In this document: positions 1-64,000 of the stretch, piece after piece
Position numbering within the stretch: the stretch's first letter is position 1
Layout of the letters: each line of letters opens with the position of its first letter
Origin: Oscillospiraceae bacterium
GTDB taxonomy: Bacteria; Bacillota; Clostridia; Oscillospirales; Oscillospiraceae
Length of the DNA: 64,000 nt
Direction: 5' to 3'
NCBI GenBank assembly: GCA_009783555.1
Contig: WRDH01000009.1
Coordinates: forward strand, 1 to 64,000
The notes under the pieces: generated by a model
The model's input: only the letters and a program-made list of their open reading frames with translations
Database searches by the model: none
What the model was told of the DNA's origin: nothing
Made by a program: the position numbers and the translations under genes

Positions 1-324
1 AAATCCTTATTAAACAAATGATTTATTATGTTAGCGTCATCTTCTGTCACAGAATTAATTGATGATGCGCACAAATAAAGACAGAACTTGTAAAAGTGAA
101 GTTCTAAACATGATTTTTTTGTGGTTTCTTTTGGTATACCGTTTCTATAGAGCTCTTCATCAATAAACTCACCTATGGATGACTTGCACCCAACCTATTT
201 GCACCGAAGTTACCTTTAATGAAAAGAAACTATTGCTCAAGAATGCTTGAGAAGAATTTTTTTGTAGTGTTATATACTTAGGATGCCCTTCAACCTTAGT
301 ATAATTAAGAATTTTTAGAGTCAT
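1..324 (-). pseudogene. Frameshifted small gene of unknown function, runs off the left edge
   Basis: An ATG at 324-322 follows a good ribosome site (AAGGAG, overlapping the stop of the GIY-YIG gene upstream) and opens a 51-residue frame starting MTLKILNYTKV and ending at a TGA at 171-169. From about 199 to the window edge a second, shifted frame is open without stops (it includes EFIDEELYRNG and LELHFYKFCLYL), but it has no usable start codon. The simplest reading is one gene broken by a frameshift near 180-205 and cut by the window edge. I do not recognise the family. Two separate genes or a base error in the source sequence are alternatives. Confidence 0.4.
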
Positions 325-333
325 ATTGACTCC

Positions 334-663
334 TTATCGACCGTTATAATATGGCTTAACTTTACTCAAAACCGATTTTTCTATTCGTTTATAATCTGAT
401 GTATGGACAAAATAAACTGATGTGATTTCATTGTTGAGATATTTATTTAGAATTAAATTATTGATTTTGCAATTGGTCGGTTGCCCGCCTTGATAGCAAT
501 TTTTTGGTGATATATTTCCATAACCAGTATTAAAACGCTTGTAAAGATCAACCGTTTCACCAATGTACATGAGAACTCCATTAATGATTAATGCATATAC
601 GCCGGAGAAGCCGCTATATATACTGCCGCATTCACTGGAAACAGATAAGTTGTCAATGTACAA
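334..663 (-). CDS. GIY-YIG domain protein, probably truncated at the 5' end
   Basis: The 109-residue product shows the GIY-YIG nuclease signature: SGVYALIING, then MYIGETVDLYKRF (the YIG element), and a late Glu (RIEKSV) where the family has its metal-binding acidic residue. Small stand-alone GIY-YIG proteins of this size occur in many Clostridia with no assigned role. The only possible start here is a TTG at 663-661, directly preceded by an in-frame TAA and lacking a ribosome site. The natural first codons have therefore probably been lost where this gene abuts the WYL remnant. The downstream frameshifted gene begins 9 bases after its stop, suggesting a former two-gene operon. Nuclease activity is inferred from the fold only. 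Confidence 0.7.
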   Translation of the reverse strand: MYIDNLSVSSECGSIYSGFSGVYALIINGVLMYIGETVDLYKRFNTGYGNISPKNCYQGGQPTNCKINNLILNKYLNNEITSVYFVHTSDYKRIEKSVLSKVKPYYNGR

Positions 664-1138
664 TTATCTTATAGGCTACGCAAGACCGACGGCATCATTT
701 CCCGGTACAGTAGATAGCGAACATTTCACATTGGAATCATTTCGTTTATCAAAAATTCAAAGAGCGGAAATCGACAGACAGCAAAAAGCCGGCAGCGGGA
801 AACTGAATCCCGAGCAGCTTAGAAAAATAAAAGAAAGCCGCGCAAAGCACGGCACAATGTTTATCGCTGACGAAGATAAGATACATGAGATAGTCGTAAG
901 ATTTACTGATGAAGGAAAACGCAAATATATCAATCAGGTACATATGCGGCCTTCACGGTACATTGACAGTGAACGCAACGGCAAAGTGAATAGTGATATC
1001 TATGTTTTCCGGTGTACGACACATCAGGCGATGGCTTATTTCTTTAAGTTTGGTTCTGATGCAGAAATATTATCGCCTTCGTTTCTAAGAGAGCAGTTTA
1101 AGCAAGAGTATGCTAAAGCCGCAAGGATATACGATTGA
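656..1138 (+). pseudogene. 3' remnant of a WYL-domain transcriptional regulator
   Basis: From the ATG at 656 the frame encodes YNYLIGYARPT followed by ESFRLSKIQRAEI, the pattern of the WYL ligand-sensing domain (a YLIGY strand and an FRLxRI strand). The C-terminal part, IHEIVVRFTDEG to KFGSDAEILSP, matches the WCX extension that follows WYL. The N-terminal winged helix-turn-helix and the first half of WYL are missing. Upstream codons in this frame (563-655) are only the antisense of the GIY-YIG gene. WYL proteins are often regulators beside phage-defence genes, and an Abi-family gene follows here. The remnant lacks a DNA-binding domain, a promoter and a ribosome site, so it is probably not functional. 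Confidence 0.65.
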
Positions 1139-1151
1139 AGTAAACAAAAGC

Positions 1152-1180
1152 TTGACAATTTACCTGTAAAGGTGTAAATT
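1152..1180 (+). promoter_or_regulatory. Strong promoter with a palindrome in the spacer, upstream of the small RNA and Abi gene
   Basis: A perfect -35 TTGACA (1152-1157), a 17-base spacer and a -10 TAAATT (1175-1180). The spacer contains ACCT-GTAA-AGGT nested inside AATTTAC/GTAAATT, an inverted repeat overlapping the -10, which is a plausible repressor site. It would drive the short RNA at 1187-1250 and, by read-through, the Abi gene. Confidence 0.6.
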
Positions 1181-1186
1181 AATGGT

Positions 1187-1250
1187 GTGATCGTGTTGCA
1201 GACACCTGTGAGGCCTGTGACCGGGAGGGCACCTGCGGGAGCCCTCTTTT
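1187..1250 (+). ncRNA. Short structured RNA ending in a terminator, upstream of an Abi gene (abiF-RNA-like candidate)
   Basis: About 64 nt lie between the predicted start site and a terminator hairpin: GAGGGC (1225-1230), 10-nt loop, GCCCTC (1241-1246), TTTT. A second short stem pairs GGTGT just before the start with ACACC at 1202-1206, and CCTGTGA occurs twice (1206-1212, 1214-1220). There is no reading frame of interest. Abi_2-family genes are reported to carry a conserved upstream noncoding RNA (the abiF RNA motif), proposed to act as an RNA antitoxin; position, size and terminator fit. The assignment rests on context, because I cannot run a covariance search. Confidence 0.55.
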
Positions 1251-1271
1251 ATATCAAAGGAAGATATTGCT

Positions 1272-2213
1272 ATGCAGATACATAAACCATTCTTAACCTA
1301 TACACAACAAATTGATAAGCTTGAGCACGAAAAAAACCTTGTTATAGCAGACCGTAACTATGCGGAAGCCATGCTGAAGCAAAACAGCTATTATGCACTA
1401 ATAAGTGGATATAAAAAGTTGTTTTGGAACACAACAACAAAGAAGTACAAAAATAACACGACATTCGAAGAAGTTGTTGCGCTATACAAGTATGATGAGA
1501 GTCTGCGAGAATTATTTTTGAAATATATTTTACAAATTGAGCAAAAAATGCGTTCCTTGCTCTCATATTATTTTTCTATGAAACACGGTAACCAACAATC
1601 AAAGTATTTATCACCAGTTAACTACGACCAGAGTCCTAAGAAAGCACGCGATTTAAAGCGACTTATAGGTGTTATTTGCAACATTGTACAGACTACCACA
1701 AAATATCACTATGTCGCACACCATAGGGTTAAATATGGAAACGTACCATTATGGGTCTTGGTAAAAGTACTGACATTCGGTAATATATCTATGATGTACC
1801 AATGCTTTACTCAAGATATACAGATTGATATCAGCAAAAATTTTTGCAATGTGAATGAAAAAGAACTCGCACAATTCCTGAGGTCAATGGCAAAGTTCAG
1901 AAACATATGTGCTCATAATGACAGATTATTTTCTTACGCAAACAAGGACGATATACCTGATACAGTCATCCATGCAAAGCTTGGGATAGTAAAAAAGGGA
2001 ACTCAATACATATACGGTAAGAGAGATTTATTCAGCATGGTTGTTGCGTTTAGATACCTGCTTGAAAAAGAGGATTTCTATGTCTTCAAAAGGCAAATGT
2101 CAAGGATAATTGACAGGTTTGTCTCTCTATCAAATAATGTTTCACACAACGTGTTACTGCATGAGATGGGATTTCCTGCTAACTGGAAGAAAGTATCGTC
2201 CTTTAAAATATAG
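1272..2213 (+). CDS. Abi family (AbiF/AbiD, Abi_2) abortive-infection protein
   Basis: A 313-residue protein of the Abi_2 family, whose members abort phage infection or act as toxins. The N-terminal region (HKPFLTYTQQIDKLEHEKN, then SYYALISGYKKLF) is characteristic. The HEPN-type RNase motif R-N-x3-H-N appears as FRNICAHNDRLF near residues 213-224, implying RNA cleavage. The ATG at 1272 has AAAGGAAG 8 bases upstream. It lies 21 bases after the terminator of the short RNA, so expression likely depends on terminator read-through, as in toxin modules held by an RNA antitoxin. It is full length for the family. The mechanism here is inferred. Confidence 0.85.
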   Translation: MQIHKPFLTYTQQIDKLEHEKNLVIADRNYAEAMLKQNSYYALISGYKKLFWNTTTKKYKNNTTFEEVVALYKYDESLRELFLKYILQIEQKMRSLLSYYFSMKHGNQQSKYLSPVNYDQSPKKARDLKRLIGVICNIVQTTTKYHYVAHHRVKYGNVPLWVLVKVLTFGNISMMYQCFTQDIQIDISKNFCNVNEKELAQFLRSMAKFRNICAHNDRLFSYANKDDIPDTVIHAKLGIVKKGTQYIYGKRDLFSMVVAFRYLLEKEDFYVFKRQMSRIIDRFVSLSNNVSHNVLLHEMGFPANWKKVSSFKI

Positions 2214-2393
2214 CGAAAATCGTAAAAACACGACAGATTGGGTTCAAGCCTTGGCTTAGCAAAAATCTTCGATGGAATATAATAGTTTATGCATAATGTC
2301 GAAATCCCTTGACAACACCGTCCATGGCTACACTTGACAGAATCAAACATAATGGCTTCATACCACTCTGATTGAAGTCAAGTGCAAGCTTGA

Positions 2394-3428
2394 TTAACTG
2401 AAAGATAATTCGTTGCTTTCAAGTTCTTTGATATAACCAACAATGGATGCCTTTGTGTTGCCGCTTGCTTTAATCTCGTTTAATAGCTCATCTGCTTGCT
2501 CAGCTGTCACTGCCAGAAGCAGACCGCCGGAGGTTTGGGGGTCGAACATTAATTCTGCTTTCCATAGCGGGAGTTTACTTGTATCAACACGAGAGCCTAC
2601 GTAGTCACGGTTGCGCTTGCCACCGCCTGTTATCCAGTCCTCTTCAATGTAGTGCATCACGTTACGTAGATAAGGTAGATTGTCGCAGTAAATTTCTGCG
2701 GAAGCTTTTCCTGCGAGCATTTCAAGAAGGTGTGCAATGAGTCCGAAGCCTGTTATATCCGTGCATGCGCTGATGTCAAATGCTGCGGCTTTTTCGGCTG
2801 CGTATTTATTCAAGCGTTCCATTGAGGTGATAGCTTCTTCTATATTTTCTACCTTTGCCTCGCCGCCTCTGTATGCGGCTGTAATGATTCCTGTGCCGAG
2901 TGGCTTTGTCAGTATAAGTTTGTCACCGACCCTTGGGGTGTTGTTACAATAATATTTATCGGATTCGGCAATCCCTGTGACGGCAAGCCCGTATTTTATA
3001 CCTTCATCATAGATAGAGTGTCCACCCGCAAGAAGAGCTCCTGCCTCAGCGCATTTTTCAGCACCGCCAGCCAGGATTTCTTGTAAAATGCGGTTGTCCA
3101 AGTTTTGCGGAAAGCAAACAATATTTAATGCATAGAGAGGCTTACCGCCCATTGCATATATGTCGCTAAGTGCGTTAGCGGCAGTGATTTTTCCAAAGGT
3201 TCTTGCGTCTGCAACCATCGGCGGGAAGAAATCGGTTGTTGATAACAGGCAGTGCTTATCATCTAACCGGTACACAGCCGCATCGTCGGACGAGTTAAAG
3301 CTGACGAGCAACCTGTCGTCTGATGGGCATGCTATGCTGCTGAGAATAGCTCTAAGCTCACCCGGAGCTATCTTAGTACCTCAGCCGCCACCGGTGCTAT
3401 ACTCAAAAAGCGAAGGAAGTTTTTCCAT
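2394..3428 (-). CDS. selD: Selenide, water dikinase, a selenoprotein (Sec at residue 16)
   Basis: Makes selenophosphate from selenide and ATP, the selenium donor for selenocysteine synthesis. Reading from the ATG at 3428-3426 gives EYSTGGG, then TGA (3383-3381, codon 16), then GTKIAPGEL; the UGA sits where SelD has its catalytic Cys or Sec in a glycine-rich loop. With UGA read as Sec the protein is 344 residues, normal for the family. The rest contains the GGHSI and FDPQTSGGLL signatures. AGAAAGG lies 8 bases before the ATG, supporting the start upstream of the UGA; starting at 3311 would delete the active site. A hairpin follows the UGA. The gene is divergent from selA-selB, so its own synthesis needs their products. 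Confidence 0.95.
3346..3371 (-). promoter_or_regulatory. Candidate SECIS hairpin of selD
   Basis: Nine bases after the selD UGA the mRNA can form a perfect 7-bp stem, ATAGCTC (3371-3365) with GAGCTAT (3352-3346), around a 12-nt loop. Bacterial SECIS elements lie immediately 3' of the UGA within the coding sequence and bind the SelB winged-helix domain. Position fits; the loop was not checked against a model. Confidence 0.55.
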
Positions 3429-3447
3429 GTATATGACCTTTCTTCAT

Positions 3448-3475
3448 GTCATTGCGGCCTCCGAGCCGCAATCCC
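3448..3475. repeat. Single copy of the GTCATTGCGG palindromic repeat
   Basis: GTCATTGCGG, 8 bases, CCGCAATCCC: a 28-base imperfect palindrome. Related copies stand at 29465-29543 (paired), 43911-43944 and 49248-49278. It sits just upstream of the selD ribosome site and resembles the short dispersed extragenic palindromes of many bacterial genomes. The rest of the selD-selA gap holds the larger element at 3631-3735 and nothing else I can identify. Confidence 0.7.
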
Positions 3476-3630
3476 GTTGGATTTAATGCGTTACCGTATC
3501 ACTAACAACTATTATATTTAATGTACAACGATTTTGCAAGAACAGTATTGAGCGATTTGGTTGTGTGTGGTAGTATCATGTTACTAGTTATATATCATCT
3601 GCCACGTAACTAATCGAAGTACCCCCCACC

Positions 3631-3735
3631 GTCATTCTGCGCGTCAGTCGCAGAATCCACATCGCAACTATGTAATATTTATGGTAGAACACTTACCATA
3701 CAGCAATAGATTCTGCGACTAAAGCGCAGAATGAC
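3631..3735. repeat. 105-bp nested palindromic element (MITE/REP-like) before selA
   Basis: Two 27-base arms (3631-3657 and 3709-3735) are inverted copies differing at two positions. Each arm is itself palindromic around GCGC/AGTCGCAGAAT, and the centre holds ATGGTA/TACCAT (3681-3686, 3694-3699). The whole element would fold into a long hairpin. Its right arm ends 6 bases before the selA ribosome site, so a selA transcript starting upstream would carry it. Confidence 0.75.
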
Positions 3736-3755
3736 AGGGCTAGGAGTATCAGGTT

Positions 3756-5141
3756 ATGCATATAGAAAATAATTTATATAAACGAATCCCGCAGGTGGAT
3801 AAGCTTATGCAACATGAGCTTATTTCTAACTGCGAGGTGTATCGTCATGAGATTGTCGAGACTGTGCGAGACGTTCTTGCAGATTTGCGTGAGGGGTTGA
3901 GGATTGGGAAGATTGATAAAATTCCTTGTGATGATGATATTGCAAAAAAGGTTGTGGATTTAGCAGGGAAGCGCACAAGGGAGCAAAAAGGTATCAGACG
4001 AGTTATTAATGGTACAGGAGTTATACTGCATTCAAATCTTGGCAGGGCGAGTCTTTCAAAAGCGGCGGCAAAAGAAGCGGTAGAAATAGCATCATCTTAC
4101 TGTACGCTTGAGTACGATATCGAAAAAGGGAAGAGGGGCAATAGAGCGGGTGGTATTGAGAAGTATCTGCAGAACCTGACGGGTTGCGAATCATCGTTAA
4201 TCGTTAATAATAATGCGGCGGCGGTTCTGCTGATTTTATCCTCAATGGCTAGTGATGGAAATGTCATTGTTTCACGAGGTGAGCTTGTGGAAATCGGTGG
4301 CGGCTTCCGTGTTCCCGATATTATTTCACAATGCGGTTGCAAGCTGCGGGAAGTCGGCACGACTAACAAAACACGGATTGCCGACTATGAAGCGGCAATA
4401 GACAAAGATACAAGGGCGATACTAAAAGTACATACCAGCAATTTCAAAGTCGTTGGATTTACGGAATCGGTTTCTATAAAAGAACTCACTACTCTCGGAA
4501 AATTGCATAATATTCCTGTTATAGAAGATATCGGTAGTGGTGCATTGGTTGATGTGCAAAAATATGGCTTGCATGACGAACCGCTTGCAAAAGAAAGCTT
4601 AAAAAATGGAGCAGATATTGTTTCATTCAGCGGTGATAAGTTGCTCGGAGGATTGCAATGCGGTATCATTTTGGGACAAAAAAAGTATGTAGAAGCAATG
4701 AAAAAGCACCCGCTGTACCGTGCTTTCAGAGTGGACAAAATGACAATTGCAGTCATGGAAGCAACGCTTCGTGTCTATGCAGATTTGAGCTTAGCGGAGC
4801 GGGATATCCCTGTGCTGTCAATGCTGTCTATGACAGATGAAGCTTTGCGCTTACGTGTTGAAAAACTGTGTGAAGAGATACAAAAAAACGGCGGTGATGT
4901 AGAGGTGATAAAAACAAAAAGCGTCGCCGGCGGCGGAGCAGTCCCCGGACTGGAACTTGATTCCTATGCTATTGCATTAAAGGGTGCATTAAGTGTAGAA
5001 AAGCTGGAGAAAAAGCTGCGCGAACAACCGGTACCTATAATTGGACGTATAGAAAGCGACAGGCTAGTGCTTGATGTCCGCACGATTTTTGAAGATGATT
5101 TTGATTATGTGGCTAAAGCCGTGGCGGATGTTAGCGGGTAG
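3756..5141 (+). CDS. selA: L-seryl-tRNA(Sec) selenium transferase
   Basis: Converts seryl-tRNA(Sec) to selenocysteinyl-tRNA(Sec) with selenophosphate, using pyridoxal phosphate. The 461-residue protein has the family length. The N-terminal RIPQVDKLM region and the central fold-type I PLP domain are clear; SFSGDKLLGG places the cofactor lysine at residue 295, and INGTGVILHSNLGRA is the substrate-binding signature. The ATG is preceded by AGGAG at 3742-3746. It is followed by selB after 96 bases on the same strand and probably shares its transcript. The leader overlaps or adjoins the palindromic element at 3631-3735. Confidence 0.97.
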   Translation: MHIENNLYKRIPQVDKLMQHELISNCEVYRHEIVETVRDVLADLREGLRIGKIDKIPCDDDIAKKVVDLAGKRTREQKGIRRVINGTGVILHSNLGRASLSKAAAKEAVEIASSYCTLEYDIEKGKRGNRAGGIEKYLQNLTGCESSLIVNNNAAAVLLILSSMASDGNVIVSRGELVEIGGGFRVPDIISQCGCKLREVGTTNKTRIADYEAAIDKDTRAILKVHTSNFKVVGFTESVSIKELTTLGKLHNIPVIEDIGSGALVDVQKYGLHDEPLAKESLKNGADIVSFSGDKLLGGLQCGIILGQKKYVEAMKKHPLYRAFRVDKMTIAVMEATLRVYADLSLAERDIPVLSMLSMTDEALRLRVEKLCEEIQKNGGDVEVIKTKSVAGGGAVPGLELDSYAIALKGALSVEKLEKKLREQPVPIIGRIESDRLVLDVRTIFEDDFDYVAKAVADVSG

Positions 5142-5237
5142 TTCTATTCCGCAATTATTGCTCACTCGTATAGGGTGAAAACTACGCATTTGAGCGCGCA
5201 ATTCCTGTTGGCATTTTAAGAAGGAAAATTAACATAC

Positions 5238-7145
5238 ATGAAAAACGTTATTATTGGTACTGCGGGGCATGTTGACCATGGGAAAACTACGCTTGTTAAG
5301 GCACTGACGGGGATAGATACGGACAGGCTTGAGGAAGAGAAGCGTCGTGGTGTAACAATCGAGCCGGGTTTTGCGTATCTTGATTTTGAGGATGGACGCA
5401 GGGCGGGGATTATTGATGTGCCCGGGCATGAGCGGTTTATACGCAATATGCTTGCAGGCTCCGGCGGTGTTGATTTAGCGATGCTTGTTGTTGCCGCTGA
5501 TGAAGGTGTTATGCCGCAAACCAGAGAACACCTTGGGATTTTGGCACAACTGGGTATAGGTGACGGGCTTGTAGTGGTGACAAAAGCCGACAAAGCAGAA
5601 GCTGATTGGTTAGAGCTTGTTGTTGATGATATCGAGCAGCTTGTAGTTGGTACTTTCCTCGAGAGCAAGCCCATATTACACATATCGGCATTTACAGGCG
5701 AGGGGATTTCTGAATTGAAGGACGCTCTTAGTTTATTGCTCGATAATGCACACGAGAGAGATGTCAAAATCCCGTTTAGATTACCTGTTGACAGGGTGTT
5801 TCCTGTTGACGGGTTTGGTATAGTCGTAACGGGCACGCTCATAGAAGGGTCTGTTAAGGTTGGTGACACAGCACAGATACTGCCGTCGGGTGAAAAAGCA
5901 CCTATCAGAAATCTTCAAGTACACGGAGAAAACACAGAAACCGCTTTTGCAGGACAAAGAACAGCTATAAGCCTCGGCGGAGTAAAACGAGGCGTTGTGG
6001 TGCGCGGTGATGTTATTACAGCAGAAGGTACGGTTAATGTTACCGATGCAATTGATGTCAAGTTGAATGTTCTGGCTGATACAAAAAGAACTATAAAAAA
6101 CAGTGCGGAGCTTCATCTTTACCACGGTGCAAGGACATTACTGGCAAAAGCCATGCTCATCGGGCAAAGTGAGTTGCACCATGGAGAAAGTTGTTATGCA
6201 AGGTTGAAGCTGAAAGAACCACTGCCATGTAAGCGGGGGGATAGGTTTGTCGTGCGCTTTTTTTCCCCGATGGAAACAATAGGCGGCGGTGTGATTTTAG
6301 ATTCCAAACCCAAAAAACGTATATCAAGAAGTGAAGAAGCACTAAATGCACTAAAAATACGTGAGCAGGGGAGTGCAGAGGAGTTAACTGACCTCGCCGC
6401 ATATGAATTGGGTGGAGTGTTTTCGGAAACAGACTTGTGTAAAAGAGCGGATTTGGACAAAAAAACCTGCATCGATGCCGTTGAAGTGCTTGTTGCAGAC
6501 GGAAGCGTTATTCAGCTCATGCAGAATAAGTATATATCAAAGAAGGTTTTATCAAAGTTAAGTAAGGAATGTACAGGATATCTTGAAAGCTATCATAAAT
6601 CATATCCCTTAAGAGCAGGCATGAATATTGCGGAGCTTCGCCAAAAACTTTTGCAAAACACTGATACAGCAGAGGCAACTGCTGTACTAAAAAAGTTAAG
6701 CGATAATGGAGTTATAATGCTTTCTGAGAAATCAGCGGCACTTCCTGATTTCTCAATATCTTATTCACCAACTCAAAGCAACATACATGAGAAGCTGATA
6801 AAAGAACTCACCGGCTGTGGATATGATGTCAAATCTCCCGATGAGCTTTCTGCATTGTTTTCAAAAAACGAAAAACGTGATTTCGAACAAGTCTTTGAGA
6901 GCATGATATCCGGCGGTGAACTTGTAATGATATCACAGCAGATATTCTGGCTGCGAAAAACTTATGATAAAGCGATTAAGCTGATAAGAAATCATTTCGA
7001 AGAAAATGATGAAATAACCCTCGCCCAATGCCGTGACATACTGGGCACCTCACGCAAGTACGCTCTGGCATTTCTCGAACATCTGGACGGAAAACAAGCG
7101 ACAAAGCTCATCGGAGATGCAAGAAAACTAAACAAAGGTTTTTGA
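5238..7145 (+). CDS. selB: Selenocysteine-specific translation elongation factor
   Basis: GTPase that delivers Sec-tRNA(Sec) to UGA codons with an adjacent SECIS hairpin. The G1 loop GHVDHGKTT is at the N-terminus, G2/G3 are RRGVTIEPG and DVPGHERF, and G4 is TKAD, followed by EF-Tu-like beta-barrel domains. Residues from about 370 to 635 form the winged-helix tail that recognises the SECIS RNA. At 635 residues it is complete. Its clients in this window are selD, grdB and grdA. AAGGAAAA precedes the ATG by a slightly long 12-13 bases. Confidence 0.97.
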   Translation: MKNVIIGTAGHVDHGKTTLVKALTGIDTDRLEEEKRRGVTIEPGFAYLDFEDGRRAGIIDVPGHERFIRNMLAGSGGVDLAMLVVAADEGVMPQTREHLGILAQLGIGDGLVVVTKADKAEADWLELVVDDIEQLVVGTFLESKPILHISAFTGEGISELKDALSLLLDNAHERDVKIPFRLPVDRVFPVDGFGIVVTGTLIEGSVKVGDTAQILPSGEKAPIRNLQVHGENTETAFAGQRTAISLGGVKRGVVVRGDVITAEGTVNVTDAIDVKLNVLADTKRTIKNSAELHLYHGARTLLAKAMLIGQSELHHGESCYARLKLKEPLPCKRGDRFVVRFFSPMETIGGGVILDSKPKKRISRSEEALNALKIREQGSAEELTDLAAYELGGVFSETDLCKRADLDKKTCIDAVEVLVADGSVIQLMQNKYISKKVLSKLSKECTGYLESYHKSYPLRAGMNIAELRQKLLQNTDTAEATAVLKKLSDNGVIMLSEKSAALPDFSISYSPTQSNIHEKLIKELTGCGYDVKSPDELSALFSKNEKRDFEQVFESMISGGELVMISQQIFWLRKTYDKAIKLIRNHFEENDEITLAQCRDILGTSRKYALAFLEHLDGKQATKLIGDARKLNKGF

Positions 7146-7212
7146 TGTGTCAGGGTTGTCGTAATGCATACCTTTCACTCAGCTCCCGATTGAGTTACAT
7201 AATTAATTGCAA

Positions 7213-7545
7213 TTAACCGATATAACTCCTTATTGCTTCTTCAACCGCCGAGTTTAATGTTTTTCCGTGTGATGCAGAATAAATAGCAAGATTTCTGTGC
7301 AAAACCGGACTGATACGCACGTTGAATGTGCCTTTATACGCCTTTTCCGGGTTTTTGCCCATTTTTTTGCAAACCTCTAAATAGTCTTCAACGGCTTCTT
7401 GGAAATTGCTGCGTAGTGTTTCCACACTATCGCCTTCAAAAAGAATCCGATCATTAATCCCTATGAGTCTACCGAAAAACAAGTTATCTTCATCAGAAAA
7501 CTCAACGCTACCTTGATAGTCTTTGTAACTCATTGTTGTTTTCAT
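7213..7545 (-). CDS. hicB: HicB-family antitoxin
   Basis: A 110-residue HicB. The N-terminal partial RNase-H-like fold (YQGSVEFSDEDNLFFGRL, then ETLRSNFQEAVEDYLEVCKK) is followed by a ribbon-helix-helix-like DNA-binding tail (FNVRISPVLHRNLAIYS to SAVEEAIRSYI). The ATG overlaps the hicA stop as ATGA, giving translational coupling, with GGAGGA 7 bases upstream. HicB normally binds HicA and represses the operon. The gene is convergent with selB. A different HicAB pair is at 22005-22581. Confidence 0.9.
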   Translation of the reverse strand: MKTTMSYKDYQGSVEFSDEDNLFFGRLIGINDRILFEGDSVETLRSNFQEAVEDYLEVCKKMGKNPEKAYKGTFNVRISPVLHRNLAIYSASHGKTLNSAVEEAIRSYIG

Positions 7546-7793
7546 AGCAAATCCTCCTGATTCAATTCGTCTATCAATTCCTTAACTTGGTATGCGGGTA
7601 ACTCTTGCCTTGGATGTGGCTTATGCATACGGAATACTTTGTCTCCCTTAATGAAGCAAACACGGGAGCCACTTGTTTTGCCTGCATTTGAAAGAGTATA
7701 GCCACATAAACCCATTAGTGTTTTTGCTTCACTAAACGTAAAGTCTTTAGGTTTTAATTTTAGTCGAGCGATTAACTTGTCTTTTTTACCCAT
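7542..7793 (-). CDS. hicA: HicA-family mRNA interferase toxin
   Basis: An 83-residue toxin expected to cleave mRNA through a dsRBD-like fold. It shows FTFSEAKTLMGLCGY (first helix and strand), then a GSRVCFIKG strand with HKPHPRQELPAYQVKELIDEL; the catalytic histidine is probably in the HKPHP segment. The frame extends upstream to 7892, but the ATG at 7793-7791 is chosen: GGGAG lies 8 bases before it and the product then matches family length, while the extra 33 residues look noncoding. It overlaps hicB by 4 bases. Confidence 0.88.
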   Translation of the reverse strand: MGKKDKLIARLKLKPKDFTFSEAKTLMGLCGYTLSNAGKTSGSRVCFIKGDKVFRMHKPHPRQELPAYQVKELIDELNQEDLL

Positions 7794-7875
7794 TACTCTA
7801 TCTCCCTGTTCATTATACATAATATTGTGACAAATTGCAACTATAAAATAGTTGCAACTCTTATAGGCACTTACC

Positions 7876-8475
7876 TCATCTGAAACTGACATCTCTTATT
7901 TCATCGTAAAATAGATCATAAATGTTCATACCGCAGAGGTTGTCAAAGTATTTCTTTCGCTCGAAGAATGCCTCTATTCTGTTTAACGACACATTAGCAA
8001 GCCCATATCGTCTGATTACATCCATTATCCGCACTTCGATGAGCGTTACTCCTTCCGCTACGCACATGACATCACAGAGTTGTATCAGCTTATCATAATC
8101 GGTGTATGTTGATTCGGTTAAATATTGTCTGATTATTTCTATTTCTTCAGGAGTACAATCATTTTCACCAAAAAACTCGTTTATATTCTTTGTAGAAAAT
8201 GAATGCGAAATGCAAACATCAGCGATCTCGTTATACCCTTTTTTCTTTAATAACTCATATCCTGCATAAGAATGATATAACCCTCTGACTCCTGCATATC
8301 TCCCGATATCATGCAACAAGCCTGATACATACGCTCTGTGTGTATCAAGCCCGCATTTTACCGCGATTGCTTCTGCGGCTCTGGCAACTACCTTGCAATG
8401 GTTTGTCCATACACCGGGATTCTGCTCGCCTGCCCATAACAATAATTGGTTTGCTTCTTCTCTTGTTGGTATCAT
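7876..8475 (-). CDS. HD-domain phosphohydrolase
   Basis: About 200 residues with the HD metal-binding pattern: NHCKVVARAAEAIA (first His), GLLHDIGRYAG (HD), YHSYAGYELL and CISHSF (later His). Such small HD proteins hydrolyse phosphate esters, often of nucleotides; the substrate is unknown. The start is the ATG at 8475, with AAAGGA about 16 bases upstream; a TTG at 8490 is the alternative, with the same purine run only 1-2 bases away. It follows the HAD gene on the same strand and probably shares its transcript. Confidence 0.85.
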   Translation of the reverse strand: MIPTREEANQLLLWAGEQNPGVWTNHCKVVARAAEAIAVKCGLDTHRAYVSGLLHDIGRYAGVRGLYHSYAGYELLKKKGYNEIADVCISHSFSTKNINEFFGENDCTPEEIEIIRQYLTESTYTDYDKLIQLCDVMCVAEGVTLIEVRIMDVIRRYGLANVSLNRIEAFFERKKYFDNLCGMNIYDLFYDEIRDVSFR

Positions 8476-8509
8476 AGTAATTATGCCCAATCCTTTGTCA
8501 TTTTTAAGC

Positions 8510-9163
8510 CTATGAAATACTTAGCAACAACTCTGACAGCTCATTAACATCTTTAACAATACAGTCCGCTCCCGCTTCTGATAGCTCATCAAAGCCGCCA
8601 TAGCCGTAGAGGACACCGATGCTTTTCATACCAACGGCTTTTGCTCCGAGTATGTCGTGCTTTCGATCACCAATCATTATACAGCTTGATAAGTCGGTGA
8701 TATTGTTTTGCTCCAAAGCGTGTATTATCACTTCGGCTTTTTCTGAACGGTCGCCGTTCATCTCTGAACCGCTAACAAATGCAAAATAACTATCAATCTT
8801 AAAATGTGATAAAACCGTATTTGCCAGTGTTGTTACTTTTGATGTAGCGACAAAAAGAGTTTTGCCTTTATCCTTCAGCTTACCAAGCAAAATGTCTATT
8901 CCCTCATACATCTCGTTTTCATAAACACCTATTGAAAAATATCGCTCTCTAAATTTCTCGACAGCTTTTTCAACATTGCTATCATCAAAAACAAAAAAAT
9001 CCTTAAATGATTGTCTTATTGGCGGACCGATGAAGCTTGTTAAATCATCAGTATTTTCGACTTTTATCCCGAAGCTTTCCAGCGCATATTGAGCTGACTT
9101 AACGATACCGGTTTTAGAATCTGTTAGTGTTCCGTCAAGATCAAATAAAATGGTGTTTATCAT
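8510..9163 (-). CDS. HAD-superfamily hydrolase, phosphoglycolate-phosphatase-like
   Basis: A 217-residue HAD phosphatase with all motifs: ILFDLDGTLTDS (motif I, nucleophile Asp), FVATSK (motif II), KAEVIIHAL (motif III Lys) and MIGDRKHDILGAKA (motif IV). The helical cap between motifs I and II places it with the phosphoglycolate phosphatase/beta-phosphoglucomutase group; the substrate cannot be told from sequence. AGAGG precedes the ATG. It sits between the membrane protein gene (17 bases upstream) and the HD hydrolase, suggesting one operon. Confidence 0.9.
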   Translation of the reverse strand: MINTILFDLDGTLTDSKTGIVKSAQYALESFGIKVENTDDLTSFIGPPIRQSFKDFFVFDDSNVEKAVEKFRERYFSIGVYENEMYEGIDILLGKLKDKGKTLFVATSKVTTLANTVLSHFKIDSYFAFVSGSEMNGDRSEKAEVIIHALEQNNITDLSSCIMIGDRKHDILGAKAVGMKSIGVLYGYGGFDELSEAGADCIVKDVNELSELLLSIS

Positions 9164-9180
9164 GTTTACCTCTTTTTGGT

Positions 9181-9999
9181 TTATCGTCTTGATATTGCGT
9201 TTAGTATTCTCTTATACTCAAACGGGAGTGCCAACAATATTCCGGAAATGACCAGGTATATATATGAGGGAATTATCATCCATATTATCGGCCAATAAAA
9301 TGTGGAACCTGCGTTTTCGCCGATGGGTATTGTTGTGAACAATTCCGGTGTCAGTGGAAGAAACAACATACCGACGAATTGAATATCCGGATTCGGACCG
9401 AAAATCAAGGCGGCATTTCTGACTTCGTTACTAAACAAGTGTCTTTCATTGATAAAGCCTATACCTGTCAATATTACTTCATTAACCAAAATAACACACA
9501 ATACCAGATATGCTATCAAAGGAACTTTAAATATCCGCTTAAACTCAAGCGTATGAACCTTCAGCATCACCATAAGCAATGGGACGACCCATATGAGAAC
9601 GTGTGCAAAGTAGTACCTTACCGTTTCAAACTCAAACGCATTAAACCCTATTACGTCAATCGGGATTACTGTTGCACCAACACCGCTTATCACACCCATG
9701 TAGAACATATAATCTCTCAAGACAGCTCTTTTTGACAAGAAAAACCATGGAAAAATAATAACACTGACTGCACAGATATTCTCAGGCGTAATAGTCCTGA
9801 TAACCCAAGGCATCCGCTCCTGATAGTATCCAAAAGCAAGCTTGAGAAAATGCAACAAAAAGTTCGCAAGAAGTATGCTAAAGAGTACTATTTCAATGGT
9901 CTTTGTATCCCTATTTCGCAACAACAGATAAAGCCCTACCAGCAAAGCTATAGAGAGAAACAGATACAAAAAATAGTAGATGTTGAAGTATTCTATCAT
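9181..9999 (-). CDS. Multi-pass membrane protein, YwaF/TIGR02206-like
   Basis: 272 residues with about seven hydrophobic segments, near residues 8-28, 38-56, 75-88, 97-113, 130-147, 160-178 and 238-260. The layout and motifs such as LHFLKLAFGYYQ and AHVLIWVVPLLMV resemble the YwaF/TIGR02206 family of uncharacterised Firmicutes membrane proteins. No catalytic motif was recognised. It is first in the run with the HAD and HD genes and divergent from the GH5 glycanase, sharing a short upstream region. Only a weak ribosome site (GGACAC) is visible. Confidence 0.65.
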   Translation of the reverse strand: MIEYFNIYYFLYLFLSIALLVGLYLLLRNRDTKTIEIVLFSILLANFLLHFLKLAFGYYQERMPWVIRTITPENICAVSVIIFPWFFLSKRAVLRDYMFYMGVISGVGATVIPIDVIGFNAFEFETVRYYFAHVLIWVVPLLMVMLKVHTLEFKRIFKVPLIAYLVLCVILVNEVILTGIGFINERHLFSNEVRNAALIFGPNPDIQFVGMLFLPLTPELFTTIPIGENAGSTFYWPIIWMIIPSYIYLVISGILLALPFEYKRILNAISRR

Positions 10000-10042
10000 T
10001 TACTAGTAGTGTCCTTACTAAATGCATGCATAAAATTAACTA

Positions 10043-10064
10043 TGTTACACATTGTAATGTAACA
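10043..10064. promoter_or_regulatory. Palindrome in the divergent region before the GH5 gene
   Basis: TGTTACA (10043-10049), 8 bases, TGTAACA (10058-10064): a perfect inverted repeat between the divergent membrane-protein and GH5 genes. Its spacing suits a dimeric regulator. No regulator can be assigned. Confidence 0.35.
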
Positions 10065-10174
10065 AATAAACTTTATCAATAGTGTTTATTTACATGCAGA
10101 GGTTTGTATTGCCATTTGCCGATATGGATGGCATAATCATTTTATTAATTAATAATCTGAAGGAGAAGAGCAAC

Positions 10175-11422
10175 TTGAGAAAAGCAGCAGCGGTTTTTAT
10201 TTCAGCATTGATAATACTATTGACTCTGGCGGGGTGCAGTGACAGCTCGCCGGTGGAAGACCCAATTATGACAGCGCCTCCTACGGCTGAGCCGCCTGAA
10301 GTTACGCCTGAACCGACTCCCGACCCCGGCATATCTGACCATTTATTCAAGGACATAACAGCCGCTGAACTGGTGGCGAGCATCCGTGTGGGATGGAGTC
10401 TCGGCAACACATTCGATGCCCACAGCCTGACTTGGCTGGGTGACAACCCCACTGTTTCTGCAATGGAAACCGGATGGCAACCCGATATAACCAGAAAGGA
10501 GAACATAGACGCACTGAGAGCAGCCGGGTTCAACGCCATACGTATACCGGTCACTTGGATTAAAGCTACTGATGAGAATTATACTATCCGTGAGGATTGG
10601 ATGGCACGGATAAAAGAAGTCGTGGATTGGGCTGTCGCAAACGATATGGTTATCATATTGAACTCTCACCATTGCGAATACTTTTTCTCAATGCGCGATG
10701 TGGATTTGGAGAGAACGAAAGAATATTACACCCGATTATGGGAACAAATTGCCACAGAGTTCAAAGATTATAACGAGAAACTGATTTTTGAGGGACTAAA
10801 CGAACCGAGAACAAGAGGCAGCTCCGCAGAATGGAGTGGCGGGACGGCAGAGGAACATAACAATGTAAATATACTCAATCAAAACTTCGTAGATACAGTC
10901 AGAAGAACAGGCGGATTTAATGATAAAAGGATTCTGCTTATACCTACATACGCCGCATCTGCGACCGAAACGGCACAAAAAGCACTGGTTATGCCGACAG
11001 ACACAGTGCCTGATAAAATCATCGTCTCTATCCACTCTTATGCACCTTGGGAGTTCGCGCTAAGAACGGGTCACGACAGACCGATTGAGTGGAGTGCGGA
11101 CAATACAAACGACACACGCCCGATTACCGAGCCACTCGATACAGCCTATGATCTGTTCGTTAGCCAAGGGATTCCCGTCATAATGGGTGAGATGGGTGCA
11201 ATTAACCGAAACAACTTAGAGTCAAGGGTAGCATGGGCAGAGTTCTATACATCCTATGCCAAATCAAAAGGCATTCCATGCTTTTGGTGGGACCCGAACA
11301 TGTCCTACGTCACAAAGCAACAGGAATGGGGCTGGGAAGAAACTTTCGGCATATTCAACAGATCCACAAATGTCTTTGACCACCCGGAAATAGTGGATGC
11401 TCTAATGAGAGGCACGGAGTAG
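10175..11422 (+). CDS. Secreted lipoprotein GH5 glycoside hydrolase (endoglucanase-like)
   Basis: Predicted to cut beta-glucan or cellulose-type chains outside the cell. The TTG at 10175 has AAGGAG 9 bases upstream and gives a lipoprotein signal (RKAAAVFISALIILLTLAGC, lipobox Cys). Upstream in-frame ATGs would bury the signal. A Pro/Glu/Thr linker follows, then the TIM barrel: GWSLGNTFDA, GFNAIRIPVTW, HHCEYF, FEGLNEPR with acid/base Glu about residue 210, SIHSYAPW, and IPVIMGEMGA with nucleophile Glu about 339. At 415 residues it is a single-domain enzyme without a visible carbohydrate-binding module. It ends 2 bases before the converging toxin gene. Confidence 0.92.
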   Translation: MRKAAAVFISALIILLTLAGCSDSSPVEDPIMTAPPTAEPPEVTPEPTPDPGISDHLFKDITAAELVASIRVGWSLGNTFDAHSLTWLGDNPTVSAMETGWQPDITRKENIDALRAAGFNAIRIPVTWIKATDENYTIREDWMARIKEVVDWAVANDMVIILNSHHCEYFFSMRDVDLERTKEYYTRLWEQIATEFKDYNEKLIFEGLNEPRTRGSSAEWSGGTAEEHNNVNILNQNFVDTVRRTGGFNDKRILLIPTYAASATETAQKALVMPTDTVPDKIIVSIHSYAPWEFALRTGHDRPIEWSADNTNDTRPITEPLDTAYDLFVSQGIPVIMGEMGAINRNNLESRVAWAEFYTSYAKSKGIPCFWWDPNMSYVTKQQEWGWEETFGIFNRSTNVFDHPEIVDALMRGTE

Positions 11423-11424
11423 AT

Positions 11425-11907
11425 TTACTCTGATTGAATTTTGTTTTGATTAACAACAAGCAACTTTTTACGAATACTTAAAGCATCAACCTGTGAATAC
11501 ATCCTGCCGAGTTCAACTTGTTTAATATAATTTCTTGACTTTATACTTATTTCTCTTATAAGTTTTAAGTCACCAACGACATAATGTGACCCGTTTATTT
11601 CAAATTCTCCGTCAACATACTCATCAGATACAGGTATCATATTACAAATTCTGAAAGCTCTCTCTTGATTTGCAATTATTCCAATATGATAAGTAATGCA
11701 ATTTCCTTTGCCTCTCTTAGCTTCTACAGCTTCAATTTTTTGTCTGTATACATCTACTTGACTGCTTAGCGGTATTAACCAATAAACACCGAAATTATCC
11801 TTAACTGCATAATAAAATGGTCTGCCTCCCTTTTGTTGAATGTGCATATCATGAGGAAAATCAATATAATATTGGTCTTTTACTTTGTATAGTCCATTTT
11901 CAACCAT
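11425..11907 (-). CDS. Type III toxin-antitoxin endoribonuclease, CptN/TenpN-like (ToxN superfamily)
   Basis: A 160-residue protein whose opening (VENGLYKVKDQYYIDF, then GGRPFYYAVKDNFGVYWLIPLSS) matches the CptIN branch of type III toxins: an N-terminal barrel, KIEAVEAKRGKGN, and the ICNMIPVSDEYVDGEF segment. These toxins cleave RNA and are held as a complex with pseudoknotted RNA antitoxin units. The ATG at 11907 follows AGGTGG by 5 bases; the earlier ATG at 11922 lies before that ribosome site. Upstream on the same strand are exactly the expected parts: promoter, two pseudoknot repeats and a terminator. Assigned from recalled family features, without a search. Confidence 0.85.
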   Translation of the reverse strand: MVENGLYKVKDQYYIDFPHDMHIQQKGGRPFYYAVKDNFGVYWLIPLSSQVDVYRQKIEAVEAKRGKGNCITYHIGIIANQERAFRICNMIPVSDEYVDGEFEINGSHYVVGDLKLIREISIKSRNYIKQVELGRMYSQVDALSIRKKLLVVNQNKIQSE

Positions 11908-11923
11908 AATTCCACCTATCATA

Positions 11924-12055
11924 AATAAAACCCCTCTTATGTGAGGGGCGATATTGCAAGCCTGCGTTTTATACCCCGCCCGCAGGCACGCGGCGAATAT
12001 TAGCTAGTCGTACTCTTATACCCCGCCAACGACATGCGGCACAATGCTTTTCAGC
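11924..12055 (-). ncRNA. Type III antitoxin RNA: two pseudoknot repeats and an attenuator (CptI-like)
   Basis: Transcribed from the promoter at 12062-12089. Repeat 1: stem GTCGT (12033-12029)/ACGAC (12011-12007), loop with GGCGGGGTATAA, 3' tail CGCC (11995-11992) able to pair with the loop GGCG (12027-12024). Repeat 2: stem GCCTGCG (11987-11981)/CGCAGGC (11966-11960), the same loop core, tail CGCC (11950-11947) pairing with GGCG (11980-11977). Stem sequences differ but pairing is kept, while loop core and tail are identical: the signature of H-type pseudoknot units. A terminator (CCCCTC/GAGGGG, 11948-11931, then a U run) separates the repeats from the toxin and limits toxin expression. Confidence 0.85.
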
Positions 12056-12061
12056 ATTTTC

Positions 12062-12089
12062 ATTATATCATTATATAAAGAATTGTCAA
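12062..12089 (-). promoter_or_regulatory. Promoter of the type III toxin-antitoxin
   Basis: On the reverse strand, TTGACA (12089-12084), a 16-base spacer and TATAAT (12067-12062): consensus at both boxes. Such strength is expected for an antitoxin RNA that must outnumber its toxin. Bases 12093-12239 upstream hold no gene or clear signal beyond a small palindrome around 12186-12203. Confidence 0.75.
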
Positions 12090-12239
12090 GATAAAAATGT
12101 TGAGCAGACATAAATGTTCCAAAGTATTCACAAATAACAATTAGGTAGTTAATAGTAATGTACGCATAACACTTGCCGGTAAATATTCTCATAATTTGAG
12201 AAATAACTTGCATTTCAAATTGCCGCAATATATACTCAT

Positions 12240-12502
12240 TTTGGAAACGAAAGTGCCTCGTCAGGTTTTAAAGTGTCGTATACGACACTCTGACGGCAGG
12301 CGAGAAGGGTAGCCGCCCTTCCCGCCTTGTACACGTACCAATACTACGTACACAATTGCATTTAGCAACACCGTTTGGCTATTATATGTCGTAATGCACT
12401 AAGGTGCAAGACATAATAGTTGTTTGTGTCGCACATAATATGCTGTGTATGTAAAGTGAACCTAACAATTCACTCTGATACGCGGCATTTTTCGTTTCCA
12501 AA
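12240..12502. other. 263-bp multi-hairpin element bounded by a 13-bp inverted repeat (candidate structured RNA or MITE)
   Basis: TTTGGAAACGAAA (12240-12252) pairs with TTTCGTTTCCAAA (12490-12502); TGCC/GGCA just inside could extend it. Inside, in order: CGTCAG/CTGACG (12259-12295) around a 16-base perfect palindrome (12273-12288); AGGCG-a-GAAGGG/CCCTTC-c-CGCCT (12298-12327), an 11-bp stem; TGTAC/GTACA (12328-12352); CTATTATaTGTC/GACATAATAG enclosing GCAC/GTGC (12379-12419); CACA/TGTG (12432-12446); GTGAA/TTCAC (12456-12473). Nearly every part is paired. No coding frame or U-run terminator was seen. It ends 5 bases before the ribosome site region of the zinc-ribbon gene. It resembles no RNA family I can name. 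Confidence 0.7.
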
Positions 12503-12525
12503 TAACGAAAAGGAGATATATTGAA

Positions 12526-13032
12526 ATGGCTTTAATTAAATGTTCTGAATGCAGTAGGGATGTTAGCGACAAAGCTGCAGCTTGTGTTCATTGTGGTTGT
12601 CCACTAAGCTACAGCGTATGCAATGTGCAATCAAATAATATTTCTAAATGTTCTTTTGAGAATAAACCAAAAAATACATTAGAGGATTTTACGGAAGCAG
12701 ATATTAAAGAATTACTATCTGTTACAGATGAAATGAATTGTTCAGAGGTAAAACGAAGAGCAGAAGTAATACGAGATTCTGTTGGATTTACATCAATAGC
12801 TACAAGGTTTACTAAACAACACGGCAAAGCACATATTGTTGGAAAAACAAACAATTATTATCTTATCCCAATTATTAGTAAAGACGGCAAGTTCGCTTTG
12901 AATGTGGGCAAGGATGAGTACTGCAATTGGATTCCAGATAACGAGCGAGTAAACATCTATGGTGAAATGGTTATTGGTCACAAAGGAAGAGCATTTAACC
13001 CCAACTCCATCTGTAACTCCTCGGCGAGGTAG
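12526..13032 (+). CDS. Zinc-ribbon protein of unknown function with a replaced C-terminus
   Basis: The N-terminus is a treble-clef/zinc-ribbon: KCSECSRDVSDKAAACVHCGCP, with Cys pairs CxxC at about residues 6-9 and 20-23. A poorly conserved linker and a region ending about residue 150 (YYLIPIISKDGKFALNVG) follow. The last 15-18 codons are simply the antisense of the converging DUF3791 gene, so the original 3' end seems lost and the frame stops by chance at 13032. AAAAGGAG (12508-12514) lies 11 bases before the ATG. The 263-bp folded element ends just upstream and would be its leader if transcribed together. No function is assigned. Confidence 0.6.
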   Translation: MALIKCSECSRDVSDKAAACVHCGCPLSYSVCNVQSNNISKCSFENKPKNTLEDFTEADIKELLSVTDEMNCSEVKRRAEVIRDSVGFTSIATRFTKQHGKAHIVGKTNNYYLIPIISKDGKFALNVGKDEYCNWIPDNERVNIYGEMVIGHKGRAFNPNSICNSSAR

Positions 13033-13199
13033 CCGTCGCTGCGGCAGTGCATATCTGATATTCCGTCACGGATTAGGATGTACAGATTAGATTTATAGAA
13101 AATGTCGAATGCCTCACGGAGTGGGATGTCGGCGAGTTCTGCGTATGCGCTTATAACTCCGGCGAATTTATGTCCAACAAGAGTGCGGTTTGCTGTCAT
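12978..13199 (-). CDS. DUF3791 family protein (second of two)
   Basis: A 73-residue protein with the DUF3791 pattern: REAFDIFYKSNLYILIRDG followed by SDMHCRSDGYLAEEL. DUF3791 genes are typically found in pairs flanking a DUF3990 gene in gut Clostridia; the biochemical role is unknown. GGAGGA lies 7 bases before the ATG, and the start overlaps the stop of the DUF3990 remnant (TAATG), showing coupling. Its 3' end overlaps the zinc-ribbon frame by 55 bases on the other strand. Confidence 0.8.
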   Translation of the reverse strand: MTANRTLVGHKFAGVISAYAELADIPLREAFDIFYKSNLYILIRDGISDMHCRSDGYLAEELQMELGLNALPL

Positions 13200-13315
13200 T
13201 ACATTTCCTCCGAACCTGTAAATTTCAATGTTTTATCAATCAATTCCTGTGTTTTAAAGCAGTATTGAAGGTAAGGTTCATTAATAGCTATATAAGAACC
13301 GTGATATAAAATCAT
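13199..13315 (-). pseudogene. Internally deleted DUF3990 gene, ends only
   Basis: A 38-codon frame reads MILYHGSYIAINEP, the usual start of DUF3990 (an ADP-ribosyltransferase-like fold), and then directly YLQYCFKTQELIDKTLKF, its usual end. The roughly 100+ residues between, including the catalytic region, are absent, while the frame is kept. Start and stop overlap the neighbouring DUF3791 genes (ATGA upstream, TAATG downstream), as an intact operon would. Recognition of both ends is from family memory and should be checked by profile search. Confidence 0.6.
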
Positions 13316-13548
13316 TGCAATACTCCCCGTTTTTTCATAAGAGAGATTAACTCATCAACAATGTATCCCTTGCCTTGTGTGTGAAGGGATTCATAGTTTG
13401 GGATGATGTAGGTATCGAGGATGTCGCTCTTTTCTGCCAGTATATTATAAACTTCATCACCTTTTGTCCCTAGCTCATCAGCTAGAGATTCAATGCAAAA
13501 TACAGCAAAAAACGATTGCTCAGGAGTCATAGGTGTTTGTGTTATCAT
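13312..13548 (-). CDS. DUF3791 family protein (first of two)
   Basis: A 78-residue protein: EQSFFAVFCIESLADELG, then DTYIIPNYESLHTQGKGYIVDELISLMKKRG, the DUF3791 pattern in the variant with LHTQG instead of MHCRS. GGAGGA lies 8 bases before the ATG at 13548; a GTG 6 bases earlier is too close to that site. A promoter TTGAAA-17-TAATAT is visible on the reverse strand upstream (about 13578-13606). It is first of three coupled genes with the DUF3990 remnant and the second DUF3791. Confidence 0.78.
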   Translation of the reverse strand: MITQTPMTPEQSFFAVFCIESLADELGTKGDEVYNILAEKSDILDTYIIPNYESLHTQGKGYIVDELISLMKKRGVLQ

Positions 13549-13676
13549 AGTCACTGTCCTCCGCGTAATATTATGATATTATCATAGAAAGATTGGTATT
13601 TCAATTGCAGATGACGGATTATGTAACTAAGTATGACAAAATTCTGACGGTTAAGCGGCTAACTCAACTCTAAAAC

Positions 13677-14693
13677 TTACTCTGCGAGAAACTTTCCGAC
13701 TTTTGTCAGCAGATAGTCATGGTTGGAAGGCTTAACAATAAAATCGTTGCATCCGATAGCCATTGCTTTTGCTATATGCTCCCTTGAAGAGTTGCCGGTC
13801 AGGAAGATGAGTGGAGTTTGTTTATATCTTATCATGTATCGAATTTTCTCGGCTAACTCAAAGCCGTCCATTTCCGGCATATCAATGTCAAGGATAAACA
13901 AATCGGGCTTTTGTGTTTCAAGTACCTTGAGTGCAGCTTTTCCGCTTGGTACTGCGATTACCTTGTAATGACTCTTGAGCGCATTGTTGACAAATGATAG
14001 AATCTCCGGCATATCATCAACAGCAAGTATGATTTTCGACAAATCGGTTCCCGCCAGTTGATTTATCGATTCAGTATACATTGCGCACAGAGCATCAACT
14101 GCAGCTTTTAATTCATCATTTTTCTTTGCTATTGCCAATTGCAACAGCTTGACAATTTCTTCATCCTCCGGATTATACATCGCGAGTCCCGTAATCATTT
14201 TGTTTGCTGATTCGTATTCATTATCATTAATTAGAATCTTAACAGCCGATAGGTCTCTTGCTATACTTGCATGCCGTTCTATTTCGCTGACTTCTTCTTT
14301 TTTATCTGAACCTTCAAAGCGTTGCGCTTTCTGCAGGGCGACAGATAACGAAAGAAGATCCATGACAAAGGCCGGCATATTTTTTCGAGCTCCATCCACC
14401 ATGCCATCACTTTTGGCAAAGCGCAGGAGTCTCATCGCATCTGCTTCCAGTCCGCGGGCATATATATCTTGTAGTAAAGAGCAAAGCTTTTCGATGGTAT
14501 TAATCAGAGTATCGGGTCGATTCTCCAAGTCGTCTTTCGCAACGCTTTCTTCCATCGAATCAACCAATCCCGGCATAGTGTCAATGAAGCGGTTTATATT
14601 AACATGCATTGTTTCATGTTTATCATCATCGGCTCTCGGTACAAGCAAGCCGGGTATCCTGTGGTAATATCTTTCTCCGTCATATTGACTCAT
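13677..14693 (-). CDS. Response regulator with a helical N-terminal region and C-terminal REC domain
   Basis: 338 residues. Residues 1-215 are mostly helical with no recognised domain, while about 218-338 form a receiver domain: ILAVDDMPEILSFV (acidic pocket), LFILDIDMPEMDG (phospho-acceptor Asp), PLIFLTGNS (Thr) and DFIVKPSN (Lys). A C-terminal receiver without an obvious output domain suggests a phosphorelay intermediate or a partner of the adjacent hybrid kinase. GGGAGGA precedes the ATG. It is last in the lipid kinase, hybrid kinase, regulator operon (38 bases after the kinase). Confidence 0.88.
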   Translation of the reverse strand: MSQYDGERYYHRIPGLLVPRADDDKHETMHVNINRFIDTMPGLVDSMEESVAKDDLENRPDTLINTIEKLCSLLQDIYARGLEADAMRLLRFAKSDGMVDGARKNMPAFVMDLLSLSVALQKAQRFEGSDKKEEVSEIERHASIARDLSAVKILINDNEYESANKMITGLAMYNPEDEEIVKLLQLAIAKKNDELKAAVDALCAMYTESINQLAGTDLSKIILAVDDMPEILSFVNNALKSHYKVIAVPSGKAALKVLETQKPDLFILDIDMPEMDGFELAEKIRYMIRYKQTPLIFLTGNSSREHIAKAMAIGCNDFIVKPSNHDYLLTKVGKFLAE

Positions 14694-14731
14694 AGAAATA
14701 ATCCTCCCGAAATTTCATATATGATTTAATG

Positions 14732-17590
14732 CTACCCTATCTGTGTGTTCTCCAAAAAAGGAAACTGCACCTCATTTTCAATCATTAAACTTAACGCTCT
14801 CTCACAATCAAATGCCTCCAGCGCAAAAATAATCTCATTCAAAATCCGGTCAGCGTCCTCGCCATATGTAAAATCTATGTGCGGTGTAAGAAGCTCCAAT
14901 GCGCTGTCGCGGTCAAAGTTTTCAGCGGCGGTTTTTGCTTCGTCAATTACCTGCGCGAGCTTTGATATATCAGCAGTATCTTTTGGTTGTTCATCGTTTT
15001 TTTGGAATACAGTATCTAAGTTTTCCATAAGCTCAACCAACGCAGACCGGAAATGCGGGTAATGCTCATCGCAATGGCTTTGATCACTTTCCATAGCTGC
15101 ACGTTCAAGCGAAGTTGCTTGATTTCCCAATGCCGTTGCACCGATATTTTTTAACACACTTTTTAATCCGTGTACCTCAACAGTGAAGGATTTCAGGTCG
15201 GTGTCTATAAACCGGTTCATTTTTTCAATTCTTTCAGGTAACAACCGGACTGTGAGTTTTACAGTATCTATGTATACATCCTGTAAACCGCTCATAGCAT
15301 CCAATGCGGAATCTACGTTGAGAGCAGGGATAGTTTTTAGAGCGGAAAGTTGGGAGTCGAAGGTGGAAAGTTGGATGTCAGGGTGTTCTACTTCGTCATG
15401 GCGGACTCGATCCGCCATCCCCCCCGGATATGCGTTTTGTTCAGGAGATTGCTGGAACACAAGAGAACCGTCCCCTGTCTTATCAACTGTTCCTGTTTCC
15501 TTTTGGCGCTTCGCTTCTTCCAGTACTTCGGGTGATTGCTTGTCACGAATCAGAGTGTTCAAAACGTTGTTGAGTTGTCTTGTGTCTATCGGTTTTGAGA
15601 TGAAGTTATCAAAGCCGTTATCAAGAAATATTTCGGCTTGCCCTGCAATAGCATTTGCGGTCAATGCGACAACCGGATGTGAATACCCCGACTCACGGAT
15701 AAGTTTTGTGGTCTCCATACCGTCCATTCCCGGCATCATGTGATCCATGAATATGATGTCGTACTGATTGCCGGCACGAACCAAATCAAGCGCATCATAA
15801 CCACTCATAACAGTCTCGATCGTTAACCCGTACGGCTTCATAAGCCCATTAGCCACAAACAGATTGGCATCCACATCATCAACAATCAATACGCTGCCAT
15901 ACGGCATATATTCACGTTCAATCTCTGCTCTTTGTACTTTACCGGTGAATTTGAAGTTTTGCAGATTCTTCGCCAACTCCTTGCCGATTACACCACTGCC
16001 GTCCGGTTGCTGAAGCAAGTAAATTGTAAAGGTTGAACCTTCGCCGGGTTGACTTTCCGCCTCTATCCTGCCGTTCATCATCTCGATAAGGTCTTTTGTA
16101 ATGCTCATGCCGAGTCCGCTACCTTCAGTCATTCGATTAGCATCCCGGTTGAACATTGAATATTCATCATACAGAGCCTTTAGCTGCTCTTCCGTCATGC
16201 CCTGTCCTGTGTCACGAATTGTAAATATAAGAGTAATGCCATCATCGGCAGGTTGAGAACTAACTTCAAATGTCACGCTGCCCTGGTTTGTATACTTAAT
16301 GGCATTTGACAGTATATTATTCAATATTTGTTTGATGCGGAGTTCATCGCCGAACAAGGATGACGGTAGGGTTTCGGAAACTTTTATATTAAACTCTATA
16401 GGTTTGACACCGATACGCATGATGTTTAGCCGTACGGTATCGTTGATTAAGCTGGCTGTTTCGTATTTTATCGGTAATAATTCAAGTTTTCCCGTTTCGA
16501 TTTTGGAAAGGTCCAATATATCATTGATAATTCCTAAAAGTGTTTTTCCGGAGTTTCCTATCCTTTCAAAAGAGTCTATTGTCTCAGGAGAATGACCTTC
16601 ACGGCTTAACTCTATATCAGAAATCCCTATAATCGCATTCATAGGAGTTCTGATTTCATGTGACATTGTCGCGAGAAAATTACTTTTGCTTTTATTAGCG
16701 TCCTCTGCAGCAATCTGAGCCTCAACGGTAGCAGTTATTTCGGATAAATCAATGTACATACCATCGGCATCACCGGCGAGCTTGTCAGAGATTATCCTGA
16801 AGTATTTCGTCCCGTCTTCACTGCTGATTTCAGTAACCGCCTCATAAAAACCATCAGCATCAAGCATATCCGCAAACATGGACTTCATCCTTTTTTCGGC
16901 TATCAAATCAACTAAAGGCTGTCCGATGGCATACTCTTTGTTCGGACAACGAAAGAAGTCCGCCATTTGATCGGATAGATACATTATCTTTCTGTCTTTA
17001 TCGGTAATTGCCACCATATCGGGCGTACTGCGTAAAAGAGAGGAAAATGCCGCAAGCGCACGTTCAGAGCGTCCTTCTTTTGACGCAACATTGTATGTTT
17101 GAATTAACATTAGTATAGAGCCGTACAGAGTCATTATAAACTGATTGAAGAAACGAAAGTGGTTGAGCCATTCAAAACGCGGAAACATGATGGATATGGC
17201 GAGAATATTTATGCAAAGAGACACCGCTAAAAATATCAAAAGCAGTTTAAAGTCCTTCAGCACGGAAAGGGTTCCGACAATCAGAAAAACGAAGAAAAAA
17301 TAGAAGCTCAATTCCTGCAAATAAGAAGCTACCAAAAGAAATATGATATTTGCAAAAATGCTGATATAAAGAGGCACATATCGCGAGCGGGGAAGTAGAA
17401 AATATACTGACATGATAATTGCGAAAATCGGAACACCCGCCAATATACTGATTAAAGTATGACGCATATCGGTATCGAAAAACAGGGCTTCAACCAGTAA
17501 AAGCAATCCGTAAATCATAAAAATGCCTGAAGTAGCAATCACCCAGCTCTTTGAAATACGACGTTTTTTCTTAACTTGTTCTTTTTCCAT
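14732..17590 (-). CDS. Membrane-bound hybrid sensor histidine kinase (PAS-HisKA-HATPase-REC-HPt)
   Basis: 952 residues. About six transmembrane segments (16-36, 46-66, 72-90, 93-111, 114-134, 150-166), a PAS domain (about 180-290), HisKA with TMSHEIRTPMNAI (phospho-His 311), HATPase with NNILSNAIKY, DTGQGM and GSGLGMSI, a receiver (VLIVDDVDANLF; IIFMDHMMPGMDG), and a C-terminal HPt with EVHGLKSVLKNIG (His about 807). The linker at about 697-751 is encoded by repeat-derived sequence. The catalytic core and receiver closely resemble the kinase at 58910-63430, so the two are paralogues. The ligand is unknown. GGAG precedes the ATG; the lipid kinase gene is 29 bases upstream. Confidence 0.93.
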   Translation of the reverse strand: MEKEQVKKKRRISKSWVIATSGIFMIYGLLLLVEALFFDTDMRHTLISILAGVPIFAIIMSVYFLLPRSRYVPLYISIFANIIFLLVASYLQELSFYFFFVFLIVGTLSVLKDFKLLLIFLAVSLCINILAISIMFPRFEWLNHFRFFNQFIMTLYGSILMLIQTYNVASKEGRSERALAAFSSLLRSTPDMVAITDKDRKIMYLSDQMADFFRCPNKEYAIGQPLVDLIAEKRMKSMFADMLDADGFYEAVTEISSEDGTKYFRIISDKLAGDADGMYIDLSEITATVEAQIAAEDANKSKSNFLATMSHEIRTPMNAIIGISDIELSREGHSPETIDSFERIGNSGKTLLGIINDILDLSKIETGKLELLPIKYETASLINDTVRLNIMRIGVKPIEFNIKVSETLPSSLFGDELRIKQILNNILSNAIKYTNQGSVTFEVSSQPADDGITLIFTIRDTGQGMTEEQLKALYDEYSMFNRDANRMTEGSGLGMSITKDLIEMMNGRIEAESQPGEGSTFTIYLLQQPDGSGVIGKELAKNLQNFKFTGKVQRAEIEREYMPYGSVLIVDDVDANLFVANGLMKPYGLTIETVMSGYDALDLVRAGNQYDIIFMDHMMPGMDGMETTKLIRESGYSHPVVALTANAIAGQAEIFLDNGFDNFISKPIDTRQLNNVLNTLIRDKQSPEVLEEAKRQKETGTVDKTGDGSLVFQQSPEQNAYPGGMADRVRHDEVEHPDIQLSTFDSQLSALKTIPALNVDSALDAMSGLQDVYIDTVKLTVRLLPERIEKMNRFIDTDLKSFTVEVHGLKSVLKNIGATALGNQATSLERAAMESDQSHCDEHYPHFRSALVELMENLDTVFQKNDEQPKDTADISKLAQVIDEAKTAAENFDRDSALELLTPHIDFTYGEDADRILNEIIFALEAFDCERALSLMIENEVQFPFLENTQIG
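15343..15480. repeat. Cluster of dispersed-repeat sequences inside the hybrid kinase gene
   Basis: Three motifs normally seen between genes lie side by side: two GGAAAGTTGG units (15343-15376), a palindrome of the form CGTCATGGCGG...CCGCCATCC (15394-15420) and GAACCGTCCCCTGTC (15465-15479, a close copy at 33477-33492). All are translated in frame in the receiver-HPt linker, giving residues such as GGMADRVRHDEVE and TFDSQLSALK. Confidence 0.6.
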
Positions 17591-17619
17591 CTATACTAAC
17601 TCCATTCAAACCCGCAGCT

Positions 17620-18597
17620 CTAACCCTTGCTATATGCCATGTGCGAATAATCTGCAAACCCTATTCCCTCGGGTGCAAAAAATTTAATACCGCCGGAAAT
17701 CAATTCAAGCTTCATTTCGTTGGCGAGAAAGGCTTCACCGTCTATTTCAACATATAGCGGAAGCTCGCTTTGCACTTCGATTGTTCGGCATGTTTTGTGG
17801 CTGTAGTATTTTTTGTGCTTTTCAAACCGTCCGCGCTCATAATCGGGTAGTGTTGATATTAGCTTGAGAGTATTACTACCGCCGATAAAAATAACGTTGA
17901 GCTGCCCGTCATTGGGAATTGCATAGGGGTTAGGTGTCATAGCACCGCCGTTACACGGACCGTTGGAAAAGTGCATATTGCCGTATGATCCGGAGATATC
18001 CTCCCCGTCAATGGTAACTGTGTAGTTTTGATGCAAGACTTCCTTATTCATCATCGCTCTCAGACCGGCAATGGTATAAATATGCGGAGTAATCCGCTTG
18101 ACCCACTGTTTGGTGGCGCGGCGTAATATTGCATTGGCAAATAACATGGTCTGACCGATGACACCGATGTTTGCTTCATTCATTGCGTAGTTTGTGCCGC
18201 ATTTAATAATATCAACAGGGAAGGAAGGCGCAGCAGAGAGTTCTTTTATATCGCGAAAAGCCGGTTTTACATCCTCGCCGAAAGCGCGAACGAAATCATT
18301 TGCATTGCCATACGGCACGCTTGTCAGCTCTGCATTTGGAAAGTCCACCATGCCGTTGAGACAGTCAAAAAGTATCCCATCACCGCCGACTGCATAGACT
18401 CTTACCGTCTCATCGGGAGGCACGGAGAGCATGTAACGATCCACAGCAGCAATGGCATCTCTGGGATGTCGTGATGTGTATATTTTATATTCTGTTCTGC
18501 GCCCGACCGAAAAGCAGTTTTCCAAATCCATCATAATCTGCTTCCAGCTTTTGAGAGTTCTGAATGAATGCGGGTTTATGACAAAAAAATGCCTCAT
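17620..18597 (-). CDS. Diacylglycerol/sphingosine-kinase-family lipid kinase
   Basis: A 325-residue member of the DAGK catalytic (LCB5/YegS) family, which phosphorylates lipid alcohols. FVINPHSF opens the nucleotide-binding domain, AVGGDGILFDCLNGM is the GGDG-x-x-x-x-x-x-NG signature, VPYGNANDFVRAFG follows, and the C-terminal beta-sandwich (VTIDGEDISG, YVEIDGEAF) is present. The usual GGDGT has Ile instead of Thr. It is first in the operon with the hybrid kinase and regulator, hinting at a membrane-lipid signal, but that is inference. AGGAG-like AGTGTC only weakly marks the start. Confidence 0.88.
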   Translation of the reverse strand: MRHFFVINPHSFRTLKSWKQIMMDLENCFSVGRRTEYKIYTSRHPRDAIAAVDRYMLSVPPDETVRVYAVGGDGILFDCLNGMVDFPNAELTSVPYGNANDFVRAFGEDVKPAFRDIKELSAAPSFPVDIIKCGTNYAMNEANIGVIGQTMLFANAILRRATKQWVKRITPHIYTIAGLRAMMNKEVLHQNYTVTIDGEDISGSYGNMHFSNGPCNGGAMTPNPYAIPNDGQLNVIFIGGSNTLKLISTLPDYERGRFEKHKKYYSHKTCRTIEVQSELPLYVEIDGEAFLANEMKLELISGGIKFFAPEGIGFADYSHMAYSKG

Positions 18598-18767
18598 AAT
18601 TATATGACACTCCTATTTGTTAAACTACACTATACTATCATATAATGAAAAAAATTGCTTCTCAATATTTATTGCATAACATGTAAAAAAAACGACATAA
18701 CTTACCGGGGAATAGGTGTGACATTGTTATATATGGTTCAGAACTAAGGTGTTGAAGGTGTTTTCTA

Positions 18768-18796
18768 TTGACATTATGTCAGGGTGTTGATAATAT
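18768..18796 (+). promoter_or_regulatory. Promoter of the transglutaminase-like gene
   Basis: TTGACA (18768-18773), a 17-base spacer and TAATAT (18791-18796), 37 bases before the ATG at 18834. GGTGTTGA is repeated in and just upstream of the promoter (18749-18756, 18783-18790), which may be a regulator site. Confidence 0.6.
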
Positions 18797-18833
18797 TATT
18801 CAACCGATAAACTTAAGTGGTTGAGGCATTGGC

Positions 18834-20903
18834 ATGAAAAAATTCTGGTCCTCTAAAGGTAAACGGAATATAAAGCACAAACCGGTTGATAGAACAACGT
18901 TGAAAAAGTCGGTTAAGCCGGTGGTGTCAACAAGGTCGGGTATTGCAATTGAGCCGGCTGAGATTATCGAGCCGGTTGAACCGGTTGTGTTGACTAAGCC
19001 GTTTGAGTTTGGTTTGTCTGTAAACAGAAATCCCCGGACAAAAAATAGACGCGGAGCAAGAAAAAAAAGTATTGTAAAAACGATTCTTAAGAAAATATCC
19101 TTATCCGATGAACGGAAGAAAATTGCAACGGTTGCTATAGCCGCTTTTATTGTGTTCGGGGCAACCGGTTTTTTTCTGTTGAGAGTAAGCAGCGCTGCGG
19201 CGGTCAATTCGATAGTAACAATTGAAGCCGGTGACCCGATGCCGGATGCAAGTATTTTCGCAAGAAGTACAGAAGACAGAGCGGAGTACATAACAGATGT
19301 ATCGGGGATTTTGCTAAACAAGGTCGAAGACATAGATTTATCTGTTTCAGTAAATGAAATTGCCTACGATGTAATATTGCGGGTTGTGGACACCATTGCT
19401 CCGACAGCGACTCCAATTCCCCGTTTGATTGCTGTGGGAGAAACACTTTTCGCAAATGATTTCGTGATTGATGTATATGATGCGACGGAAGTTAGTGTCA
19501 CATATAAGGAACCGCCTGATTATTCTACGCTAGGGAAGCAGGAGGTTACGGTTATTCTGGAAGATGAAGGCGGCAATGTTACTGAGCTTTTGTCATGCGT
19601 ATATATATTCGATATTTCAAGCGATGGAATTATCATAGAAGCCGGCACGGATATAAGTAACATACCTATGTACAAGTTTCTGATAGAAGTAGAAGGGCTG
19701 TGCGGCATGTACGAATCTGCGCCAATCACATTTGAAAGAGATATCAGCCAATGGCAGGCAAATACAGTAGGTGTGTATGAAGTAAGTGTTCTGTTGAGTA
19801 AAACAGTATATTCATCCCATATCTCGGTTGTTGACACATCCCCGCCGACCGGACAGGCAAAGGATGTTAGTTTATGGGTCGGGCAGAAAGCAGAACCGCT
19901 TGATTTTGTCCAAGATGCGCATGATTATTCCGAGTTTACCGCACGTTTTATGACAGAGCCTGACTTTGACCTTGAAGATGTTCAGTTAGTCACCGTTATA
20001 CTCGAGGATGTTTGGAATAACGTATCAGAAATAGTTTCGACTTTGACTATTAAGCGAAGCACTACACCTCCGGAGATACGAGGGACAAAAAATCTGACTG
20101 TTTTTGTGGGTGCCAGAGTTTTGTACAGAGAAGGTGTCATTGCATGGAGCGATGCTTACGGAGAGATTGATTTCGATGTTGACAGCTCGGAGGTTAATAT
20201 TAATGTTGTCGGAAGTTATCCGGTCAAATATACTGCGGTTGATCTAAGCGGAAACCGGACAGAGGTGACGATAACAGTGTCAGTCACAGTGTATACCCCT
20301 GCCTCGGTTAATGAACTCGCCGATGCGGTATTGGCGGGAATTATAAACTCATCAATGGGTCAGACCGAAAAAGCTCGTGCAATCCATAGATGGATTCGCA
20401 ACAACATTGTCTTTGGAGCAAGTACGGAAAGGGACAGACTCAGAGCCGCACGCAACGGGCTTCAGAATAGAATTGGTGATTGTTATACTTTTTACGCTGT
20501 TTCCTCAATCATGCTTGAGCGAGCCGGTATTAATAATGTTATGATAAGACGTATACCCGGAATAAGGAGTACGAATCATTTCTGGAATCTCATTCAGATA
20601 GGCGGCGTGTGGTATCATTTCGACGCTACTCCAAGCAGATTTGGATTTAACGGGTTTATGTTCACTTCTGAGGAAGCGGCAAGAGTTTCCGCGTTACAAG
20701 GCGATTCGTTTAATTTCTTTACATACGACCCTTCATTATATCCGCAGTTAGCCGGTGCGACGGCAGGAACTCCTTCGCAGTCTGATAATAGCGACGATAG
20801 CGACGATACCGGCGAAACCGACGATGATAGCGGCGAAACCGGCGATGATACCGGTGGCGAAATCGATGGTGACACAAGTGGCGAAGCCGGTGGTGATGAA
20901 TAG
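18834..20903 (+). CDS. Membrane-anchored surface protein with Ig-like repeats and a transglutaminase-like domain
   Basis: 689 residues. A basic, Pro/Val-rich cytoplasmic tail (1-95), one transmembrane helix (about 97-117), then several bacterial Ig-like/DUF5011-type repeats (each with DxxxPxxxG...G...YxVxVxLxDxxGN features, about 120-500). The transglutaminase/protease-like fold follows, with apparent triad Cys 550 (GDCYTFY), His 582 (NHFWN) and Asp 597 (FDATPS). The last 45 residues are an Asp/Glu/Gly/Thr-rich repetitive tail (DDTGETDDDSGE). Probably acts outside the membrane on peptides or cell-wall polymers; the substrate is unknown. It ends 8 bases before the converging GHKL gene. Confidence 0.85.
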   Translation: MKKFWSSKGKRNIKHKPVDRTTLKKSVKPVVSTRSGIAIEPAEIIEPVEPVVLTKPFEFGLSVNRNPRTKNRRGARKKSIVKTILKKISLSDERKKIATVAIAAFIVFGATGFFLLRVSSAAAVNSIVTIEAGDPMPDASIFARSTEDRAEYITDVSGILLNKVEDIDLSVSVNEIAYDVILRVVDTIAPTATPIPRLIAVGETLFANDFVIDVYDATEVSVTYKEPPDYSTLGKQEVTVILEDEGGNVTELLSCVYIFDISSDGIIIEAGTDISNIPMYKFLIEVEGLCGMYESAPITFERDISQWQANTVGVYEVSVLLSKTVYSSHISVVDTSPPTGQAKDVSLWVGQKAEPLDFVQDAHDYSEFTARFMTEPDFDLEDVQLVTVILEDVWNNVSEIVSTLTIKRSTTPPEIRGTKNLTVFVGARVLYREGVIAWSDAYGEIDFDVDSSEVNINVVGSYPVKYTAVDLSGNRTEVTITVSVTVYTPASVNELADAVLAGIINSSMGQTEKARAIHRWIRNNIVFGASTERDRLRAARNGLQNRIGDCYTFYAVSSIMLERAGINNVMIRRIPGIRSTNHFWNLIQIGGVWYHFDATPSRFGFNGFMFTSEEAARVSALQGDSFNFFTYDPSLYPQLAGATAGTPSQSDNSDDSDDTGETDDDSGETGDDTGGEIDGDTSGEAGGDE

Positions 20904-20911
20904 CGGTTGAG

Positions 20912-21529
20912 TTATTTATCCTTCAAAGCGACAGTAATGGTAAACATGCTCTCGTCGCAGGTAAATTCAACCATACCGTTATAAACGACGGCAATGCGTT
21001 CGATGGTTTTTAGACCATAACCATGACCGTTTTTATTTTTGCTTGAACGGATGCCCGTCCCCTTTACTCCTGTGTCAATTCCACCCGGATAGCTGTTTTC
21101 ACAGACAATTGCCAGATATGGTTCCCGCCTTGTAACAGACAGTCTAATCAACCGCTCCACCCCCGGTGGTATCTTAGCACAAGCTTCCAATGAATTATCT
21201 GTTATATTAGTCAGGAGGCTTATCAGATCAGGTTCGGAGATGTTATGCGGGGATGCCTTTAGATTAAGTTCTACTTTTGTTTCAATAATCTGCCCCCTGC
21301 GCAATAAATCGTGGGCTACGGCGTTAATAATATAATTTTCATGAAAAGCCGCTTCCGTAATCTCACCAACTTCATCTGTGTATTTTTCAAGATAGCTTTG
21401 TGCTTCTTTAAAACGGCCGTCTTTAAGAAACACCTGCAGCATGGAGAGATGGTTTCTCATATCGTGCTTTAGTCTGTTTATTTCATGAAAATGCGTATTT
21501 AACTGCTCATAATTCTGCACATTTTCCAA
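20912..21529 (-). pseudogene. GHKL (AgrC-type) histidine kinase lacking its membrane sensor domain
   Basis: 205 residues containing the complete kinase part: coiled start, RLKHDMRNHLSML (phospho-His), LLTNITDNSLEAC (N box) and GHGYGLKTIERI (G box). AgrC-like kinases normally have about 200 residues of membrane sensor before this. Here the frame stops upstream, and the only start is a TTG at 21529 without a ribosome site, reached from a perfect 14-bp palindrome. The sensor half seems lost. A soluble kinase is possible but less likely. Its former partner regulator fragment is divergent at 21664. Confidence 0.7.
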
Positions 21530-21534
21530 CCGGT

Positions 21535-21569
21535 AATATATAATAACCCCTGCGTGGTTATTATATATT
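21535..21569. repeat. Perfect 14-bp inverted repeat with 7-base loop
   Basis: AATATATAATAACC (21535-21548), loop CCTGCGT, GGTTATTATATATT (21556-21569). It lies exactly at the broken 5' end of the GHKL kinase and just before the regulator fragment. It could be a deletion scar, a mobile-element end or an operator. Confidence 0.7.
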
Positions 21570-21663
21570 GATTAAATGCATATATCATAACGCCGTATAT
21601 AGTTATATTAAACTGGAGAGTTCTTGCAACGGCTATGATATAATGATTACCGAGGTGGGATTT

Positions 21664-21951
21664 TTGTATACAGTTGCAATCTGCGAGGATGAAGCTGCTT
21701 TGCGTGATGAGCAAGAGAGAATTTGTCGCAGTATATTGAAAAAACTTAACGTAGAACATCATATATCCGTATTTGATTCCGGTACGGGCTTTTGGGATGC
21801 CTTTATGACAGGGAAGCGGTATGATTTTATTTTATTGGATATTATGATGGATGAAACCAATGGGATGGATTTGGCAAAAAAGATAAGAGAGACACTCACA
21901 GGACAGGGGGACAGGTTTCTTGTCCCGTTGCAGATAGTCACAACCACTTGA
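21664..21951 (+). pseudogene. Truncated LytTR/AgrA-type response regulator (half a receiver domain)
   Basis: From a TTG at 21664, preceded by GAGGTGG, the frame reads YTVAICEDEAALRDEQERI and DFILLDIMMDETNGMDLAKKIRE, the first half of an AgrA-like receiver with acidic pocket and phospho-Asp. After KIRE the sequence becomes repeat-like (GACAGGGGGACAGG, then TTGTCCC) and stops at 21951. The lysine-bearing half and the LytTR DNA-binding domain are missing. Together with the sensor-less GHKL kinase this is a decayed two-component system. Confidence 0.75.
21899..21930. repeat. GGGACAGG-type dispersed repeat at the regulator breakpoint
   Basis: ACAGGACAGGGGGACAGG followed by TTTCTTGTCCC resembles the GAACCGTCCCCTGTC motif at 15465-15479 and 33477-33492 read on the other strand. 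It marks the point where the response regulator stops matching its family. Confidence 0.45.
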
Positions 21952-21976
21952 CAGACAGTACTGCATATGATACTAT
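21948..21976 (+). promoter_or_regulatory. Promoter of the second hicA-hicB pair
   Basis: TTGACA (21948-21953), a 17-base spacer and TACTAT (21971-21976). The predicted start near 21983 leaves about 22 bases before the hicA ATG. Confidence 0.6.
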
Positions 21977-22004
21977 ATCGCTGATAAACAAAAATAACGA
22001 GGTG

Positions 22005-22232
22005 ATGGCAATTCCTTCAGTTAAAAAAATAATAGAGAAGATGAAAAAACAACCACACGGCATACGGTTAGCAGAAGCAGAAAAAGTTCTTACTGCATAC
22101 GGATACCACTTTACAAGACAAAGGGGTTCACACAGAAGATACGCAAATAAAACCGGCGATTACCTAACCCTTAAAGAGCCGTTAAAAATATCATATGTAA
22201 CCGAAATACTTGAGAGGATAGGAGAGAAATAA
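22005..22232 (+). CDS. hicA: HicA-family toxin (second pair)
   Basis: A 75-residue HicA-type protein: IRLAEAEKVLTAYGYHFTRQRGSHRRYANKTG, with the catalytic-site GSH motif, then a short strand and helix ending YVTEILERIG. The start is uncertain: the ATG at 22005 directly follows GAGGTG with very short spacing, and an in-frame TTG at 21948 overlaps the -35 box and is unlikely. It is only distantly similar to the HicA at 7542-7793, which has HKPHP rather than GSHRR. It is followed 1 base later by hicB. Confidence 0.88.
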   Translation: MAIPSVKKIIEKMKKQPHGIRLAEAEKVLTAYGYHFTRQRGSHRRYANKTGDYLTLKEPLKISYVTEILERIGEK

Positions 22233-22233
22233 T

Positions 22234-22581
22234 ATGACTGTACAAGATTACATGAAACTACCATATAGTATAAATACACGCCACGTAGTAGATGAAAGTG
22301 GTTCTTATTACTTTGCAAAAGTACAGGAGCTTCCGGGATGTATGAGTGATGGTGAAACTGTTGAAGAAGTATATAATAACATTATGGAAGCAATGGAATT
22401 ATCTATAGAAGGATTATTGGAAAGCGGATTTCCCGTACCGATTCCCATTGATTCTGCAAGTTATAGCGGCAAGTTTGTTTTAAGGCTACCCAAGTCGCTT
22501 CATGCAAAACTTGCAATAGAGGCGGAGCAAGAAGGAGTATCTTTAAATCAGTACGCTTTGTACAAATTGGCACACAATTGA
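22234..22581 (+). CDS. hicB: HicB-family antitoxin (second pair)
   Basis: 115 residues. The HicB core is YYFAKVQELPGCMSDGETVEEVYNNIMEAME, with the PGC motif of the RNase-H-like fold, and GKFVLRLPKSLHAKLAIEAEQEG is the ribbon-helix-helix-type DNA-binding tail. It starts 1 base after the hicA stop with AGGAGAG upstream. Expected to neutralise HicA and repress the promoter at 21948. Confidence 0.92.
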   Translation: MTVQDYMKLPYSINTRHVVDESGSYYFAKVQELPGCMSDGETVEEVYNNIMEAMELSIEGLLESGFPVPIPIDSASYSGKFVLRLPKSLHAKLAIEAEQEGVSLNQYALYKLAHN

Positions 22582-22678
22582 TAAGAAATGGTAGTAAGTC
22601 GTATACTGTAGCAAATGAAAGCGCGGAATAAGTAAAACCCTGCGTGACGTTCGCATAAATTATCAGGAAGGATATTAC

Positions 22679-24187
22679 ATGTTTAACCTTGATAACCTAA
22701 GTTCATACAAAGAAAACAATCGGCTCGAAGCAAAAAAGGCGGTTGGGGGATTACCGAAGAGTATTTGGGAAACGTATTCGTCTTTTGCAAATACTAATGG
22801 TGGGATTATATTACTTGGAGTAGAAGAACTTTCTGATGGCTCATTAAATCCTGTTGAACTTCCAAATCCGGAGAAGTTAGTTACAGAATTCTGGAATATT
22901 ATTAATGACCGGATGAAAGTCAATGTAAACATTCTATCTGATAAGCATGTAACCATCGAAGAACTTGATGGTAATCGTATAATTGTGATTAATGTTCCTA
23001 GAGCAAACCGTACTGATAAACCTGTTTACATTGATAATAATCCTATTGCCGGATCATATCGGCGTAATTGGCAGGGTGATTATCATTGCACAAAAGAAGA
23101 AGTCAGTAATATGTTTCGTGACCAGACACAAGTATCGCAAGATACACGAGTGCTCGAGCAGTTGGATTTAGACGCATTTGATTATGATACAGTCAGACGT
23201 TATCGTAATAGGTGGAAGAGCAACCATCCGGGACATGCGTGGGAGAATCTTGAAGATACTGATTTTTTGCAAAAATTAGGATGTATAGGGCGTGATGAGA
23301 ATGGAGTCCTCAGACCGACTGCTGCAGGTATTCTAATGTTTGGATTTGACTACGAAATTGAGAAAGAGTATTCATATTATTTCTTAGATTATCAAGAGCA
23401 TGATAATGAGGAGTTACGTTGGACTGACCGAATATATACAAGCCTTGGAGATTGGAGCGGGAATGTATATGATTTTTATTGTCGTGTATCGCCACGGGTT
23501 GAGCAGCTTGCAAAAAAACCATATATACATGATGGCGAAGCTCGTATTGACGACACCCCGGTACATAAGGCGCTGAGAGAAGCACTGACAAATGCATTAC
23601 TGCACGCGAATTATTATGACCGACGTGGTTTGGTGATACATAGAAGACCGGAGAAGTTAGTAATTGAAAATCCGGGCTGTTTACGCCTTAGTGTTGACGA
23701 TGCGGTGTCCGGCGGTTTTTCCGACCCGCGAAACATGACACTTGTAAAGATGTTTAACTTAATAAATATTGGTGATCGAGCCGGTACCGGTTTATCAACG
23801 ATATATTCAGTTTGGGAGGACGAGGGGTGGATAAAGCCGGCTCTAGAAGAGCAGTTTAATCCTGATAGAACTGTGTTAGCATTGTATTTATCGGCACAGA
23901 TCGATAAAAAAATGCCGATAAAAAGCGTCGATAAAAAGTCCGCTCACGATAATGAGCGGACTTTGAGCGAACTATTGAGCGGACTTTTGTCACCAAATGA
24001 CTACAAAAAAGTATTGCCTTTAATTGAACACTTAGAAACAAATAAAAGTATTACACCAAAGGAAGCTGAATCGCTCGTTAATAAATCATCAGCAACAGCA
24101 CGAAGGTATCTGGGGATTCTCACAAATGCAAAAGTTCTCGTTCCAGAAGGAAAAGCAAATAATACAATTTATATCAGAGTAATTTGA
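22679..24187 (+). CDS. AlbA_2 (Schlafen-like) domain and HATPase_c_4 ATP-binding protein with winged-helix tail
   Basis: 502 residues. The N-terminal AlbA_2 domain has NRLEAKKAVGGLPKSIWET, FANTNGGIILLGVEE and PIAGSYRRNWQGDY. The middle carries the ATPase-like region (ALREALTNALLHANYYDRRG, with an N-box-like NALLHA; LVIENPG; GDRAGTGLSTI). The C-terminal part from about 420 ends in a winged helix (SATARRYLGILTNAKVLV). These proteins are predicted DNA- or RNA-binding regulators, often beside mobile or defence genes. A linker near 405-440 is encoded by GAGCGGAC-type repeats and a perfect 12-bp palindrome. AGGAAGGA precedes the ATG. Confidence 0.87.
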   Translation: MFNLDNLSSYKENNRLEAKKAVGGLPKSIWETYSSFANTNGGIILLGVEELSDGSLNPVELPNPEKLVTEFWNIINDRMKVNVNILSDKHVTIEELDGNRIIVINVPRANRTDKPVYIDNNPIAGSYRRNWQGDYHCTKEEVSNMFRDQTQVSQDTRVLEQLDLDAFDYDTVRRYRNRWKSNHPGHAWENLEDTDFLQKLGCIGRDENGVLRPTAAGILMFGFDYEIEKEYSYYFLDYQEHDNEELRWTDRIYTSLGDWSGNVYDFYCRVSPRVEQLAKKPYIHDGEARIDDTPVHKALREALTNALLHANYYDRRGLVIHRRPEKLVIENPGCLRLSVDDAVSGGFSDPRNMTLVKMFNLINIGDRAGTGLSTIYSVWEDEGWIKPALEEQFNPDRTVLALYLSAQIDKKMPIKSVDKKSAHDNERTLSELLSGLLSPNDYKKVLPLIEHLETNKSITPKEAESLVNKSSATARRYLGILTNAKVLVPEGKANNTIYIRVI

Positions 24188-24262
24188 TGTGGGAAACTTT
24201 TTATTTACGTCTATATAATATGAGCGAAGTTTGAGCGGACATATGAGCGAACAACACTAAGA

Positions 24263-24291
24263 AAAACAGCGGCATGCACCGCTGTTTTCCG
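24263..24291. terminator. Rho-independent terminator, usable in both directions
   Basis: AAAACAGCGG (24263-24272), 6-base loop, CCGCTGTTTT (24279-24288): a perfect 10-bp stem with T runs on both strands. It separates the AlbA_2 gene from the converging selC gene. Confidence 0.8.
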
Positions 24292-24390
24292 CAAGATTGA
24301 GCCTTTGTCATTTGATAAATCGTGTATGAATCGTGTACGGACGATTCTTGATGCGGGGAAACCATTGGTACTGCCGAGAACTTAGAAACA

Positions 24391-24486
24391 TGGCGGAGGC
24401 AAATGGGAATCGAACCCATCCGTGGAGGAACGCTCCACACAACGGTTTTGAAGACCGCGAGGCACACCAGTCACCCTCCTACCTCC
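24391..24486 (-). tRNA. selC: tRNA-Sec (anticodon TCA)
   Basis: A 96-nt tRNA on the reverse strand. An 8-bp acceptor stem (GGAGGTAG with TTGCCTCC, allowing G-U) is followed by G and an encoded CCA. The anticodon loop TTCAAAA carries TCA (complement of 24449-24451), the variable arm is long (GGAG/CTCC hairpin) and the T arm is GGATGGGTTCGATTCCCAT. The length, 8-bp acceptor and UCA anticodon are diagnostic of bacterial tRNA-Sec. It lies upstream of and divergent from the glycine reductase genes it serves. Confidence 0.97.
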
Positions 24487-24500
24487 GTGTATGTGAAGGT

Positions 24501-24529
24501 ACTATACCAAAAATTGTCGGCAGATACAA
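24501..24529 (-). promoter_or_regulatory. Promoter of selC
   Basis: On the reverse strand TTGTAT (24529-24524), a 17-base spacer, TATAGT (24506-24501), 14 bases before the tRNA 5' end. Confidence 0.55.
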
Positions 24530-24589
24530 TAATTTTAATTGCAGAAAAAGATAATAGCACTATATAAAAAAGTTTTTACACTTAGAGGG

Positions 24590-24618
24590 TTGCTCTTGAC
24601 GATAAAATATCGTACAAT
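24590..24618 (+). promoter_or_regulatory. Candidate promoter of the glycine reductase cluster with a palindrome next to the -10
   Basis: TTGCTC (24590-24595), a 17-base spacer, TACAAT (24613-24618). ACGATA-AAA-TATCGT (24599-24613) fills the spacer and touches the -10, a plausible operator. The -35 is weak, which fits an activated promoter. No glycine riboswitch was recognised between here and grdX. Confidence 0.45.
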
Positions 24619-24668
24619 ATGGTGCGGTGTTTCGGCGTGTTTGCTTTCTGTGTGAAAATGGAGGCGGA

Positions 24669-25031
24669 ATGGATATAGTTGTTACTAACAATCCGCTTGT
24701 GAAAGCGCAGTATGAAGACAGGTATACTGTCAACTTTATTGAAACCGACCTGCTTGGAATCCTGACGGCTGTGCGCAACTTAATACATAAAGGTCATCAG
24801 CTGCTGACACATCCGCTTATGGGAAGCGTTAAGCCAAACGAATCGCCGTATAAATCGGTTGTTATATCTAAAATTACTGAAAGCACAAACGCACAATCAG
24901 TTACCGTAATAGAAGAATCCATACAGGCAGCTAAGAAATTTTCTCCAAGAGATATCCCTGAGCAATGCTTAAACGATTTACAGGTTGTGGATTTATCACT
25001 AATTAGCTCCGCAATCGACTATAATAAATAA
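24669..25031 (+). CDS. grdX: GrdX family protein
   Basis: A 120-residue protein beginning MDIVVTNNPLVKAQYED, typical of GrdX, the small protein encoded at the head of many glycine reductase operons. Its role is not established. The ATG at 24669 has GGAGGCGG just upstream; earlier in-frame codons (from 24627) are excluded. grdE follows after 21 bases. Confidence 0.85.
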   Translation: MDIVVTNNPLVKAQYEDRYTVNFIETDLLGILTAVRNLIHKGHQLLTHPLMGSVKPNESPYKSVVISKITESTNAQSVTVIEESIQAAKKFSPRDIPEQCLNDLQVVDLSLISSAIDYNK

Positions 25032-25052
25032 AATTTTAAGGAGGGTCATGGT

Positions 25053-26333
25053 TTGAAACTAGAAGTCGGCTACATACAAATTCGCGATATCTCATTAGCT
25101 GATGAGTCCAGGATTGATGATGGTGTTTTATACATCAACACCAAGGAACTGGAAGAATTGGCATTGGAGGATGAGCACCTCGAGGCTGTTAGCTTTGACG
25201 TTGCAAGACCGGGTGAAAGTATCAGAATTACTCCGGTCAAAGACGTTATCGAACCGCGAGCCAAGGTCGAAGGACCGGGAGATGTATTTCCCGGTGTCGT
25301 CACGAAAATGAGTACCGTAGGTTCGGGAAAAACACATGTTCTGCGCGGAGCGGCAGTTGTTACCGTCGGAAAAATTGTAGGTTTCCAAGAAGGCATCATC
25401 GACATGACAGGTCTTGGTGCGGAATATACACCATTTTCGGCTACGAACAATCTTGTCGTTAATTTTACCCCAAAAGAAGGCCTTACAGCACACGAGTACG
25501 AGGCAGCCATCCGCAAAGCAGGGCTGAAAATAGCTTATGCAGTGGGCAAGCTCGGTGTTTCGCACAAGCCCGATGAAATAAAAGTTTATGAGTTCCCGTC
25601 AATAATTGAAGCGACAAAACTCTATCCCGATTTACCGCGTGTAGGTTATGTCCTAATGCTCCAAAGTCAGGGTTTGCTCCATGATACATATGTCTATGGC
25701 GTTGACATGAAGCAGTCACTTACAACAATGCTTTCCCCGACCGAAATTATGGATGGAGCAATTTTAAGCGGTAACTGTGTATCGGCTTGCGATAAAAATA
25801 CAACCTATCACCATCAAAACAATCCTGTTATTGAGGATCTGTTCGAGGAACATGGCAAAACCCTTAATTTTGTTGCTCTGATAATCACAAATGAGAATGT
25901 TTATCTTGCTGACAAAATACGCTCATCCGATTGGACAGCAAAGCTTGTCAATTATCTCGATCTCGATGGCGTTATTATTTCACAAGAAGGCTTCGGCAAT
26001 CCTGACACCGACCTTATCATGAACTGCAAAAAAATCGAAGAAACCGGCACACACACGGTAATTATCACCGACGAATACGCAGGTCGTGACGGTACATCAC
26101 AATCACTTGCCGATGCCGATCCAAGTGCCGATGCGCTGGTAACAGCCGGAAACGCAAATCAGGTCGTTACATTACCGAAGCTCGACCGTGTCATCGGAAC
26201 ACTTGATTATACGGATAAAATCGCCGGCGGGTACGCCGGAAGCCTGGCTGATGACGGCACTATAACCGTAGAAATCCAAGCTATAACAGGTTCAACAAAT
26301 GAGCTCGGTTTTAGCCGTCTAAGCGCACGATAG
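25053..26333 (+). CDS. grdE: Glycine reductase complex B, proprotein of the alpha and beta subunits
   Basis: The 426-residue proprotein of the glycine-specific component B, which binds glycine through a pyruvoyl group. It is cleaved before Cys 242 in LSGNCVSACDKNTTYHHQ, and that Cys becomes the pyruvoyl group; position and context match the known site. Start is the TTG at 25053, 7 bases after AAGGAGGG; the ATG at 25048 is out of frame and stops at once. It works with GrdB to pass the carboxymethyl group to selenoprotein A. Confidence 0.95.
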   Translation: MKLEVGYIQIRDISLADESRIDDGVLYINTKELEELALEDEHLEAVSFDVARPGESIRITPVKDVIEPRAKVEGPGDVFPGVVTKMSTVGSGKTHVLRGAAVVTVGKIVGFQEGIIDMTGLGAEYTPFSATNNLVVNFTPKEGLTAHEYEAAIRKAGLKIAYAVGKLGVSHKPDEIKVYEFPSIIEATKLYPDLPRVGYVLMLQSQGLLHDTYVYGVDMKQSLTTMLSPTEIMDGAILSGNCVSACDKNTTYHHQNNPVIEDLFEEHGKTLNFVALIITNENVYLADKIRSSDWTAKLVNYLDLDGVIISQEGFGNPDTDLIMNCKKIEETGTHTVIITDEYAGRDGTSQSLADADPSADALVTAGNANQVVTLPKLDRVIGTLDYTDKIAGGYAGSLADDGTITVEIQAITGSTNELGFSRLSAR

Positions 26334-26345
26334 GGGGAGAGTAAT

Positions 26346-27659
26346 ATGAGTAAATTTAGAGTAGTTCATTATATCAATCAATTTTATGCCGGTATCGGCG
26401 GTGAAGAGTTTGCAGACCACAAGCCCGAAGTAAGGGAAGGTGTTGTAGGCCCGGGAATGGCTTTAGCCGGAGCATTCGGCGACAAAGCAGAAATCATCAG
26501 TACCGTTGTTTGCGGAGACTCATTCTTTAACGAAAATGTCGCAGAAGCGAAAAAAACCATTCTTGACATGGTAAAGAAAGCAAACCCTGACATTTTCATC
26601 GCAGGACCCGCTTTTAATGCAGGGCGTTACGGCGTTGCATGCGGAACTATTTGCGAAGCTGTTAAGGAAGAGTTGAATATCCCTGTAATTACGGGAATGT
26701 TTGAAGAAAACCCCGGCACTGATATGTTCAAGGATAAGATGTATATCGTAGCTACAAAACCCAGCGCTGCAGGTATGCGTGATGCGATTCCGGTAATTGC
26801 AGCACTTGCTCTTAAACTCGCCGGTAAAGAAAAAATCGGAGCATCGGTTGAAGAAGGATATTTGCCGAACAACACTCGTGTCAATTTCTTCGAAAAAGAA
26901 AGAGGCTCACGCCGTGCCGTAGATATGCTGATCAAAAAAATGGCGGGCAAACCGTTTGTCACTGAATACCCGATGCCTGATTTTGACAGAGTTGAGCCGA
27001 ATCCTGCCGTAAATGATTTCAAATCAATAACAGTTGCGCTTGTCACATCGGGTGGTATTGTTCCCAAAGGCAATCCCGACCACATTGAATCATCAAGTGC
27101 ATCAAAATATGGTGAATATGATATAACCGGAGTAAATGACCTGACAGCAGAAACGTACGAAACAGCACATGGCGGCTACGACCCTGTTTACGCAAACGCT
27201 GATGCAGACCGCGTGCTTCCTGTTGATGTTATGCGTGATTTTGAACGTGAGGGCATTATCGGAAAGCTCCACAACAAGTTTTATACAACAGTCGGCAATG
27301 GAACTTCGACTAAAAGCTCGAAACAATTTGCCGCGGAGTATGCTCAAAAACTCAAAAATGACAATGTACAGGCTGTCATCCTCACATCAACGTGAGGAAC
27401 TTGCACACGTTGCGGTGCAACGATGGTAAAAGAGATTGAACGTGCCGGAATTCCGGTGGTTCATGTCTGTACGGTAACTCCGATATCAATGACAGTCGGC
27501 GCAAACAGAATCGTCCCCGCAGTCGCTATCCCGCACCCTCTGGGCAACCCCTCACTAAGCGCAGCCGAAGAAAAGCAACTGCGACGCAAGATTCTGACAA
27601 CAGCACTCGGCGCACTATCAACAGAAGTCGACGGTCAAACGATATTTGAAGTTAAGTAG
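26346..27659 (+). CDS. grdB: Glycine reductase complex B, selenoprotein GrdB (Sec 350)
   Basis: The gamma subunit of component B; its selenocysteine takes the carboxymethyl group from the glycine Schiff base. The frame runs 349 codons to TGA at 27393-27395, then continues in the same frame as GTCTRCGATMVKEIERAG to a TAG at 27659. TST-U-GTCTRCGATM is the family active-site motif, so the UGA is Sec 350 and the protein is 437 residues. Treating it as two genes would leave the second half without a start. GGGGGAGAG precedes the ATG, 12 bases after grdE. Confidence 0.97.
27401..27422 (+). promoter_or_regulatory. Candidate SECIS hairpin of grdB
   Basis: After the UGA two overlapping hairpins are possible: TTGCAC/GTGCAA (27401-27420, 8-nt loop) or CGTTGC/GCAACG (27408-27422) with a GGU triloop. 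The second, 12 bases after the UGA with GGU at the tip, resembles the apical part of known bacterial SECIS elements. Structure probing would decide between them. Confidence 0.5.
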
Positions 27660-27689
27660 GATATAAAGATACGAGAGGAATGGACATAT

Positions 27690-28628
27690 ATGTCAGATAA
27701 ACTATATGATGTAATAATTGTCGGCGGAGGCCCTGCGGGGCTTTCCGCAGGCATATACGCAGGTCGGGGTTTGCTTAAAACCCTGATTATCGAAAAGGGC
27801 AAGCATGGCGGACAGGCTGCTATGACAAATGAGATAGACAACTATCCGGGTGCTGACCTCGAAGAAACAGGACCTTCACTAATTGCGAAAATGGTCAAGC
27901 AAGCGGAACGTTTCGGTGTTGAATTCATAACAGACGAAATCTCTGACGCAAAGCTTGATGAAGATGTAAAAACACTTGTTGGCAGCAAGGGTTCATACAC
28001 TGCAAAAACTGTGATAATCGCTTCCGGTGCGTTCCCGAGAACTTTAGGTTGCAAAGGTGAGCGTGAACTGACAGGTAAGGGTGTTTCATATTGCGCAACA
28101 TGTGATGCCGCATTTTTTGAGGAACTTGAAGTTTACGTTGTAGGCGGCGGTGACAGTGCAGTGCAAGAGGCTATGTTTATAGCGCGTTTTGCGCGGAAAA
28201 TCACAATTATTCAAAACCTGCCTGAATTGACAGCAGCAAAATCCTTACAGCAAAAAGTCTTAACCGACCCTAAGTTCAGCTTTGTTTACAACTCAGTCGT
28301 TGAAGAACTAAAAGGTGACGACGGGCTGCTTGATACAATCATTATCAAAAACGAAGCAACAGGAGAACTGACAGAGTTCAAGGCGGATGAGGAAGACGGA
28401 ACATTCGGGTTGTTCGTATTCATTGGTCTGATTCCACATACAGAGGTTTTCTTTGACAAAGTGGAAATGGACAGAGGATACATCCCGACCGACGAAAACA
28501 TGCGCACAAATATCAAAGGCGTTTACGCCGTTGGCGACTGCCGTATCAAACCACTGCGTCAGGTAGTAACCGCAGCCGCAGACGGCGCGATTGCGGCTAT
28601 GGACATTGAGAGATTATTATCGGAATAA
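27690..28628 (+). CDS. trxB: Thioredoxin reductase of the glycine reductase system
   Basis: A 312-residue FAD/NAD(P) disulfide reductase: FAD site GGGPAGLSAGIYAGRG, redox pair Cys 135/Cys 138 in YCATCDAAFF, pyridine nucleotide site VGGGDSAVQEA, and VYAVGDCR. It reduces the neighbouring thioredoxin, which supplies electrons to glycine reductase. It starts 30 bases after grdB with GAGAGGA upstream. The nucleotide-binding part lacks the classic HRR NADPH motif (it reads IIQNLPELTA), so donor specificity is open. Confidence 0.95.
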   Translation: MSDKLYDVIIVGGGPAGLSAGIYAGRGLLKTLIIEKGKHGGQAAMTNEIDNYPGADLEETGPSLIAKMVKQAERFGVEFITDEISDAKLDEDVKTLVGSKGSYTAKTVIIASGAFPRTLGCKGERELTGKGVSYCATCDAAFFEELEVYVVGGGDSAVQEAMFIARFARKITIIQNLPELTAAKSLQQKVLTDPKFSFVYNSVVEELKGDDGLLDTIIIKNEATGELTEFKADEEDGTFGLFVFIGLIPHTEVFFDKVEMDRGYIPTDENMRTNIKGVYAVGDCRIKPLRQVVTAAADGAIAAMDIERLLSE

Positions 28629-28641
28629 GGAGATTTAAACT

Positions 28642-28959
28642 ATGCTGGAACTTGATAAAGAAACTTTTGAAGCCGAAGTGCTGAACGCTGACCGCACTGT
28701 GTTTGTGGACTTTTACAGTGATGGATGCGAGCCGTGCAAAGCTTTGATGCCGGCAATACTTGCTTTGGCAGAAAAGTATGGCGACAAAATGAAGTTTACA
28801 AAAATCAACACAATGAAAGCCCGTCGCCTGGCAATTGCTCAAAAAGTTTTGGGTCTGCCCGTAACAGCAATCTATAAAAACGGGGAAAAAGTTGTTGAGC
28901 TTGTCAAGGACGATTGTACAGAAGCGAATATTGAGAAGATGATTTTGGATAACGCATAG
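28642..28959 (+). CDS. trxA: Thioredoxin with CEPC active site
   Basis: A 105-residue thioredoxin with active site DGCEPCKALMP (Cys 29, Cys 32), instead of the common CGPC; non-CGPC sites are usual in thioredoxins encoded with glycine reductase. LGLPVTAIYKNGEKV contains the cis-Pro loop. It passes electrons from TrxB to selenoprotein A. AAGGAG precedes the ATG; trxB is 13 bases upstream and grdA 24 bases downstream. Confidence 0.95.
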   Translation: MLELDKETFEAEVLNADRTVFVDFYSDGCEPCKALMPAILALAEKYGDKMKFTKINTMKARRLAIAQKVLGLPVTAIYKNGEKVVELVKDDCTEANIEKMILDNA

Positions 28960-28983
28960 TATGTAAGGAAAGGAGGAATGACG

Positions 28984-29454
28984 ATGAGTCTATTTATTAA
29001 TCGCAAGGTTGTCGTCATCGGAGATCGTGACGGCATACCCGGTCCGGCTATTGATGAGTGCTTAAAAACCGCAGGTGCGGAAATTGTATTTTCATCTACC
29101 GAATGTTTCGTCTGAACAGCCGCCGGTGCAATGGATCTGGAAAACCAAAAGAGGGTCAAAGAGTTCGCAGAACAATACGGCCCCGAAAATGTGATAGTCA
29201 TAATCGGTGCAGCCGAAGCGGAAGCGGCAGGTCTGGCAGCCGAGACAGTCACAGCAGGTGACCCCACGTATGCAGGTCCGTTGACAGGAGTCCAGTTGGG
29301 ACTCGCAGTGTATCATATCTGTGAAGAAGCAGTCAAAAACGAAGTTGATGAAGGCGTTTACGACGAGCAGATCAGTATGATGGAAATGGTACTGGATGTT
29401 GATGAAATCGTAAAAGAAATGGAAACGATTCGCAGTCAGTACAGCAAGTATTAA
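28984..29454 (+). CDS. grdA: Glycine reductase selenoprotein A (Sec 44)
   Basis: The 156-residue selenoprotein A carries the carboxymethyl group on selenium and passes it to GrdC/GrdD. The ATG at 28984 follows AAGGAGG. At codon 44 (29113-29115) the sequence reads [20 protein letters not shown], the canonical Cys-x-x-Sec motif. The reading frame from 29131 alone would drop the whole active site. Length is standard. It is separated from grdC by a paired palindromic repeat. Confidence 0.97.
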
Positions 29455-29464
29455 GATACTAAAA

Positions 29465-29543
29465 CGTCATTGCGGGCTTGACCCGCAATCCCATAAGGTT
29501 TACGCTGACACTGAGGGGATTGCGGCTCGAGACCGCAATGACG
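29465..29543. repeat. Paired GTCATTGCGG palindromic repeat between grdA and grdC
   Basis: Two 28-base copies in inverted orientation (29465-29492 and 29516-29543), each internally palindromic (CATTGCGG/CCGCAATC), with a 23-base spacer. It is the most complete of the copies in the window. The rest of the grdA-grdC gap has a CTGCGCA-T-TGCGCAG palindrome (29572-29586) and a GTTTAC/GTAAAC stem (29635-29651). A transcript crossing it would fold strongly. Confidence 0.8.
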
Positions 29544-29691
29544 GTTATAACAAGAGATCAACATTCCTGCGCATTGCGCAGTTATTAAATTAAGCGTTTC
29601 AACCGAATGAAATGAGGTTATTTAGCAAGTAAAGTTTACTATTTGTAAACACTCGGATACTAAAATTATTTTGCAATTAGGAGTTTACATA

Positions 29692-31239
29692 ATGAACAGT
29701 GTATTAAAAGGTTCTTCATTTGTTTTAGTCCATGCTCCCGACATGCTGATACATGGCGGGACGACACAGACCACGGAGCGTATCGTCAATCCGGATTCCG
29801 AATATCTTAGGAAGCTGCCCGAACATTTACGCAGTTTTGAAGAAGCAGTTGCTTATTTGCCGAATCAAGTATACATCGGAAATAAAACACCTACGGATTT
29901 AGCAGCGGCGGGGGATGTCTGGTTTGATAAACCACTGCAAAGCGCAAGCAGATTCGGTTCTTTTGGCGAAATTATGCCGCAGGATGAATTTTATCTTCTG
30001 CTTCAAACTTGTGATGTTTTTGACTTGGTAATGCTTGATAAAGACTTTGTAAAGGAAACACTCCCGCGTTTTGAGAAGCACCCGCTTGTTGATGCGGAGT
30101 TGCTTGCTCTTGTACGTGAAGGCGTAGATATATCAGAAATAGAAAAAGCCGTCAACAATGAGGGTGCGGAAGGTGTTTATCAAAACGGGAAACTTATAGG
30201 CTGTGTAAAAAAAGCTCACGATATTGATGTAAATTTGAACGCTGAAGTCATTTTTGAGAACTTAATTTCCAAAGCATCATGTGCGTTATCCTTAATGCAT
30301 TTTATTAAAACAACAGGTGTTGAGAAGTCGGCAATAGACCTTGTGCTTGACTGCTCGGAAGAAGCAGTCGGCGACATGAATCAAAGAGGCGGCGGAAACC
30401 TTGCAAAAGCCGCAGCCGAAAGCGCGGGTTTTGTAAATGCATCCGGTGCGGATATACGCGCATTTTGTGCAGCACCTGTCCATGCGCTTATACATGCGGC
30501 GGCACTTGTTGCAAGCGGAACATATGAAAATGTAGTGGTTGCTGCAGGCGGCTCGATAGCCAAGCTTGGTATGAACGCAAAAGATCATGTCAAAAAAGAC
30601 ATGAAAGCCCTTGAAGACATGGTGGGAGGATTTGCAGCGTTGATATCCAAAAACGACGGTGTCAGTCCTGAAATTCTCAGCGAGTTTACAGGTAAGCACA
30701 ATGTCGGCACAGGCTCGTCACCGCAAGCGGTTATCACTGCTCTTGTTACGGAACCGCTTGATAAGATGGGTCTGAAAATAGCGGATATTGATAAATATTC
30801 TGTAGAAATGCAAAACCCCGACATCACCAAACCGGCAGGAGCCGGCGATGTACCGCAAGCAAATTATAAAATGATTGCGGCATTAGGCGTTAAACGCGGT
30901 GAACTGGAGCGTGCGGAAATAAACGACTTTACCGCAAAGCACGGCATGCCCGGATGGGCGCCGACGCAAGGTCATATACCGTCAGGCGTACCATATTTGG
31001 GATTTGCCCGTGATGATATTATGTCAGGCAGCATAAAGCGTAGTATGATTGTCGGCAAAGGAAGCCTTTTCCTCGGGCGTATGACCAATCTTTTTGACGG
31101 CGTCTCGTTTATACTGCAAGCCAACAGCGGTGCCGGAGCAGATGCCCCGGATGAACAAGCGGGTGTCAGTGAACATGCTGTTAAGCGTTTGATTGCTGAA
31201 TCACTTAGAGAACTTGCTCGCTCAATGGGCGCAGAGTAG
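29692..31239 (+). CDS. grdC: Glycine reductase complex C, beta subunit
   Basis: The 515-residue larger subunit of component C, which forms acetyl phosphate from the selenium-bound group. It has a thiolase/FabH-like fold, with QRGGGNLAKAAAESAG, NASGADIRAFCAAPVHALIHAA and AGGSIAKLGMNAKDH in the order seen in GrdC. Start is the ATG at 29692 after TTAGGAG; the in-frame ATG at 29671 precedes that site. grdD follows after 15 bases. Acetyl phosphate yields ATP through acetate kinase, which is not in this window. Confidence 0.95.
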   Translation: MNSVLKGSSFVLVHAPDMLIHGGTTQTTERIVNPDSEYLRKLPEHLRSFEEAVAYLPNQVYIGNKTPTDLAAAGDVWFDKPLQSASRFGSFGEIMPQDEFYLLLQTCDVFDLVMLDKDFVKETLPRFEKHPLVDAELLALVREGVDISEIEKAVNNEGAEGVYQNGKLIGCVKKAHDIDVNLNAEVIFENLISKASCALSLMHFIKTTGVEKSAIDLVLDCSEEAVGDMNQRGGGNLAKAAAESAGFVNASGADIRAFCAAPVHALIHAAALVASGTYENVVVAAGGSIAKLGMNAKDHVKKDMKALEDMVGGFAALISKNDGVSPEILSEFTGKHNVGTGSSPQAVITALVTEPLDKMGLKIADIDKYSVEMQNPDITKPAGAGDVPQANYKMIAALGVKRGELERAEINDFTAKHGMPGWAPTQGHIPSGVPYLGFARDDIMSGSIKRSMIVGKGSLFLGRMTNLFDGVSFILQANSGAGADAPDEQAGVSEHAVKRLIAESLRELARSMGAE

Positions 31240-31254
31240 AGAGGGGTGAGCCGA

Positions 31255-32409
31255 ATGTCAAAATCAGTGGAAAAAATGGTTGCGGACACTTTTTTGAATA
31301 TTGCGACAGCTTTGGAAACGGGGTCGTTCGGACAAGCAAAGATTGTTTTAACCGGTCTCGGCAGCGAGCATGGTGAAGATAACATGATTCAAGGTGCAGC
31401 AATGGCAGCAAAAAAAGGAGTTCATGTCATCTATATAGGCACAAAAGAGCATGACGGGGTAAAAACTATATCAACCGATTGCGAAAAAGAAGCGCATGAT
31501 ATCATGGAAAAAATGCTGCAAAGCGGCGAAGCCGACGGTGCAGTTACTATGCATTATCTTTTCCCGATAGGCGTATCAACTGTCGGTCGTGTGCTGACTC
31601 CGGGGCAGGGTAAAGCTATGTATATAGCGACCACAACCGGAACATCCTCGACAGACCGTGTTGAAGGGATGGTAAAAAATGCGCTGTACGGGATTATAAC
31701 GGCAAAAGCCTGTGGTGTCAAAAACCCGACCGTAGGTATTCTGAATGTCGATGGTGCACAAAAAACCGAAATGATACTAAAGGAGCTGCAAAAGAACGGA
31801 TATTATATTACGTTTGCCGAATCCGGCAGGTCTGATGGCGGAAGCATTATGCGCGGAAATGACATGCTTGCAGGTGCTTGTGACGTTCTTGTAACAGACC
31901 CGTTGACAGGCAACATTATCATGAAAACAATGAGCTCATTTACAACAGGAGGCAGCTATGAATCTCTTGGCTGGGGCTACGGACCGGGAATAGGGCAGGG
32001 CTACGACAGACTGGTGCTGATTTTATCCAGAGCATCGGGTGCACCGGTGGTCGCAGGTGCAATAGAGTATGCAGCGGAGCTTGCCAAAGGTCATTATAAA
32101 GATGTAACGGCAAAAGAATTTGCCGCCGCCGAAAAAGCAAAGCTAAAACCAACACTTGAAGCCCAACGCGCGTCTGCTTCTTCGGGAGGCGGCAGCGCAC
32201 CGGTTAAAGAACCGCTAAAAGAGCCTGTCACAGCAGAAATCTCAGGCATCGAAATAACAGACCTGGACGACGCCGTTGCCGCACTCTGGGGTGAAAACAT
32301 TTACGCTCAAAGCGGCATGGGCTGCACAGGTCCGGTTGTAATGGTCAACGAAGGCAAGCTGAAGCAAGCTGAGGATATTCTTGCAGGTAAAGGGTTTATA
32401 GAAGGTTAA
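31255..32409 (+). CDS. grdD: Glycine reductase complex C, alpha subunit
   Basis: The 384-residue smaller subunit of component C, related to phosphate acetyltransferase/PlsX-type folds: KIVLTGLGSEHGEDN, TVGILNVDGAQKTEMI, GNDMLAGACDVLVTDPLTGNI. In the family an active-site Cys accepts the acetyl group. AGAGGGG lies 8 bases before the ATG at 31255; an earlier GTG at 31246 lies inside that site. The tail has a low-complexity Pro/Ser/Glu linker (residues about 305-330), then a conserved end with SGMGCTGPVVMV. It is the last recognised grd gene. Confidence 0.95.
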   Translation: MSKSVEKMVADTFLNIATALETGSFGQAKIVLTGLGSEHGEDNMIQGAAMAAKKGVHVIYIGTKEHDGVKTISTDCEKEAHDIMEKMLQSGEADGAVTMHYLFPIGVSTVGRVLTPGQGKAMYIATTTGTSSTDRVEGMVKNALYGIITAKACGVKNPTVGILNVDGAQKTEMILKELQKNGYYITFAESGRSDGGSIMRGNDMLAGACDVLVTDPLTGNIIMKTMSSFTTGGSYESLGWGYGPGIGQGYDRLVLILSRASGAPVVAGAIEYAAELAKGHYKDVTAKEFAAAEKAKLKPTLEAQRASASSGGGSAPVKEPLKEPVTAEISGIEITDLDDAVAALWGENIYAQSGMGCTGPVVMVNEGKLKQAEDILAGKGFIEG

Positions 32410-32443
32410 ACATTTAAATTTTATTATTTGCGCAACTTTAACA

Positions 32444-32570
32444 GTGTGGCTTGGGTGCTATATTTTATAGTTCCGTCAAGCGTAGCCACGGACGGTGGAG
32501 CGTCCGACAGTGTAAACAAGGATGTTTACTCTGGCGGTAGGAACTAGAAAATATAGCACCCAAGTCACAC
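32444..32570. repeat. 127-bp long-hairpin element downstream of grdD
   Basis: Two 31-base inverted arms (32444-32474, 32540-32570) with two mismatches, the core being GGGTGCTATATTTT. Inside are CGGAC/GTCCG (32489-32505) and GTAAAC/GTTTAC (32512-32528). TGCGCA flanks both arms and could extend the stem. There is no reading frame. It could be a MITE, a transcript 3'-end stabiliser of the grd operon or a structured RNA; there is no clear U run for a simple terminator. Confidence 0.75.
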
Positions 32571-32612
32571 TGCGCACAAACTAACATAGAACATAAATCT
32601 TGGAGGTAGTTA

Positions 32613-33464
32613 ATGAAAAAGAACAGTTTTCCACGTACGGAAGTTGCCGGGATATCACTTCCGCGTATGCTTATCGGGACTAACTGGATATTAGGGTGGA
32701 GTCATCGCTCGCCGGCGGCTGATGAAATGATCAATACCCGCAACAGAAATAAAGAAGCTATAGCCGATATAATCGAAGTATTCCTGTCGCATGACATTGA
32801 TGCAGTTATGGCACCGGTTGCTCAAAATCCTGTAGTCGCAGACGGAGCCAAGCTAGCAGAAGACCGCACCGGAAAGCGAGTCATTCTAATAGATACTCCA
32901 ATTATCAATGTTGACGACACGACGGATGCACGGCGAGAGGCAGAGGCGACAATAAAAAGCAGCCGTGAAATCGGTGCAGCGTTTTGTATGCCTCATCATA
33001 GCTCCGTTGAGCAGTTAGTTAACAAAAATAAAGGTGTTATTGAGCGATTACCTGATTATACAAGCATGATTAGAGCAAACGGAATGATACCGGGATTGTC
33101 GGCTCATATGCCTGAGCTGATTGTTTATTCGGATGAACAAGGCTATGACGTTGAGACATATATCCAGATATATAACTGCATGGGTTACATGATGCAGGTT
33201 GAGATTGAGTATATACACAAGGTTATATGGAATGCAAAAAAGCCTGTTATGACAATAAAATCGATGGCTGCGGGACGTGTTACACCGTTCGTCGGTCTTT
33301 CGTTTTCATTTGCCACACTTCGCCCCTGTGACATGGTGACTGTGGGATGTTTTACTCCCGATGAGGCTCGAGAAGATATAGAAATAGGACTGGCGGCACT
33401 GGAACGCCGTGCACCGGATTTAGATGGCAGAAGCAGCCCGAACAAAACAGCAGCAATGGGTTAG
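32613..33464 (+). CDS. Conserved TIM-barrel-like protein of unknown function
   Basis: 283 residues; opens with ISLPRMLIGTNWILGWSHRSPA and alternates short hydrophobic strands and helices (DAVMAPVAQNP, VILIDTP, IGAAFCMPHH, AKKPVMTIKSMAAGRVTPFVGL, DMVTVGCFTPDEA), the look of a TIM barrel related to aldo-keto-reductase or PEP-hydrolase-like families. I recognise it as a conserved family of anaerobes but cannot name a reaction. GGAGG precedes the ATG. It lies downstream of grdD on the same strand beyond the palindromic element, so co-transcription with glycine reductase is possible but unproven. Confidence 0.6.
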   Translation: MKKNSFPRTEVAGISLPRMLIGTNWILGWSHRSPAADEMINTRNRNKEAIADIIEVFLSHDIDAVMAPVAQNPVVADGAKLAEDRTGKRVILIDTPIINVDDTTDARREAEATIKSSREIGAAFCMPHHSSVEQLVNKNKGVIERLPDYTSMIRANGMIPGLSAHMPELIVYSDEQGYDVETYIQIYNCMGYMMQVEIEYIHKVIWNAKKPVMTIKSMAAGRVTPFVGLSFSFATLRPCDMVTVGCFTPDEAREDIEIGLAALERRAPDLDGRSSPNKTAAMG

Positions 33465-33526
33465 GGCAAGGCAGATGAACCGTCCCCCTGTCCTGAAGAG
33501 AGAGTAAATAGAGAGGAAAGAAAACT

Positions 33527-35023
33527 ATGACAAAACAACAAGCACTTGAGTTAATCTTTGAAAAGAACGAAGCAATGCGTTCACTTGGTATGGCAGGCTC
33601 GCTTATGCATTGGGATGCAGCGACATTGGGTGTTCCCGAAAAGTCACTTTCCGCAAGGGGTGCGACCATGGGCTGGCTGAGCGGAGAAGGTTTTCGCCGC
33701 TTTATAGCACCCGACACATTGGAAGCCATTGAAACACTGGAAGCCGTCAGCAGCGAGCTTAACGCGATGGAGAGTGCGATGGTTCGTGAATTGGGGAAAG
33801 ACTACAGAAAACTCAAAGCGGTTCCGCCTGAAGAATTTCAAAAGTTCAGCGCACTGGTAACAGAAGCGGAGTCGGTATGGGAAAAAGCACGGGATAAACG
33901 CGATTATGAAATGATACGCCCGTACTATGAGAAAATATTTGATTACCAGCGCCGTCTTTGTGATTGGTACGGATATGAAAAGCATCCCTATGACGCATTG
34001 CTTGATGACTACGAAAAAGGCGCGACTGTAGAAATGCTTGACAGCTTCTTTAGTCCGCTGAGAGAAAAAATAGTACCGCTTCTTAAGGAAATAGTAAAAA
34101 CGGGGAAACAACCCAAAGAAGTTAAGGGGTCGTTTGACGTTTTAAAACAAAGAGAACTGATGCCATGGCTTGCTGAATTTACAGGCTTCGACCTTACGCG
34201 CGGCAAGGTAGGAGAGGTCGAGCACCCGTTTTGCACCACGATTAGCCGCAATGATGTCCGTATTACAACAAAGTATCATGAGGATAATTTGGCTTCCGCT
34301 CTATATTCAATTATCCATGAATGCGGTCATGCCATTTACGAGCAGAATATGTGTGAGGACATGGAGCGTTACAATCTGTCAGATTGTGCTTCGATGGGGA
34401 TGCATGAAAGCCAATCGAGGCTGTACGAAAATATGATATGCAGAAGCCGTGAGTTTGCAGGATTGATCCTCCCGAGGCTGCGGGAGAAATTTGATTTCTT
34501 TACGGATTGGGATGAGGATATGCTGTATCGTGCAATAAACATCGCCCGTCCTTCATTAATTCGCATCGAAGCAGATGAGCTTACTTACAGTTTACACATC
34601 ATGGTAAGGTATGAATTGGAAAAAGCCCTGATAACAGGAGATATAAAAGTTGCTGATTTGCCGGAGCTGTGGGCTGATAAATATGAAGAGATAATTGGTA
34701 TACGCCCCGCTAACCTCGCAGAAGGAGTTCTGCAGGATACACATTGGGGTATAGGTGCAGTCGGTTATTTCCCGTCGTATTCGGTTGGTACAGCATATGG
34801 CGCGCAAATGATGCATAAAATGAAGCAAAGCATTGATGTCGGAGCGGCAATAACAAAAGGTGACATTTCTCCGGTAACGAGCTGGCTGAAAACAAATGTC
34901 CACGAAATAGGAGCATTGCTGCTCCCTGATGATCTATTGATGCATGCAACAGGGGAGTCGTTTAATCCCAATTATTATGCGGACTATTTAAGTGAGAAGT
35001 TTACGGACTTGTATTTGAAGTAG
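33527..35023 (+). CDS. Metallocarboxypeptidase, peptidase family M32
   Basis: A 498-residue carboxypeptidase Taq-type enzyme that removes C-terminal residues from peptides. IIHECGHAIYEQN supplies the HExxH zinc ligands, SMGMHESQSRLYENM the downstream Glu ligand, and IRIEADELTYSLHIMVRYELE, WGIGAVGYFPSYSVG and the C-terminal helices are typical. The length is standard and there is no signal peptide, so it is cytoplasmic. GAGAGGAAAG precedes the ATG. It probably recycles peptides to amino acids, consistent with amino-acid fermentation. The short gap upstream carries a GAACCGTCCCCCTGTC repeat (33477-33492). Confidence 0.93.
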   Translation: MTKQQALELIFEKNEAMRSLGMAGSLMHWDAATLGVPEKSLSARGATMGWLSGEGFRRFIAPDTLEAIETLEAVSSELNAMESAMVRELGKDYRKLKAVPPEEFQKFSALVTEAESVWEKARDKRDYEMIRPYYEKIFDYQRRLCDWYGYEKHPYDALLDDYEKGATVEMLDSFFSPLREKIVPLLKEIVKTGKQPKEVKGSFDVLKQRELMPWLAEFTGFDLTRGKVGEVEHPFCTTISRNDVRITTKYHEDNLASALYSIIHECGHAIYEQNMCEDMERYNLSDCASMGMHESQSRLYENMICRSREFAGLILPRLREKFDFFTDWDEDMLYRAINIARPSLIRIEADELTYSLHIMVRYELEKALITGDIKVADLPELWADKYEEIIGIRPANLAEGVLQDTHWGIGAVGYFPSYSVGTAYGAQMMHKMKQSIDVGAAITKGDISPVTSWLKTNVHEIGALLLPDDLLMHATGESFNPNYYADYLSEKFTDLYLK

Positions 35024-35065
35024 TTATTTGTGTGTGCAAGAATCTAACAGGAGTAGTTTAATTTA

Positions 35066-35848
35066 ATGAACATTATTCTTATGAGTGTGCTGGCAGGTGT
35101 GGTCGGTATGGGGCTCGGCGGTGTACTGACCGCTTTGTTTGGAAGCAAGAATGATAAAATTATCAGTATCTTTTTATCGTTCTCCGGCGGTGTGATGATT
35201 AGTATTTCGTTTGTGGAGCTTATTCCGGAAGCACTTGAGTTGTCGAATGTTATGGTTTTGGTAATAGGACTATTTGCAGGAGCAGTATTAGTATGGGCAC
35301 TTCACTACCTGATGGACAATATCTCACGGTCGGGAGGGAAGTCAAAGATGCATGAAACATTTGCGGAGTTTTTTCACTCGGATGATGTTATATCAAAAAA
35401 ATCAAAAATGCTGCGATCGGGGCTGATCATGCTTTTTGCAATCGGTCTGCACAATGTACCTGAAGGTTTGGCAATGGGTGCTGCCGGTAACTATGATGCA
35501 AGACTCGGACTGACACTGGCTATCATTATCGGCTTACACAATATCCCTGAAGGAATGGCAGTATCGGCTCCGCTGATGTTGGGTGGTTTGTCAAAACTAA
35601 AGGCGATATCAATCACATTGATCGCAGGGGCAACAACGGTTTTGGGTGCAGTAATAGGTGTAATTCTGGGAAGTATTTCTGATATAGCAGTCGCTCTCTC
35701 GTTTGGTGCTGCTGCCGGTGCAATGCTGTATGTTGTGCTGGGAGAAATAATACCGCAGTCAATAGTAATGAGTAAAGACCGCATACCGACGATTTTCGCA
35801 TTTCTGGGCCTTGTTGTCGGTACGGCGTTCACAGTAGTGCTGCATTAG
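35066..35848 (+). CDS. ZIP family divalent metal transporter
   Basis: 260 residues with about eight hydrophobic segments. The signature helices are [16 protein letters not shown] and [15 protein letters not shown], with HNxPEG metal-binding motifs in TM4 and TM5, and [10 protein letters not shown] in TM2. It resembles ZupT/GufA-type importers of Zn, Fe or Mn. A cytoplasmic loop with His ([14 protein letters not shown]) follows TM3. It lies 34 bases before katG, a heme enzyme, so iron or manganese supply is a reasonable guess. AGGAG lies 13 bases before the ATG. Confidence 0.92.
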
Positions 35849-35882
35849 TTTAAGTACAAGTAAATTTTTGGAGGGATATAGT

Positions 35883-38117
35883 ATGAGCAACGAGTCAAAG
35901 TGCCCCGTAACGGGTAATATTAGAAGACCGGATTTCACAAAGGGAACCACTAACAGGGATTGGTGGCCGGATCAGCTTGACCTTAGTGTTTTGCATCAGA
36001 ATTCAGTTTTGAGCAATCCTATGGGCAGCAATTTTAATTACATTGAAGAGTTTAATAAGCTTGATCTGCAAGCACTAAAAAAAGATTTGATTACGGTTAT
36101 GACCGATTCACAAGATTGGTGGCCTGCCGACTACGGAAACTATGGTCCGTTTTTTATCAGAATGGCATGGCATAGCGCAGGCACATACCGCGCAATGGAC
36201 GGACGGGGCGGAGCAAGAGACGGCACTCAACGCTTTGCACCGCTCAACAGTTGGCCTGACAATGTAAATTTAGATAAAGCCAGAAGATTATTATGGCCGG
36301 TGAAGAAAAAGTACGGCAGTCAAATCTCATGGGCAGATTTGATGATATATGCCGGCAACTGTGCGATTGAGTTCATGGGAGGACCGCTTATCGGGTTTGC
36401 CGGAGGTCGTGAGGATGTTTGGGAACCGCAGGAGGATATTTACTGGGGTTCAGAAACCACATGGCTGGAAGACGATGAGAGATATGGCGAGAAAAGGCAA
36501 CTCGACAGTCCTCTTGCAGCTGTGCAGATGGGTTTGATATATGTTAATCCTGAAGGTCCGGACGGTCAGCCGATACCTGCGGAATCAGCAAAAGACGTCA
36601 GGGAAACCTTCAGTAGAATGTCAATGAACGATGAAGAAACCGTTGCACTCATTGCCGGTGGGCATACATTTGGGAAAGCGCATGGTGCTGCACCTGCCAC
36701 TCATGTCGGACCTGAACCTGAAGGTGCGCCAATCGAGCAACAGGGGCTAGGTTGGAAAAGTGACTTTGGTACAGGTAACGCAGGTGATACAATCGGAAGC
36801 GGAATTGAAGGAGCATGGAAACCAAATCCGACAAAATGGGATATGGGTTATCTTAAAGTCATGCTCAAATACGAGTGGGAGCTTCTGAAAAGCCCTGCGG
36901 GCGCATATATCTGGCTGGCAAAGGATGTTGATGATGAGGATATGGTGGTTGACGCGTTTGACCCGACAAAAAAACATCGTCCGATGATGACTACAGCCGA
37001 TTTATCGATCAAGTTTGACCCGGTATATGAGAAAATTGCACAGGATTATTTAGCAAACCCGGACAAGTTTGCAAAAGCTTTTGCAAGAGCCTGGTTTAAG
37101 CTGACCCATAAAGACATGGGACCGTCTACGTTATATCAAGGAGCAGAAATTCCAAAGGAAGAATTTATATGGCAAGATCCAATTCCTGTGTTCAAAGATT
37201 ATGTTTTAACGGAATTAGGTATTGAAAAGCTCAAAAAAATAATTACAAGCTCGGGTTTAACTGTGTCTGAGTTAGTTAGTACGGCATGGGCAAGCGCAGC
37301 GACTTTTAGAGGTTCTGACAAACGCGGCGGAGCCAATGGGGCACGCATCAGGCTTGAACCGCAGATTTCATGGGAAGTAAACCAACCTGAAAAACTCAAA
37401 TTGGTTCTTAATAAATATGAGGATATCAAAAAAGAGTTTGAATCAACCGGCGGTAAGGTTTCGATGGCAGATTTAATAATCCTGGGCGGTGCGGTCGGGA
37501 TAGAAAAAGCAGCAGAAAAAGCCGGAGTCGAAATTAATGTGCCATTTACGGCGGGACGCTTCGATACAACACAGGAATTAACCGATGTTCACTCCTTCAA
37601 AGTTCTCGAACCTATCTATGACGGTTTTAGGAATTATCTGAAACGTTCTTTCACGACTGAACCTGAAAAACTGCTGATTGACAAAGCTCAGCTTTTAACC
37701 TTGACGGCACCGGAAATGACGGTATTGGTTGGTGGCTTAAGAGTGCTGGGAAACAACTACTGTGATTGTGAGAAACCGGGAGAAGCATGCACTTGCACCT
37801 GTGGATTATTTACGGAAAACTTCGAAACACTATCAAATGATTTCTTTGTAAATCTGCTTGATATGGAGACAGAATGGAAGGCCACAGAAAATAAAAATAT
37901 TTTCAACGGTGTCTGCAGAAAAACCGGCAAACAAAAATGGACAGCAACTCGAGTTGACCTTGTGTTTGGCTCTAACTCACAGCTTCGCGCCATTGCGGAG
38001 GTTTATGCAAGTGACGATGCACAAGATAAGTTTTTTAACGACTTCATCGCAGCATGGAACATAGTTATGAATGCTGACAGATTTGACCTTTTTGATCGAT
38101 TTGATTTATTGCGATAA
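35883..38117 (+). CDS. katG: Catalase-peroxidase with a Cys-rich insert in the C-terminal domain
   Basis: A 744-residue heme enzyme that breaks down hydrogen peroxide. Distal residues R93, W96 and H97 lie in [11 protein letters not shown]. The Met-Tyr-Trp cross-link partners are W96, Y220 (LIYVNPEGP) and the Met of SRMSMND, and the proximal His is in AGGHTFGK. The start is the ATG at 35883, 7 bases after GGAGGG. Where other KatGs have about GANYGGSKHGVFTD, this one has [20 protein letters not shown] (Cys 627, 629, 636, 638, 640), an unusual cluster. The rest of the C-terminal domain looks normal. Likely an oxygen-defence enzyme of an anaerobe. Confidence 0.95.
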
Positions 38118-38118
38118 A

Positions 38119-38592
38119 ATGGAAAGTATAAGCAGTACAAATGATAATGATCGTGATGAGCGGAAGAACAATCCTTCCGCTCACCGTTCTGCAAACAATC
38201 TGTTTAGGTTTCTTTATATCGCATGCGGTGTCGTTTTCTTCGGTCTTGGAATAGCCGGGACTGTGCTGCCGTTGCTCCCGACCACACCACTGATAGTCTT
38301 AGCTGCGGTGTGTTTTGGAAAAAGCTCACAAAGGCTTCATAAATGGTGTATTTCAACAAGATTTTATAAGGACAACGTCGAAAGCTTCGTGAAACAGAGG
38401 ACAATGACGGTGAAAGCAAAATTGTTTTTGCTTTCAACCGTCACATTGGTCATGGGTATAAGTTTTGCTGTGTTAACGATAACCAACGTTTGTGTAATAG
38501 TAAGAATCATATTGTCGATTATATGGCTGTGCCATGTGGTATATTTTGGGTTTGTATTGAAAACAAAAAAGGTGACGAGCGGAATCGGTTAA
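38119..38592 (+). CDS. DUF454 (YbaN-like) inner membrane protein
   Basis: 157 residues: a polar, Asn/Asp/Arg-rich first 27 residues, then FRFLYIACGVVFFGLGIAGTVLPLLPTTPLIVLAAVCFG, the DUF454 core with its LPLLPTTPFLLLA motif, and two more hydrophobic segments near 100-145. Function unknown. The start ATG at 38119 lies 1 base after the katG stop, without a clear ribosome site, so translation is probably coupled. An in-frame ATG at 38071 within katG is less likely. The last 4 bases overlap the converging GNAT gene. Confidence 0.82.
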   Translation: MESISSTNDNDRDERKNNPSAHRSANNLFRFLYIACGVVFFGLGIAGTVLPLLPTTPLIVLAAVCFGKSSQRLHKWCISTRFYKDNVESFVKQRTMTVKAKLFLLSTVTLVMGISFAVLTITNVCVIVRIILSIIWLCHVVYFGFVLKTKKVTSGIG

Positions 38593-39464
38593 GTAATAAT
38601 CTTCTCTCCCATGAAGTATTCCATGCAGACCTCATAGCCGATCCTGCGGTACATATCTGCTATATCTGTATATGTATAACACAGGTATGCATTGTGCAAA
38701 CCTATATCCTTTAAGTGTTTTGTGCCTAACGTGGTGAGAGTAGTTGCAATGCCTTTGCCTCTGTGTTTCTGCGCTGTTACCAGGCAGTCAAGGGTGCCGC
38801 TGTTGTCGTTTAACCCTTCCTCAAAATTGACCATAATCGCACCAACCACTTCATTGTCCGTTTCCGCAATTAATACAGGTGTAGTTGAATCATGTTTATA
38901 TATCACTTCGTCTTGATAATAACAAACAAATGATTCTTCGGCATCAAACACACAATTTACAGTACTATCAAGGTCACTTACATAAGCCCATCTGTATTTT
39001 ATTCCTTTTATCGTATCACCTATGGCGCAGTCATTGCAACAGAAACCATCAAGAGCCTGATGCATATCGATGCATCCGCTTTCACCCCATGAGTGCGTAT
39101 AACCGTACTTCAGGAAAAACCCTTGTGCGCTATTATTCATCGGGACACCCGGCATAATGAAATCTCTCCCTGCACCGAGATTAATTTTTGTAAAGCCTTT
39201 AGACTTTATATGCTTCTCGGATTGTAACAAAAGGCTCGCACCAATCCCTTGATTACGCGAAGACCTATCCACGCATAGCAAATATATTGTATCCTCGTTT
39301 ATTACGGAGACCCCAGTTAACTTGCTGCCGTCCCGCCTTTCAATGATGTGGTTGTCTTCATCGCTGAGAATGCTTGCTATAGCCCCATCACGCCTGATAA
39401 CATTTGGCAGATTTTCCCGAATCAGCTTAGTAATTTCGTTAACCAAAAGACCTTTTCCTCTCAT
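38589..39464 (-). CDS. Protein with two GNAT acetyltransferase domains
   Basis: 291 residues. The first GNAT domain (about 40-150) has LLCVDRSSRNQGIGASLLLQ, with the acetyl-CoA loop RNQGIG. The second (about 160-290) has LDCLVTAQKHRGKGIATTLT, with loop HRGKGI. Tandem GNAT proteins acetylate amines of small molecules or proteins; the substrate is unknown. An FCCNDCAIGD segment between the domains holds three Cys. The start may lie a few codons inside; no strong ribosome site was noted. Confidence 0.85.
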   Translation of the reverse strand: MRGKGLLVNEITKLIRENLPNVIRRDGAIASILSDEDNHIIERRDGSKLTGVSVINEDTIYLLCVDRSSRNQGIGASLLLQSEKHIKSKGFTKINLGAGRDFIMPGVPMNNSAQGFFLKYGYTHSWGESGCIDMHQALDGFCCNDCAIGDTIKGIKYRWAYVSDLDSTVNCVFDAEESFVCYYQDEVIYKHDSTTPVLIAETDNEVVGAIMVNFEEGLNDNSGTLDCLVTAQKHRGKGIATTLTTLGTKHLKDIGLHNAYLCYTYTDIADMYRRIGYEVCMEYFMGEKIIT

Positions 39465-39491
39465 AAATACTTTTTTCCGGGTGTAATTGCT

Positions 39492-43371
<3,880 letters not shown>

Positions 43372-43374
43372 AGC

Positions 43375-43824
43375 TTAACCTCGCAATCTTAAGTCATCCT
43401 TAATTTTCAACTTTCCATTTTCAATTTTTATACACCGCTTATTATCTCCAAGGTTTTCAATTTTAACCATAATGGTGTCGGGTGTAAATGCTCCGGGTAC
43501 TTTTTCGCTCCATTCCACTACGCATACACCGCCCCGATCCTGATAATCGTCCCATCCGATATCGAATAATTCGTTTTCATTTTCCAGACGATACATATCG
43601 AAATGAAACAGCGGTGTCTTACCCGGATACTCATTTACTATGGTGAAAGTAGGGCTGGACACATTCATTGTTATGCCAAACCCTTTTGCGATCCCCCGGG
43701 TAAAAGCGGTTTTTCCTGCACCCAAATCACCATAAAGCGCAACAACTGCACCCGGTTTGAGTATATGACCGAGTTTTTCCCCTTCAACAATAGTTTCGTT
43801 TTCGCTGTTTGTTTTGATTATCAT
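43375..43824 (-). CDS. tsaE: tRNA threonylcarbamoyladenosine biosynthesis ATPase TsaE
   Basis: A 149-residue P-loop ATPase that drives the t6A synthase: Walker A LYGDLGAGKTAFTRG, SSPTFTIVNEY, LFHFDMYRLENENELFDIG and CVVEWSEK. Start is the ATG at 43824, with GGGAG 5 bases upstream; longer frames reach back over the promoter. The final 20 residues (CIKIENGKLKIKDDLRLRG) come from a low-complexity GGAAAGTTGAAAATT-like sequence and are not family-conserved. It shares a divergent promoter region with the RodA/FtsW gene. Confidence 0.93.
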   Translation of the reverse strand: MIIKTNSENETIVEGEKLGHILKPGAVVALYGDLGAGKTAFTRGIAKGFGITMNVSSPTFTIVNEYPGKTPLFHFDMYRLENENELFDIGWDDYQDRGGVCVVEWSEKVPGAFTPDTIMVKIENLGDNKRCIKIENGKLKIKDDLRLRG

Positions 43825-43839
43825 AAAAACTCCCATACT

Positions 43840-43892
43840 TTTATACCATATTACAGGGCGAATTTGCAATAATCAATAAAAAATGGTATAAT
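43840..43892. promoter_or_regulatory. Divergent promoters sharing one palindromic -35 (TTGCAA)
   Basis: TTGCAA (43864-43869) reads the same on both strands. To the right, a 17-base spacer and TATAAT (43887-43892) serve the RodA/FtsW gene. To the left on the reverse strand, an 18-base spacer and TATAAA (43845-43840) serve tsaE. Both layouts are close to consensus. Confidence 0.55.
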
Positions 43893-43910
43893 GACAGCAC
43901 AGCAATAACC

Positions 43911-43944
43911 GGATTGCCGCGCCACTACGTGGCTCGCAATGACG
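43911..43944. repeat. Degenerate copy of the GTCATTGCGG repeat in the rodA leader
   Basis: GGATTGC, then GCCAC-TAC-GTGGC, then GCAATGACG: a palindrome with the same ends as the repeats at 3448, 29465 and 49248 but a different core. It lies in the roughly 105-base leader between the promoter and the RodA/FtsW ATG. Confidence 0.55.
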
Positions 43945-44004
43945 GGAGCGAGTGACATCCGAGCTGTAACACACTCTGCATTCTAATTTAGGTGTACATT
44001 TATT

Positions 44005-45162
44005 ATGACAATTTTAGTCAATTTTTTTAGAGGAGCACTCCGGTTTCTTCGCGATGCCGATATACTTTTGTTGATGTTATGCATAGCGAGTTCGGTGTAC
44101 GGGATTATACTTATCCGCAGTATCACCGGAAATGTTTTGCCGTACAGAGGGGAAGCGAATGTTCAAATCGGCGCGATGGTTATAGGCATTTTTCTTTTTA
44201 TCCTTTTCTCCTACATCGATATTGATATCATTGCCGATAAATCAAGGTTGCTTTTTTTGTTTAGCCTTGCATTGATTTCCACGTTATTATTTTGGGGTGT
44301 CGGCGAGGACGATGTGGGGCGGGGTGCATGGCTTCGTTTCTTTGATATAGGGATTCAACCTGCTGAGATTACCAAGATTCCGTTCATTATTATCATTGCA
44401 AGAATGATTGTCACTTACAAAGAGCGGAGAACTTTTAATTCTTTTATGTCAATTGTAAAGATTTTTGTGGTATTCGCAATAATTTTTGTTTTTGTTTTAC
44501 AAATATCACAGGACATGGGAACAGCACTGGTATACTTTGGAGTTCTTGCATTAATGCTTTTCGCCGGAGGGATGAAGCTTCGATGGTTTGCGATTGGCGC
44601 GGCATTGATTACAGCGGCAACACCATTAATATGGGATCTCGTTTTAAGCGATAAGCAACAAAATAGAATACTTGCTCCTTTTGATGAGAGCATTGACCCT
44701 ACCAGACAAAATGAACTGTGGCAACCCGATCTGAGCGTTGAAGCGATTGCATCGGGGGGTATGTGGGGGCAAGGACTCGGCAACGGCAGAATAACACAGA
44801 CACCGAGAGGCTTGCCGGCACAGCATACGGACTTTGTTTTATCTGCTGCGGGTGAAGAACTTGGCTTCATCGGCTGCATGATCTTAATTGCACTTTTAGT
44901 GGCAATAATTGTCAGATGCGTAATTATCGGGCTTAAATCAAATAATCCTCTCGGTATGCTCGTATGTATCGGATGTGCAAGTATGATTTTTATACAGACC
45001 TTTATGAATTTAGGTATGGCACTTGGAATATTGCCGGTTATCGGTGTTACGCTGCCGTTTTTCAGTTACGGGGGTTCGTCAATAGTTACATGCTTTGCAG
45101 CAATGGGAATAGTCTCGGGGATAAAAATGCGCCCGAAACCGGTTAGATTCAGGAATCTATAA
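44005..45162 (+). CDS. rodA: RodA/FtsW/SpoVE-family peptidoglycan polymerase
   Basis: 385 residues with about ten hydrophobic segments, from 18-36 to the C-terminal helix near 345-370. GVTLPFFSYGGSSIVTCFAAMG is the family signature and ISQDMGTALVYFGVLALMLFAGG the conserved central helix. PAEITKIPFIII and PRGLPAQHTDFVLSAAGEELGF carry the conserved active-site region. SEDS glycosyltransferases polymerise lipid II. RodA is preferred over FtsW or SpoVE only by general resemblance. AGGTG lies about 10 bases before the ATG. Confidence 0.88.
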   Translation: MTILVNFFRGALRFLRDADILLLMLCIASSVYGIILIRSITGNVLPYRGEANVQIGAMVIGIFLFILFSYIDIDIIADKSRLLFLFSLALISTLLFWGVGEDDVGRGAWLRFFDIGIQPAEITKIPFIIIIARMIVTYKERRTFNSFMSIVKIFVVFAIIFVFVLQISQDMGTALVYFGVLALMLFAGGMKLRWFAIGAALITAATPLIWDLVLSDKQQNRILAPFDESIDPTRQNELWQPDLSVEAIASGGMWGQGLGNGRITQTPRGLPAQHTDFVLSAAGEELGFIGCMILIALLVAIIVRCVIIGLKSNNPLGMLVCIGCASMIFIQTFMNLGMALGILPVIGVTLPFFSYGGSSIVTCFAAMGIVSGIKMRPKPVRFRNL

Positions 45163-45242
45163 ATATTCTCAAAAATATAAAGGGTTTTTTATTTTTCCGC
45201 AGTATAGGTATAATAGGGAAAACTATTGTCGGAGAACACTGC

Positions 45243-46259
45243 ATGAAAAGAAACCCAAGAGAAGTTCGAGAAGCGCTTGAGGGGCAAATGCTGTCGCCGG
45301 GAGCGTCTTTTTCATCACGCTCAAAGGGGCGTCAGCGTAGCGAACCGGAGTGTGATATCAGAACCTGTTATCAACGTGATGTTGACAGGATAATGTACTG
45401 CAACACCTTCCGTCGTTTAAAGGATAAAACACAGGTTTTTCTACGACCGGAGGGAGATCATTACAGAACAAGGCTTACACATACTTTGGAGGTATCCCGC
45501 ATCAGCAGAACCATTTCCAGGGGATTAAAGCTAAACGAGGATTTGACCGAAGCAATAGCTTTTGCGCACGATTTTGGACACACGCCTTTCGGGCATGCAG
45601 GGGAACGGGCACTTGACGAAATCCTTAAAGACGAGGGAGGATTCAAACATAATGAGCAAGGGCTTAGGATTGTTGAGCAAATTGAACGAAGCGGCGATGG
45701 TTTGAATCTCACTTATGAAACAAGAGACGGTATTTTGTGCCACACAGGTGATATAAAGCCAAAAACGTTCGAGGGTAATGTTGTAAGAATCGCAGACAGA
45801 ATCGCTTATGTCAATCATGATTTGGATGACGCATTAAGAGCCGGAATATTAAATGAAGCAGACATACCGGCAGAGGTTATCCGCTTTCTGGGCGCGAAGC
45901 ATAGTGAAAGAGTTAACACCCTTGTGCTCGATATGATTGAAGAGAGCGAGAAGTGCGGTGAAATCACGCTTAGTTCGCCTCTTACGGAGGTGCTTAATAA
46001 TTTCCGCAGCTTTATGTATGAAAACGTTTACCTGAATATGAAAGCAAAACGCGAAGAAAGTAAGGTTTACGGCATCGTAAGTGAACTGTTCCGGTTTTAT
46101 TTTCAATCACCCGGTGAGTTACCCGAAGATTACAGACGGATTGCCGAACAGGACGGGTTACAAAGAGCCGTCAGCGATTACGTGTCAGGTATGACAGATA
46201 AATACGCAGTGCATGTATATGAAATGCTTTTTATCCCGGAAGCATGGCAGGTACGTTAG
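45243..46259 (+). CDS. dgt: Deoxyguanosinetriphosphate triphosphohydrolase
   Basis: A 338-residue HD-superfamily dNTPase. FRRLKDKTQVF, HYRTRLTHTLEVSRISRTI (first His), AIAFAHDFGHTPFGHAGERAL (HD pair) and IAYVNHDLDDALRAG are the Dgt signatures. It removes triphosphate from dNTPs. It is first of the dgt-dnaG-rpoD cluster, 9 bases before dnaG. A -10 TATAAT at 45209-45214 lies 29 bases before the ATG with a poor -35, and GGAG lies about 9 bases before the start. Confidence 0.94.
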   Translation: MKRNPREVREALEGQMLSPGASFSSRSKGRQRSEPECDIRTCYQRDVDRIMYCNTFRRLKDKTQVFLRPEGDHYRTRLTHTLEVSRISRTISRGLKLNEDLTEAIAFAHDFGHTPFGHAGERALDEILKDEGGFKHNEQGLRIVEQIERSGDGLNLTYETRDGILCHTGDIKPKTFEGNVVRIADRIAYVNHDLDDALRAGILNEADIPAEVIRFLGAKHSERVNTLVLDMIEESEKCGEITLSSPLTEVLNNFRSFMYENVYLNMKAKREESKVYGIVSELFRFYFQSPGELPEDYRRIAEQDGLQRAVSDYVSGMTDKYAVHVYEMLFIPEAWQVR

Positions 46260-46268
46260 GAGGCACAA

Positions 46269-48017
46269 ATGCCTATACCCGATAGTTTTCTTGATGAGCT
46301 TATCAGCAGGACGGATATTACGGAGATTGTCGGAGGGTATGTTCGCCTTACTAAGAAAAGCGGCAATAATATGTTTGGTCTCTGCCCTTTTCACAGTGAG
46401 AAAACACCTTCGTTTACCGTAAACTCCGAGAAACAGATTTACCACTGTTTCGGCTGCGGTAAAGGCGGCGGCGCGATTGGATTTATAAGAGAGATAGAAA
46501 ATCTACCGTTTCGTGACGCAGTAGATGTGCTTGCAAGACGCGCCGGCATGACTGTCCCGGAAGAAGAAGGACAAGCAGAACTGATAAACCGCCGTAAACG
46601 GTTACTGGATCTCAACCGTGAAGCGGCGAGGCACTTTCTTTCTATGCTGAAAACCCCGCCGGGAGAGGTTGCCAGAGAATACCTTGCATCAAGAGGAATA
46701 TCGAAAGCCGGCGTTACTAAGTTCGGTATAGGAGTAGCAACGGACAACTGGAGTTCACTGCTTGATGAAATGATAATCAAAGGATATGCAAAGCAGGAAT
46801 TATTTGATGCCGGTCTTGCCAGACCCGGAAAACAAGGCGGCGGTGCCTACGATTTCTTTAGAAACAGACTCATGTTTCCCATAATTGACATCAGAGGTAA
46901 CGTAATTGGTTTTTCAGGCAGGCGTCTCGATGCGGAAAAGGATTACAAATACTTAAATTCGCCCGATACCCCCGTATTCACAAAAAGCAGAAACCTGTTC
47001 GGGTTAAACCTTGCAAAAAAAACAAAAGCAGGGTTCTTAATCCTCGTAGAGGGGAATATTGACGTAGTAATGCTCCATCAAGCAGGTTTTGACTGTGCTG
47101 TCGCGCCTCTCGGCACTGCTCTCACATCAGAGCAATCAAGGCTGCTCGCGCAATATACCGGGAAAATCGTGGTCGTTTTCGACTCTGACGAAATGGGGCA
47201 AAAAGCAACACTTCGCGCTTTATCCATACTGGAAAAGACAGGTAAAGAAATAAAGGTCGTAAACCTTGGTAAGTCAGGTGATCCGGATGAGTTTATTCGA
47301 AAACACGGTGCGGATGCCTTTAAAATTCTTCTTCAGCGCAGTGATAATCAAATGGAATACCGTTTGCTTACTATTATGGGTACTTGCGATATGAGTACAG
47401 ATGAAGGGCGGTTATCATATCTTTCATCAGCTACGAACTTGTTATCCGAAATAAAAAGCGAACCGGAAAGAGAGATATACGGAGTAAATGTGGCAAAAGC
47501 AGCCGGAGTTTCAATTGAGGCGGTAAAAAACGAAGTCATCAAGAAGCTGGAAAGAAAGAAAGGTCGTGAAAAAAAAGACTTTGAAAAAGAAACAGCCCGC
47601 CCGAGAATAAAACTTCAACCTGCGAGCCGGGAGTTAAGATATACAAACGATTTGTCAGCGGTCGCCGAGGAAGGTGTCGTAAGATTGCTCGTTCTTGATC
47701 CGATATTGATGAGGGTAGCAAGTGACATGCGTTTCTCCAAAGAGGAGTTTACGTCCGACTTTCTGGCAAAAGTTTTCGAGATTATTGAACGGCGTTTGTC
47801 CGGAGCAAGAGAAGTAAGTGAAGCACTGCTTCTTTCAGAGCTTGAATCAAATGAAGCTTCGCAATTGACTGTAATTTTACAAAAACCGGAGTCATTACCA
47901 CACGGAGAGAGAATTATACGGGAGTACATCGAGAAAATACGAGCAGAAAGATTAAAACAGCAAAACCCGGATAATGATATATTACTGGAAATTAAAAGAG
48001 CAAAAGAAAATAAATAG
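46269..48017 (+). CDS. dnaG: DNA primase
   Basis: 582 residues. The N-terminal zinc-binding domain has CPFHSEKTPSFTVNSEKQ and HCFGCGKGG (CHCC ligands). The TOPRIM core has LILVEGNIDVVMLHQAGF and VVFDSDEMGQKAT, the acidic metal-binding residues, and the C-terminal helicase-interaction domain follows. It makes RNA primers for replication. AGGAGG precedes the ATG. It is placed between dgt and rpoD, the macromolecular synthesis operon layout of Clostridia. Confidence 0.97.
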   Translation: MPIPDSFLDELISRTDITEIVGGYVRLTKKSGNNMFGLCPFHSEKTPSFTVNSEKQIYHCFGCGKGGGAIGFIREIENLPFRDAVDVLARRAGMTVPEEEGQAELINRRKRLLDLNREAARHFLSMLKTPPGEVAREYLASRGISKAGVTKFGIGVATDNWSSLLDEMIIKGYAKQELFDAGLARPGKQGGGAYDFFRNRLMFPIIDIRGNVIGFSGRRLDAEKDYKYLNSPDTPVFTKSRNLFGLNLAKKTKAGFLILVEGNIDVVMLHQAGFDCAVAPLGTALTSEQSRLLAQYTGKIVVVFDSDEMGQKATLRALSILEKTGKEIKVVNLGKSGDPDEFIRKHGADAFKILLQRSDNQMEYRLLTIMGTCDMSTDEGRLSYLSSATNLLSEIKSEPEREIYGVNVAKAAGVSIEAVKNEVIKKLERKKGREKKDFEKETARPRIKLQPASRELRYTNDLSAVAEEGVVRLLVLDPILMRVASDMRFSKEEFTSDFLAKVFEIIERRLSGAREVSEALLLSELESNEASQLTVILQKPESLPHGERIIREYIEKIRAERLKQQNPDNDILLEIKRAKENK

Positions 48018-48037
48018 ACAGCGAGGAATGAGGATAA

Positions 48038-49240
48038 ATGATGACAGATATTCACGATGAACTGGATGATACTGCTATGGAGGAAGAGAACCTTGAAGTG
48101 TTCCCGGATAAATCTCAGGAGCAGTATAATGAAGAACGCTTAAATGCTTTGCTTGAAGAAGGGAAGAAGCGGGGTAATTTAAGCTCCAAGGAGCTTCTCG
48201 ATGTACTCGAAGACATGAATCTTGAGCAAGATCAAATCGACAAGTTCTATGACACACTTGAAAATTTTAGTATCGATACAACAGAGAACGAGGAGCAAGC
48301 GTTGGTGCTTACCGATATTGATGATGCTCCCGAAATAGAAGAGCTGCAAGAGATAGAAACTCTTGCCGAAGATGAAGTAATCGACCCTGATACACTGGTT
48401 GACAACTTCAATATCGACGATCCCGTCCGTATGTACTTAAAAGAAATCGGCAAAGTTAATCTTCTGACAACAGAGGAAGAAATAGAACTTGCCATGAAAA
48501 TGACAGAGGGTGATGAAGAGGCAAAGCAGCAGATGGCGGAAGCCAATCTCAGATTGGTTGTCAGTATTGCAAAGCGTTATGTAGGGCGCGGTATGCTTTT
48601 TCTGGATTTAATTCAAGAAGGCAATCTGGGTCTGATTAAGGCTGTTGAGAAATTTGACTATACAAAAGGTTACAAGTTCTCAACCTATGCCACATGGTGG
48701 ATACGTCAGGCTATAACACGCGCAATAGCAGACCAGGCGCGAACAATTAGAATTCCTGTTCATATGGTAGAGACTATAAACAAGGTTATGCGTATTTCCC
48801 GTCAGCTTTTACAGGAGCTGGGGCATGATCCGACACCGGAAGAAATTGCGGATGACATGGGTATGCCTGTAGAGAAGGTTCGTGAAATTCTTAAGATAGC
48901 GCAGGAGCCTGTTTCGTTGGAAACTCCGATAGGTGAGGAAGAGGATAGTCATCTCGGTGATTTTATCCCGGACGAGGATGCATCGGAACCTGCGGAGGCA
49001 GCGTCGTTTACTTTGCTTAAAGAGCAGTTATCCGATGTTCTGGGTACATTGACTCCGCGTGAAGAAAAGGTGCTGAGATTAAGATTTGGAATTGAAGACG
49101 GCCGCACCCGCACCCTTGAAGAGGTGGGGAGAGAGTTTAGTGTTACGAGGGAGCGCATTCGCCAGATTGAAGCGAAAGCTCTCAGAAAACTGCGCCATCC
49201 GAGCAGAAGTAAGAAATTAAAGGACTTCCTGTTTCCTTAA
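48038..49240 (+). CDS. rpoD: Primary sigma factor, sigma-70
   Basis: 400 residues. Acidic region 1.1 (1-110); region 1.2 [16 protein letters not shown]; region 2 [61 protein letters not shown] (-10 recognition); region 3; and region 4 [14 protein letters not shown] with [20 protein letters not shown] (-35 recognition). It directs RNA polymerase to the TTGACA/TATAAT promoters seen across the window. Two adjacent ATGs (48038, 48041) follow GAGGATAA. Confidence 0.98.
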
Positions 49241-49247
49241 TAGATAT

Positions 49248-49278
49248 CGTCATTGCGGCCTCCGAGCTCGCAATGACG
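49248..49278. repeat. GTCATTGCGG palindromic repeat after rpoD
   Basis: CGTCATTGCG, 11 bases, CGCAATGACG: perfect 10-base arms in the short gap between rpoD and the activase gene. Another copy of the dispersed family. It can form a hairpin but has no T run. Confidence 0.8.
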
Positions 49279-49313
49279 AGGATTCAATTATTCATGTTAT
49301 TCAGAGGTAAGTA

Positions 49314-52300
49314 ATGCAGACGTTAGGAATTAATATTGGTTCAACAAGCCTTAAGATGGTTTTGGCAGAGGACGGGTCGGTAAGTTGGTGCGGAACAGCT
49401 ATTCATGAAGGGGATTTCGGAACTGCCGCAAAGAAGCTTTTAAAGGAAGGTAATATCCCTGCCGGTGTCAGGTCTCTGATTACCGGCAATGAAGGGCGTT
49501 CAATGTTCAATGTGGCAGGAACGTTAGAGCCGCTCTGCGTTGAGGCAGCTCTTAAAAGCTTAAAAATCGATGCCGATGCAGTTGTCAGCATGGGTGGGGA
49601 AGACCTCATTGTCTACACTTTGGAAAAAGGCAAAATCGTGAACAATTTTTCCGGGAATAAGTGCGCTTCCGGTACGGGTGAATTCCTTAAGCAACAGCTT
49701 GCGCGTATGGATATGAAGCTTGAAGACATCGATGATATTCCTGATACTGCGAAGGTGTATCCTATTTCAACACGCTGCAGCGTGTTTATGAAAAGCGATT
49801 GTACCCATAAGCTGAACAAGCGAGAAGCTACAAAGCAGGATATAGTATTTTCGTTATCTCATGTAATGGCTGTTAAGGTAATTGACTTTCTTAATCGTGC
49901 CAAGATAACATCAGGGCGTGTGGTTCTGACAGGCGGCATTACAAATAACAGGCATATAGTTAGATTTATCAATGAAAGAGCACCGGAAATTGAGTTTATC
50001 ATACCTAAAGAAGCTCCGGTGTTTGAAGCATTGGGTGCTTCGATACTCGCTATGGAGTTCGGCAGCAGCTTACCGCAGTCCGGAGAGCTTATAAGACCGG
50101 GCGAAGTGCGTTTTGAGACACTGGGTAGTTTACGGGATTGGGAATCGAAGGTTCGTATTTTTGAAAAGCCTGACGGAAAAATACGTGCCGGAGCAAAGTA
50201 CATTCTTGGTGTAGACGGCGGTTCAACGACTACAAAAGTTTGTCTAGTTGATATTGATACTGACGAGGTTGTTGCAAGTCATTACGGGAGAACTCACGGA
50301 GATCCTGTTAAAGCTCTGAAAGAGTGTTTGCGGGTTATACAAGAGAAAATTGAAAACAATACCGGTACAAGAGAAATTGATATTCGTTTAGTTGCTACAA
50401 CGGGTTCGAGCCGTGAGATTCTAGGCGTTTTTCTTGAAACCCGAGGTGTTTACAATGAAATAATCGCGCATGCGGTGGGTACTACTTACTATGCTCCCGA
50501 TGTTGAAACCATATTTGAAGTCGGCGGTCAGGATGCAAAGTATGTTCTTTTAAAAAACGGTGTACCGATAGATTATGCAATGAATGAGGCTTGCTCTGCC
50601 GGTACAGGTTCGTTTCTTGAAGAAAGTGCAGCCGGTGACCTATCAATATATAGTGATAGAGATATCGGTCCGATTGCGCTCAAAGCTGATGCTCCGTTAA
50701 AATTCGGTGAGCATTGTTCGGCGTTTATTAACAGCGATATCAGAAAAGCAATCGCACAAGGTGCAAGCCGTGAGGATATAACGGCAGGTATTGTTTGTTC
50801 CATTGCCGCAAATTATATCAACCGTGTTGTTGGAAACCGTACAATCGGCGGCAAGGTTTTCCTGCAAGGCGGAGTTGCTAAAAACCCTGCTGTTCCACCA
50901 GCGTTTGCTATGCTGCTTAATAAAGAAATATTAGTCCCGCCTTCGCCTGAGCTTATGGGCTGCTTTGGTGTTGCGCTTCTTGCAAAGCGAAAAAACCATG
51001 ATGGTTTACTTGATGAGATGTGTTTTAACATAGATGATGTACTGAATAGAGAAATTGGTTATGAGCGTGTTTTTAAGTGCGAAGCTTGCGAGAATCTATG
51101 CCCGATTCAAGTTCTGAAGCTGGAAGACCGGAAAATTATGTTCGGCGGCAGATGTAATAAATATGCGAATATCCGCAAGGTTGTAAAGGATGTGCCGGTA
51201 TTTGACTATGTCGAAAAGCGGTCGAAGCTGCTTTTTGAGGAGTATGGTGCACCGGAGTTAGGTGAGGCGAGAAGTGAAGCTCATAGAGAGAATGGTGATT
51301 CGGAGTTAGCGGAAGTGAGCAATGAACATCATAGAGTTAATGTTAAACGTGATTACATTGTCGGTATACCGAGGTCGCTTTCCGTACACACCCTTTATCC
51401 GTTATACTCGTGGTTTTTCTATGAGTTAGGTATAAAAACGTTTTTATCATCGGAGGTCCCTCATGAGGGTGTAGCCAGAGCGGAAGCTGCTTATTGTTTT
51501 CCTGCGGAAATTGCGCATGGGGCTGTGCAGGATTGTCTTGATAAAGGTGCGGACTTTATACTGCTGCCGCATTTCAGAGATATGCCGAGTTATGAAGAGG
51601 ATGTGCATGCAAACTTCTGTCCATTAACCCAAAGCTTGCCATACTATATCAAAAAAGCTTTTCCGGATGTTGACGAGGATAAATGGTTACCGCTTGTGGT
51701 AAGTTTTAAATACGGTCTGGATAAAGCTCTGGAGCTTTTTAAAACAATGAGTGAAAAGCTAGGTATCGACAGTATTGAAGTTGAAGCAGCGTTCAGTAAG
51801 GCGTTAGCGAAGCAAAATGAATACTTCAAAGCGGCGAAGAGGCTTGGTGAGGAAGCTTTAGAGGAAGCAAGAAAAGCAAACAGACCTGTTATTGCGCTTT
51901 TAGGTAGAGCGTATAATGCGTTTACTCCCGAAGCGAACATGGGTATACCAAAAAAGTTTACGACCAGGGGGTACTCTATCATCCCGTTTGATATTTTGCC
52001 TTTTGAAAACGAAGTGATTTTTCCGAATATGTATTGGTATTACGGGCAGGAGGATGTCAAATCCGCGAAGCTGTTAAAAAAAGAAGACAATATATTCCTT
52101 ACATACATTACTAACTTTTCCTGCGCTCCCGATTCTTTTATCCTTCATTACATCAAGTGGATAATGGGTCAAAAACCATTTATGGTACTTGAGCTTGATA
52201 CTCATTCCGCCGATGCAGGTATTGATACAAGAGTTGAGGCATTCCTTGATGTTATTGACGGGTACAGAGACAAAAAAGCTGATATTGAAAGCGAACGCTT

Positions 52301-53666
52301 TGATAACGGTTGGCGTTTTGTCAGCGAGAAGAAGCCTGACGGTTCGTTTGATTTACGTGCGGATAATGTAAAGACGGGTGAAAAAGTTCCGATTCAAAGC
52401 AATAAGCGGGTAAAGGTACTTCTGTCAAATATGGGAGATATTTCTACGAAATATATCGGTGCTACACTCAGGAGCCAGAAGATAGGTACTGAGGTGCTGC
52501 CGGTTGCTACAAGTAAGACCGTAATGGTTGCACGTGCGCATTCGTCAGGTAAGGAATGTGTACCCAGTCATTTGGTGCTGGGTTCGGCTTTAGAGTTTTT
52601 ATGGAGTGACAAATACCGCAAAGATGAGTTGTACCTGCTCTTTGTGCCAATTACAACCGGACCTTGCAGAACAGGTCAGTATTATGTCTATTATGAAAAC
52701 CTGTTCAGGGACTTACGAATCGAAAATGTCGTGGTGTTTATTCTTTCAGCGGATAACTCGTATAGTGAGCTAGGCGGAGGCTTTTCTAAAGAAATGTGGA
52801 AGGGCATTGTATTGTCCGATTATCTTAAAGATATTCAAAACGCATTGCTGACAACGGCTGTTGACAGTAAGACAGCAATAGCAGTGTTTGAAAAATCCTG
52901 GAATAAGCTGATTGATGTTGTTGAACACAGACCTAAGGATGTTTTTAAGGAATTAAAAAACGTCGCCTCTGATGTCAGCAAGATACCGCTCAAGATGAAG
53001 GTTATTGATTGCCCGAAGGTTATTGTAGTTGGTGAGATATATGTACGCCGCGACGATTTCGCGGTCGGGGAGTTGACAGAGCTAATGAGCGAGCGTGGCA
53101 TCGTTGTTAAAGTGGCAGGTATATCTGAATGGATACACTATCTTGATTTTGTACGTGAGTATGACTTGACGAAACGTTTAAAACTGCGAAAGAGAGGAAC
53201 AAGGGTTTTTTCAAAACCCTGGGTTGCTTTGAAAAAGCTTAGGCTTGAAATGTGGTGGAAGCACTCGGTTGAGAAAAAGGTTTTATCAATTTTAGTACCG
53301 ACCGGCTTGATTCCGGAAGCTCCTCATGATATGCGGGAAATCATGAGATATTCACAAGAGAACTTTGTAAACCTTGAACTCCAGTCGGAAATTTCAGTAT
53401 CAACCGGCGGTGCGGCAGCCGCTATGGAGACAGGCTATTCGGGCGTTGTTAACATAGGTCCGTTTGCTTGCCTGATAGGAAGAGTTATTGAAGGTATCTA
53501 CACACCTTGGGCACGAGAACGAAACTTCCCCGCGCTTTCCGTAGAGGTGGACGGCAATATCCTGCCGCCGAATATTGTAAATAAACTCAACATTTTTATG
53601 GTAAATGTCCTGCGCTTCAAGGGGCAGGGAGATTTATCGGGACTAATTGACGATGTTGAAGGATAG
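49314..53666 (+). CDS. Fusion of two acyl-CoA dehydratase activase (BadF/HgdC-like) domains with DUF2229/HgdB-like region
   Basis: 1,450 residues. Two ASKHA ATPase domains in tandem (about 1-245 with GINIGSTSLKMVL; about 295-560 with LGVDGGSTTTKVCLV, EVGGQDAKYV, NEACSAGTGSFLEE), then a Cys cluster (CEACENLCPIQVLK, GGRCNKYA, about 583-620), then a DUF2229/2-hydroxyglutaryl-CoA-dehydratase-like part (VGIPRSLSVHTLYPLYSWFF; PVIALLGRAYNAF; FSCAPDSF; GTEVLPVATSKTVMVAR). Family members activate radical dehydratases with a [4Fe-4S] cluster; the role of these giant fusions is unclear. Residues about 642-680 are a duplicated polar insert. No dehydratase subunits are adjacent. Confidence 0.88.
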   Translation: MQTLGINIGSTSLKMVLAEDGSVSWCGTAIHEGDFGTAAKKLLKEGNIPAGVRSLITGNEGRSMFNVAGTLEPLCVEAALKSLKIDADAVVSMGGEDLIVYTLEKGKIVNNFSGNKCASGTGEFLKQQLARMDMKLEDIDDIPDTAKVYPISTRCSVFMKSDCTHKLNKREATKQDIVFSLSHVMAVKVIDFLNRAKITSGRVVLTGGITNNRHIVRFINERAPEIEFIIPKEAPVFEALGASILAMEFGSSLPQSGELIRPGEVRFETLGSLRDWESKVRIFEKPDGKIRAGAKYILGVDGGSTTTKVCLVDIDTDEVVASHYGRTHGDPVKALKECLRVIQEKIENNTGTREIDIRLVATTGSSREILGVFLETRGVYNEIIAHAVGTTYYAPDVETIFEVGGQDAKYVLLKNGVPIDYAMNEACSAGTGSFLEESAAGDLSIYSDRDIGPIALKADAPLKFGEHCSAFINSDIRKAIAQGASREDITAGIVCSIAANYINRVVGNRTIGGKVFLQGGVAKNPAVPPAFAMLLNKEILVPPSPELMGCFGVALLAKRKNHDGLLDEMCFNIDDVLNREIGYERVFKCEACENLCPIQVLKLEDRKIMFGGRCNKYANIRKVVKDVPVFDYVEKRSKLLFEEYGAPELGEARSEAHRENGDSELAEVSNEHHRVNVKRDYIVGIPRSLSVHTLYPLYSWFFYELGIKTFLSSEVPHEGVARAEAAYCFPAEIAHGAVQDCLDKGADFILLPHFRDMPSYEEDVHANFCPLTQSLPYYIKKAFPDVDEDKWLPLVVSFKYGLDKALELFKTMSEKLGIDSIEVEAAFSKALAKQNEYFKAAKRLGEEALEEARKANRPVIALLGRAYNAFTPEANMGIPKKFTTRGYSIIPFDILPFENEVIFPNMYWYYGQEDVKSAKLLKKEDNIFLTYITNFSCAPDSFILHYIKWIMGQKPFMVLELDTHSADAGIDTRVEAFLDVIDGYRDKKADIESERFDNGWRFVSEKKPDGSFDLRADNVKTGEKVPIQSNKRVKVLLSNMGDISTKYIGATLRSQKIGTEVLPVATSKTVMVARAHSSGKECVPSHLVLGSALEFLWSDKYRKDELYLLFVPITTGPCRTGQYYVYYENLFRDLRIENVVVFILSADNSYSELGGGFSKEMWKGIVLSDYLKDIQNALLTTAVDSKTAIAVFEKSWNKLIDVVEHRPKDVFKELKNVASDVSKIPLKMKVIDCPKVIVVGEIYVRRDDFAVGELTELMSERGIVVKVAGISEWIHYLDFVREYDLTKRLKLRKRGTRVFSKPWVALKKLRLEMWWKHSVEKKVLSILVPTGLIPEAPHDMREIMRYSQENFVNLELQSEISVSTGGAAAAMETGYSGVVNIGPFACLIGRVIEGIYTPWARERNFPALSVEVDGNILPPNIVNKLNIFMVNVLRFKGQGDLSGLIDDVEG

Positions 53667-53673
53667 GAAAAAA

Positions 53674-54780
53674 ATGATTGAACTTAAAGGCAAATACAAC
53701 ACCGCTAAAGTGTTTACTAATAATGTTGAGCAAAGTGCTGTGACGCAGATAGAGCATTTGCTTAATCAGGAGTTTGTTAAAGGTAGTAAAATACGGGTCA
53801 TGCCTGATGCACACATGGGTATGGGTTGCACGATAGGCACGACTATGACGATTACTGATAAAATCGTACCGAACCTTGTCGGTGTCGATATCGGCTGCGG
53901 TATGGAAACGGCTGTACTCAAGGATAAGCGCATTGAACTTGAGCAGCTTGATAAAGCCATACATAACTACATTCCCGCAGGGTTTAATATTCGTAAGACA
54001 CCGCATCATTTTACGGAGGAAATAGATTTAAATACACTTCGGTGTGCAAAACATGTCGATTTGAGACGCGCAATTTTATCAATAGGAAGCTTGGGCGGCG
54101 GTAACCATTTTATTGAGCTTGGCAAAAGCGATGCCGGACAACTACACCTCGTTATTCATTCGGGCAGCCGGAATCTGGGCAAGCAGGTATGCGAGCTTTA
54201 TCAAAATATTGCTGCAGATAGTCTGGGACGAAAGGGTAAAGGTGCTGACAGGGTGCTAGCATATCTTGAGGGCTCGTTTTTTGACGATTATTTGCATGAT
54301 ATGGGTATAGTTCAGCGTTATGCTGATTTAAACCGGAAGGCAATTATCAGAGAACTTGAGAAACGGGTAAAGCTTAAGGTTGTAGAGCAGTTTACGACAG
54401 TTCATAATTATATCGACTTGGAAATGATGATGTTGCGTAAAGGAGCAATTTCCGCAAGAAAAGGCGAGCGTATCTTGATACCGATGAACATGCGTGACGG
54501 CAGCCTTGTTTGTATAGGCAAAGGCAACGAAGACTGGAACTATTCAGCACCCCACGGAGCAGGACGCATAATGAGCCGCAATGTTGCAAAACAAAGCATT
54601 ACAATGTCGCAATACGAAAAATCCATGAAGGGTATCTACTCCACAACAATAAATAAAAGCACTTTGGACGAAGCCCCGTCTGCTTACAAACCAATGGAAG
54701 AAATTATCGCCAATATAGGGGACACTGCGGAAATCACGGATACAATAAAACCGCTGTATAACTTCAAGGCGGCGGAGTAG
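53674..54780 (+). CDS. rtcB: RNA-splicing ligase RtcB
   Basis: A 368-residue RtcB, which joins 2',3'-cyclic phosphate (or 3'-phosphate) and 5'-OH RNA ends using GTP and Mn. VMPDAHMGMGCTIGTT, PNLVGVDIGCGMET (Asp and Cys metal ligands), IGSLGGGNHFIEL, HSGSRNLGKQ and SAPHGAGRIMSRN (guanylylated His region) are present. ATG at 53674 is preferred over 53647, which lies inside the preceding gene; AGGA is just upstream. It follows the activase gene after 7 bases. No RtcA or archease lies nearby. Confidence 0.96.
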   Translation: MIELKGKYNTAKVFTNNVEQSAVTQIEHLLNQEFVKGSKIRVMPDAHMGMGCTIGTTMTITDKIVPNLVGVDIGCGMETAVLKDKRIELEQLDKAIHNYIPAGFNIRKTPHHFTEEIDLNTLRCAKHVDLRRAILSIGSLGGGNHFIELGKSDAGQLHLVIHSGSRNLGKQVCELYQNIAADSLGRKGKGADRVLAYLEGSFFDDYLHDMGIVQRYADLNRKAIIRELEKRVKLKVVEQFTTVHNYIDLEMMMLRKGAISARKGERILIPMNMRDGSLVCIGKGNEDWNYSAPHGAGRIMSRNVAKQSITMSQYEKSMKGIYSTTINKSTLDEAPSAYKPMEEIIANIGDTAEITDTIKPLYNFKAAE

Positions 54781-54879
54781 TGGAGTTTGTGGTTTTAAAA
54801 GAACATCTTATCAATAATCAGTATTTTCTCTATAGAAAAAAAGCCAATAAAAAGAGTTAAAAGCAGCTTTATTTTGTGA

Positions 54880-54908
54880 TTGTAAAAAACAGACAATACT
54901 GGTATAAT
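54880..54908 (+). promoter_or_regulatory. Promoter of the diguanylate cyclase gene
   Basis: TTGTAA (54880-54885), a 17-base spacer and TATAAT (54903-54908), about 75 bases before the likely ATG. Confidence 0.6.
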
Positions 54909-54984
54909 ATTGAGGTTTACTACAGTAGGTTTTTAGTCACCGGCAAAAGCAAGATTTGCATTGCTAAAGAAAGATACAAAAAAA

Positions 54985-57810
54985 ATGAAAAATTCCGCAA
55001 ATCAAAAACAGGATATGCTGACAAGTATCCTAAACGGCATCAGCGCAATGATATACGTTACCGAGCTGGAAACAGATAAAATACTGTTTATTAACGATTA
55101 CATGAAACAACATTTCGGTATCGAAGGTGACGTAATAGGCCGACACTGTTATGAGGTATTAAATCAAGGAATAAGTAAACGATGTGATTGGTGTCCATGC
55201 CACAAACTCGACAAAGAGCCTGATTCCGAGGTTGTGTGGGAAGAACTGAACACGTTGACGGGATGCCACTATCGCAATTCAGACAGGTACATTGATTGGC
55301 CGACCGGAAAAAAAGTACATATTCAGCTCTGCATTGATATTTCCGATGTTAAACAAATACAAGAAACACTTGAGAGAAGCAACAAACTGTTGACATCGAT
55401 CAACAAAGTTGCTGCAATTCTGCTTGATTTAAATATCGAGGAAAACATAAGAATACCGATAATGACAAGCATGGAATTCATCGGAAACTCAATCGATGCC
55501 GATCGCGTTCATATATGGCGGATGCACATATTAAACGGTGAAGCGCAGTTTACCCATGAATATCAATGGTTAAGCGAAGAAGGTAAAACGAAAAACGAAG
55601 TACCGATGGGTTTGATTACTCCATTCGTTAAAATGTCAGAATGGAAGACGAAATTTCTGCGTAATGAGTACGTCGGAGGTCCGCTTTCAAAGCTTTCAAT
55701 TGAGGAACAAGAGTATTTTATAGAATTTGATGTTAAGTCCGTTGTTCTCATCCCGATATTTTTGGATGAGCAATTATGGGGTCTTATCAGTGTTGATGAT
55801 TGTTTAAAAGAACGGTATTTTACCGAAGATGAGTTATCTCTGTTGCAATCATTAAGCTTGATGATAGCAAGCGCGATAGAACGTCATGATTTATTTATTA
55901 AAGATAAAAAGTCAAAAGAACGCATGATGCTGATGCTTGATACATCACCGTTATGTACACAGATATGGGATAGAAACCTTAACACCATAGACTGTAACGA
56001 AGCAGGGCTGCGGCTTTATGGCTTCAAAGACAAGGATGAGTACAAGGAGAAGTTTATTCAATACTGTTCTCCCGAGTTCCAGCCTGATGGTCAACGTTCG
56101 GATATAAAAGCAGTTATGCTCGTAAACAAGGCTTTCAGGGAAGGTCGTATCGTTTTTGATTGGATGCACCAATCACCTGACGGAAAAACTATGATCCCCG
56201 CCGAAGTAACTCTTGTCCGTGCAAGATACGGTGATGATGACGTCGTTCTCGGTTATACGCACGACTTGCGTGAGCAAGAGCGATTGATAAGAGAACTTCT
56301 TGAAACGAATGAAAAAAATGAAATTCAACTTACCAAGCTGGATCTGATGGTTACGTCGGAACACATAGGTTTATGGGATTTGGTAATCCAAGAGGTTGAC
56401 CCGTTCAACCCGAATAATGTGAATATATACTCAGATCAGTTCAGACATTTAATAGGATATACCGATGAAGTTGATTTCCCGAATATATTATCCAGTTGGG
56501 CTGACAAACTGCACCCTGACGATGCGGGGAAAACATTTGACGCTTTCGTGGCACATTTGTATGACAAAACCGGCAACACACCTTTTCATGAAGAATACCG
56601 CTTACTCAAGAAAACAGGAGAATACGCTTATTATTCCGCATCATGTGAAACATTACGCGCAAAGGACGGCACACCGCTCCGTGCTTGCGGCTCTCTGGTT
56701 GATATTACTGAAAGAAAGAACCACGAAGCCGAGCGGTTACAAGCACATGAAGCACTGCAACAGCGTGAAGCGATGCTGACAGCGACCAATAAAATGGCGG
56801 AAATTCTTCTCAGCCATGAAGATGATGTATTTATCAATGTCATGAGCAGGGGATTAAAGCCGGTTTGTGAAGTAGCCGGTATAGACCGTGTTGCGGTTTA
56901 CCGTATTTTAAAAGATAATGAACGGTTCGGGCAGATTTATCTCTGGAAGGGTAAGACAGTACCACTCGACGAGGATATGCGGGTACTGCCGGATAACCCT
57001 GCCATAAAACGATGGATTGAAATATTGAGCACGGACGAATGTATCAATGCCAATACAATGGATTTGCCGGGTGATGAAGCGGACTTTCTGAGAACATTTG
57101 GAATAAAGTCTGTATTTATTGTGCCGATATTTATGCGCGGTAAACGTTGGGGTGCCGTCTCTTTGGAAGACCACACAAATTACCGGTATATTGAAGAGAA
57201 CTGTATTGATCTATTGCAATCGGCAGCTCACTTGTGTGCCGGAGCCATCGCCCGCAACGAAATGGAACGCGAGATATTACAACTCGAAACTGAAAATGAA
57301 CAGTTATATTTTGACGGACTGACAGGCTTGTATAACAGGCGTTACTTTGATGAAGCAATAGTTCGTGCGATAAAGACCGCGTCGCGTACAGGCGGTTTGC
57401 TCAGCTTAATGATGGTAGATATTGATTCCTTTAAACAATATAATGATACATACGGGCATATCGCAGGTGATGATTGCTTAAAAACCGTTGCCGCTATTCT
57501 TTCGGCAAGCATACTCCGACCCGATGATTTTGTCGCACGTTACGGCGGTGAGGAGTTTGCAGTCGTTATGCCCGGTGTCGACGAAACCGGCGCCCGTACC
57601 GTTGCGGAGAGGATGATTAAAAACATACAAAAAGCCAGTATACCGCACAAAACTAACGCTGCGGCAAAGCACGTTACGTTTTCCATCGGGATTACGACAG
57701 GAAATGTGGAGCGCAGACACACCGCTGATGACTTCATTGAGATGGCGGACAAAATGCTATATAAAGCAAAACGCAACGGAAGGAATAGATATTGCTTTGA
57801 ATATGTTTAA
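54985..57810 (+). CDS. Multi-sensor diguanylate cyclase (PAS-GAF-PAS-PAS-GAF-GGDEF)
   Basis: About 941 residues, no membrane segments. A PAS domain (about 15-125) contains Cys-rich CDWCPCHKL; a GAF domain (about 140-300) is followed by PAS (310-435), PAS (445-590, with YRLLKKTGEYAYYSA), a second GAF (610-760) and a C-terminal GGDEF domain (YFDGLTGLYNRRYF; VDIDSFKQYNDTYGHIAGD; YGGEEFAVVMPG, active site about residue 852). GGEEF is catalytically competent for c-di-GMP synthesis. I-site RxxD is not evident. The ATG at 54985 is preferred over the TTG at 54961. It is followed by the HD-GYP gene, so synthesis and breakdown of the messenger are side by side. Confidence 0.92.
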   Translation: MKNSANQKQDMLTSILNGISAMIYVTELETDKILFINDYMKQHFGIEGDVIGRHCYEVLNQGISKRCDWCPCHKLDKEPDSEVVWEELNTLTGCHYRNSDRYIDWPTGKKVHIQLCIDISDVKQIQETLERSNKLLTSINKVAAILLDLNIEENIRIPIMTSMEFIGNSIDADRVHIWRMHILNGEAQFTHEYQWLSEEGKTKNEVPMGLITPFVKMSEWKTKFLRNEYVGGPLSKLSIEEQEYFIEFDVKSVVLIPIFLDEQLWGLISVDDCLKERYFTEDELSLLQSLSLMIASAIERHDLFIKDKKSKERMMLMLDTSPLCTQIWDRNLNTIDCNEAGLRLYGFKDKDEYKEKFIQYCSPEFQPDGQRSDIKAVMLVNKAFREGRIVFDWMHQSPDGKTMIPAEVTLVRARYGDDDVVLGYTHDLREQERLIRELLETNEKNEIQLTKLDLMVTSEHIGLWDLVIQEVDPFNPNNVNIYSDQFRHLIGYTDEVDFPNILSSWADKLHPDDAGKTFDAFVAHLYDKTGNTPFHEEYRLLKKTGEYAYYSASCETLRAKDGTPLRACGSLVDITERKNHEAERLQAHEALQQREAMLTATNKMAEILLSHEDDVFINVMSRGLKPVCEVAGIDRVAVYRILKDNERFGQIYLWKGKTVPLDEDMRVLPDNPAIKRWIEILSTDECINANTMDLPGDEADFLRTFGIKSVFIVPIFMRGKRWGAVSLEDHTNYRYIEENCIDLLQSAAHLCAGAIARNEMEREILQLETENEQLYFDGLTGLYNRRYFDEAIVRAIKTASRTGGLLSLMMVDIDSFKQYNDTYGHIAGDDCLKTVAAILSASILRPDDFVARYGGEEFAVVMPGVDETGARTVAERMIKNIQKASIPHKTNAAAKHVTFSIGITTGNVERRHTADDFIEMADKMLYKAKRNGRNRYCFEYV

Positions 57811-57884
57811 AAGTATAAGTGGAAAAACCCGGCTAGAGCTTACAGCTCGTACAAATTGAAGACGAGGAGTAGTAAAAGAGTAGT

Positions 57885-58919
57885 ATGAATAGTAGTAGTG
57901 TAAAAACGATTTTTATAGTAGATGATAACACAATTAACCTTCACACAGCGAAAGAAGTTTTGTCAGATGAATATAAGGTAATTACTCTTTCGTCCGCGAC
58001 CCTTATGTTCGAGTTCCTGGATAATGTGACACCTGACCTGATCTTATTGGACATAATGATGCCGGAGCTTGACGGCTTTGGTGCATTAAAACGGTTAAGG
58101 GATGATAAGCGGCATACCAAGATTCCCGTTATTTTCCTAACAAGCAAAAGCGATGCCGATACAGAAGCTCTCGGATTTGAGATGGGCGTTGTAGACTTTA
58201 TTTCTAAACCGTTTTCCGGACCGGTACTGTTAAACCGCATTAAAGCGCAGTTACATATGGAAAGCATTATACAGAAACGGACGGAAAAGCTGCTGAGATT
58301 GCAAAAAAGCATGACATCAGTGCTCGCGAATATGGTGGAACACCGCGACCAGTTGACGGGTAATCATATAGAACGTACAGCTACATACTTAAAAATCTTG
58401 TTAGACAAGATGATTGAAAAAAAGCTTTATTTAGATGAATTAAAATTCTGGGATATTGACCTTACCATAACTGCGGCGCGTCTGCACGACTTAGGAAAGG
58501 TTGCAGTTTCGGATTTGATTCTGAACAAGCTTGAAAAACTGACCGATGATGAATTCTCTCTCATTAAAACCCATACTTCCGAAGGTGAAAGAATAATCGA
58601 CGGAATTATCCGCGAAACAGGTGATGAGGATTTTCTGTACAGTGCAAAGTTATTCGCGGGCTATCATCACGAAAAATGGGATGGTACGGGTTATCCCCGC
58701 GGGCTGAAGGGTTTGGACATTCCCTTGCATGGGCGCATAATGGCAATAGCTGATGTGTACGATGCGCTTGTATCGGAAAGACCTTATAAAGCAGCGTTCA
58801 CACATGAGGAAGCAGTTGATATAATCAGAAGCGGACGCGGCACACAATTTGACCCGAAAATTATAGATGTCTTTCTTGAAATCAGCGACTTATATGAAGA
58901 GGTAGCCTTATGTCAGTAA
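57885..58919 (+). CDS. Response regulator with HD-GYP cyclic-di-GMP phosphodiesterase output
   Basis: 344 residues. The receiver is residues 1-125 (IFIVDDNTINLHTA; LILLDIMMPELDGF; VIFLTSKSD; DFISKPFSG). HD-GYP is about 145-335: NHIERTATYL, AARLHDLGKVAVSD (HD), GYHHEKWDGTGYPRGLKG (the GYP motif), AIADVYDALVSERPYK. It degrades c-di-GMP in a phosphorylation-dependent way, opposing the cyclase upstream. The stop overlaps the start of the hybrid kinase by 10 bases, so the kinase is its likely partner. The ribosome site before 57885 is weak. Confidence 0.94.
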   Translation: MNSSSVKTIFIVDDNTINLHTAKEVLSDEYKVITLSSATLMFEFLDNVTPDLILLDIMMPELDGFGALKRLRDDKRHTKIPVIFLTSKSDADTEALGFEMGVVDFISKPFSGPVLLNRIKAQLHMESIIQKRTEKLLRLQKSMTSVLANMVEHRDQLTGNHIERTATYLKILLDKMIEKKLYLDELKFWDIDLTITAARLHDLGKVAVSDLILNKLEKLTDDEFSLIKTHTSEGERIIDGIIRETGDEDFLYSAKLFAGYHHEKWDGTGYPRGLKGLDIPLHGRIMAIADVYDALVSERPYKAAFTHEEAVDIIRSGRGTQFDPKIIDVFLEISDLYEEVALCQ

Positions 58920-61900
58920 TTCGAACTTTCTTACGAAAGGTTTTTTCGGAGCGTTTGCCTTACATGCAGATACTATTTGTGTTTTTGGCATTCGGAGTGA
59001 TGATTGCAGCAAGTTCTTTGTTCGCCGGTAACATTGAACGCGGTCATTTAAGGCGTGAAACAGAAGATACTCTTACAAACATTAAAACACGGCTCGATTC
59101 CGATATGAGAGAACTTGAAACGATGCTGGGTTTTGTTACCGACAATATACGCAACATGCTCATCAATGGTGAAGATTATGATACTGTTACAGCTTACATT
59201 ACAAATGTTGTGGAATACGGGCGTGATGGAGCTCATTTGACAGGATTTGTCAGTATTTTTGCGATATTTGATATCTTTGACGGTGAAGTATTCGACGTAG
59301 ATGCACCGGATACCGGCTGGACTGATTCGCCGGGCTGGACACCGTCGGAGCGTCCCTGGTATATTGCTGCAGTCGAAGCAGGCGGTAATATAACGATTAC
59401 AGACCCGTATATGAACGTTCGTTTGAATGAATCAGTAATTTCATTCGCCCGCGCTCTATTAGATGAAGACGGAACCCGCATGGCGATAGTGACTCTGGAT
59501 GTTCTGTTGGACAGGATATATGATGTTGTTTATGGCAGATTTGATGACGATATAAATTATTGGGTGCTTTTTGACAGAAACCTCATTATTATGGCTCATC
59601 CCGAAAGAGAGCTTGTCGGGACTTCAATTAATGACATAAATAGCGGTTTTGCTGATTTGTCAGACGAGATAAGACAGGGATTGCCGATTAATGAACACCG
59701 GCTTACAAATTTTAATAATGATGTTATTGTTGTAACCGGCATACCGGTTATGAATGGTTGGTATCTGGGTCTTGCAACGCAGATAGACAGTTATTATGCG
59801 AATCTCCGGGATATGCAGTGGTTTTTGATTATAATCGGACTTCTATTGGCTGTGGTGGTAAGCACTATTCTTGTGCGTCTTCATTACAAAAGAGCTGTGG
59901 CGGAGGAGCAAAAGAGCGTTGCGGATAGTGCCCGTGTTGCTCTGGAAGCCGCTCAGACTACCACGTCAGCCTTGTTTAGGCATGCACCAATCGGATTAAC
60001 AATATTTGATGAAAACTTCAAATTCATTGATTGTAATGAAGCTGTTCTTAATCTGTACGGCGTTACAAAGGAATTTTATTCCACATTTTTCGGTAGCGCT
60101 TCACATTCTCCCGAATTTCAACCGGACGGCTCAAACTCCCGTGAAAAAGCAATGGAAGTCATTCAAAGAGTTATGAAAGGCGAAACGGTAAAACTTGAGT
60201 GGGTGCACTGTCTGCCTGATGGCACTCATTTTCCCGTCGACCTCACAATGTCGCGAATAAGACGGGGAAACAAGTATGTGGGGCTTGGCTATATTTATGA
60301 CATGCGCGAGCAGAAGCAAATGGTACAAAAGCTCCTTGACGCGGATGAAGAAACCCAACATCAACTGATAAAATTAAATGCGGTGGTTAGGGCAACAAAA
60401 GCCGGCTTATATGATGTTGAAATCATTGATAATGATTTCTTGCATCCGGATAACACCCTTATGTTTACGGACGAATTAAGAAGAATGCTTGGGTACACGA
60501 GCGAAGCAGAGTTTCCGAACACATTCGATACATGGCGTAATCATCTGCACTATGATGATAGAGATAAAGCGATCGAGGATGTTATCAGACATATAACTGA
60601 TAAGACAGGCAAAACGCCGTATGATGTTGAATACAGAATGCTGAAGAAAAACGGAGAATACACATACTTTCGTGCTTGCGGTGAAGCAATACGCGACAAC
60701 GACGGCAATGCTATTCGTATTTCAGGCGCATTGATGGATATAGGAGAAACTAAAAACATTCTAATTTACAGAGAGCTTCAGCTTGCTAAATTGAACTTAA
60801 TAATAGAAACAGCAAAAATCGGTATGGTCAACATGGAACTCGATCCAAAAGATCCTCTCAGTCCGAATAACCACATCGAATACTCTTATGAATACAAAAA
60901 ACTGCTTGGATTTGCCGATGATGAGAAAACTCCGAACAATCTCGGTGACAGCAGGATTGGTCTCGTTCATCCCGACGATAGGGAAGCGGCGTTCCGTGCT
61001 TTTTCGGATCATTTGCTTGACAAAACCGGTAACACCCCCTTTGATATAGAACAGCGGCTTAGAAAGAAAAACGGCGAATATGCCTGGTTCCGAACCGTAG
61101 GAAAGGCTATTCGGGATCATTACGGAAATCCCATACGTTTTGTGAACGCCGCATTTGATTTAACCGAAACGAAAAACGCAATTGCAAGAAATGAGTTGCA
61201 ACTCGCAAAAATCGCTTTGATCAACAAAGCTGCGAGAATCGGCTTATGGGAGATGGAGACAATATGGGATGACCCTCTGAACGCAGAAAATATCATCATG
61301 TACTCATATGCGTTCCGGGAAATTCTCGGCTATGCCGATAAAGATGATTTCCCCAATGTAATGAGCAGCTTTATTAACTGTCTGCATCCCGATGATATTA
61401 AAATGGTAGCGGATGCTCTTACAAGGCACATAATGGATTTAACGGGAAATACGCCTTTTTTCGCCGAATATCAGGCGAGGAAAAAAAACGGAGAGTATGT
61501 CTACATCCGCGCTACCGGAGAGTCCATTCGAGATGAAAACGGTATCCCTGCTCACACTTTAGGCACGATAATGGACATATCCGAAGAAAAAATCACTTTG
61601 GCAAATACAGAGAGACTTCGGCAGCAGGCTGAAGACGCAAACAGGACAAAGAGTGAGTTTCTTGCCCACATGAGTCATGAAATACGCACACCTATGAACG
61701 CAGTTATCGGTGCTGCGGAGATTCAACTGCAAAAGAATACTAATTTACCGGACGCACAGGAAGCATTTAACACTATCTATAGTTCGGGACACTTATTACT
61801 CAGTATTATTAACGATGTACTTGACCTGTCTAAAATCGAATCCGGAAAGCTGGAAATTTTGAATGCTAAATATGATATCCCAAGTATCATATACGATACG

Positions 61901-63430
61901 GTTCATCTTAATCTTCTGAGGTATGAGAGCAGGACTCTTGATTTTAACTTGAAGATAGATGAGAATACGCCGCTCCATTTATTTGGTGATGAAATGCGTA
62001 TCAAACAGATAATAAATAATATTTTGTCCAACGCATTTAAATATACCGATGAAGGTGAAGTGGAGTTTTCGGTTTCGGCGATTATCGAATCAGAAAAAGA
62101 TTGCACTCTTGTCCTGGTCGTTAGAGATACAGGGCAGGGCATGACCGCGGAGCAAGTCAGCAAGGTCTTTGATGCTTACGAGCGGTTTAATCTGGAAAGT
62201 AACCGCACAATCGTCGGCACAGGCTTGGGTATGAATATTACATACCAGCTTGTCGAAGCAATGGGGGGGATAATCCATGTCGAGAGTGAACCGGGCAAGG
62301 GTTCGGTATTTACGGTTCACCTCCCGCAGAAATGTGTTGGCACTGAGGTGTGCGGAGCGGATTTAGCTGATAAAATGCGCAGTGAAAATTTCGCAAACAA
62401 AACGAAGCTGATCAAGAGACAGATCGTTCATGAATATATGCCTTACGGCAGCGTTTTAATTGTGGATGATGTTGACACTAATCTTTATATTGCTAAAGGT
62501 ATGATGCTGCCCTACGGCTTAAAAATCGAAACAGCGACAAGCGGTATTGAAGCAGTCAATAAAATCAAGCATGGCAGCGAGTACAGTGTTGTGTTCATGG
62601 ATTATATGATGCCTAAAATGAATGGAGTGGAAGCGACAAGAAAAATCCGTGAAATGGGGTATACATATCCGATTGTGGCGTTAACCGCTAATGCCGTCGC
62701 AGGATCAGCGGATATGTTTATGGAAAACGGATTTGACGGCTACATATCAAAACCCATAGATATGCGGGAATTAAGCATCCTGTTGAACCGTTTTGTGCGG
62801 GATAAACAACCGCAGGAGGTAATTGAAGCGGCAAGACGTCAAACGGCAAATTTGCAAACAAGAACTATTAATAATCCGCTTTCGGACGCGGGCTTAGCAA
62901 AAACGGTAGTGAGGAACTTTGAAAGCTCTATTGTCGTTCTTGAAAAGCTCTATCAAGAGATAAATTCCGACCCGGATGCGGAAGTTGAGTTATATACCAT
63001 CACCGTACACGGTATTAAGGGCGCGCTTGCAAATATCGGAGAGACAGACCTTTCTACTATTGCGTATAAACTGGAGCAGGCAGGTTATGACAAAGATAGA
63101 ACTGTAATTCTGTCTGAAACCCCGTCGTTCATTGATACGCTCCGGATGCTGGTTATCAAGTATAAACCAAAGGAAAAAAGCGAGCCTGTCGAAGTTACCG
63201 ACTATGACACAGAATTACTGCTGGAAAAACTTAATGCAATCAAACATGCATGTGAGAGCTATGACATGAGTGAAGCGGAGAATGCGTTTAATGAGCTGAA
63301 GCCTAAAGCATGGCCCGGAGCAATAAGCGACCTCCTGGATGAAATTGGCGAAAACCTGCTGTGCGGAAAGCTGAAAGAGGTTATTGCTACTGTTGATATA
63401 TTTATAAGTACAGCAAATGAAGGAACGTAA
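58910..63430 (+). CDS. Hybrid sensor histidine kinase (dCache, four PAS, HisKA-HATPase-REC-HPt)
   Basis: 1,506 residues. TM1 (about 20-40); extracellular dCache-like sensor (40-300, with GWTPSERPWYIAAVEAGGN and TDPYMNVRLNESVISFA); TM2 (302-323); PAS 345-455 and three related PAS repeats (about 480-600, 625-735, 765-885), each with an EYRxxKKNGEY segment. HisKA follows with AHMSHEIRTPMNAVIG (His about 923), HATPase with NNILSNAFKY and GTGLGMNI, a receiver (VLIVDDVDTNLY; VVFMDYMMPKMNG) and HPt (TVHGIKGALANIG). The extracellular PWY/TDPY motifs are typical of dCache sensors of small molecules such as amino acids. GAGG precedes the ATG. Paralogous to the kinase at 14732-17590. Confidence 0.94.
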   Translation: MSVIRTFLRKVFSERLPYMQILFVFLAFGVMIAASSLFAGNIERGHLRRETEDTLTNIKTRLDSDMRELETMLGFVTDNIRNMLINGEDYDTVTAYITNVVEYGRDGAHLTGFVSIFAIFDIFDGEVFDVDAPDTGWTDSPGWTPSERPWYIAAVEAGGNITITDPYMNVRLNESVISFARALLDEDGTRMAIVTLDVLLDRIYDVVYGRFDDDINYWVLFDRNLIIMAHPERELVGTSINDINSGFADLSDEIRQGLPINEHRLTNFNNDVIVVTGIPVMNGWYLGLATQIDSYYANLRDMQWFLIIIGLLLAVVVSTILVRLHYKRAVAEEQKSVADSARVALEAAQTTTSALFRHAPIGLTIFDENFKFIDCNEAVLNLYGVTKEFYSTFFGSASHSPEFQPDGSNSREKAMEVIQRVMKGETVKLEWVHCLPDGTHFPVDLTMSRIRRGNKYVGLGYIYDMREQKQMVQKLLDADEETQHQLIKLNAVVRATKAGLYDVEIIDNDFLHPDNTLMFTDELRRMLGYTSEAEFPNTFDTWRNHLHYDDRDKAIEDVIRHITDKTGKTPYDVEYRMLKKNGEYTYFRACGEAIRDNDGNAIRISGALMDIGETKNILIYRELQLAKLNLIIETAKIGMVNMELDPKDPLSPNNHIEYSYEYKKLLGFADDEKTPNNLGDSRIGLVHPDDREAAFRAFSDHLLDKTGNTPFDIEQRLRKKNGEYAWFRTVGKAIRDHYGNPIRFVNAAFDLTETKNAIARNELQLAKIALINKAARIGLWEMETIWDDPLNAENIIMYSYAFREILGYADKDDFPNVMSSFINCLHPDDIKMVADALTRHIMDLTGNTPFFAEYQARKKNGEYVYIRATGESIRDENGIPAHTLGTIMDISEEKITLANTERLRQQAEDANRTKSEFLAHMSHEIRTPMNAVIGAAEIQLQKNTNLPDAQEAFNTIYSSGHLLLSIINDVLDLSKIESGKLEILNAKYDIPSIIYDTVHLNLLRYESRTLDFNLKIDENTPLHLFGDEMRIKQIINNILSNAFKYTDEGEVEFSVSAIIESEKDCTLVLVVRDTGQGMTAEQVSKVFDAYERFNLESNRTIVGTGLGMNITYQLVEAMGGIIHVESEPGKGSVFTVHLPQKCVGTEVCGADLADKMRSENFANKTKLIKRQIVHEYMPYGSVLIVDDVDTNLYIAKGMMLPYGLKIETATSGIEAVNKIKHGSEYSVVFMDYMMPKMNGVEATRKIREMGYTYPIVALTANAVAGSADMFMENGFDGYISKPIDMRELSILLNRFVRDKQPQEVIEAARRQTANLQTRTINNPLSDAGLAKTVVRNFESSIVVLEKLYQEINSDPDAEVELYTITVHGIKGALANIGETDLSTIAYKLEQAGYDKDRTVILSETPSFIDTLRMLVIKYKPKEKSEPVEVTDYDTELLLEKLNAIKHACESYDMSEAENAFNELKPKAWPGAISDLLDEIGENLLCGKLKEVIATVDIFISTANEGT

Positions 63431-63468
63431 GACGCGTGAAGTCTTGGTATGGAGGCAATAAAATCTTC

Positions 63469-63498
63469 TTGCAGCAAGAGGAAGGTGTGTGGTATAAT
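63469..63498 (+). promoter_or_regulatory. Promoter of tRNA-Val
   Basis: TTGCAG (63469-63474), an 18-base spacer, TATAAT (63493-63498), 16 bases before the tRNA. Confidence 0.65.
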
Positions 63499-63514
63499 CC
63501 CTCTGCGTTGACTT

Positions 63515-63590
63515 GGACGCTTAGCTCAGCTGGTAGAGCTTCCGCTTGACGTGCGGAAGGTCGGGGATTCGAGTTCCTCAGCGTCCACCA
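63515..63590 (+). tRNA. tRNA-Val (anticodon GAC)
   Basis: 76 nt including encoded CCA. Acceptor GGACGCT/AGCGTCC, D loop AGCTCAGCTGGTAGAGC, anticodon stem TTCCGC/GCGGAA with loop TTGACGT (GAC at 63548-63550), T loop GGATTCGAGTTCC. All arms pair. Confidence 0.96.
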
Positions 63591-63599
63591 AGAAAGAAG

Positions 63600-63628
63600 C
63601 CCTGTAGTTGCAATGACTGCGGGGTTTT
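63600..63628 (+). terminator. Terminator of tRNA-Val
   Basis: CCCTGTAG (63600-63607), 9-nt loop, CTGCGGGG (63617-63624), 8 pairs with two G-U, followed by TTTT. Confidence 0.65.
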
Positions 63629-63730
63629 GCTGTTTGTTGTATTTAGTGTTGATTTTCGCCTTTTGTACTCCAAATGAAAAATATAGATGCCGACGATATT
63701 CAAAAGCTGCTTTTTGTACATAACTTCATA

Positions 63731-63760
63731 TTGAAATAACACAGTTATTTATGTTACAAT
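63731..63760 (+). promoter_or_regulatory. Promoter with a perfect palindrome between its boxes
   Basis: TTGAAA (63731-63736), an 18-base spacer, TACAAT (63755-63760). AAATAAC-ACA-GTTATTT (63734-63750) is a perfect 7-3-7 inverted repeat across the -35 and spacer, well placed for a repressor. Confidence 0.6.
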
Positions 63761-63784
63761 TAAGTCAAGAAGGTGGTGTTACAG

Positions 63785-64000
63785 ATGGAAGTATCATATA
63801 AATTATTAAATCATAAAGAACCGTTAACAGAAGCCGAGATTGAAAAGCTTTATGATGATAATTGGGTTTTTATAGTAAATGTTCAGTATTCTGATAAAGG
63901 GGAATTTGTCAGCGGAATACCGGTAGTTTGCGGGAACTGTGCATACGCCGGAGCGAGTGCTGGTATTTACGATCAATTTGATGCGGTAGAATATGGTGAG
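63785..64000 (+). CDS. Unknown protein, start only (cut by the window edge)
   Basis: The ATG at 63785 follows AAGGTGG by 8 bases. The visible 72 residues begin MEVSYKLLNHKEPLTEAEIEKLYDDNWVFIVN and include GIPVVCGNCAYAG; the frame is open to the edge. The opening suggests a soluble protein. I do not recognise the family. The palindrome in its promoter suggests repression. Confidence 0.7.
   Translation, partial: MEVSYKLLNHKEPLTEAEIEKLYDDNWVFIVNVQYSDKGEFVSGIPVVCGNCAYAGASAGIYDQFDAVEYGE

What the first reader, a model, noticed from the sequence alone, without database searches (positions are those of the whole stretch)
1152..2213. Abi-family HEPN gene behind a terminator-ended small RNA: candidate RNA-controlled toxin
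Seen: consensus promoter, about 64 nt of structured noncoding sequence, an intrinsic terminator, then a ribosome site and an Abi gene with RNICAHN. Known: Abi_2/AbiF genes have a reported conserved upstream RNA, and type III toxins use promoter-RNA-terminator-toxin order. Inference: this RNA restrains the Abi protein. The palindrome in the promoter spacer suggests an added regulator, perhaps the WYL protein whose remnant lies next door.
Basis: partly seen in the sequence, partly recalled or inferred. Interest (0 to 1): 0.65.

Follow-up and report, generated by a model that had tools for sequence, protein, structure and literature searches.

The report
RNA-leashed Abi toxin; phages carry copies
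This stretch holds a bacterial self-poisoning anti-virus gene kept in check by a small folded RNA encoded just before it, and close relatives of that RNA turn up alone in virus genomes, often beside transfer-RNA genes, as if the viruses carry their own antidote.

Summary
Window 1152-2213 is promoter, 73-nt structured RNA, terminator, ribosome site, and an intact Abi_2 gene with HEPN motif RNICAH. Rfam abiF does not match, but the RNA is real: 88 of 98 homologous upstream regions carry it, and its main helix pairs in 273 of 273 cells with double changes at 6 of 7 pairs. The protein folds like PbAbiF, solved bound to its inhibitory ncRNA (Z 23.3). Best reading: an AbiF-type, type III-like toxin with an RNA antitoxin of a class missing from Rfam. 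The WYL/palindrome regulator idea is not supported.

Searching by RNA alone gave something unexpected: the same RNA sits without any Abi_2 gene in 18 of 24 viral contigs, mostly promoterless, in phage packaging, lysis or tRNA-array contexts. Independently, the Rfam abiF class sits alone in 7 of 7 named phage genomes I examined, 4-5 nt before a tRNA in three cyanophages. I propose that phages carry decoy AbiF antitoxins. No transcript, binding or toxicity was tested; the Cell 2025 AbiF paper could not be read.

The parts
1152..1180 (+). promoter, TTGACA-17-TAAATT
   Evidence: conserved position in 77 of 87 relatives
1184..1256 (+). noncoding RNA (model R1, 77.3 bits); start of transcription inferred near 1186-1188
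1195..1221 (+). hairpin 1, the presumed toxin-binding element: helix 1195-1201 with 1215-1221, inner helix 1205-1207 with 1211-1213
   Evidence: outer helix 273 of 273 cells paired, 6 of 7 pairs with change on both sides; inner helix 78.6% paired
1225..1250 (+). intrinsic terminator: stem 1225-1246 with UGCG loop, then TTTT
1257..1263 (+). ribosome binding site AAGGAAG
   Evidence: read
1272..2213 (+). Abi_2 / AbiD-F HEPN ribonuclease, 313 aa, R210-x4-H215
563..1138 (+). WYL/WCX-type protein fragment upstream; neighbour only, association not conserved

Best explanation
The locus is an AbiF-type, type III-like toxin-antitoxin module. Shown: a predicted promoter precedes a short RNA that ends at a terminator; the RNA's first hairpin is maintained by compensatory change across the subfamily; the downstream protein has the HEPN R-x4-H motif and the fold of PbAbiF, which is solved as a dimer bound to ncRNA. 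Inferred: most transcripts stop at the terminator and give an excess of RNA; read-through makes the toxin mRNA; each toxin subunit binds a hairpin that blocks its RNase site; when infection disturbs RNA supply, free toxin cuts RNA and stops growth. Because the RNA acts in trans, a phage that supplies the same hairpin could keep the toxin shut. The stand-alone copies in phage genomes are most simply read as such decoys (inferred, less certain).
For: Covariation: helix 273/273 paired, 0 of 500 shuffles as high for the whole structure, and slid controls far lower. The RNA lies upstream in 88 of 98 loci. RNA-first search: Abi_2 lies within 1.5 kb of 16 of 31 strong hits and of 0 of 45 weak hits. 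In L097 the RNA lies 47 nt after the toxin gene with its own promoter and an inverted inner base pair, so it cannot be a leader there. L046 has two tandem RNA units. Fold: 8vz6 PbAbiF-ncRNA Z 23.3, rmsd 2.5, 281 aligned, then Cas13d Z 8.5. Published: RCd22 neutralises AbiFCd in cis and in trans by direct binding (PMC12373285: abstract, sections 7 and 11, first part of the discussion).
Against: No Rfam match. No transcript, binding or toxicity data for this locus. 15 of 31 RNA-first strong hits lack Abi_2 nearby, so the RNA is not tied strictly to the toxin; some of these are near contig ends (L121, L207, L211) or look like decayed loci (L214, L219, L220). The folding energy is unremarkable.
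Confidence: 0.85

Rival explanations
1. The RNA is only a cis attenuator or leader of the abi mRNA, possibly sensing a phage signal, as suggested for L. lactis AbiD1, and does not bind the protein.
For: A terminator lies between RNA and gene; PMC12373285 discusses termination control and an AbiD1 5'UTR switch.
Against: L097 has the RNA after the gene with its own promoter; stand-alone copies keep hairpin 1, while in at least four viral copies (L187, L195, L196, L197) no terminator aligns (by eye); RCd22 works in trans.
Confidence: 0.1
2. Stand-alone RNAs are decaying remnants of lost toxin modules or hitch-hikers, not phage decoys.
For: L220 keeps promoter and RNA but no toxin; the L219 helix is decaying; 6 of 15 genomic stand-alone copies keep a 9/12 promoter.
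Against: Viral stand-alone copies mostly lack a promoter (2 of 18 against 77 of 87; Fisher 2e-10), keep the helix in 126 of 126 cells (pattern-selected set), lie among packaging, lysis, integrase or tRNA genes, and the same placement recurs with a second RNA class in named phages.
Confidence: 0.3
3. The RNA guides the HEPN nuclease to targets, Cas13-like.
For: Fold similarity to Cas13d and Cas13b (Z 8.5 and 5.9); Cas13 is proposed to descend from AbiD/F (PMC12165695, section 3 passage).
Against: No variable spacer-like segment: a terminator follows hairpin 1. Published AbiF RNAs inhibit.
Confidence: 0.03
4. In phages the hairpin is a processing or packaging element of tRNA arrays or late operons unrelated to AbiF.
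For: It lies 4-5 nt before tRNA genes in S-CREM1, S-SZBM1, S-SRM01 and L197.
Against: It matches the Abi_2-linked RNA models well (33.6-88.6 bits; abiF over gathering score in 7 of 7 phages) and also occurs far from tRNAs.
Confidence: 0.1

Closest known systems
AbiFCd-RCd22 of Clostridioides difficile phi027 (PMC12373285; abstract and named sections read)
   Same: Order promoter-RNA-terminator-Abi_2 gene; HEPN motif; conserved hairpin near the 5' end; RNA said to neutralise in cis and trans.
   Different: RCd22 holds two Rfam abiF motifs (RF03085); here one hairpin of another sequence class that RF03085 does not match.
PbAbiF-AbiFr, PDB 8vz6 (Zilberzwige-Tal et al.; paper not held, known from PMC12373285 and PMC12737573 passages and the PDB title)
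   Same: Full-length homology (E 6.9e-22) and fold (Z 23.3).
   Different: 22-23% identity; its RNA was not available for comparison. That study made AbiF covariance models (named in PMC12804078) which may already cover this RNA.
Phage phiTE pseudo-ToxI (PMC3475682; passages read)
   Same: A phage-encoded mimic of a toxin-binding RNA that lets the phage escape abortive infection.
   Different: ToxI/ToxN, an unrelated RNA and toxin; tandem repeats.
RNA anti-CRISPRs, Racrs (PMC10651486; abstract and passages read)
   Same: Solitary phage copies of a nuclease-binding RNA repeat; found there for all CRISPR types except VI.
   Different: Mimic CRISPR repeats; the copies here mimic the antitoxin of a proposed type VI ancestor.
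Synechococcus phage S-CREM1 abiF sRNA (PMC9964418; passages read)
   Same: abiF RNA reported in a lytic phage.
   Different: The passages do not interpret it as a decoy, and do not note that it lies 4 nt before a tRNA in a genome without Abi_2.

Membership tests
Abi_2 (AbiD/AbiF) protein family | Pfam Abi_2 profile over cut-off | tested here: met
   161.5 bits against cut-off 25.6; PADLOC AbiD 8.7e-66
Abi_2 (AbiD/AbiF) protein family | HEPN R-x4-H catalytic motif, conserved | tested here: met
   R and H in 90 of 93 extracted proteins, the other 3 with a gap there (3 of 96 loci without a start dropped)
Abi_2 (AbiD/AbiF) protein family | AbiF fold | tested here: met
   8vz6 Z 23.3, rmsd 2.5, 281 aligned, model pLDDT 95.7
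Rfam abiF RNA (RF03085) | covariance model match | tested here: not met
   no match at E<=10 in the whole genome, none at gathering score in the window
Type III-like toxin-antitoxin with RNA antitoxin | structured RNA directly upstream in the same transcription unit, terminator between | tested here: met
   (unit predicted, no transcript seen)
Type III-like toxin-antitoxin with RNA antitoxin | tandem RNA repeats (typical of ToxI; recalled) | tested here: not met
   one unit in the window; two only in L046; PbAbiF is said to bind one RNA per monomer (PMC12737573)
Type III-like toxin-antitoxin with RNA antitoxin | toxin toxic alone, RNA binds and neutralises it | not testable with these tools
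   needs bench work
Phage decoy antitoxin RNA | RNA in a phage genome without the toxin gene | tested here: met
   18 of 18 stand-alone viral records (possibly fragments) lack Abi_2; 7 of 7 named phage records lack it; positive controls L181, L182 and phiC2 hit
Phage decoy antitoxin RNA | expression during infection and suppression of AbiF | not testable with these tools
   no data

The most novel reading that the evidence does not exclude
Phages widely carry stand-alone AbiF antitoxin RNAs as counter-defence. At least two different RNA classes (the one in this window, in contigs from phages of unnamed hosts, and Rfam abiF, in cyanophages, mycobacteriophages, an Aeromonas and a Salicola phage) have been placed, apparently independently, within tRNA arrays or next to packaging genes, using phage transcripts instead of their own promoter. 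Phage tRNAs and the RNA decoy together would then blunt an RNA-cutting toxin. This would be the AbiF counterpart of RNA anti-CRISPRs, for the lineage from which Cas13 is thought to have come.
Probability: 0.6. Interest if true: 0.8.

Novelty: new variant of a known kind. Interest (0 to 1): 0.62.

Why it matters
It adds an AbiF RNA class that Rfam 15 lacks, with strong covariation and a minimal conserved hairpin to mutate. More important, it predicts a counter-defence in ordinary laboratory phages: Redno2 and Baka grow on Mycobacterium smegmatis, and deleting one 37-nt RNA near a tRNA gene would test it. It also gives a reason, beyond codon use, for looking at what else sits in phage tRNA arrays.

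Tried and rejected
Rfam at permissive threshold on the region: one chance-level match (Atu_C8, E 1.3), rejected. A single-protein scan of viral contigs found no relative; an alignment query did. The WYL regulator and promoter palindrome were tested and not supported. Genome RNA hits of 20-31 bits were treated as terminator-driven noise: none of 45 such loci had Abi_2. Chance was checked with a reversed pattern: 2 viral stretches against 17; one of them scores 20.1 bits against the RNA model and the other does not score, the real ones 33.6-88.6. So one or two of the 18 stand-alone viral copies could be chance; the weakest are L193 and L187. Bias: the patterns fix most helix letters, so in the first scan only pair 15/36 tests pairing freely (all viral matches pair there; chance 0.375 each). 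MT837082.1 and MT838012.1 looked like stand-alone phage copies but carry an Abi_2 gene. A search with the L201 RNA in named phages found nothing, so the window's RNA class has no named stand-alone phage copy yet. Of 43 phage records similar to the S-CREM1 RNA I examined 7, S-CREM1 included, chosen by me; the 43 include GenBank/RefSeq duplicates, and 31 are Mycobacterium entries, most of them weak matches. Absence from print rests on searches in an open-licence library only; the Cell 2025 AbiF paper and the paper I took to be the 224-motif RNA survey (id recalled) are not held, and supplements were not read. Novelty of the RNA class is therefore uncertain.

Full report
WHAT IS THERE. Window 1152-2213 reads promoter (TTGACA-17-TAAATT), a noncoding RNA of about 70 nt, an intrinsic terminator, a ribosome site and a 313-aa Abi_2 gene. 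The protein matches Pfam Abi_2 (E 3.6e-47) and PADLOC AbiD (8.7e-66) and carries RNICAHN, the HEPN R-x4-H motif. Rfam finds nothing at the RNA. Folding energy is only mildly better than shuffles (z -2.0 at best), so the RNA had to be judged by comparison.

THE RNA IS REAL. I gathered relatives by protein: 16 of 250 family genomes have one, 198 stretches in GTDB contigs of which the best 80 were kept, and 15 viral contigs. Of 98 upstream regions (window, L003, L004, L019-L113), 88 hold the RNA. The ten without were L003, L097, L105 and L107-L113. The model later found it in L097 after the gene (65.5 bits) and in divergent form in L105 and L003 (36.9 and 30.0 bits). In 39 sequences under 95% identical the outer helix pairs in 273 of 273 cells and 6 of 7 pairs show change on both sides. 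The ten-pair structure gives 93.6% paired cells against 85.9% in shuffles, 0 of 500 as high, and slid controls reach at most 50.5%. The inner three-pair helix is weaker (78.6%), but L097 inverts its closing C-G to G-C. G26, G28 and the C23-G31 pair are invariant in the 39, which suggests a protein-read loop (inference). Beyond the standard pairs, columns 21 and 29 covary (AA 30, GG 4, UA 3, GU 2), possibly a non-canonical contact.

THE PROTEIN. R and H of R-x4-H are present in 90 of 93 extracted proteins, the other 3 having a gap there. The AlphaFold2 model (pLDDT 95.7, pTM 0.91) matches PbAbiF bound to ncRNA (8vz6; Foldseek E 1.6e-11; Z 23.3, rmsd 2.5, 281 aligned). Cas13d (Z 8.5) and Cas13b (Z 5.9) follow, and everything else is at 3.6 or below. 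By sequence 8vz6 is found at E 6.9e-22. A shared fold does not by itself show function.

HOW IT PROBABLY WORKS. The closest studied case is AbiFCd-RCd22: toxic protein, short RNA ended by a terminator before the gene, neutralisation in cis and in trans by direct binding, stem needed (PMC12373285: abstract, sections 7 and 11, first part of the discussion). The same order is here. Trans action is favoured here by L097, where the RNA is a separate unit 47 nt after the toxin gene with its own promoter, and by two tandem units in L046.

RNA-FIRST SEARCH. Model R1 was run on 394 order-level, 398 phylum-level and 391 class-level genomes (overlapping sets). Scores are bimodal in the order and phylum sets: 44 bits and above, or 31 and below; the class search was cut at E 1e-8. 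Of 31 pooled strong loci, the window included, 16 have Abi_2 within 1.5 kb and 15 do not. Of 45 weak loci none has it. The stand-alone genomic copies are mixed. Some are prophage copies near an ArpU-like gene, in two of three cases ahead of terminase or HNH genes (L146, L218, L222). Three lie before a zeta-toxin-like operon (L144, L216, L219). Some are apparently decayed (L214, L219, L220) and some lie near contig ends (L121, L207, L211) (functions named by eye except the ArpU-like gene of L191, which carries the same RNA as L146).

PHAGE COPIES. Two patterns in IMG/VR gave 17 and 21 stretches, 24 contigs in all. All keep the 7-bp helix and score 33.6-88.6 bits. Six carry Abi_2 next to it; 18 do not, and Abi_2 is absent from all 18 whole records, while both positive controls hit. 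The records may be fragments. A reversed control pattern gave 2 stretches. In the 18, the helix pairs in 126 of 126 cells (a selected set), 15 of 18 keep TGA at model columns 5-7 (7 of the 18 were found with a pattern that demands it), and at least four lack an aligned terminator (by eye). A properly placed promoter of 9/12 is seen in 2 of 18, against 77 of 87 Abi_2-linked RNAs. Neighbouring genes include portal and major head protein, small and large terminase, tape measure, endolysin, integrase and ArpU-like regulator (20 proteins sent, 3 without any match; 'ArpU-like' is my label for a PHROG transcriptional regulator). tRNA genes are present in 9 of 18 loci, within 100 nt in 5, and in 0 of 6 Abi_2-linked loci.

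A SECOND RNA CLASS DOES THE SAME. A paper reports an Rfam abiF sRNA in lytic cyanophage S-CREM1 (PMC9964418, passages). In the record it lies between tRNA-Asn and tRNA-Gly, 4 nt before the latter, and the 178-kb genome has no Abi_2. Similar RNAs are in other named phages. I took six more: S-SZBM1 (4 nt before tRNA-Ala), S-SRM01 (5 nt before a tRNA), mycobacteriophages Redno2 and Baka (269-270 nt before tRNA-Gly), Aeromonas phage PZL-Ah8 (between connector and capsid assembly genes) and Salicola phage CGphi29 (upstream of the large terminase gene). All 7 pass the abiF gathering score and none of the 7 has Abi_2, while the control phiC2 does.

READING. Phage mimicry of a toxin-binding RNA is known for pseudo-ToxI (PMC3475682, passages), and of CRISPR repeats for Racrs, found for all CRISPR types except VI (PMC10651486, passages). 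AbiD/F is proposed as the ancestor of type VI Cas13 (PMC12165695, passage). The stand-alone phage RNAs fit the same logic. What is shown is presence, structure, context and absence of the toxin gene; expression, binding and protection are not shown.

LIMITS. The Cell 2025 AbiF study is not held, and its covariance models (named in PMC12804078, passages) may include this RNA, so 'not in Rfam 15' is the most I can claim for the RNA class. The decoy reading did not appear in the listings and passages I saw from ten searches of the open library (named under Tried and rejected).

Noticed in passing
window 2394-3428 (-): selD reads as a selenoprotein: an in-frame TGA is residue 16 of MEKLPSLFEYSTGGG-U-GTK. 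It sits beside selA- and selB-like ORFs (names by eye), and the window also has tRNA-Sec (24395-24486) and a SECIS_4 element (27396-27433).
   Followed up: partly
L005, L007, L008, L009, L011 and L006, directly upstream of more distant Abi_2 genes: Another recurrent RNA with a G/C-rich closing stem and a conserved CACCTCT or GCCTCT segment lies before these genes. Rfam does not match it in the five; L006 also has a second RNA that is Rfam abiF.
   Followed up: no
L144, L216, L219: The RNA lies just before a small ORF and a zeta-toxin-like gene, in related genomes; the helix is decaying in L219.
   Followed up: no
L046:246-386: Two tandem copies of the RNA before one toxin gene.
   Followed up: no
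L211: A stand-alone RNA with a strong promoter lies beside AbiEi-like and HicB-like ORFs (named by eye), suggesting toxin-antitoxin islands keep the RNA after losing the toxin.
   Followed up: no
G000:C7:8447-9283 (L002): The same genome has a second, distant Abi_2 gene (24% identity) without this RNA.
   Followed up: partly

Follow-up and report, generated by a model that had tools for sequence, protein, structure and literature searches.

The closest described counterpart of the RNA reported here is the SLH motif, a riboswitch candidate from Thermovirga lienii of which, in the excerpted text of its report (Stav et al. 2019, PMC6429828), 80 examples are given from Synergistaceae, Clostridia and Negativicutes, about 60% of them ahead of genes for SLH proteins; the guess at its ligand was a signal of cell-wall homeostasis. 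SLH and S-layer genes go unmentioned in two subsequent surveys of this kind. The element that we analysed is likewise a structured 5' RNA upstream of S-layer-homology genes in Clostridia (about 60% of cases there, 12 of 42 downstream proteins here), whereas its promoter lock, its terminator/antiterminator exchange and its genes of other kinds than SLH are not mentioned for the SLH motif in that excerpt. The trait of the SLH motif that we looked for, SLH as the commonest Pfam family downstream, was found with our element too, and the T. lienii plasmid contained no match to it. In a comparison confined to gene association and Clostridial range, in both of which the motif agrees well with our element, and as far as the excerpt describes the motif, the chances that the two form one class are about even. 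Attenuating riboswitches, e.g. the cobalamin and T-box leaders, resemble the element in having a promoter-proximal domain, a terminator hairpin with a U-run and a competing antiterminator pairing, but unlike them it has neither a metabolic gene set nor a match to a riboswitch family in Rfam. A known Rfam class was in fact rejected altogether, since none of the 4227 families of Rfam 15 matched, at the gathering threshold, the window element, five further copies (L002-L006) or 40 related loci, which agrees with the earlier sequence-only reading of this DNA, where the element was said to be of no recognised class.

The element is found at positions 12240-12502 of the window, i.e. the whole stretch of 64,000 nucleotides that was analysed, and all its parts are given on the forward (+) strand. 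It is closed by a 13-bp inverted repeat, TTTGGAAACGAAA (12240-12252) against TTTCGTTTCCAAA (12490-12502), which forms the stem P1 and is as exact as had been claimed. The run of internal stems is also present at the positions first given, and so is the perfect palindrome (AGTGTCGTATACGACACT, 12272-12289), which is 18 bases long rather than 16. The 5' strand of P1 continues into GTGC (12253-12256, the two together 12240-12256), which pairs with GCAC at 12431-12434. Inside P1 follow the hairpins P2 (12259-12295), which is variable in length and includes the palindrome, P3 (12296-12330), P4 (12333-12349, ACGTA/TACGT) and P5 (12356-12368, TTGC..GCAA), and thereafter a region (12377-12434) with an inner stem (GGCTAT..ATAGTT) and a conserved CAAG hairpin, then TTGTGT, which pairs with ACACAA, and finally the GCAC. 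A terminator-like hairpin, P7 (12441-12487), is directly followed by TTTTT (12488-12492; 12441-12492 in all), and this T-run also belongs to the 3' strand of P1 (12490-12502). There are no open reading frames of at least 50 amino acids inside the element. The ribosome-binding site AGGAG (12511-12515) and the gene that we regard as controlled (12526-13032), which in the list of open reading frames encodes a protein of 168 amino acids with a zinc-ribbon-like N-terminus (MALIKCSECSRDVSDKAAACVHCGCPL), come after it, as the sequence-only reading had described. The element as a whole folds at -105.2 kcal/mol against a shuffle mean of -70.0 (z -7.9), and none of 100 shuffles was as good. Its minus strand folds strongly too (z -6.9), as is expected of palindrome-rich DNA. 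By the same count, the whole window contains three 13-bp inverted repeats with arms 200-300 bases apart; such a repeat alone is not rare, and it is the fold as a whole, together with its conservation, that stands above chance.

Two things had escaped the sequence-only reading, the recurrence of the element in its genome and a promoter of the sigma-70 type at 12208-12236, with the -35 box TTGCAT at 12208-12213, a spacer of 17 nt and the -10 box TATACT at 12231-12236. The predicted start of transcription, around 12243-12244, falls in P1 and is the first G of GGAAACG. Nearly all copies in the genus have TTGCA(T/A)-N17-TATA(A/C)T right before P1, and most copies in the family have a sigma-70 promoter of their own, TTGCA(A/T)-N17-TATAAT, which places the start at P1. 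Among 97 members the best promoter score was at least 10 of 12 in 61%, thus not in all, compared to 0.6% of shuffled flanks, with a -35 consensus that was derived from these same data; a spacing of 17 predominates, and in the usual case 5-9 nt separate the end of the -10 box from P1. The element had been presented as a lone one beside a gene; instead it forms the 5' leader of this gene, next to the promoter, with a terminator-like hairpin at its end. Many copies have another, G+C-rich hairpin without a T-run directly behind P1, namely those of loci L002-L005, L032, L039 and L044 and most members from outside the genus, and the window copy is without it.

The window has some further features. 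A second, unrelated leader-like stretch lies on the minus strand at 11923-12089, ahead of a gene for 165 amino acids (11425-11922). It has a sigma-70 promoter scoring 12 of 12 (12089-12062), two hairpins that each carry GGCGGGGTATAA in the loop (11969-11980 and 12016-12027) and, between these and the gene, a terminator-like hairpin, GCCCCTC..GAGGGGTTTTATTT. The stretch has no Rfam match and its whole fold is unexceptional (z -0.8). The Rfam scan of the window also gave a selenocysteine tRNA (24395-24486, minus strand) and a SECIS_4 element (27396-27433, plus strand), and the organism thus probably makes selenoproteins.

When the genome was searched with the element, five further diverged copies were found, which makes at least six with the one in the window. 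In total 97 distinct members were collected, and these range from a single genus to further classes in the phylum. By plain DNA similarity 9 of the 19 genomes of the genus are positive, and one relative has 13 matches. A covariance model built from 16 copies (R1) gave full-length matches in 25 of the 200 family genomes, spread over 19 of 106 genera, with E-values outside the genus as low as 1e-17. With a second model (R2), built from a broader set, 35 of 245 genomes were positive in the order, 19 of 341 in the class and 6 of 398 in the phylum, and three families that do not belong to the element's own class are among those of the phylum. The genome of the window is counted in these figures, and the weakest matches are doubtful. 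Class-level matches that were around 60 nt long or low-scoring (L238, L240 and others) are probably due to chance and were left out. LpxC, a marker of the diderm Negativicutes, is absent from the outlying positive genomes of the three families outside the class, which are therefore probably not Negativicutes. The search for homologues in related Clostridia that had been proposed thus shows the element recurring at every level from its own genome through genus, family, order and class to the phylum. A phage origin was also considered and rejected, as the genus-specific pattern matches no viral contig, and the two viral contigs that fit a P4 pattern do not fit the covariance model.

The conservation is that of an RNA structure. 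When 56 members were aligned to R1, standard pairs made up 93.5% of the pair cells, compared to 77.4% after shuffling, and two-sided changes are seen in 60 of the 65 pairs, in an alignment that is biased in favour of the model it was fitted to. When partners are slid by 1-3 columns, the paired cells fall to 32-54%, and an independent MAFFT alignment of 16 sequences has 21 pairs with two-sided changes. Over the 56 sequences P1 is 96.5% paired, with two-sided changes in nine of ten pairs, and the same figures are 96.2% and five of five pairs for P2, 90.7% and eight of eight for P3, 99.6% and five of five for P4 and 99.1% and four of four for P5. The helices of the inner region (helices 6, 8 and 9, within 12377-12434) are paired to 82-88%, and P7 keeps 98.2% of its pairs. 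Unpaired blocks, ACACAA, UAUUAUA and CAAG among them, are kept throughout the family, while there is free variation in the loops and at the tips of P2 and P7. A check for covariation had been suggested as a way to recognise a large structured RNA, and with compensatory changes in every helix the answer speaks for one. The leader thus has a conserved and structured 5' UTR domain with compensatory changes, as riboswitches and attenuators do.

P7 resembles an intrinsic terminator, because at least four T follow it in 91 of the 97 members. Its hairpin energy has a median of -19.5 kcal/mol against -5.8 in shuffled sequences. A simple scan of the window for the terminator consensus did not call P7, since the stem is interrupted and the closing loop is a further hairpin. 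A candidate antiterminator strand, TACGTACACA (12345-12354), consists of the 3' strand of P4 and the adjoining ACACA, and in the window it can form ten pairs with TGTGTATGTA (12444-12453) in the 5' strand of P7. Across the members the duplex of these two strands has an energy of -11.4 kcal/mol in native combinations and -8.6 in permuted ones, and none of 5000 permutations was as good; with 30 dereplicated sequences the values are -11.04 and -8.00 kcal/mol (z -7.5). Four control segments, the 5' strand of P4, P3, P5 and the UAUUAUA region, showed no such link to P7. Inside the genus the permutation test has no power, as the 5' strand of P7 hardly varies there. P4 and P7 are almost always paired (99.6% and 98.2%), and the terminator and antiterminator arrangements are thus mutually exclusive. 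Both states lie within 5 kcal/mol of each other in 65 of 91 members (-100.2 and -99.1 in the window), and when the transcript is cut just past the 5' strand of P7, the antiterminator is part of the best fold in 60 of 91. At the level of sequence, the co-variation of P4 and P7 is the signature of a terminator/antiterminator switch, and a putative terminator with a mutually exclusive antiterminator is what makes up an expression platform.

In 75 of 88 loci a gene on the same strand starts within 350 nt downstream, and a divergent start is found upstream in 36 of the 88. A signal-peptide-like start is seen in 36 of the 50 first downstream genes from outside the genus (72%), compared to 8 of 87 other genes of the same loci (9%; p 3e-14). 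SLH is the commonest Pfam family, in the 12 of 42 downstream proteins already mentioned, followed by BspA-type repeats in 6 of the 42, most of which are cut by the end of the locus at about 1.5 kb; another scan gave SLH in 6 of 10 downstream proteins. The 41 upstream proteins that were scanned have no family in common. The class is accordingly tied mainly to secreted and S-layer-type surface proteins. In the window's genus the controlled genes are diverse and include zinc ribbons, SPFH, glycosyltransferases, a methyltransferase-type protein, a subtilase and SLH. Pfam gave no match for the 168-aa protein of the window itself. Zinc-ribbon N-termini similar to it occur seven times elsewhere in the genus, and six of the seven are on three contigs with a leader (L219, L220 and L223, in two relatives), which match at 160.9, 156.5 and 102.3 bits. 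The downstream genes strongly suggest neither a ligand nor a binding protein. TnpB/OrfB-type proteins are encoded downstream of two members, at L086:361-1509 and L111:1933-3186, of which L111 is a weak model match, and a reading as a TnpB guide RNA was dropped, as such proteins follow only 2 of 42. Abi_2-family genes lie divergently just upstream in two genomes with differing downstream genes (L004:153-1139 and L078:393-1379), and this association was also dropped, with Abi_2 in only 2 of the 41 upstream proteins.

We think that the element is probably a transcription-attenuating leader of the gene downstream, most likely an orphan riboswitch, possibly an attenuator that senses a protein. What has been computed is the conservation of the structure, the promoter, the terminator-like hairpin, the alternative pairing with its co-variation and the link to genes; that transcription terminates in the cell, that the folded state is the OFF state and that there is a ligand is what we infer. 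From the promoter of the element itself, the polymerase would start at P1 and produce a multi-branched RNA of around 200-300 nt. With the domain in its native form (P1 to P6), P7 and the U-run would form and transcription would stop, and with P4 open, its 3' strand and ACACA would pair with the 5' strand of P7, so that no terminator forms and the polymerase reads through into the gene. The output would then be set by a signal that either stabilises the domain or opens it. In the window's genus, the promoter and leader have also been copied together ahead of zinc-ribbon, SPFH, glycosyltransferase and other genes.

A leader that is read by protein, either through an RNA-binding antiterminator or as an antitermination RNA that binds the polymerase in the manner of put RNA or EAR, is an unlikely reading but one to be taken seriously. 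In the polymerase-binding variant it would give passage past P7 and past later terminators in long surface-protein genes, and it would fit an RNA that begins at +1, precedes long genes and has a large core with strongly conserved unpaired bases (ACACAA, UAUUAUA, CAAG). No trans-acting factor has been identified, and the co-varying exchange between P4 and P7 is already a switch without any polymerase-binding step. There are known cases of long-lived S-layer mRNAs with a structured leader, and by that precedent P1 might hide the 5' end of the mRNA and protect abundant surface-protein messages against decay, with P7 as no more than a barrier or a structural stem. This would agree with a start that is predicted, for most copies, on the opening bases of P1, but such a leader needs neither a conserved U-run after P7, nor a co-varying competitor of P7, nor a large conserved core, and we find it improbable. 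The promoter, the terminator-like end and the joining of both ends by P1 would also suit a small RNA, some 250 nt long and ending with the U-run of P7, that stands alone and acts in trans, with the downstream gene as a by-product. To such an RNA an antiterminator would be useless, and the close same-strand gene starts and the enrichment of signal peptides point to a role in cis, which makes this decidedly improbable.

The sequence-only reading had also named a non-autonomous mobile element, and a MITE whose palindromes are transposase sites has in its favour the six or more copies in the own genome, the 13 matches in one relative and pairs of copies that are very similar between unrelated flanks. 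In loci L038 and L041, from two related genomes, the element is 92% identical, and the identity spans from some 50 bases upstream of P1, i.e. from the promoter, to the end of P1, outside of which the sequences are unrelated; L046 and L051 have a near-identical promoter ahead of different genes. These limits include the promoter, so the copied unit is the head of a transcription unit and not the stretch between the repeats. Copies in one genome are mostly around 71% identical, with compensatory changes, and their flanks are at background, and the near-identical copies bounded by repeats that define a MITE were thus not found. The orientation to the downstream gene is also strict. Neither target duplications nor empty sites were seen, the latter sought at the window locus, where the zinc-ribbon gene has no syntenic counterpart among the relatives. 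Many copies do have unrelated flanks, as had been foreseen for a MITE, but the copied unit reaches outside the inverted repeat, and we regard a MITE as very improbable indeed. The leader resembles mobile promoters and MITEs in that a promoter and leader are found in many copies with unrelated flanks, and differs from them in its long structural selection and in having the borders of a transcription unit rather than of an inverted repeat.

More speculatively, and rather doubtfully as a whole, this could be a new riboswitch-like class that is distinct from the SLH motif, with a conserved core of about 200 nt that would be among the larger ones known, that senses a signal from the envelope and controls surface proteins across Clostridia, and whose whole promoter-sensor-terminator cassette is copied within genomes to recruit new genes to that signal. 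A large regulatory RNA without an entry in Rfam is present in around one tenth of the genomes sampled in the family and order, often in several copies. The leader appears to switch surface-protein genes of Clostridia, and its signal would show how the cell surface is set in these bacteria. The putatively bistable exchange between P4 and P7 is a test case that can be mutated directly, and the spread of the cassette among unrelated genes of a single genus would clearly exemplify how a regulon grows by the copying of a leader.
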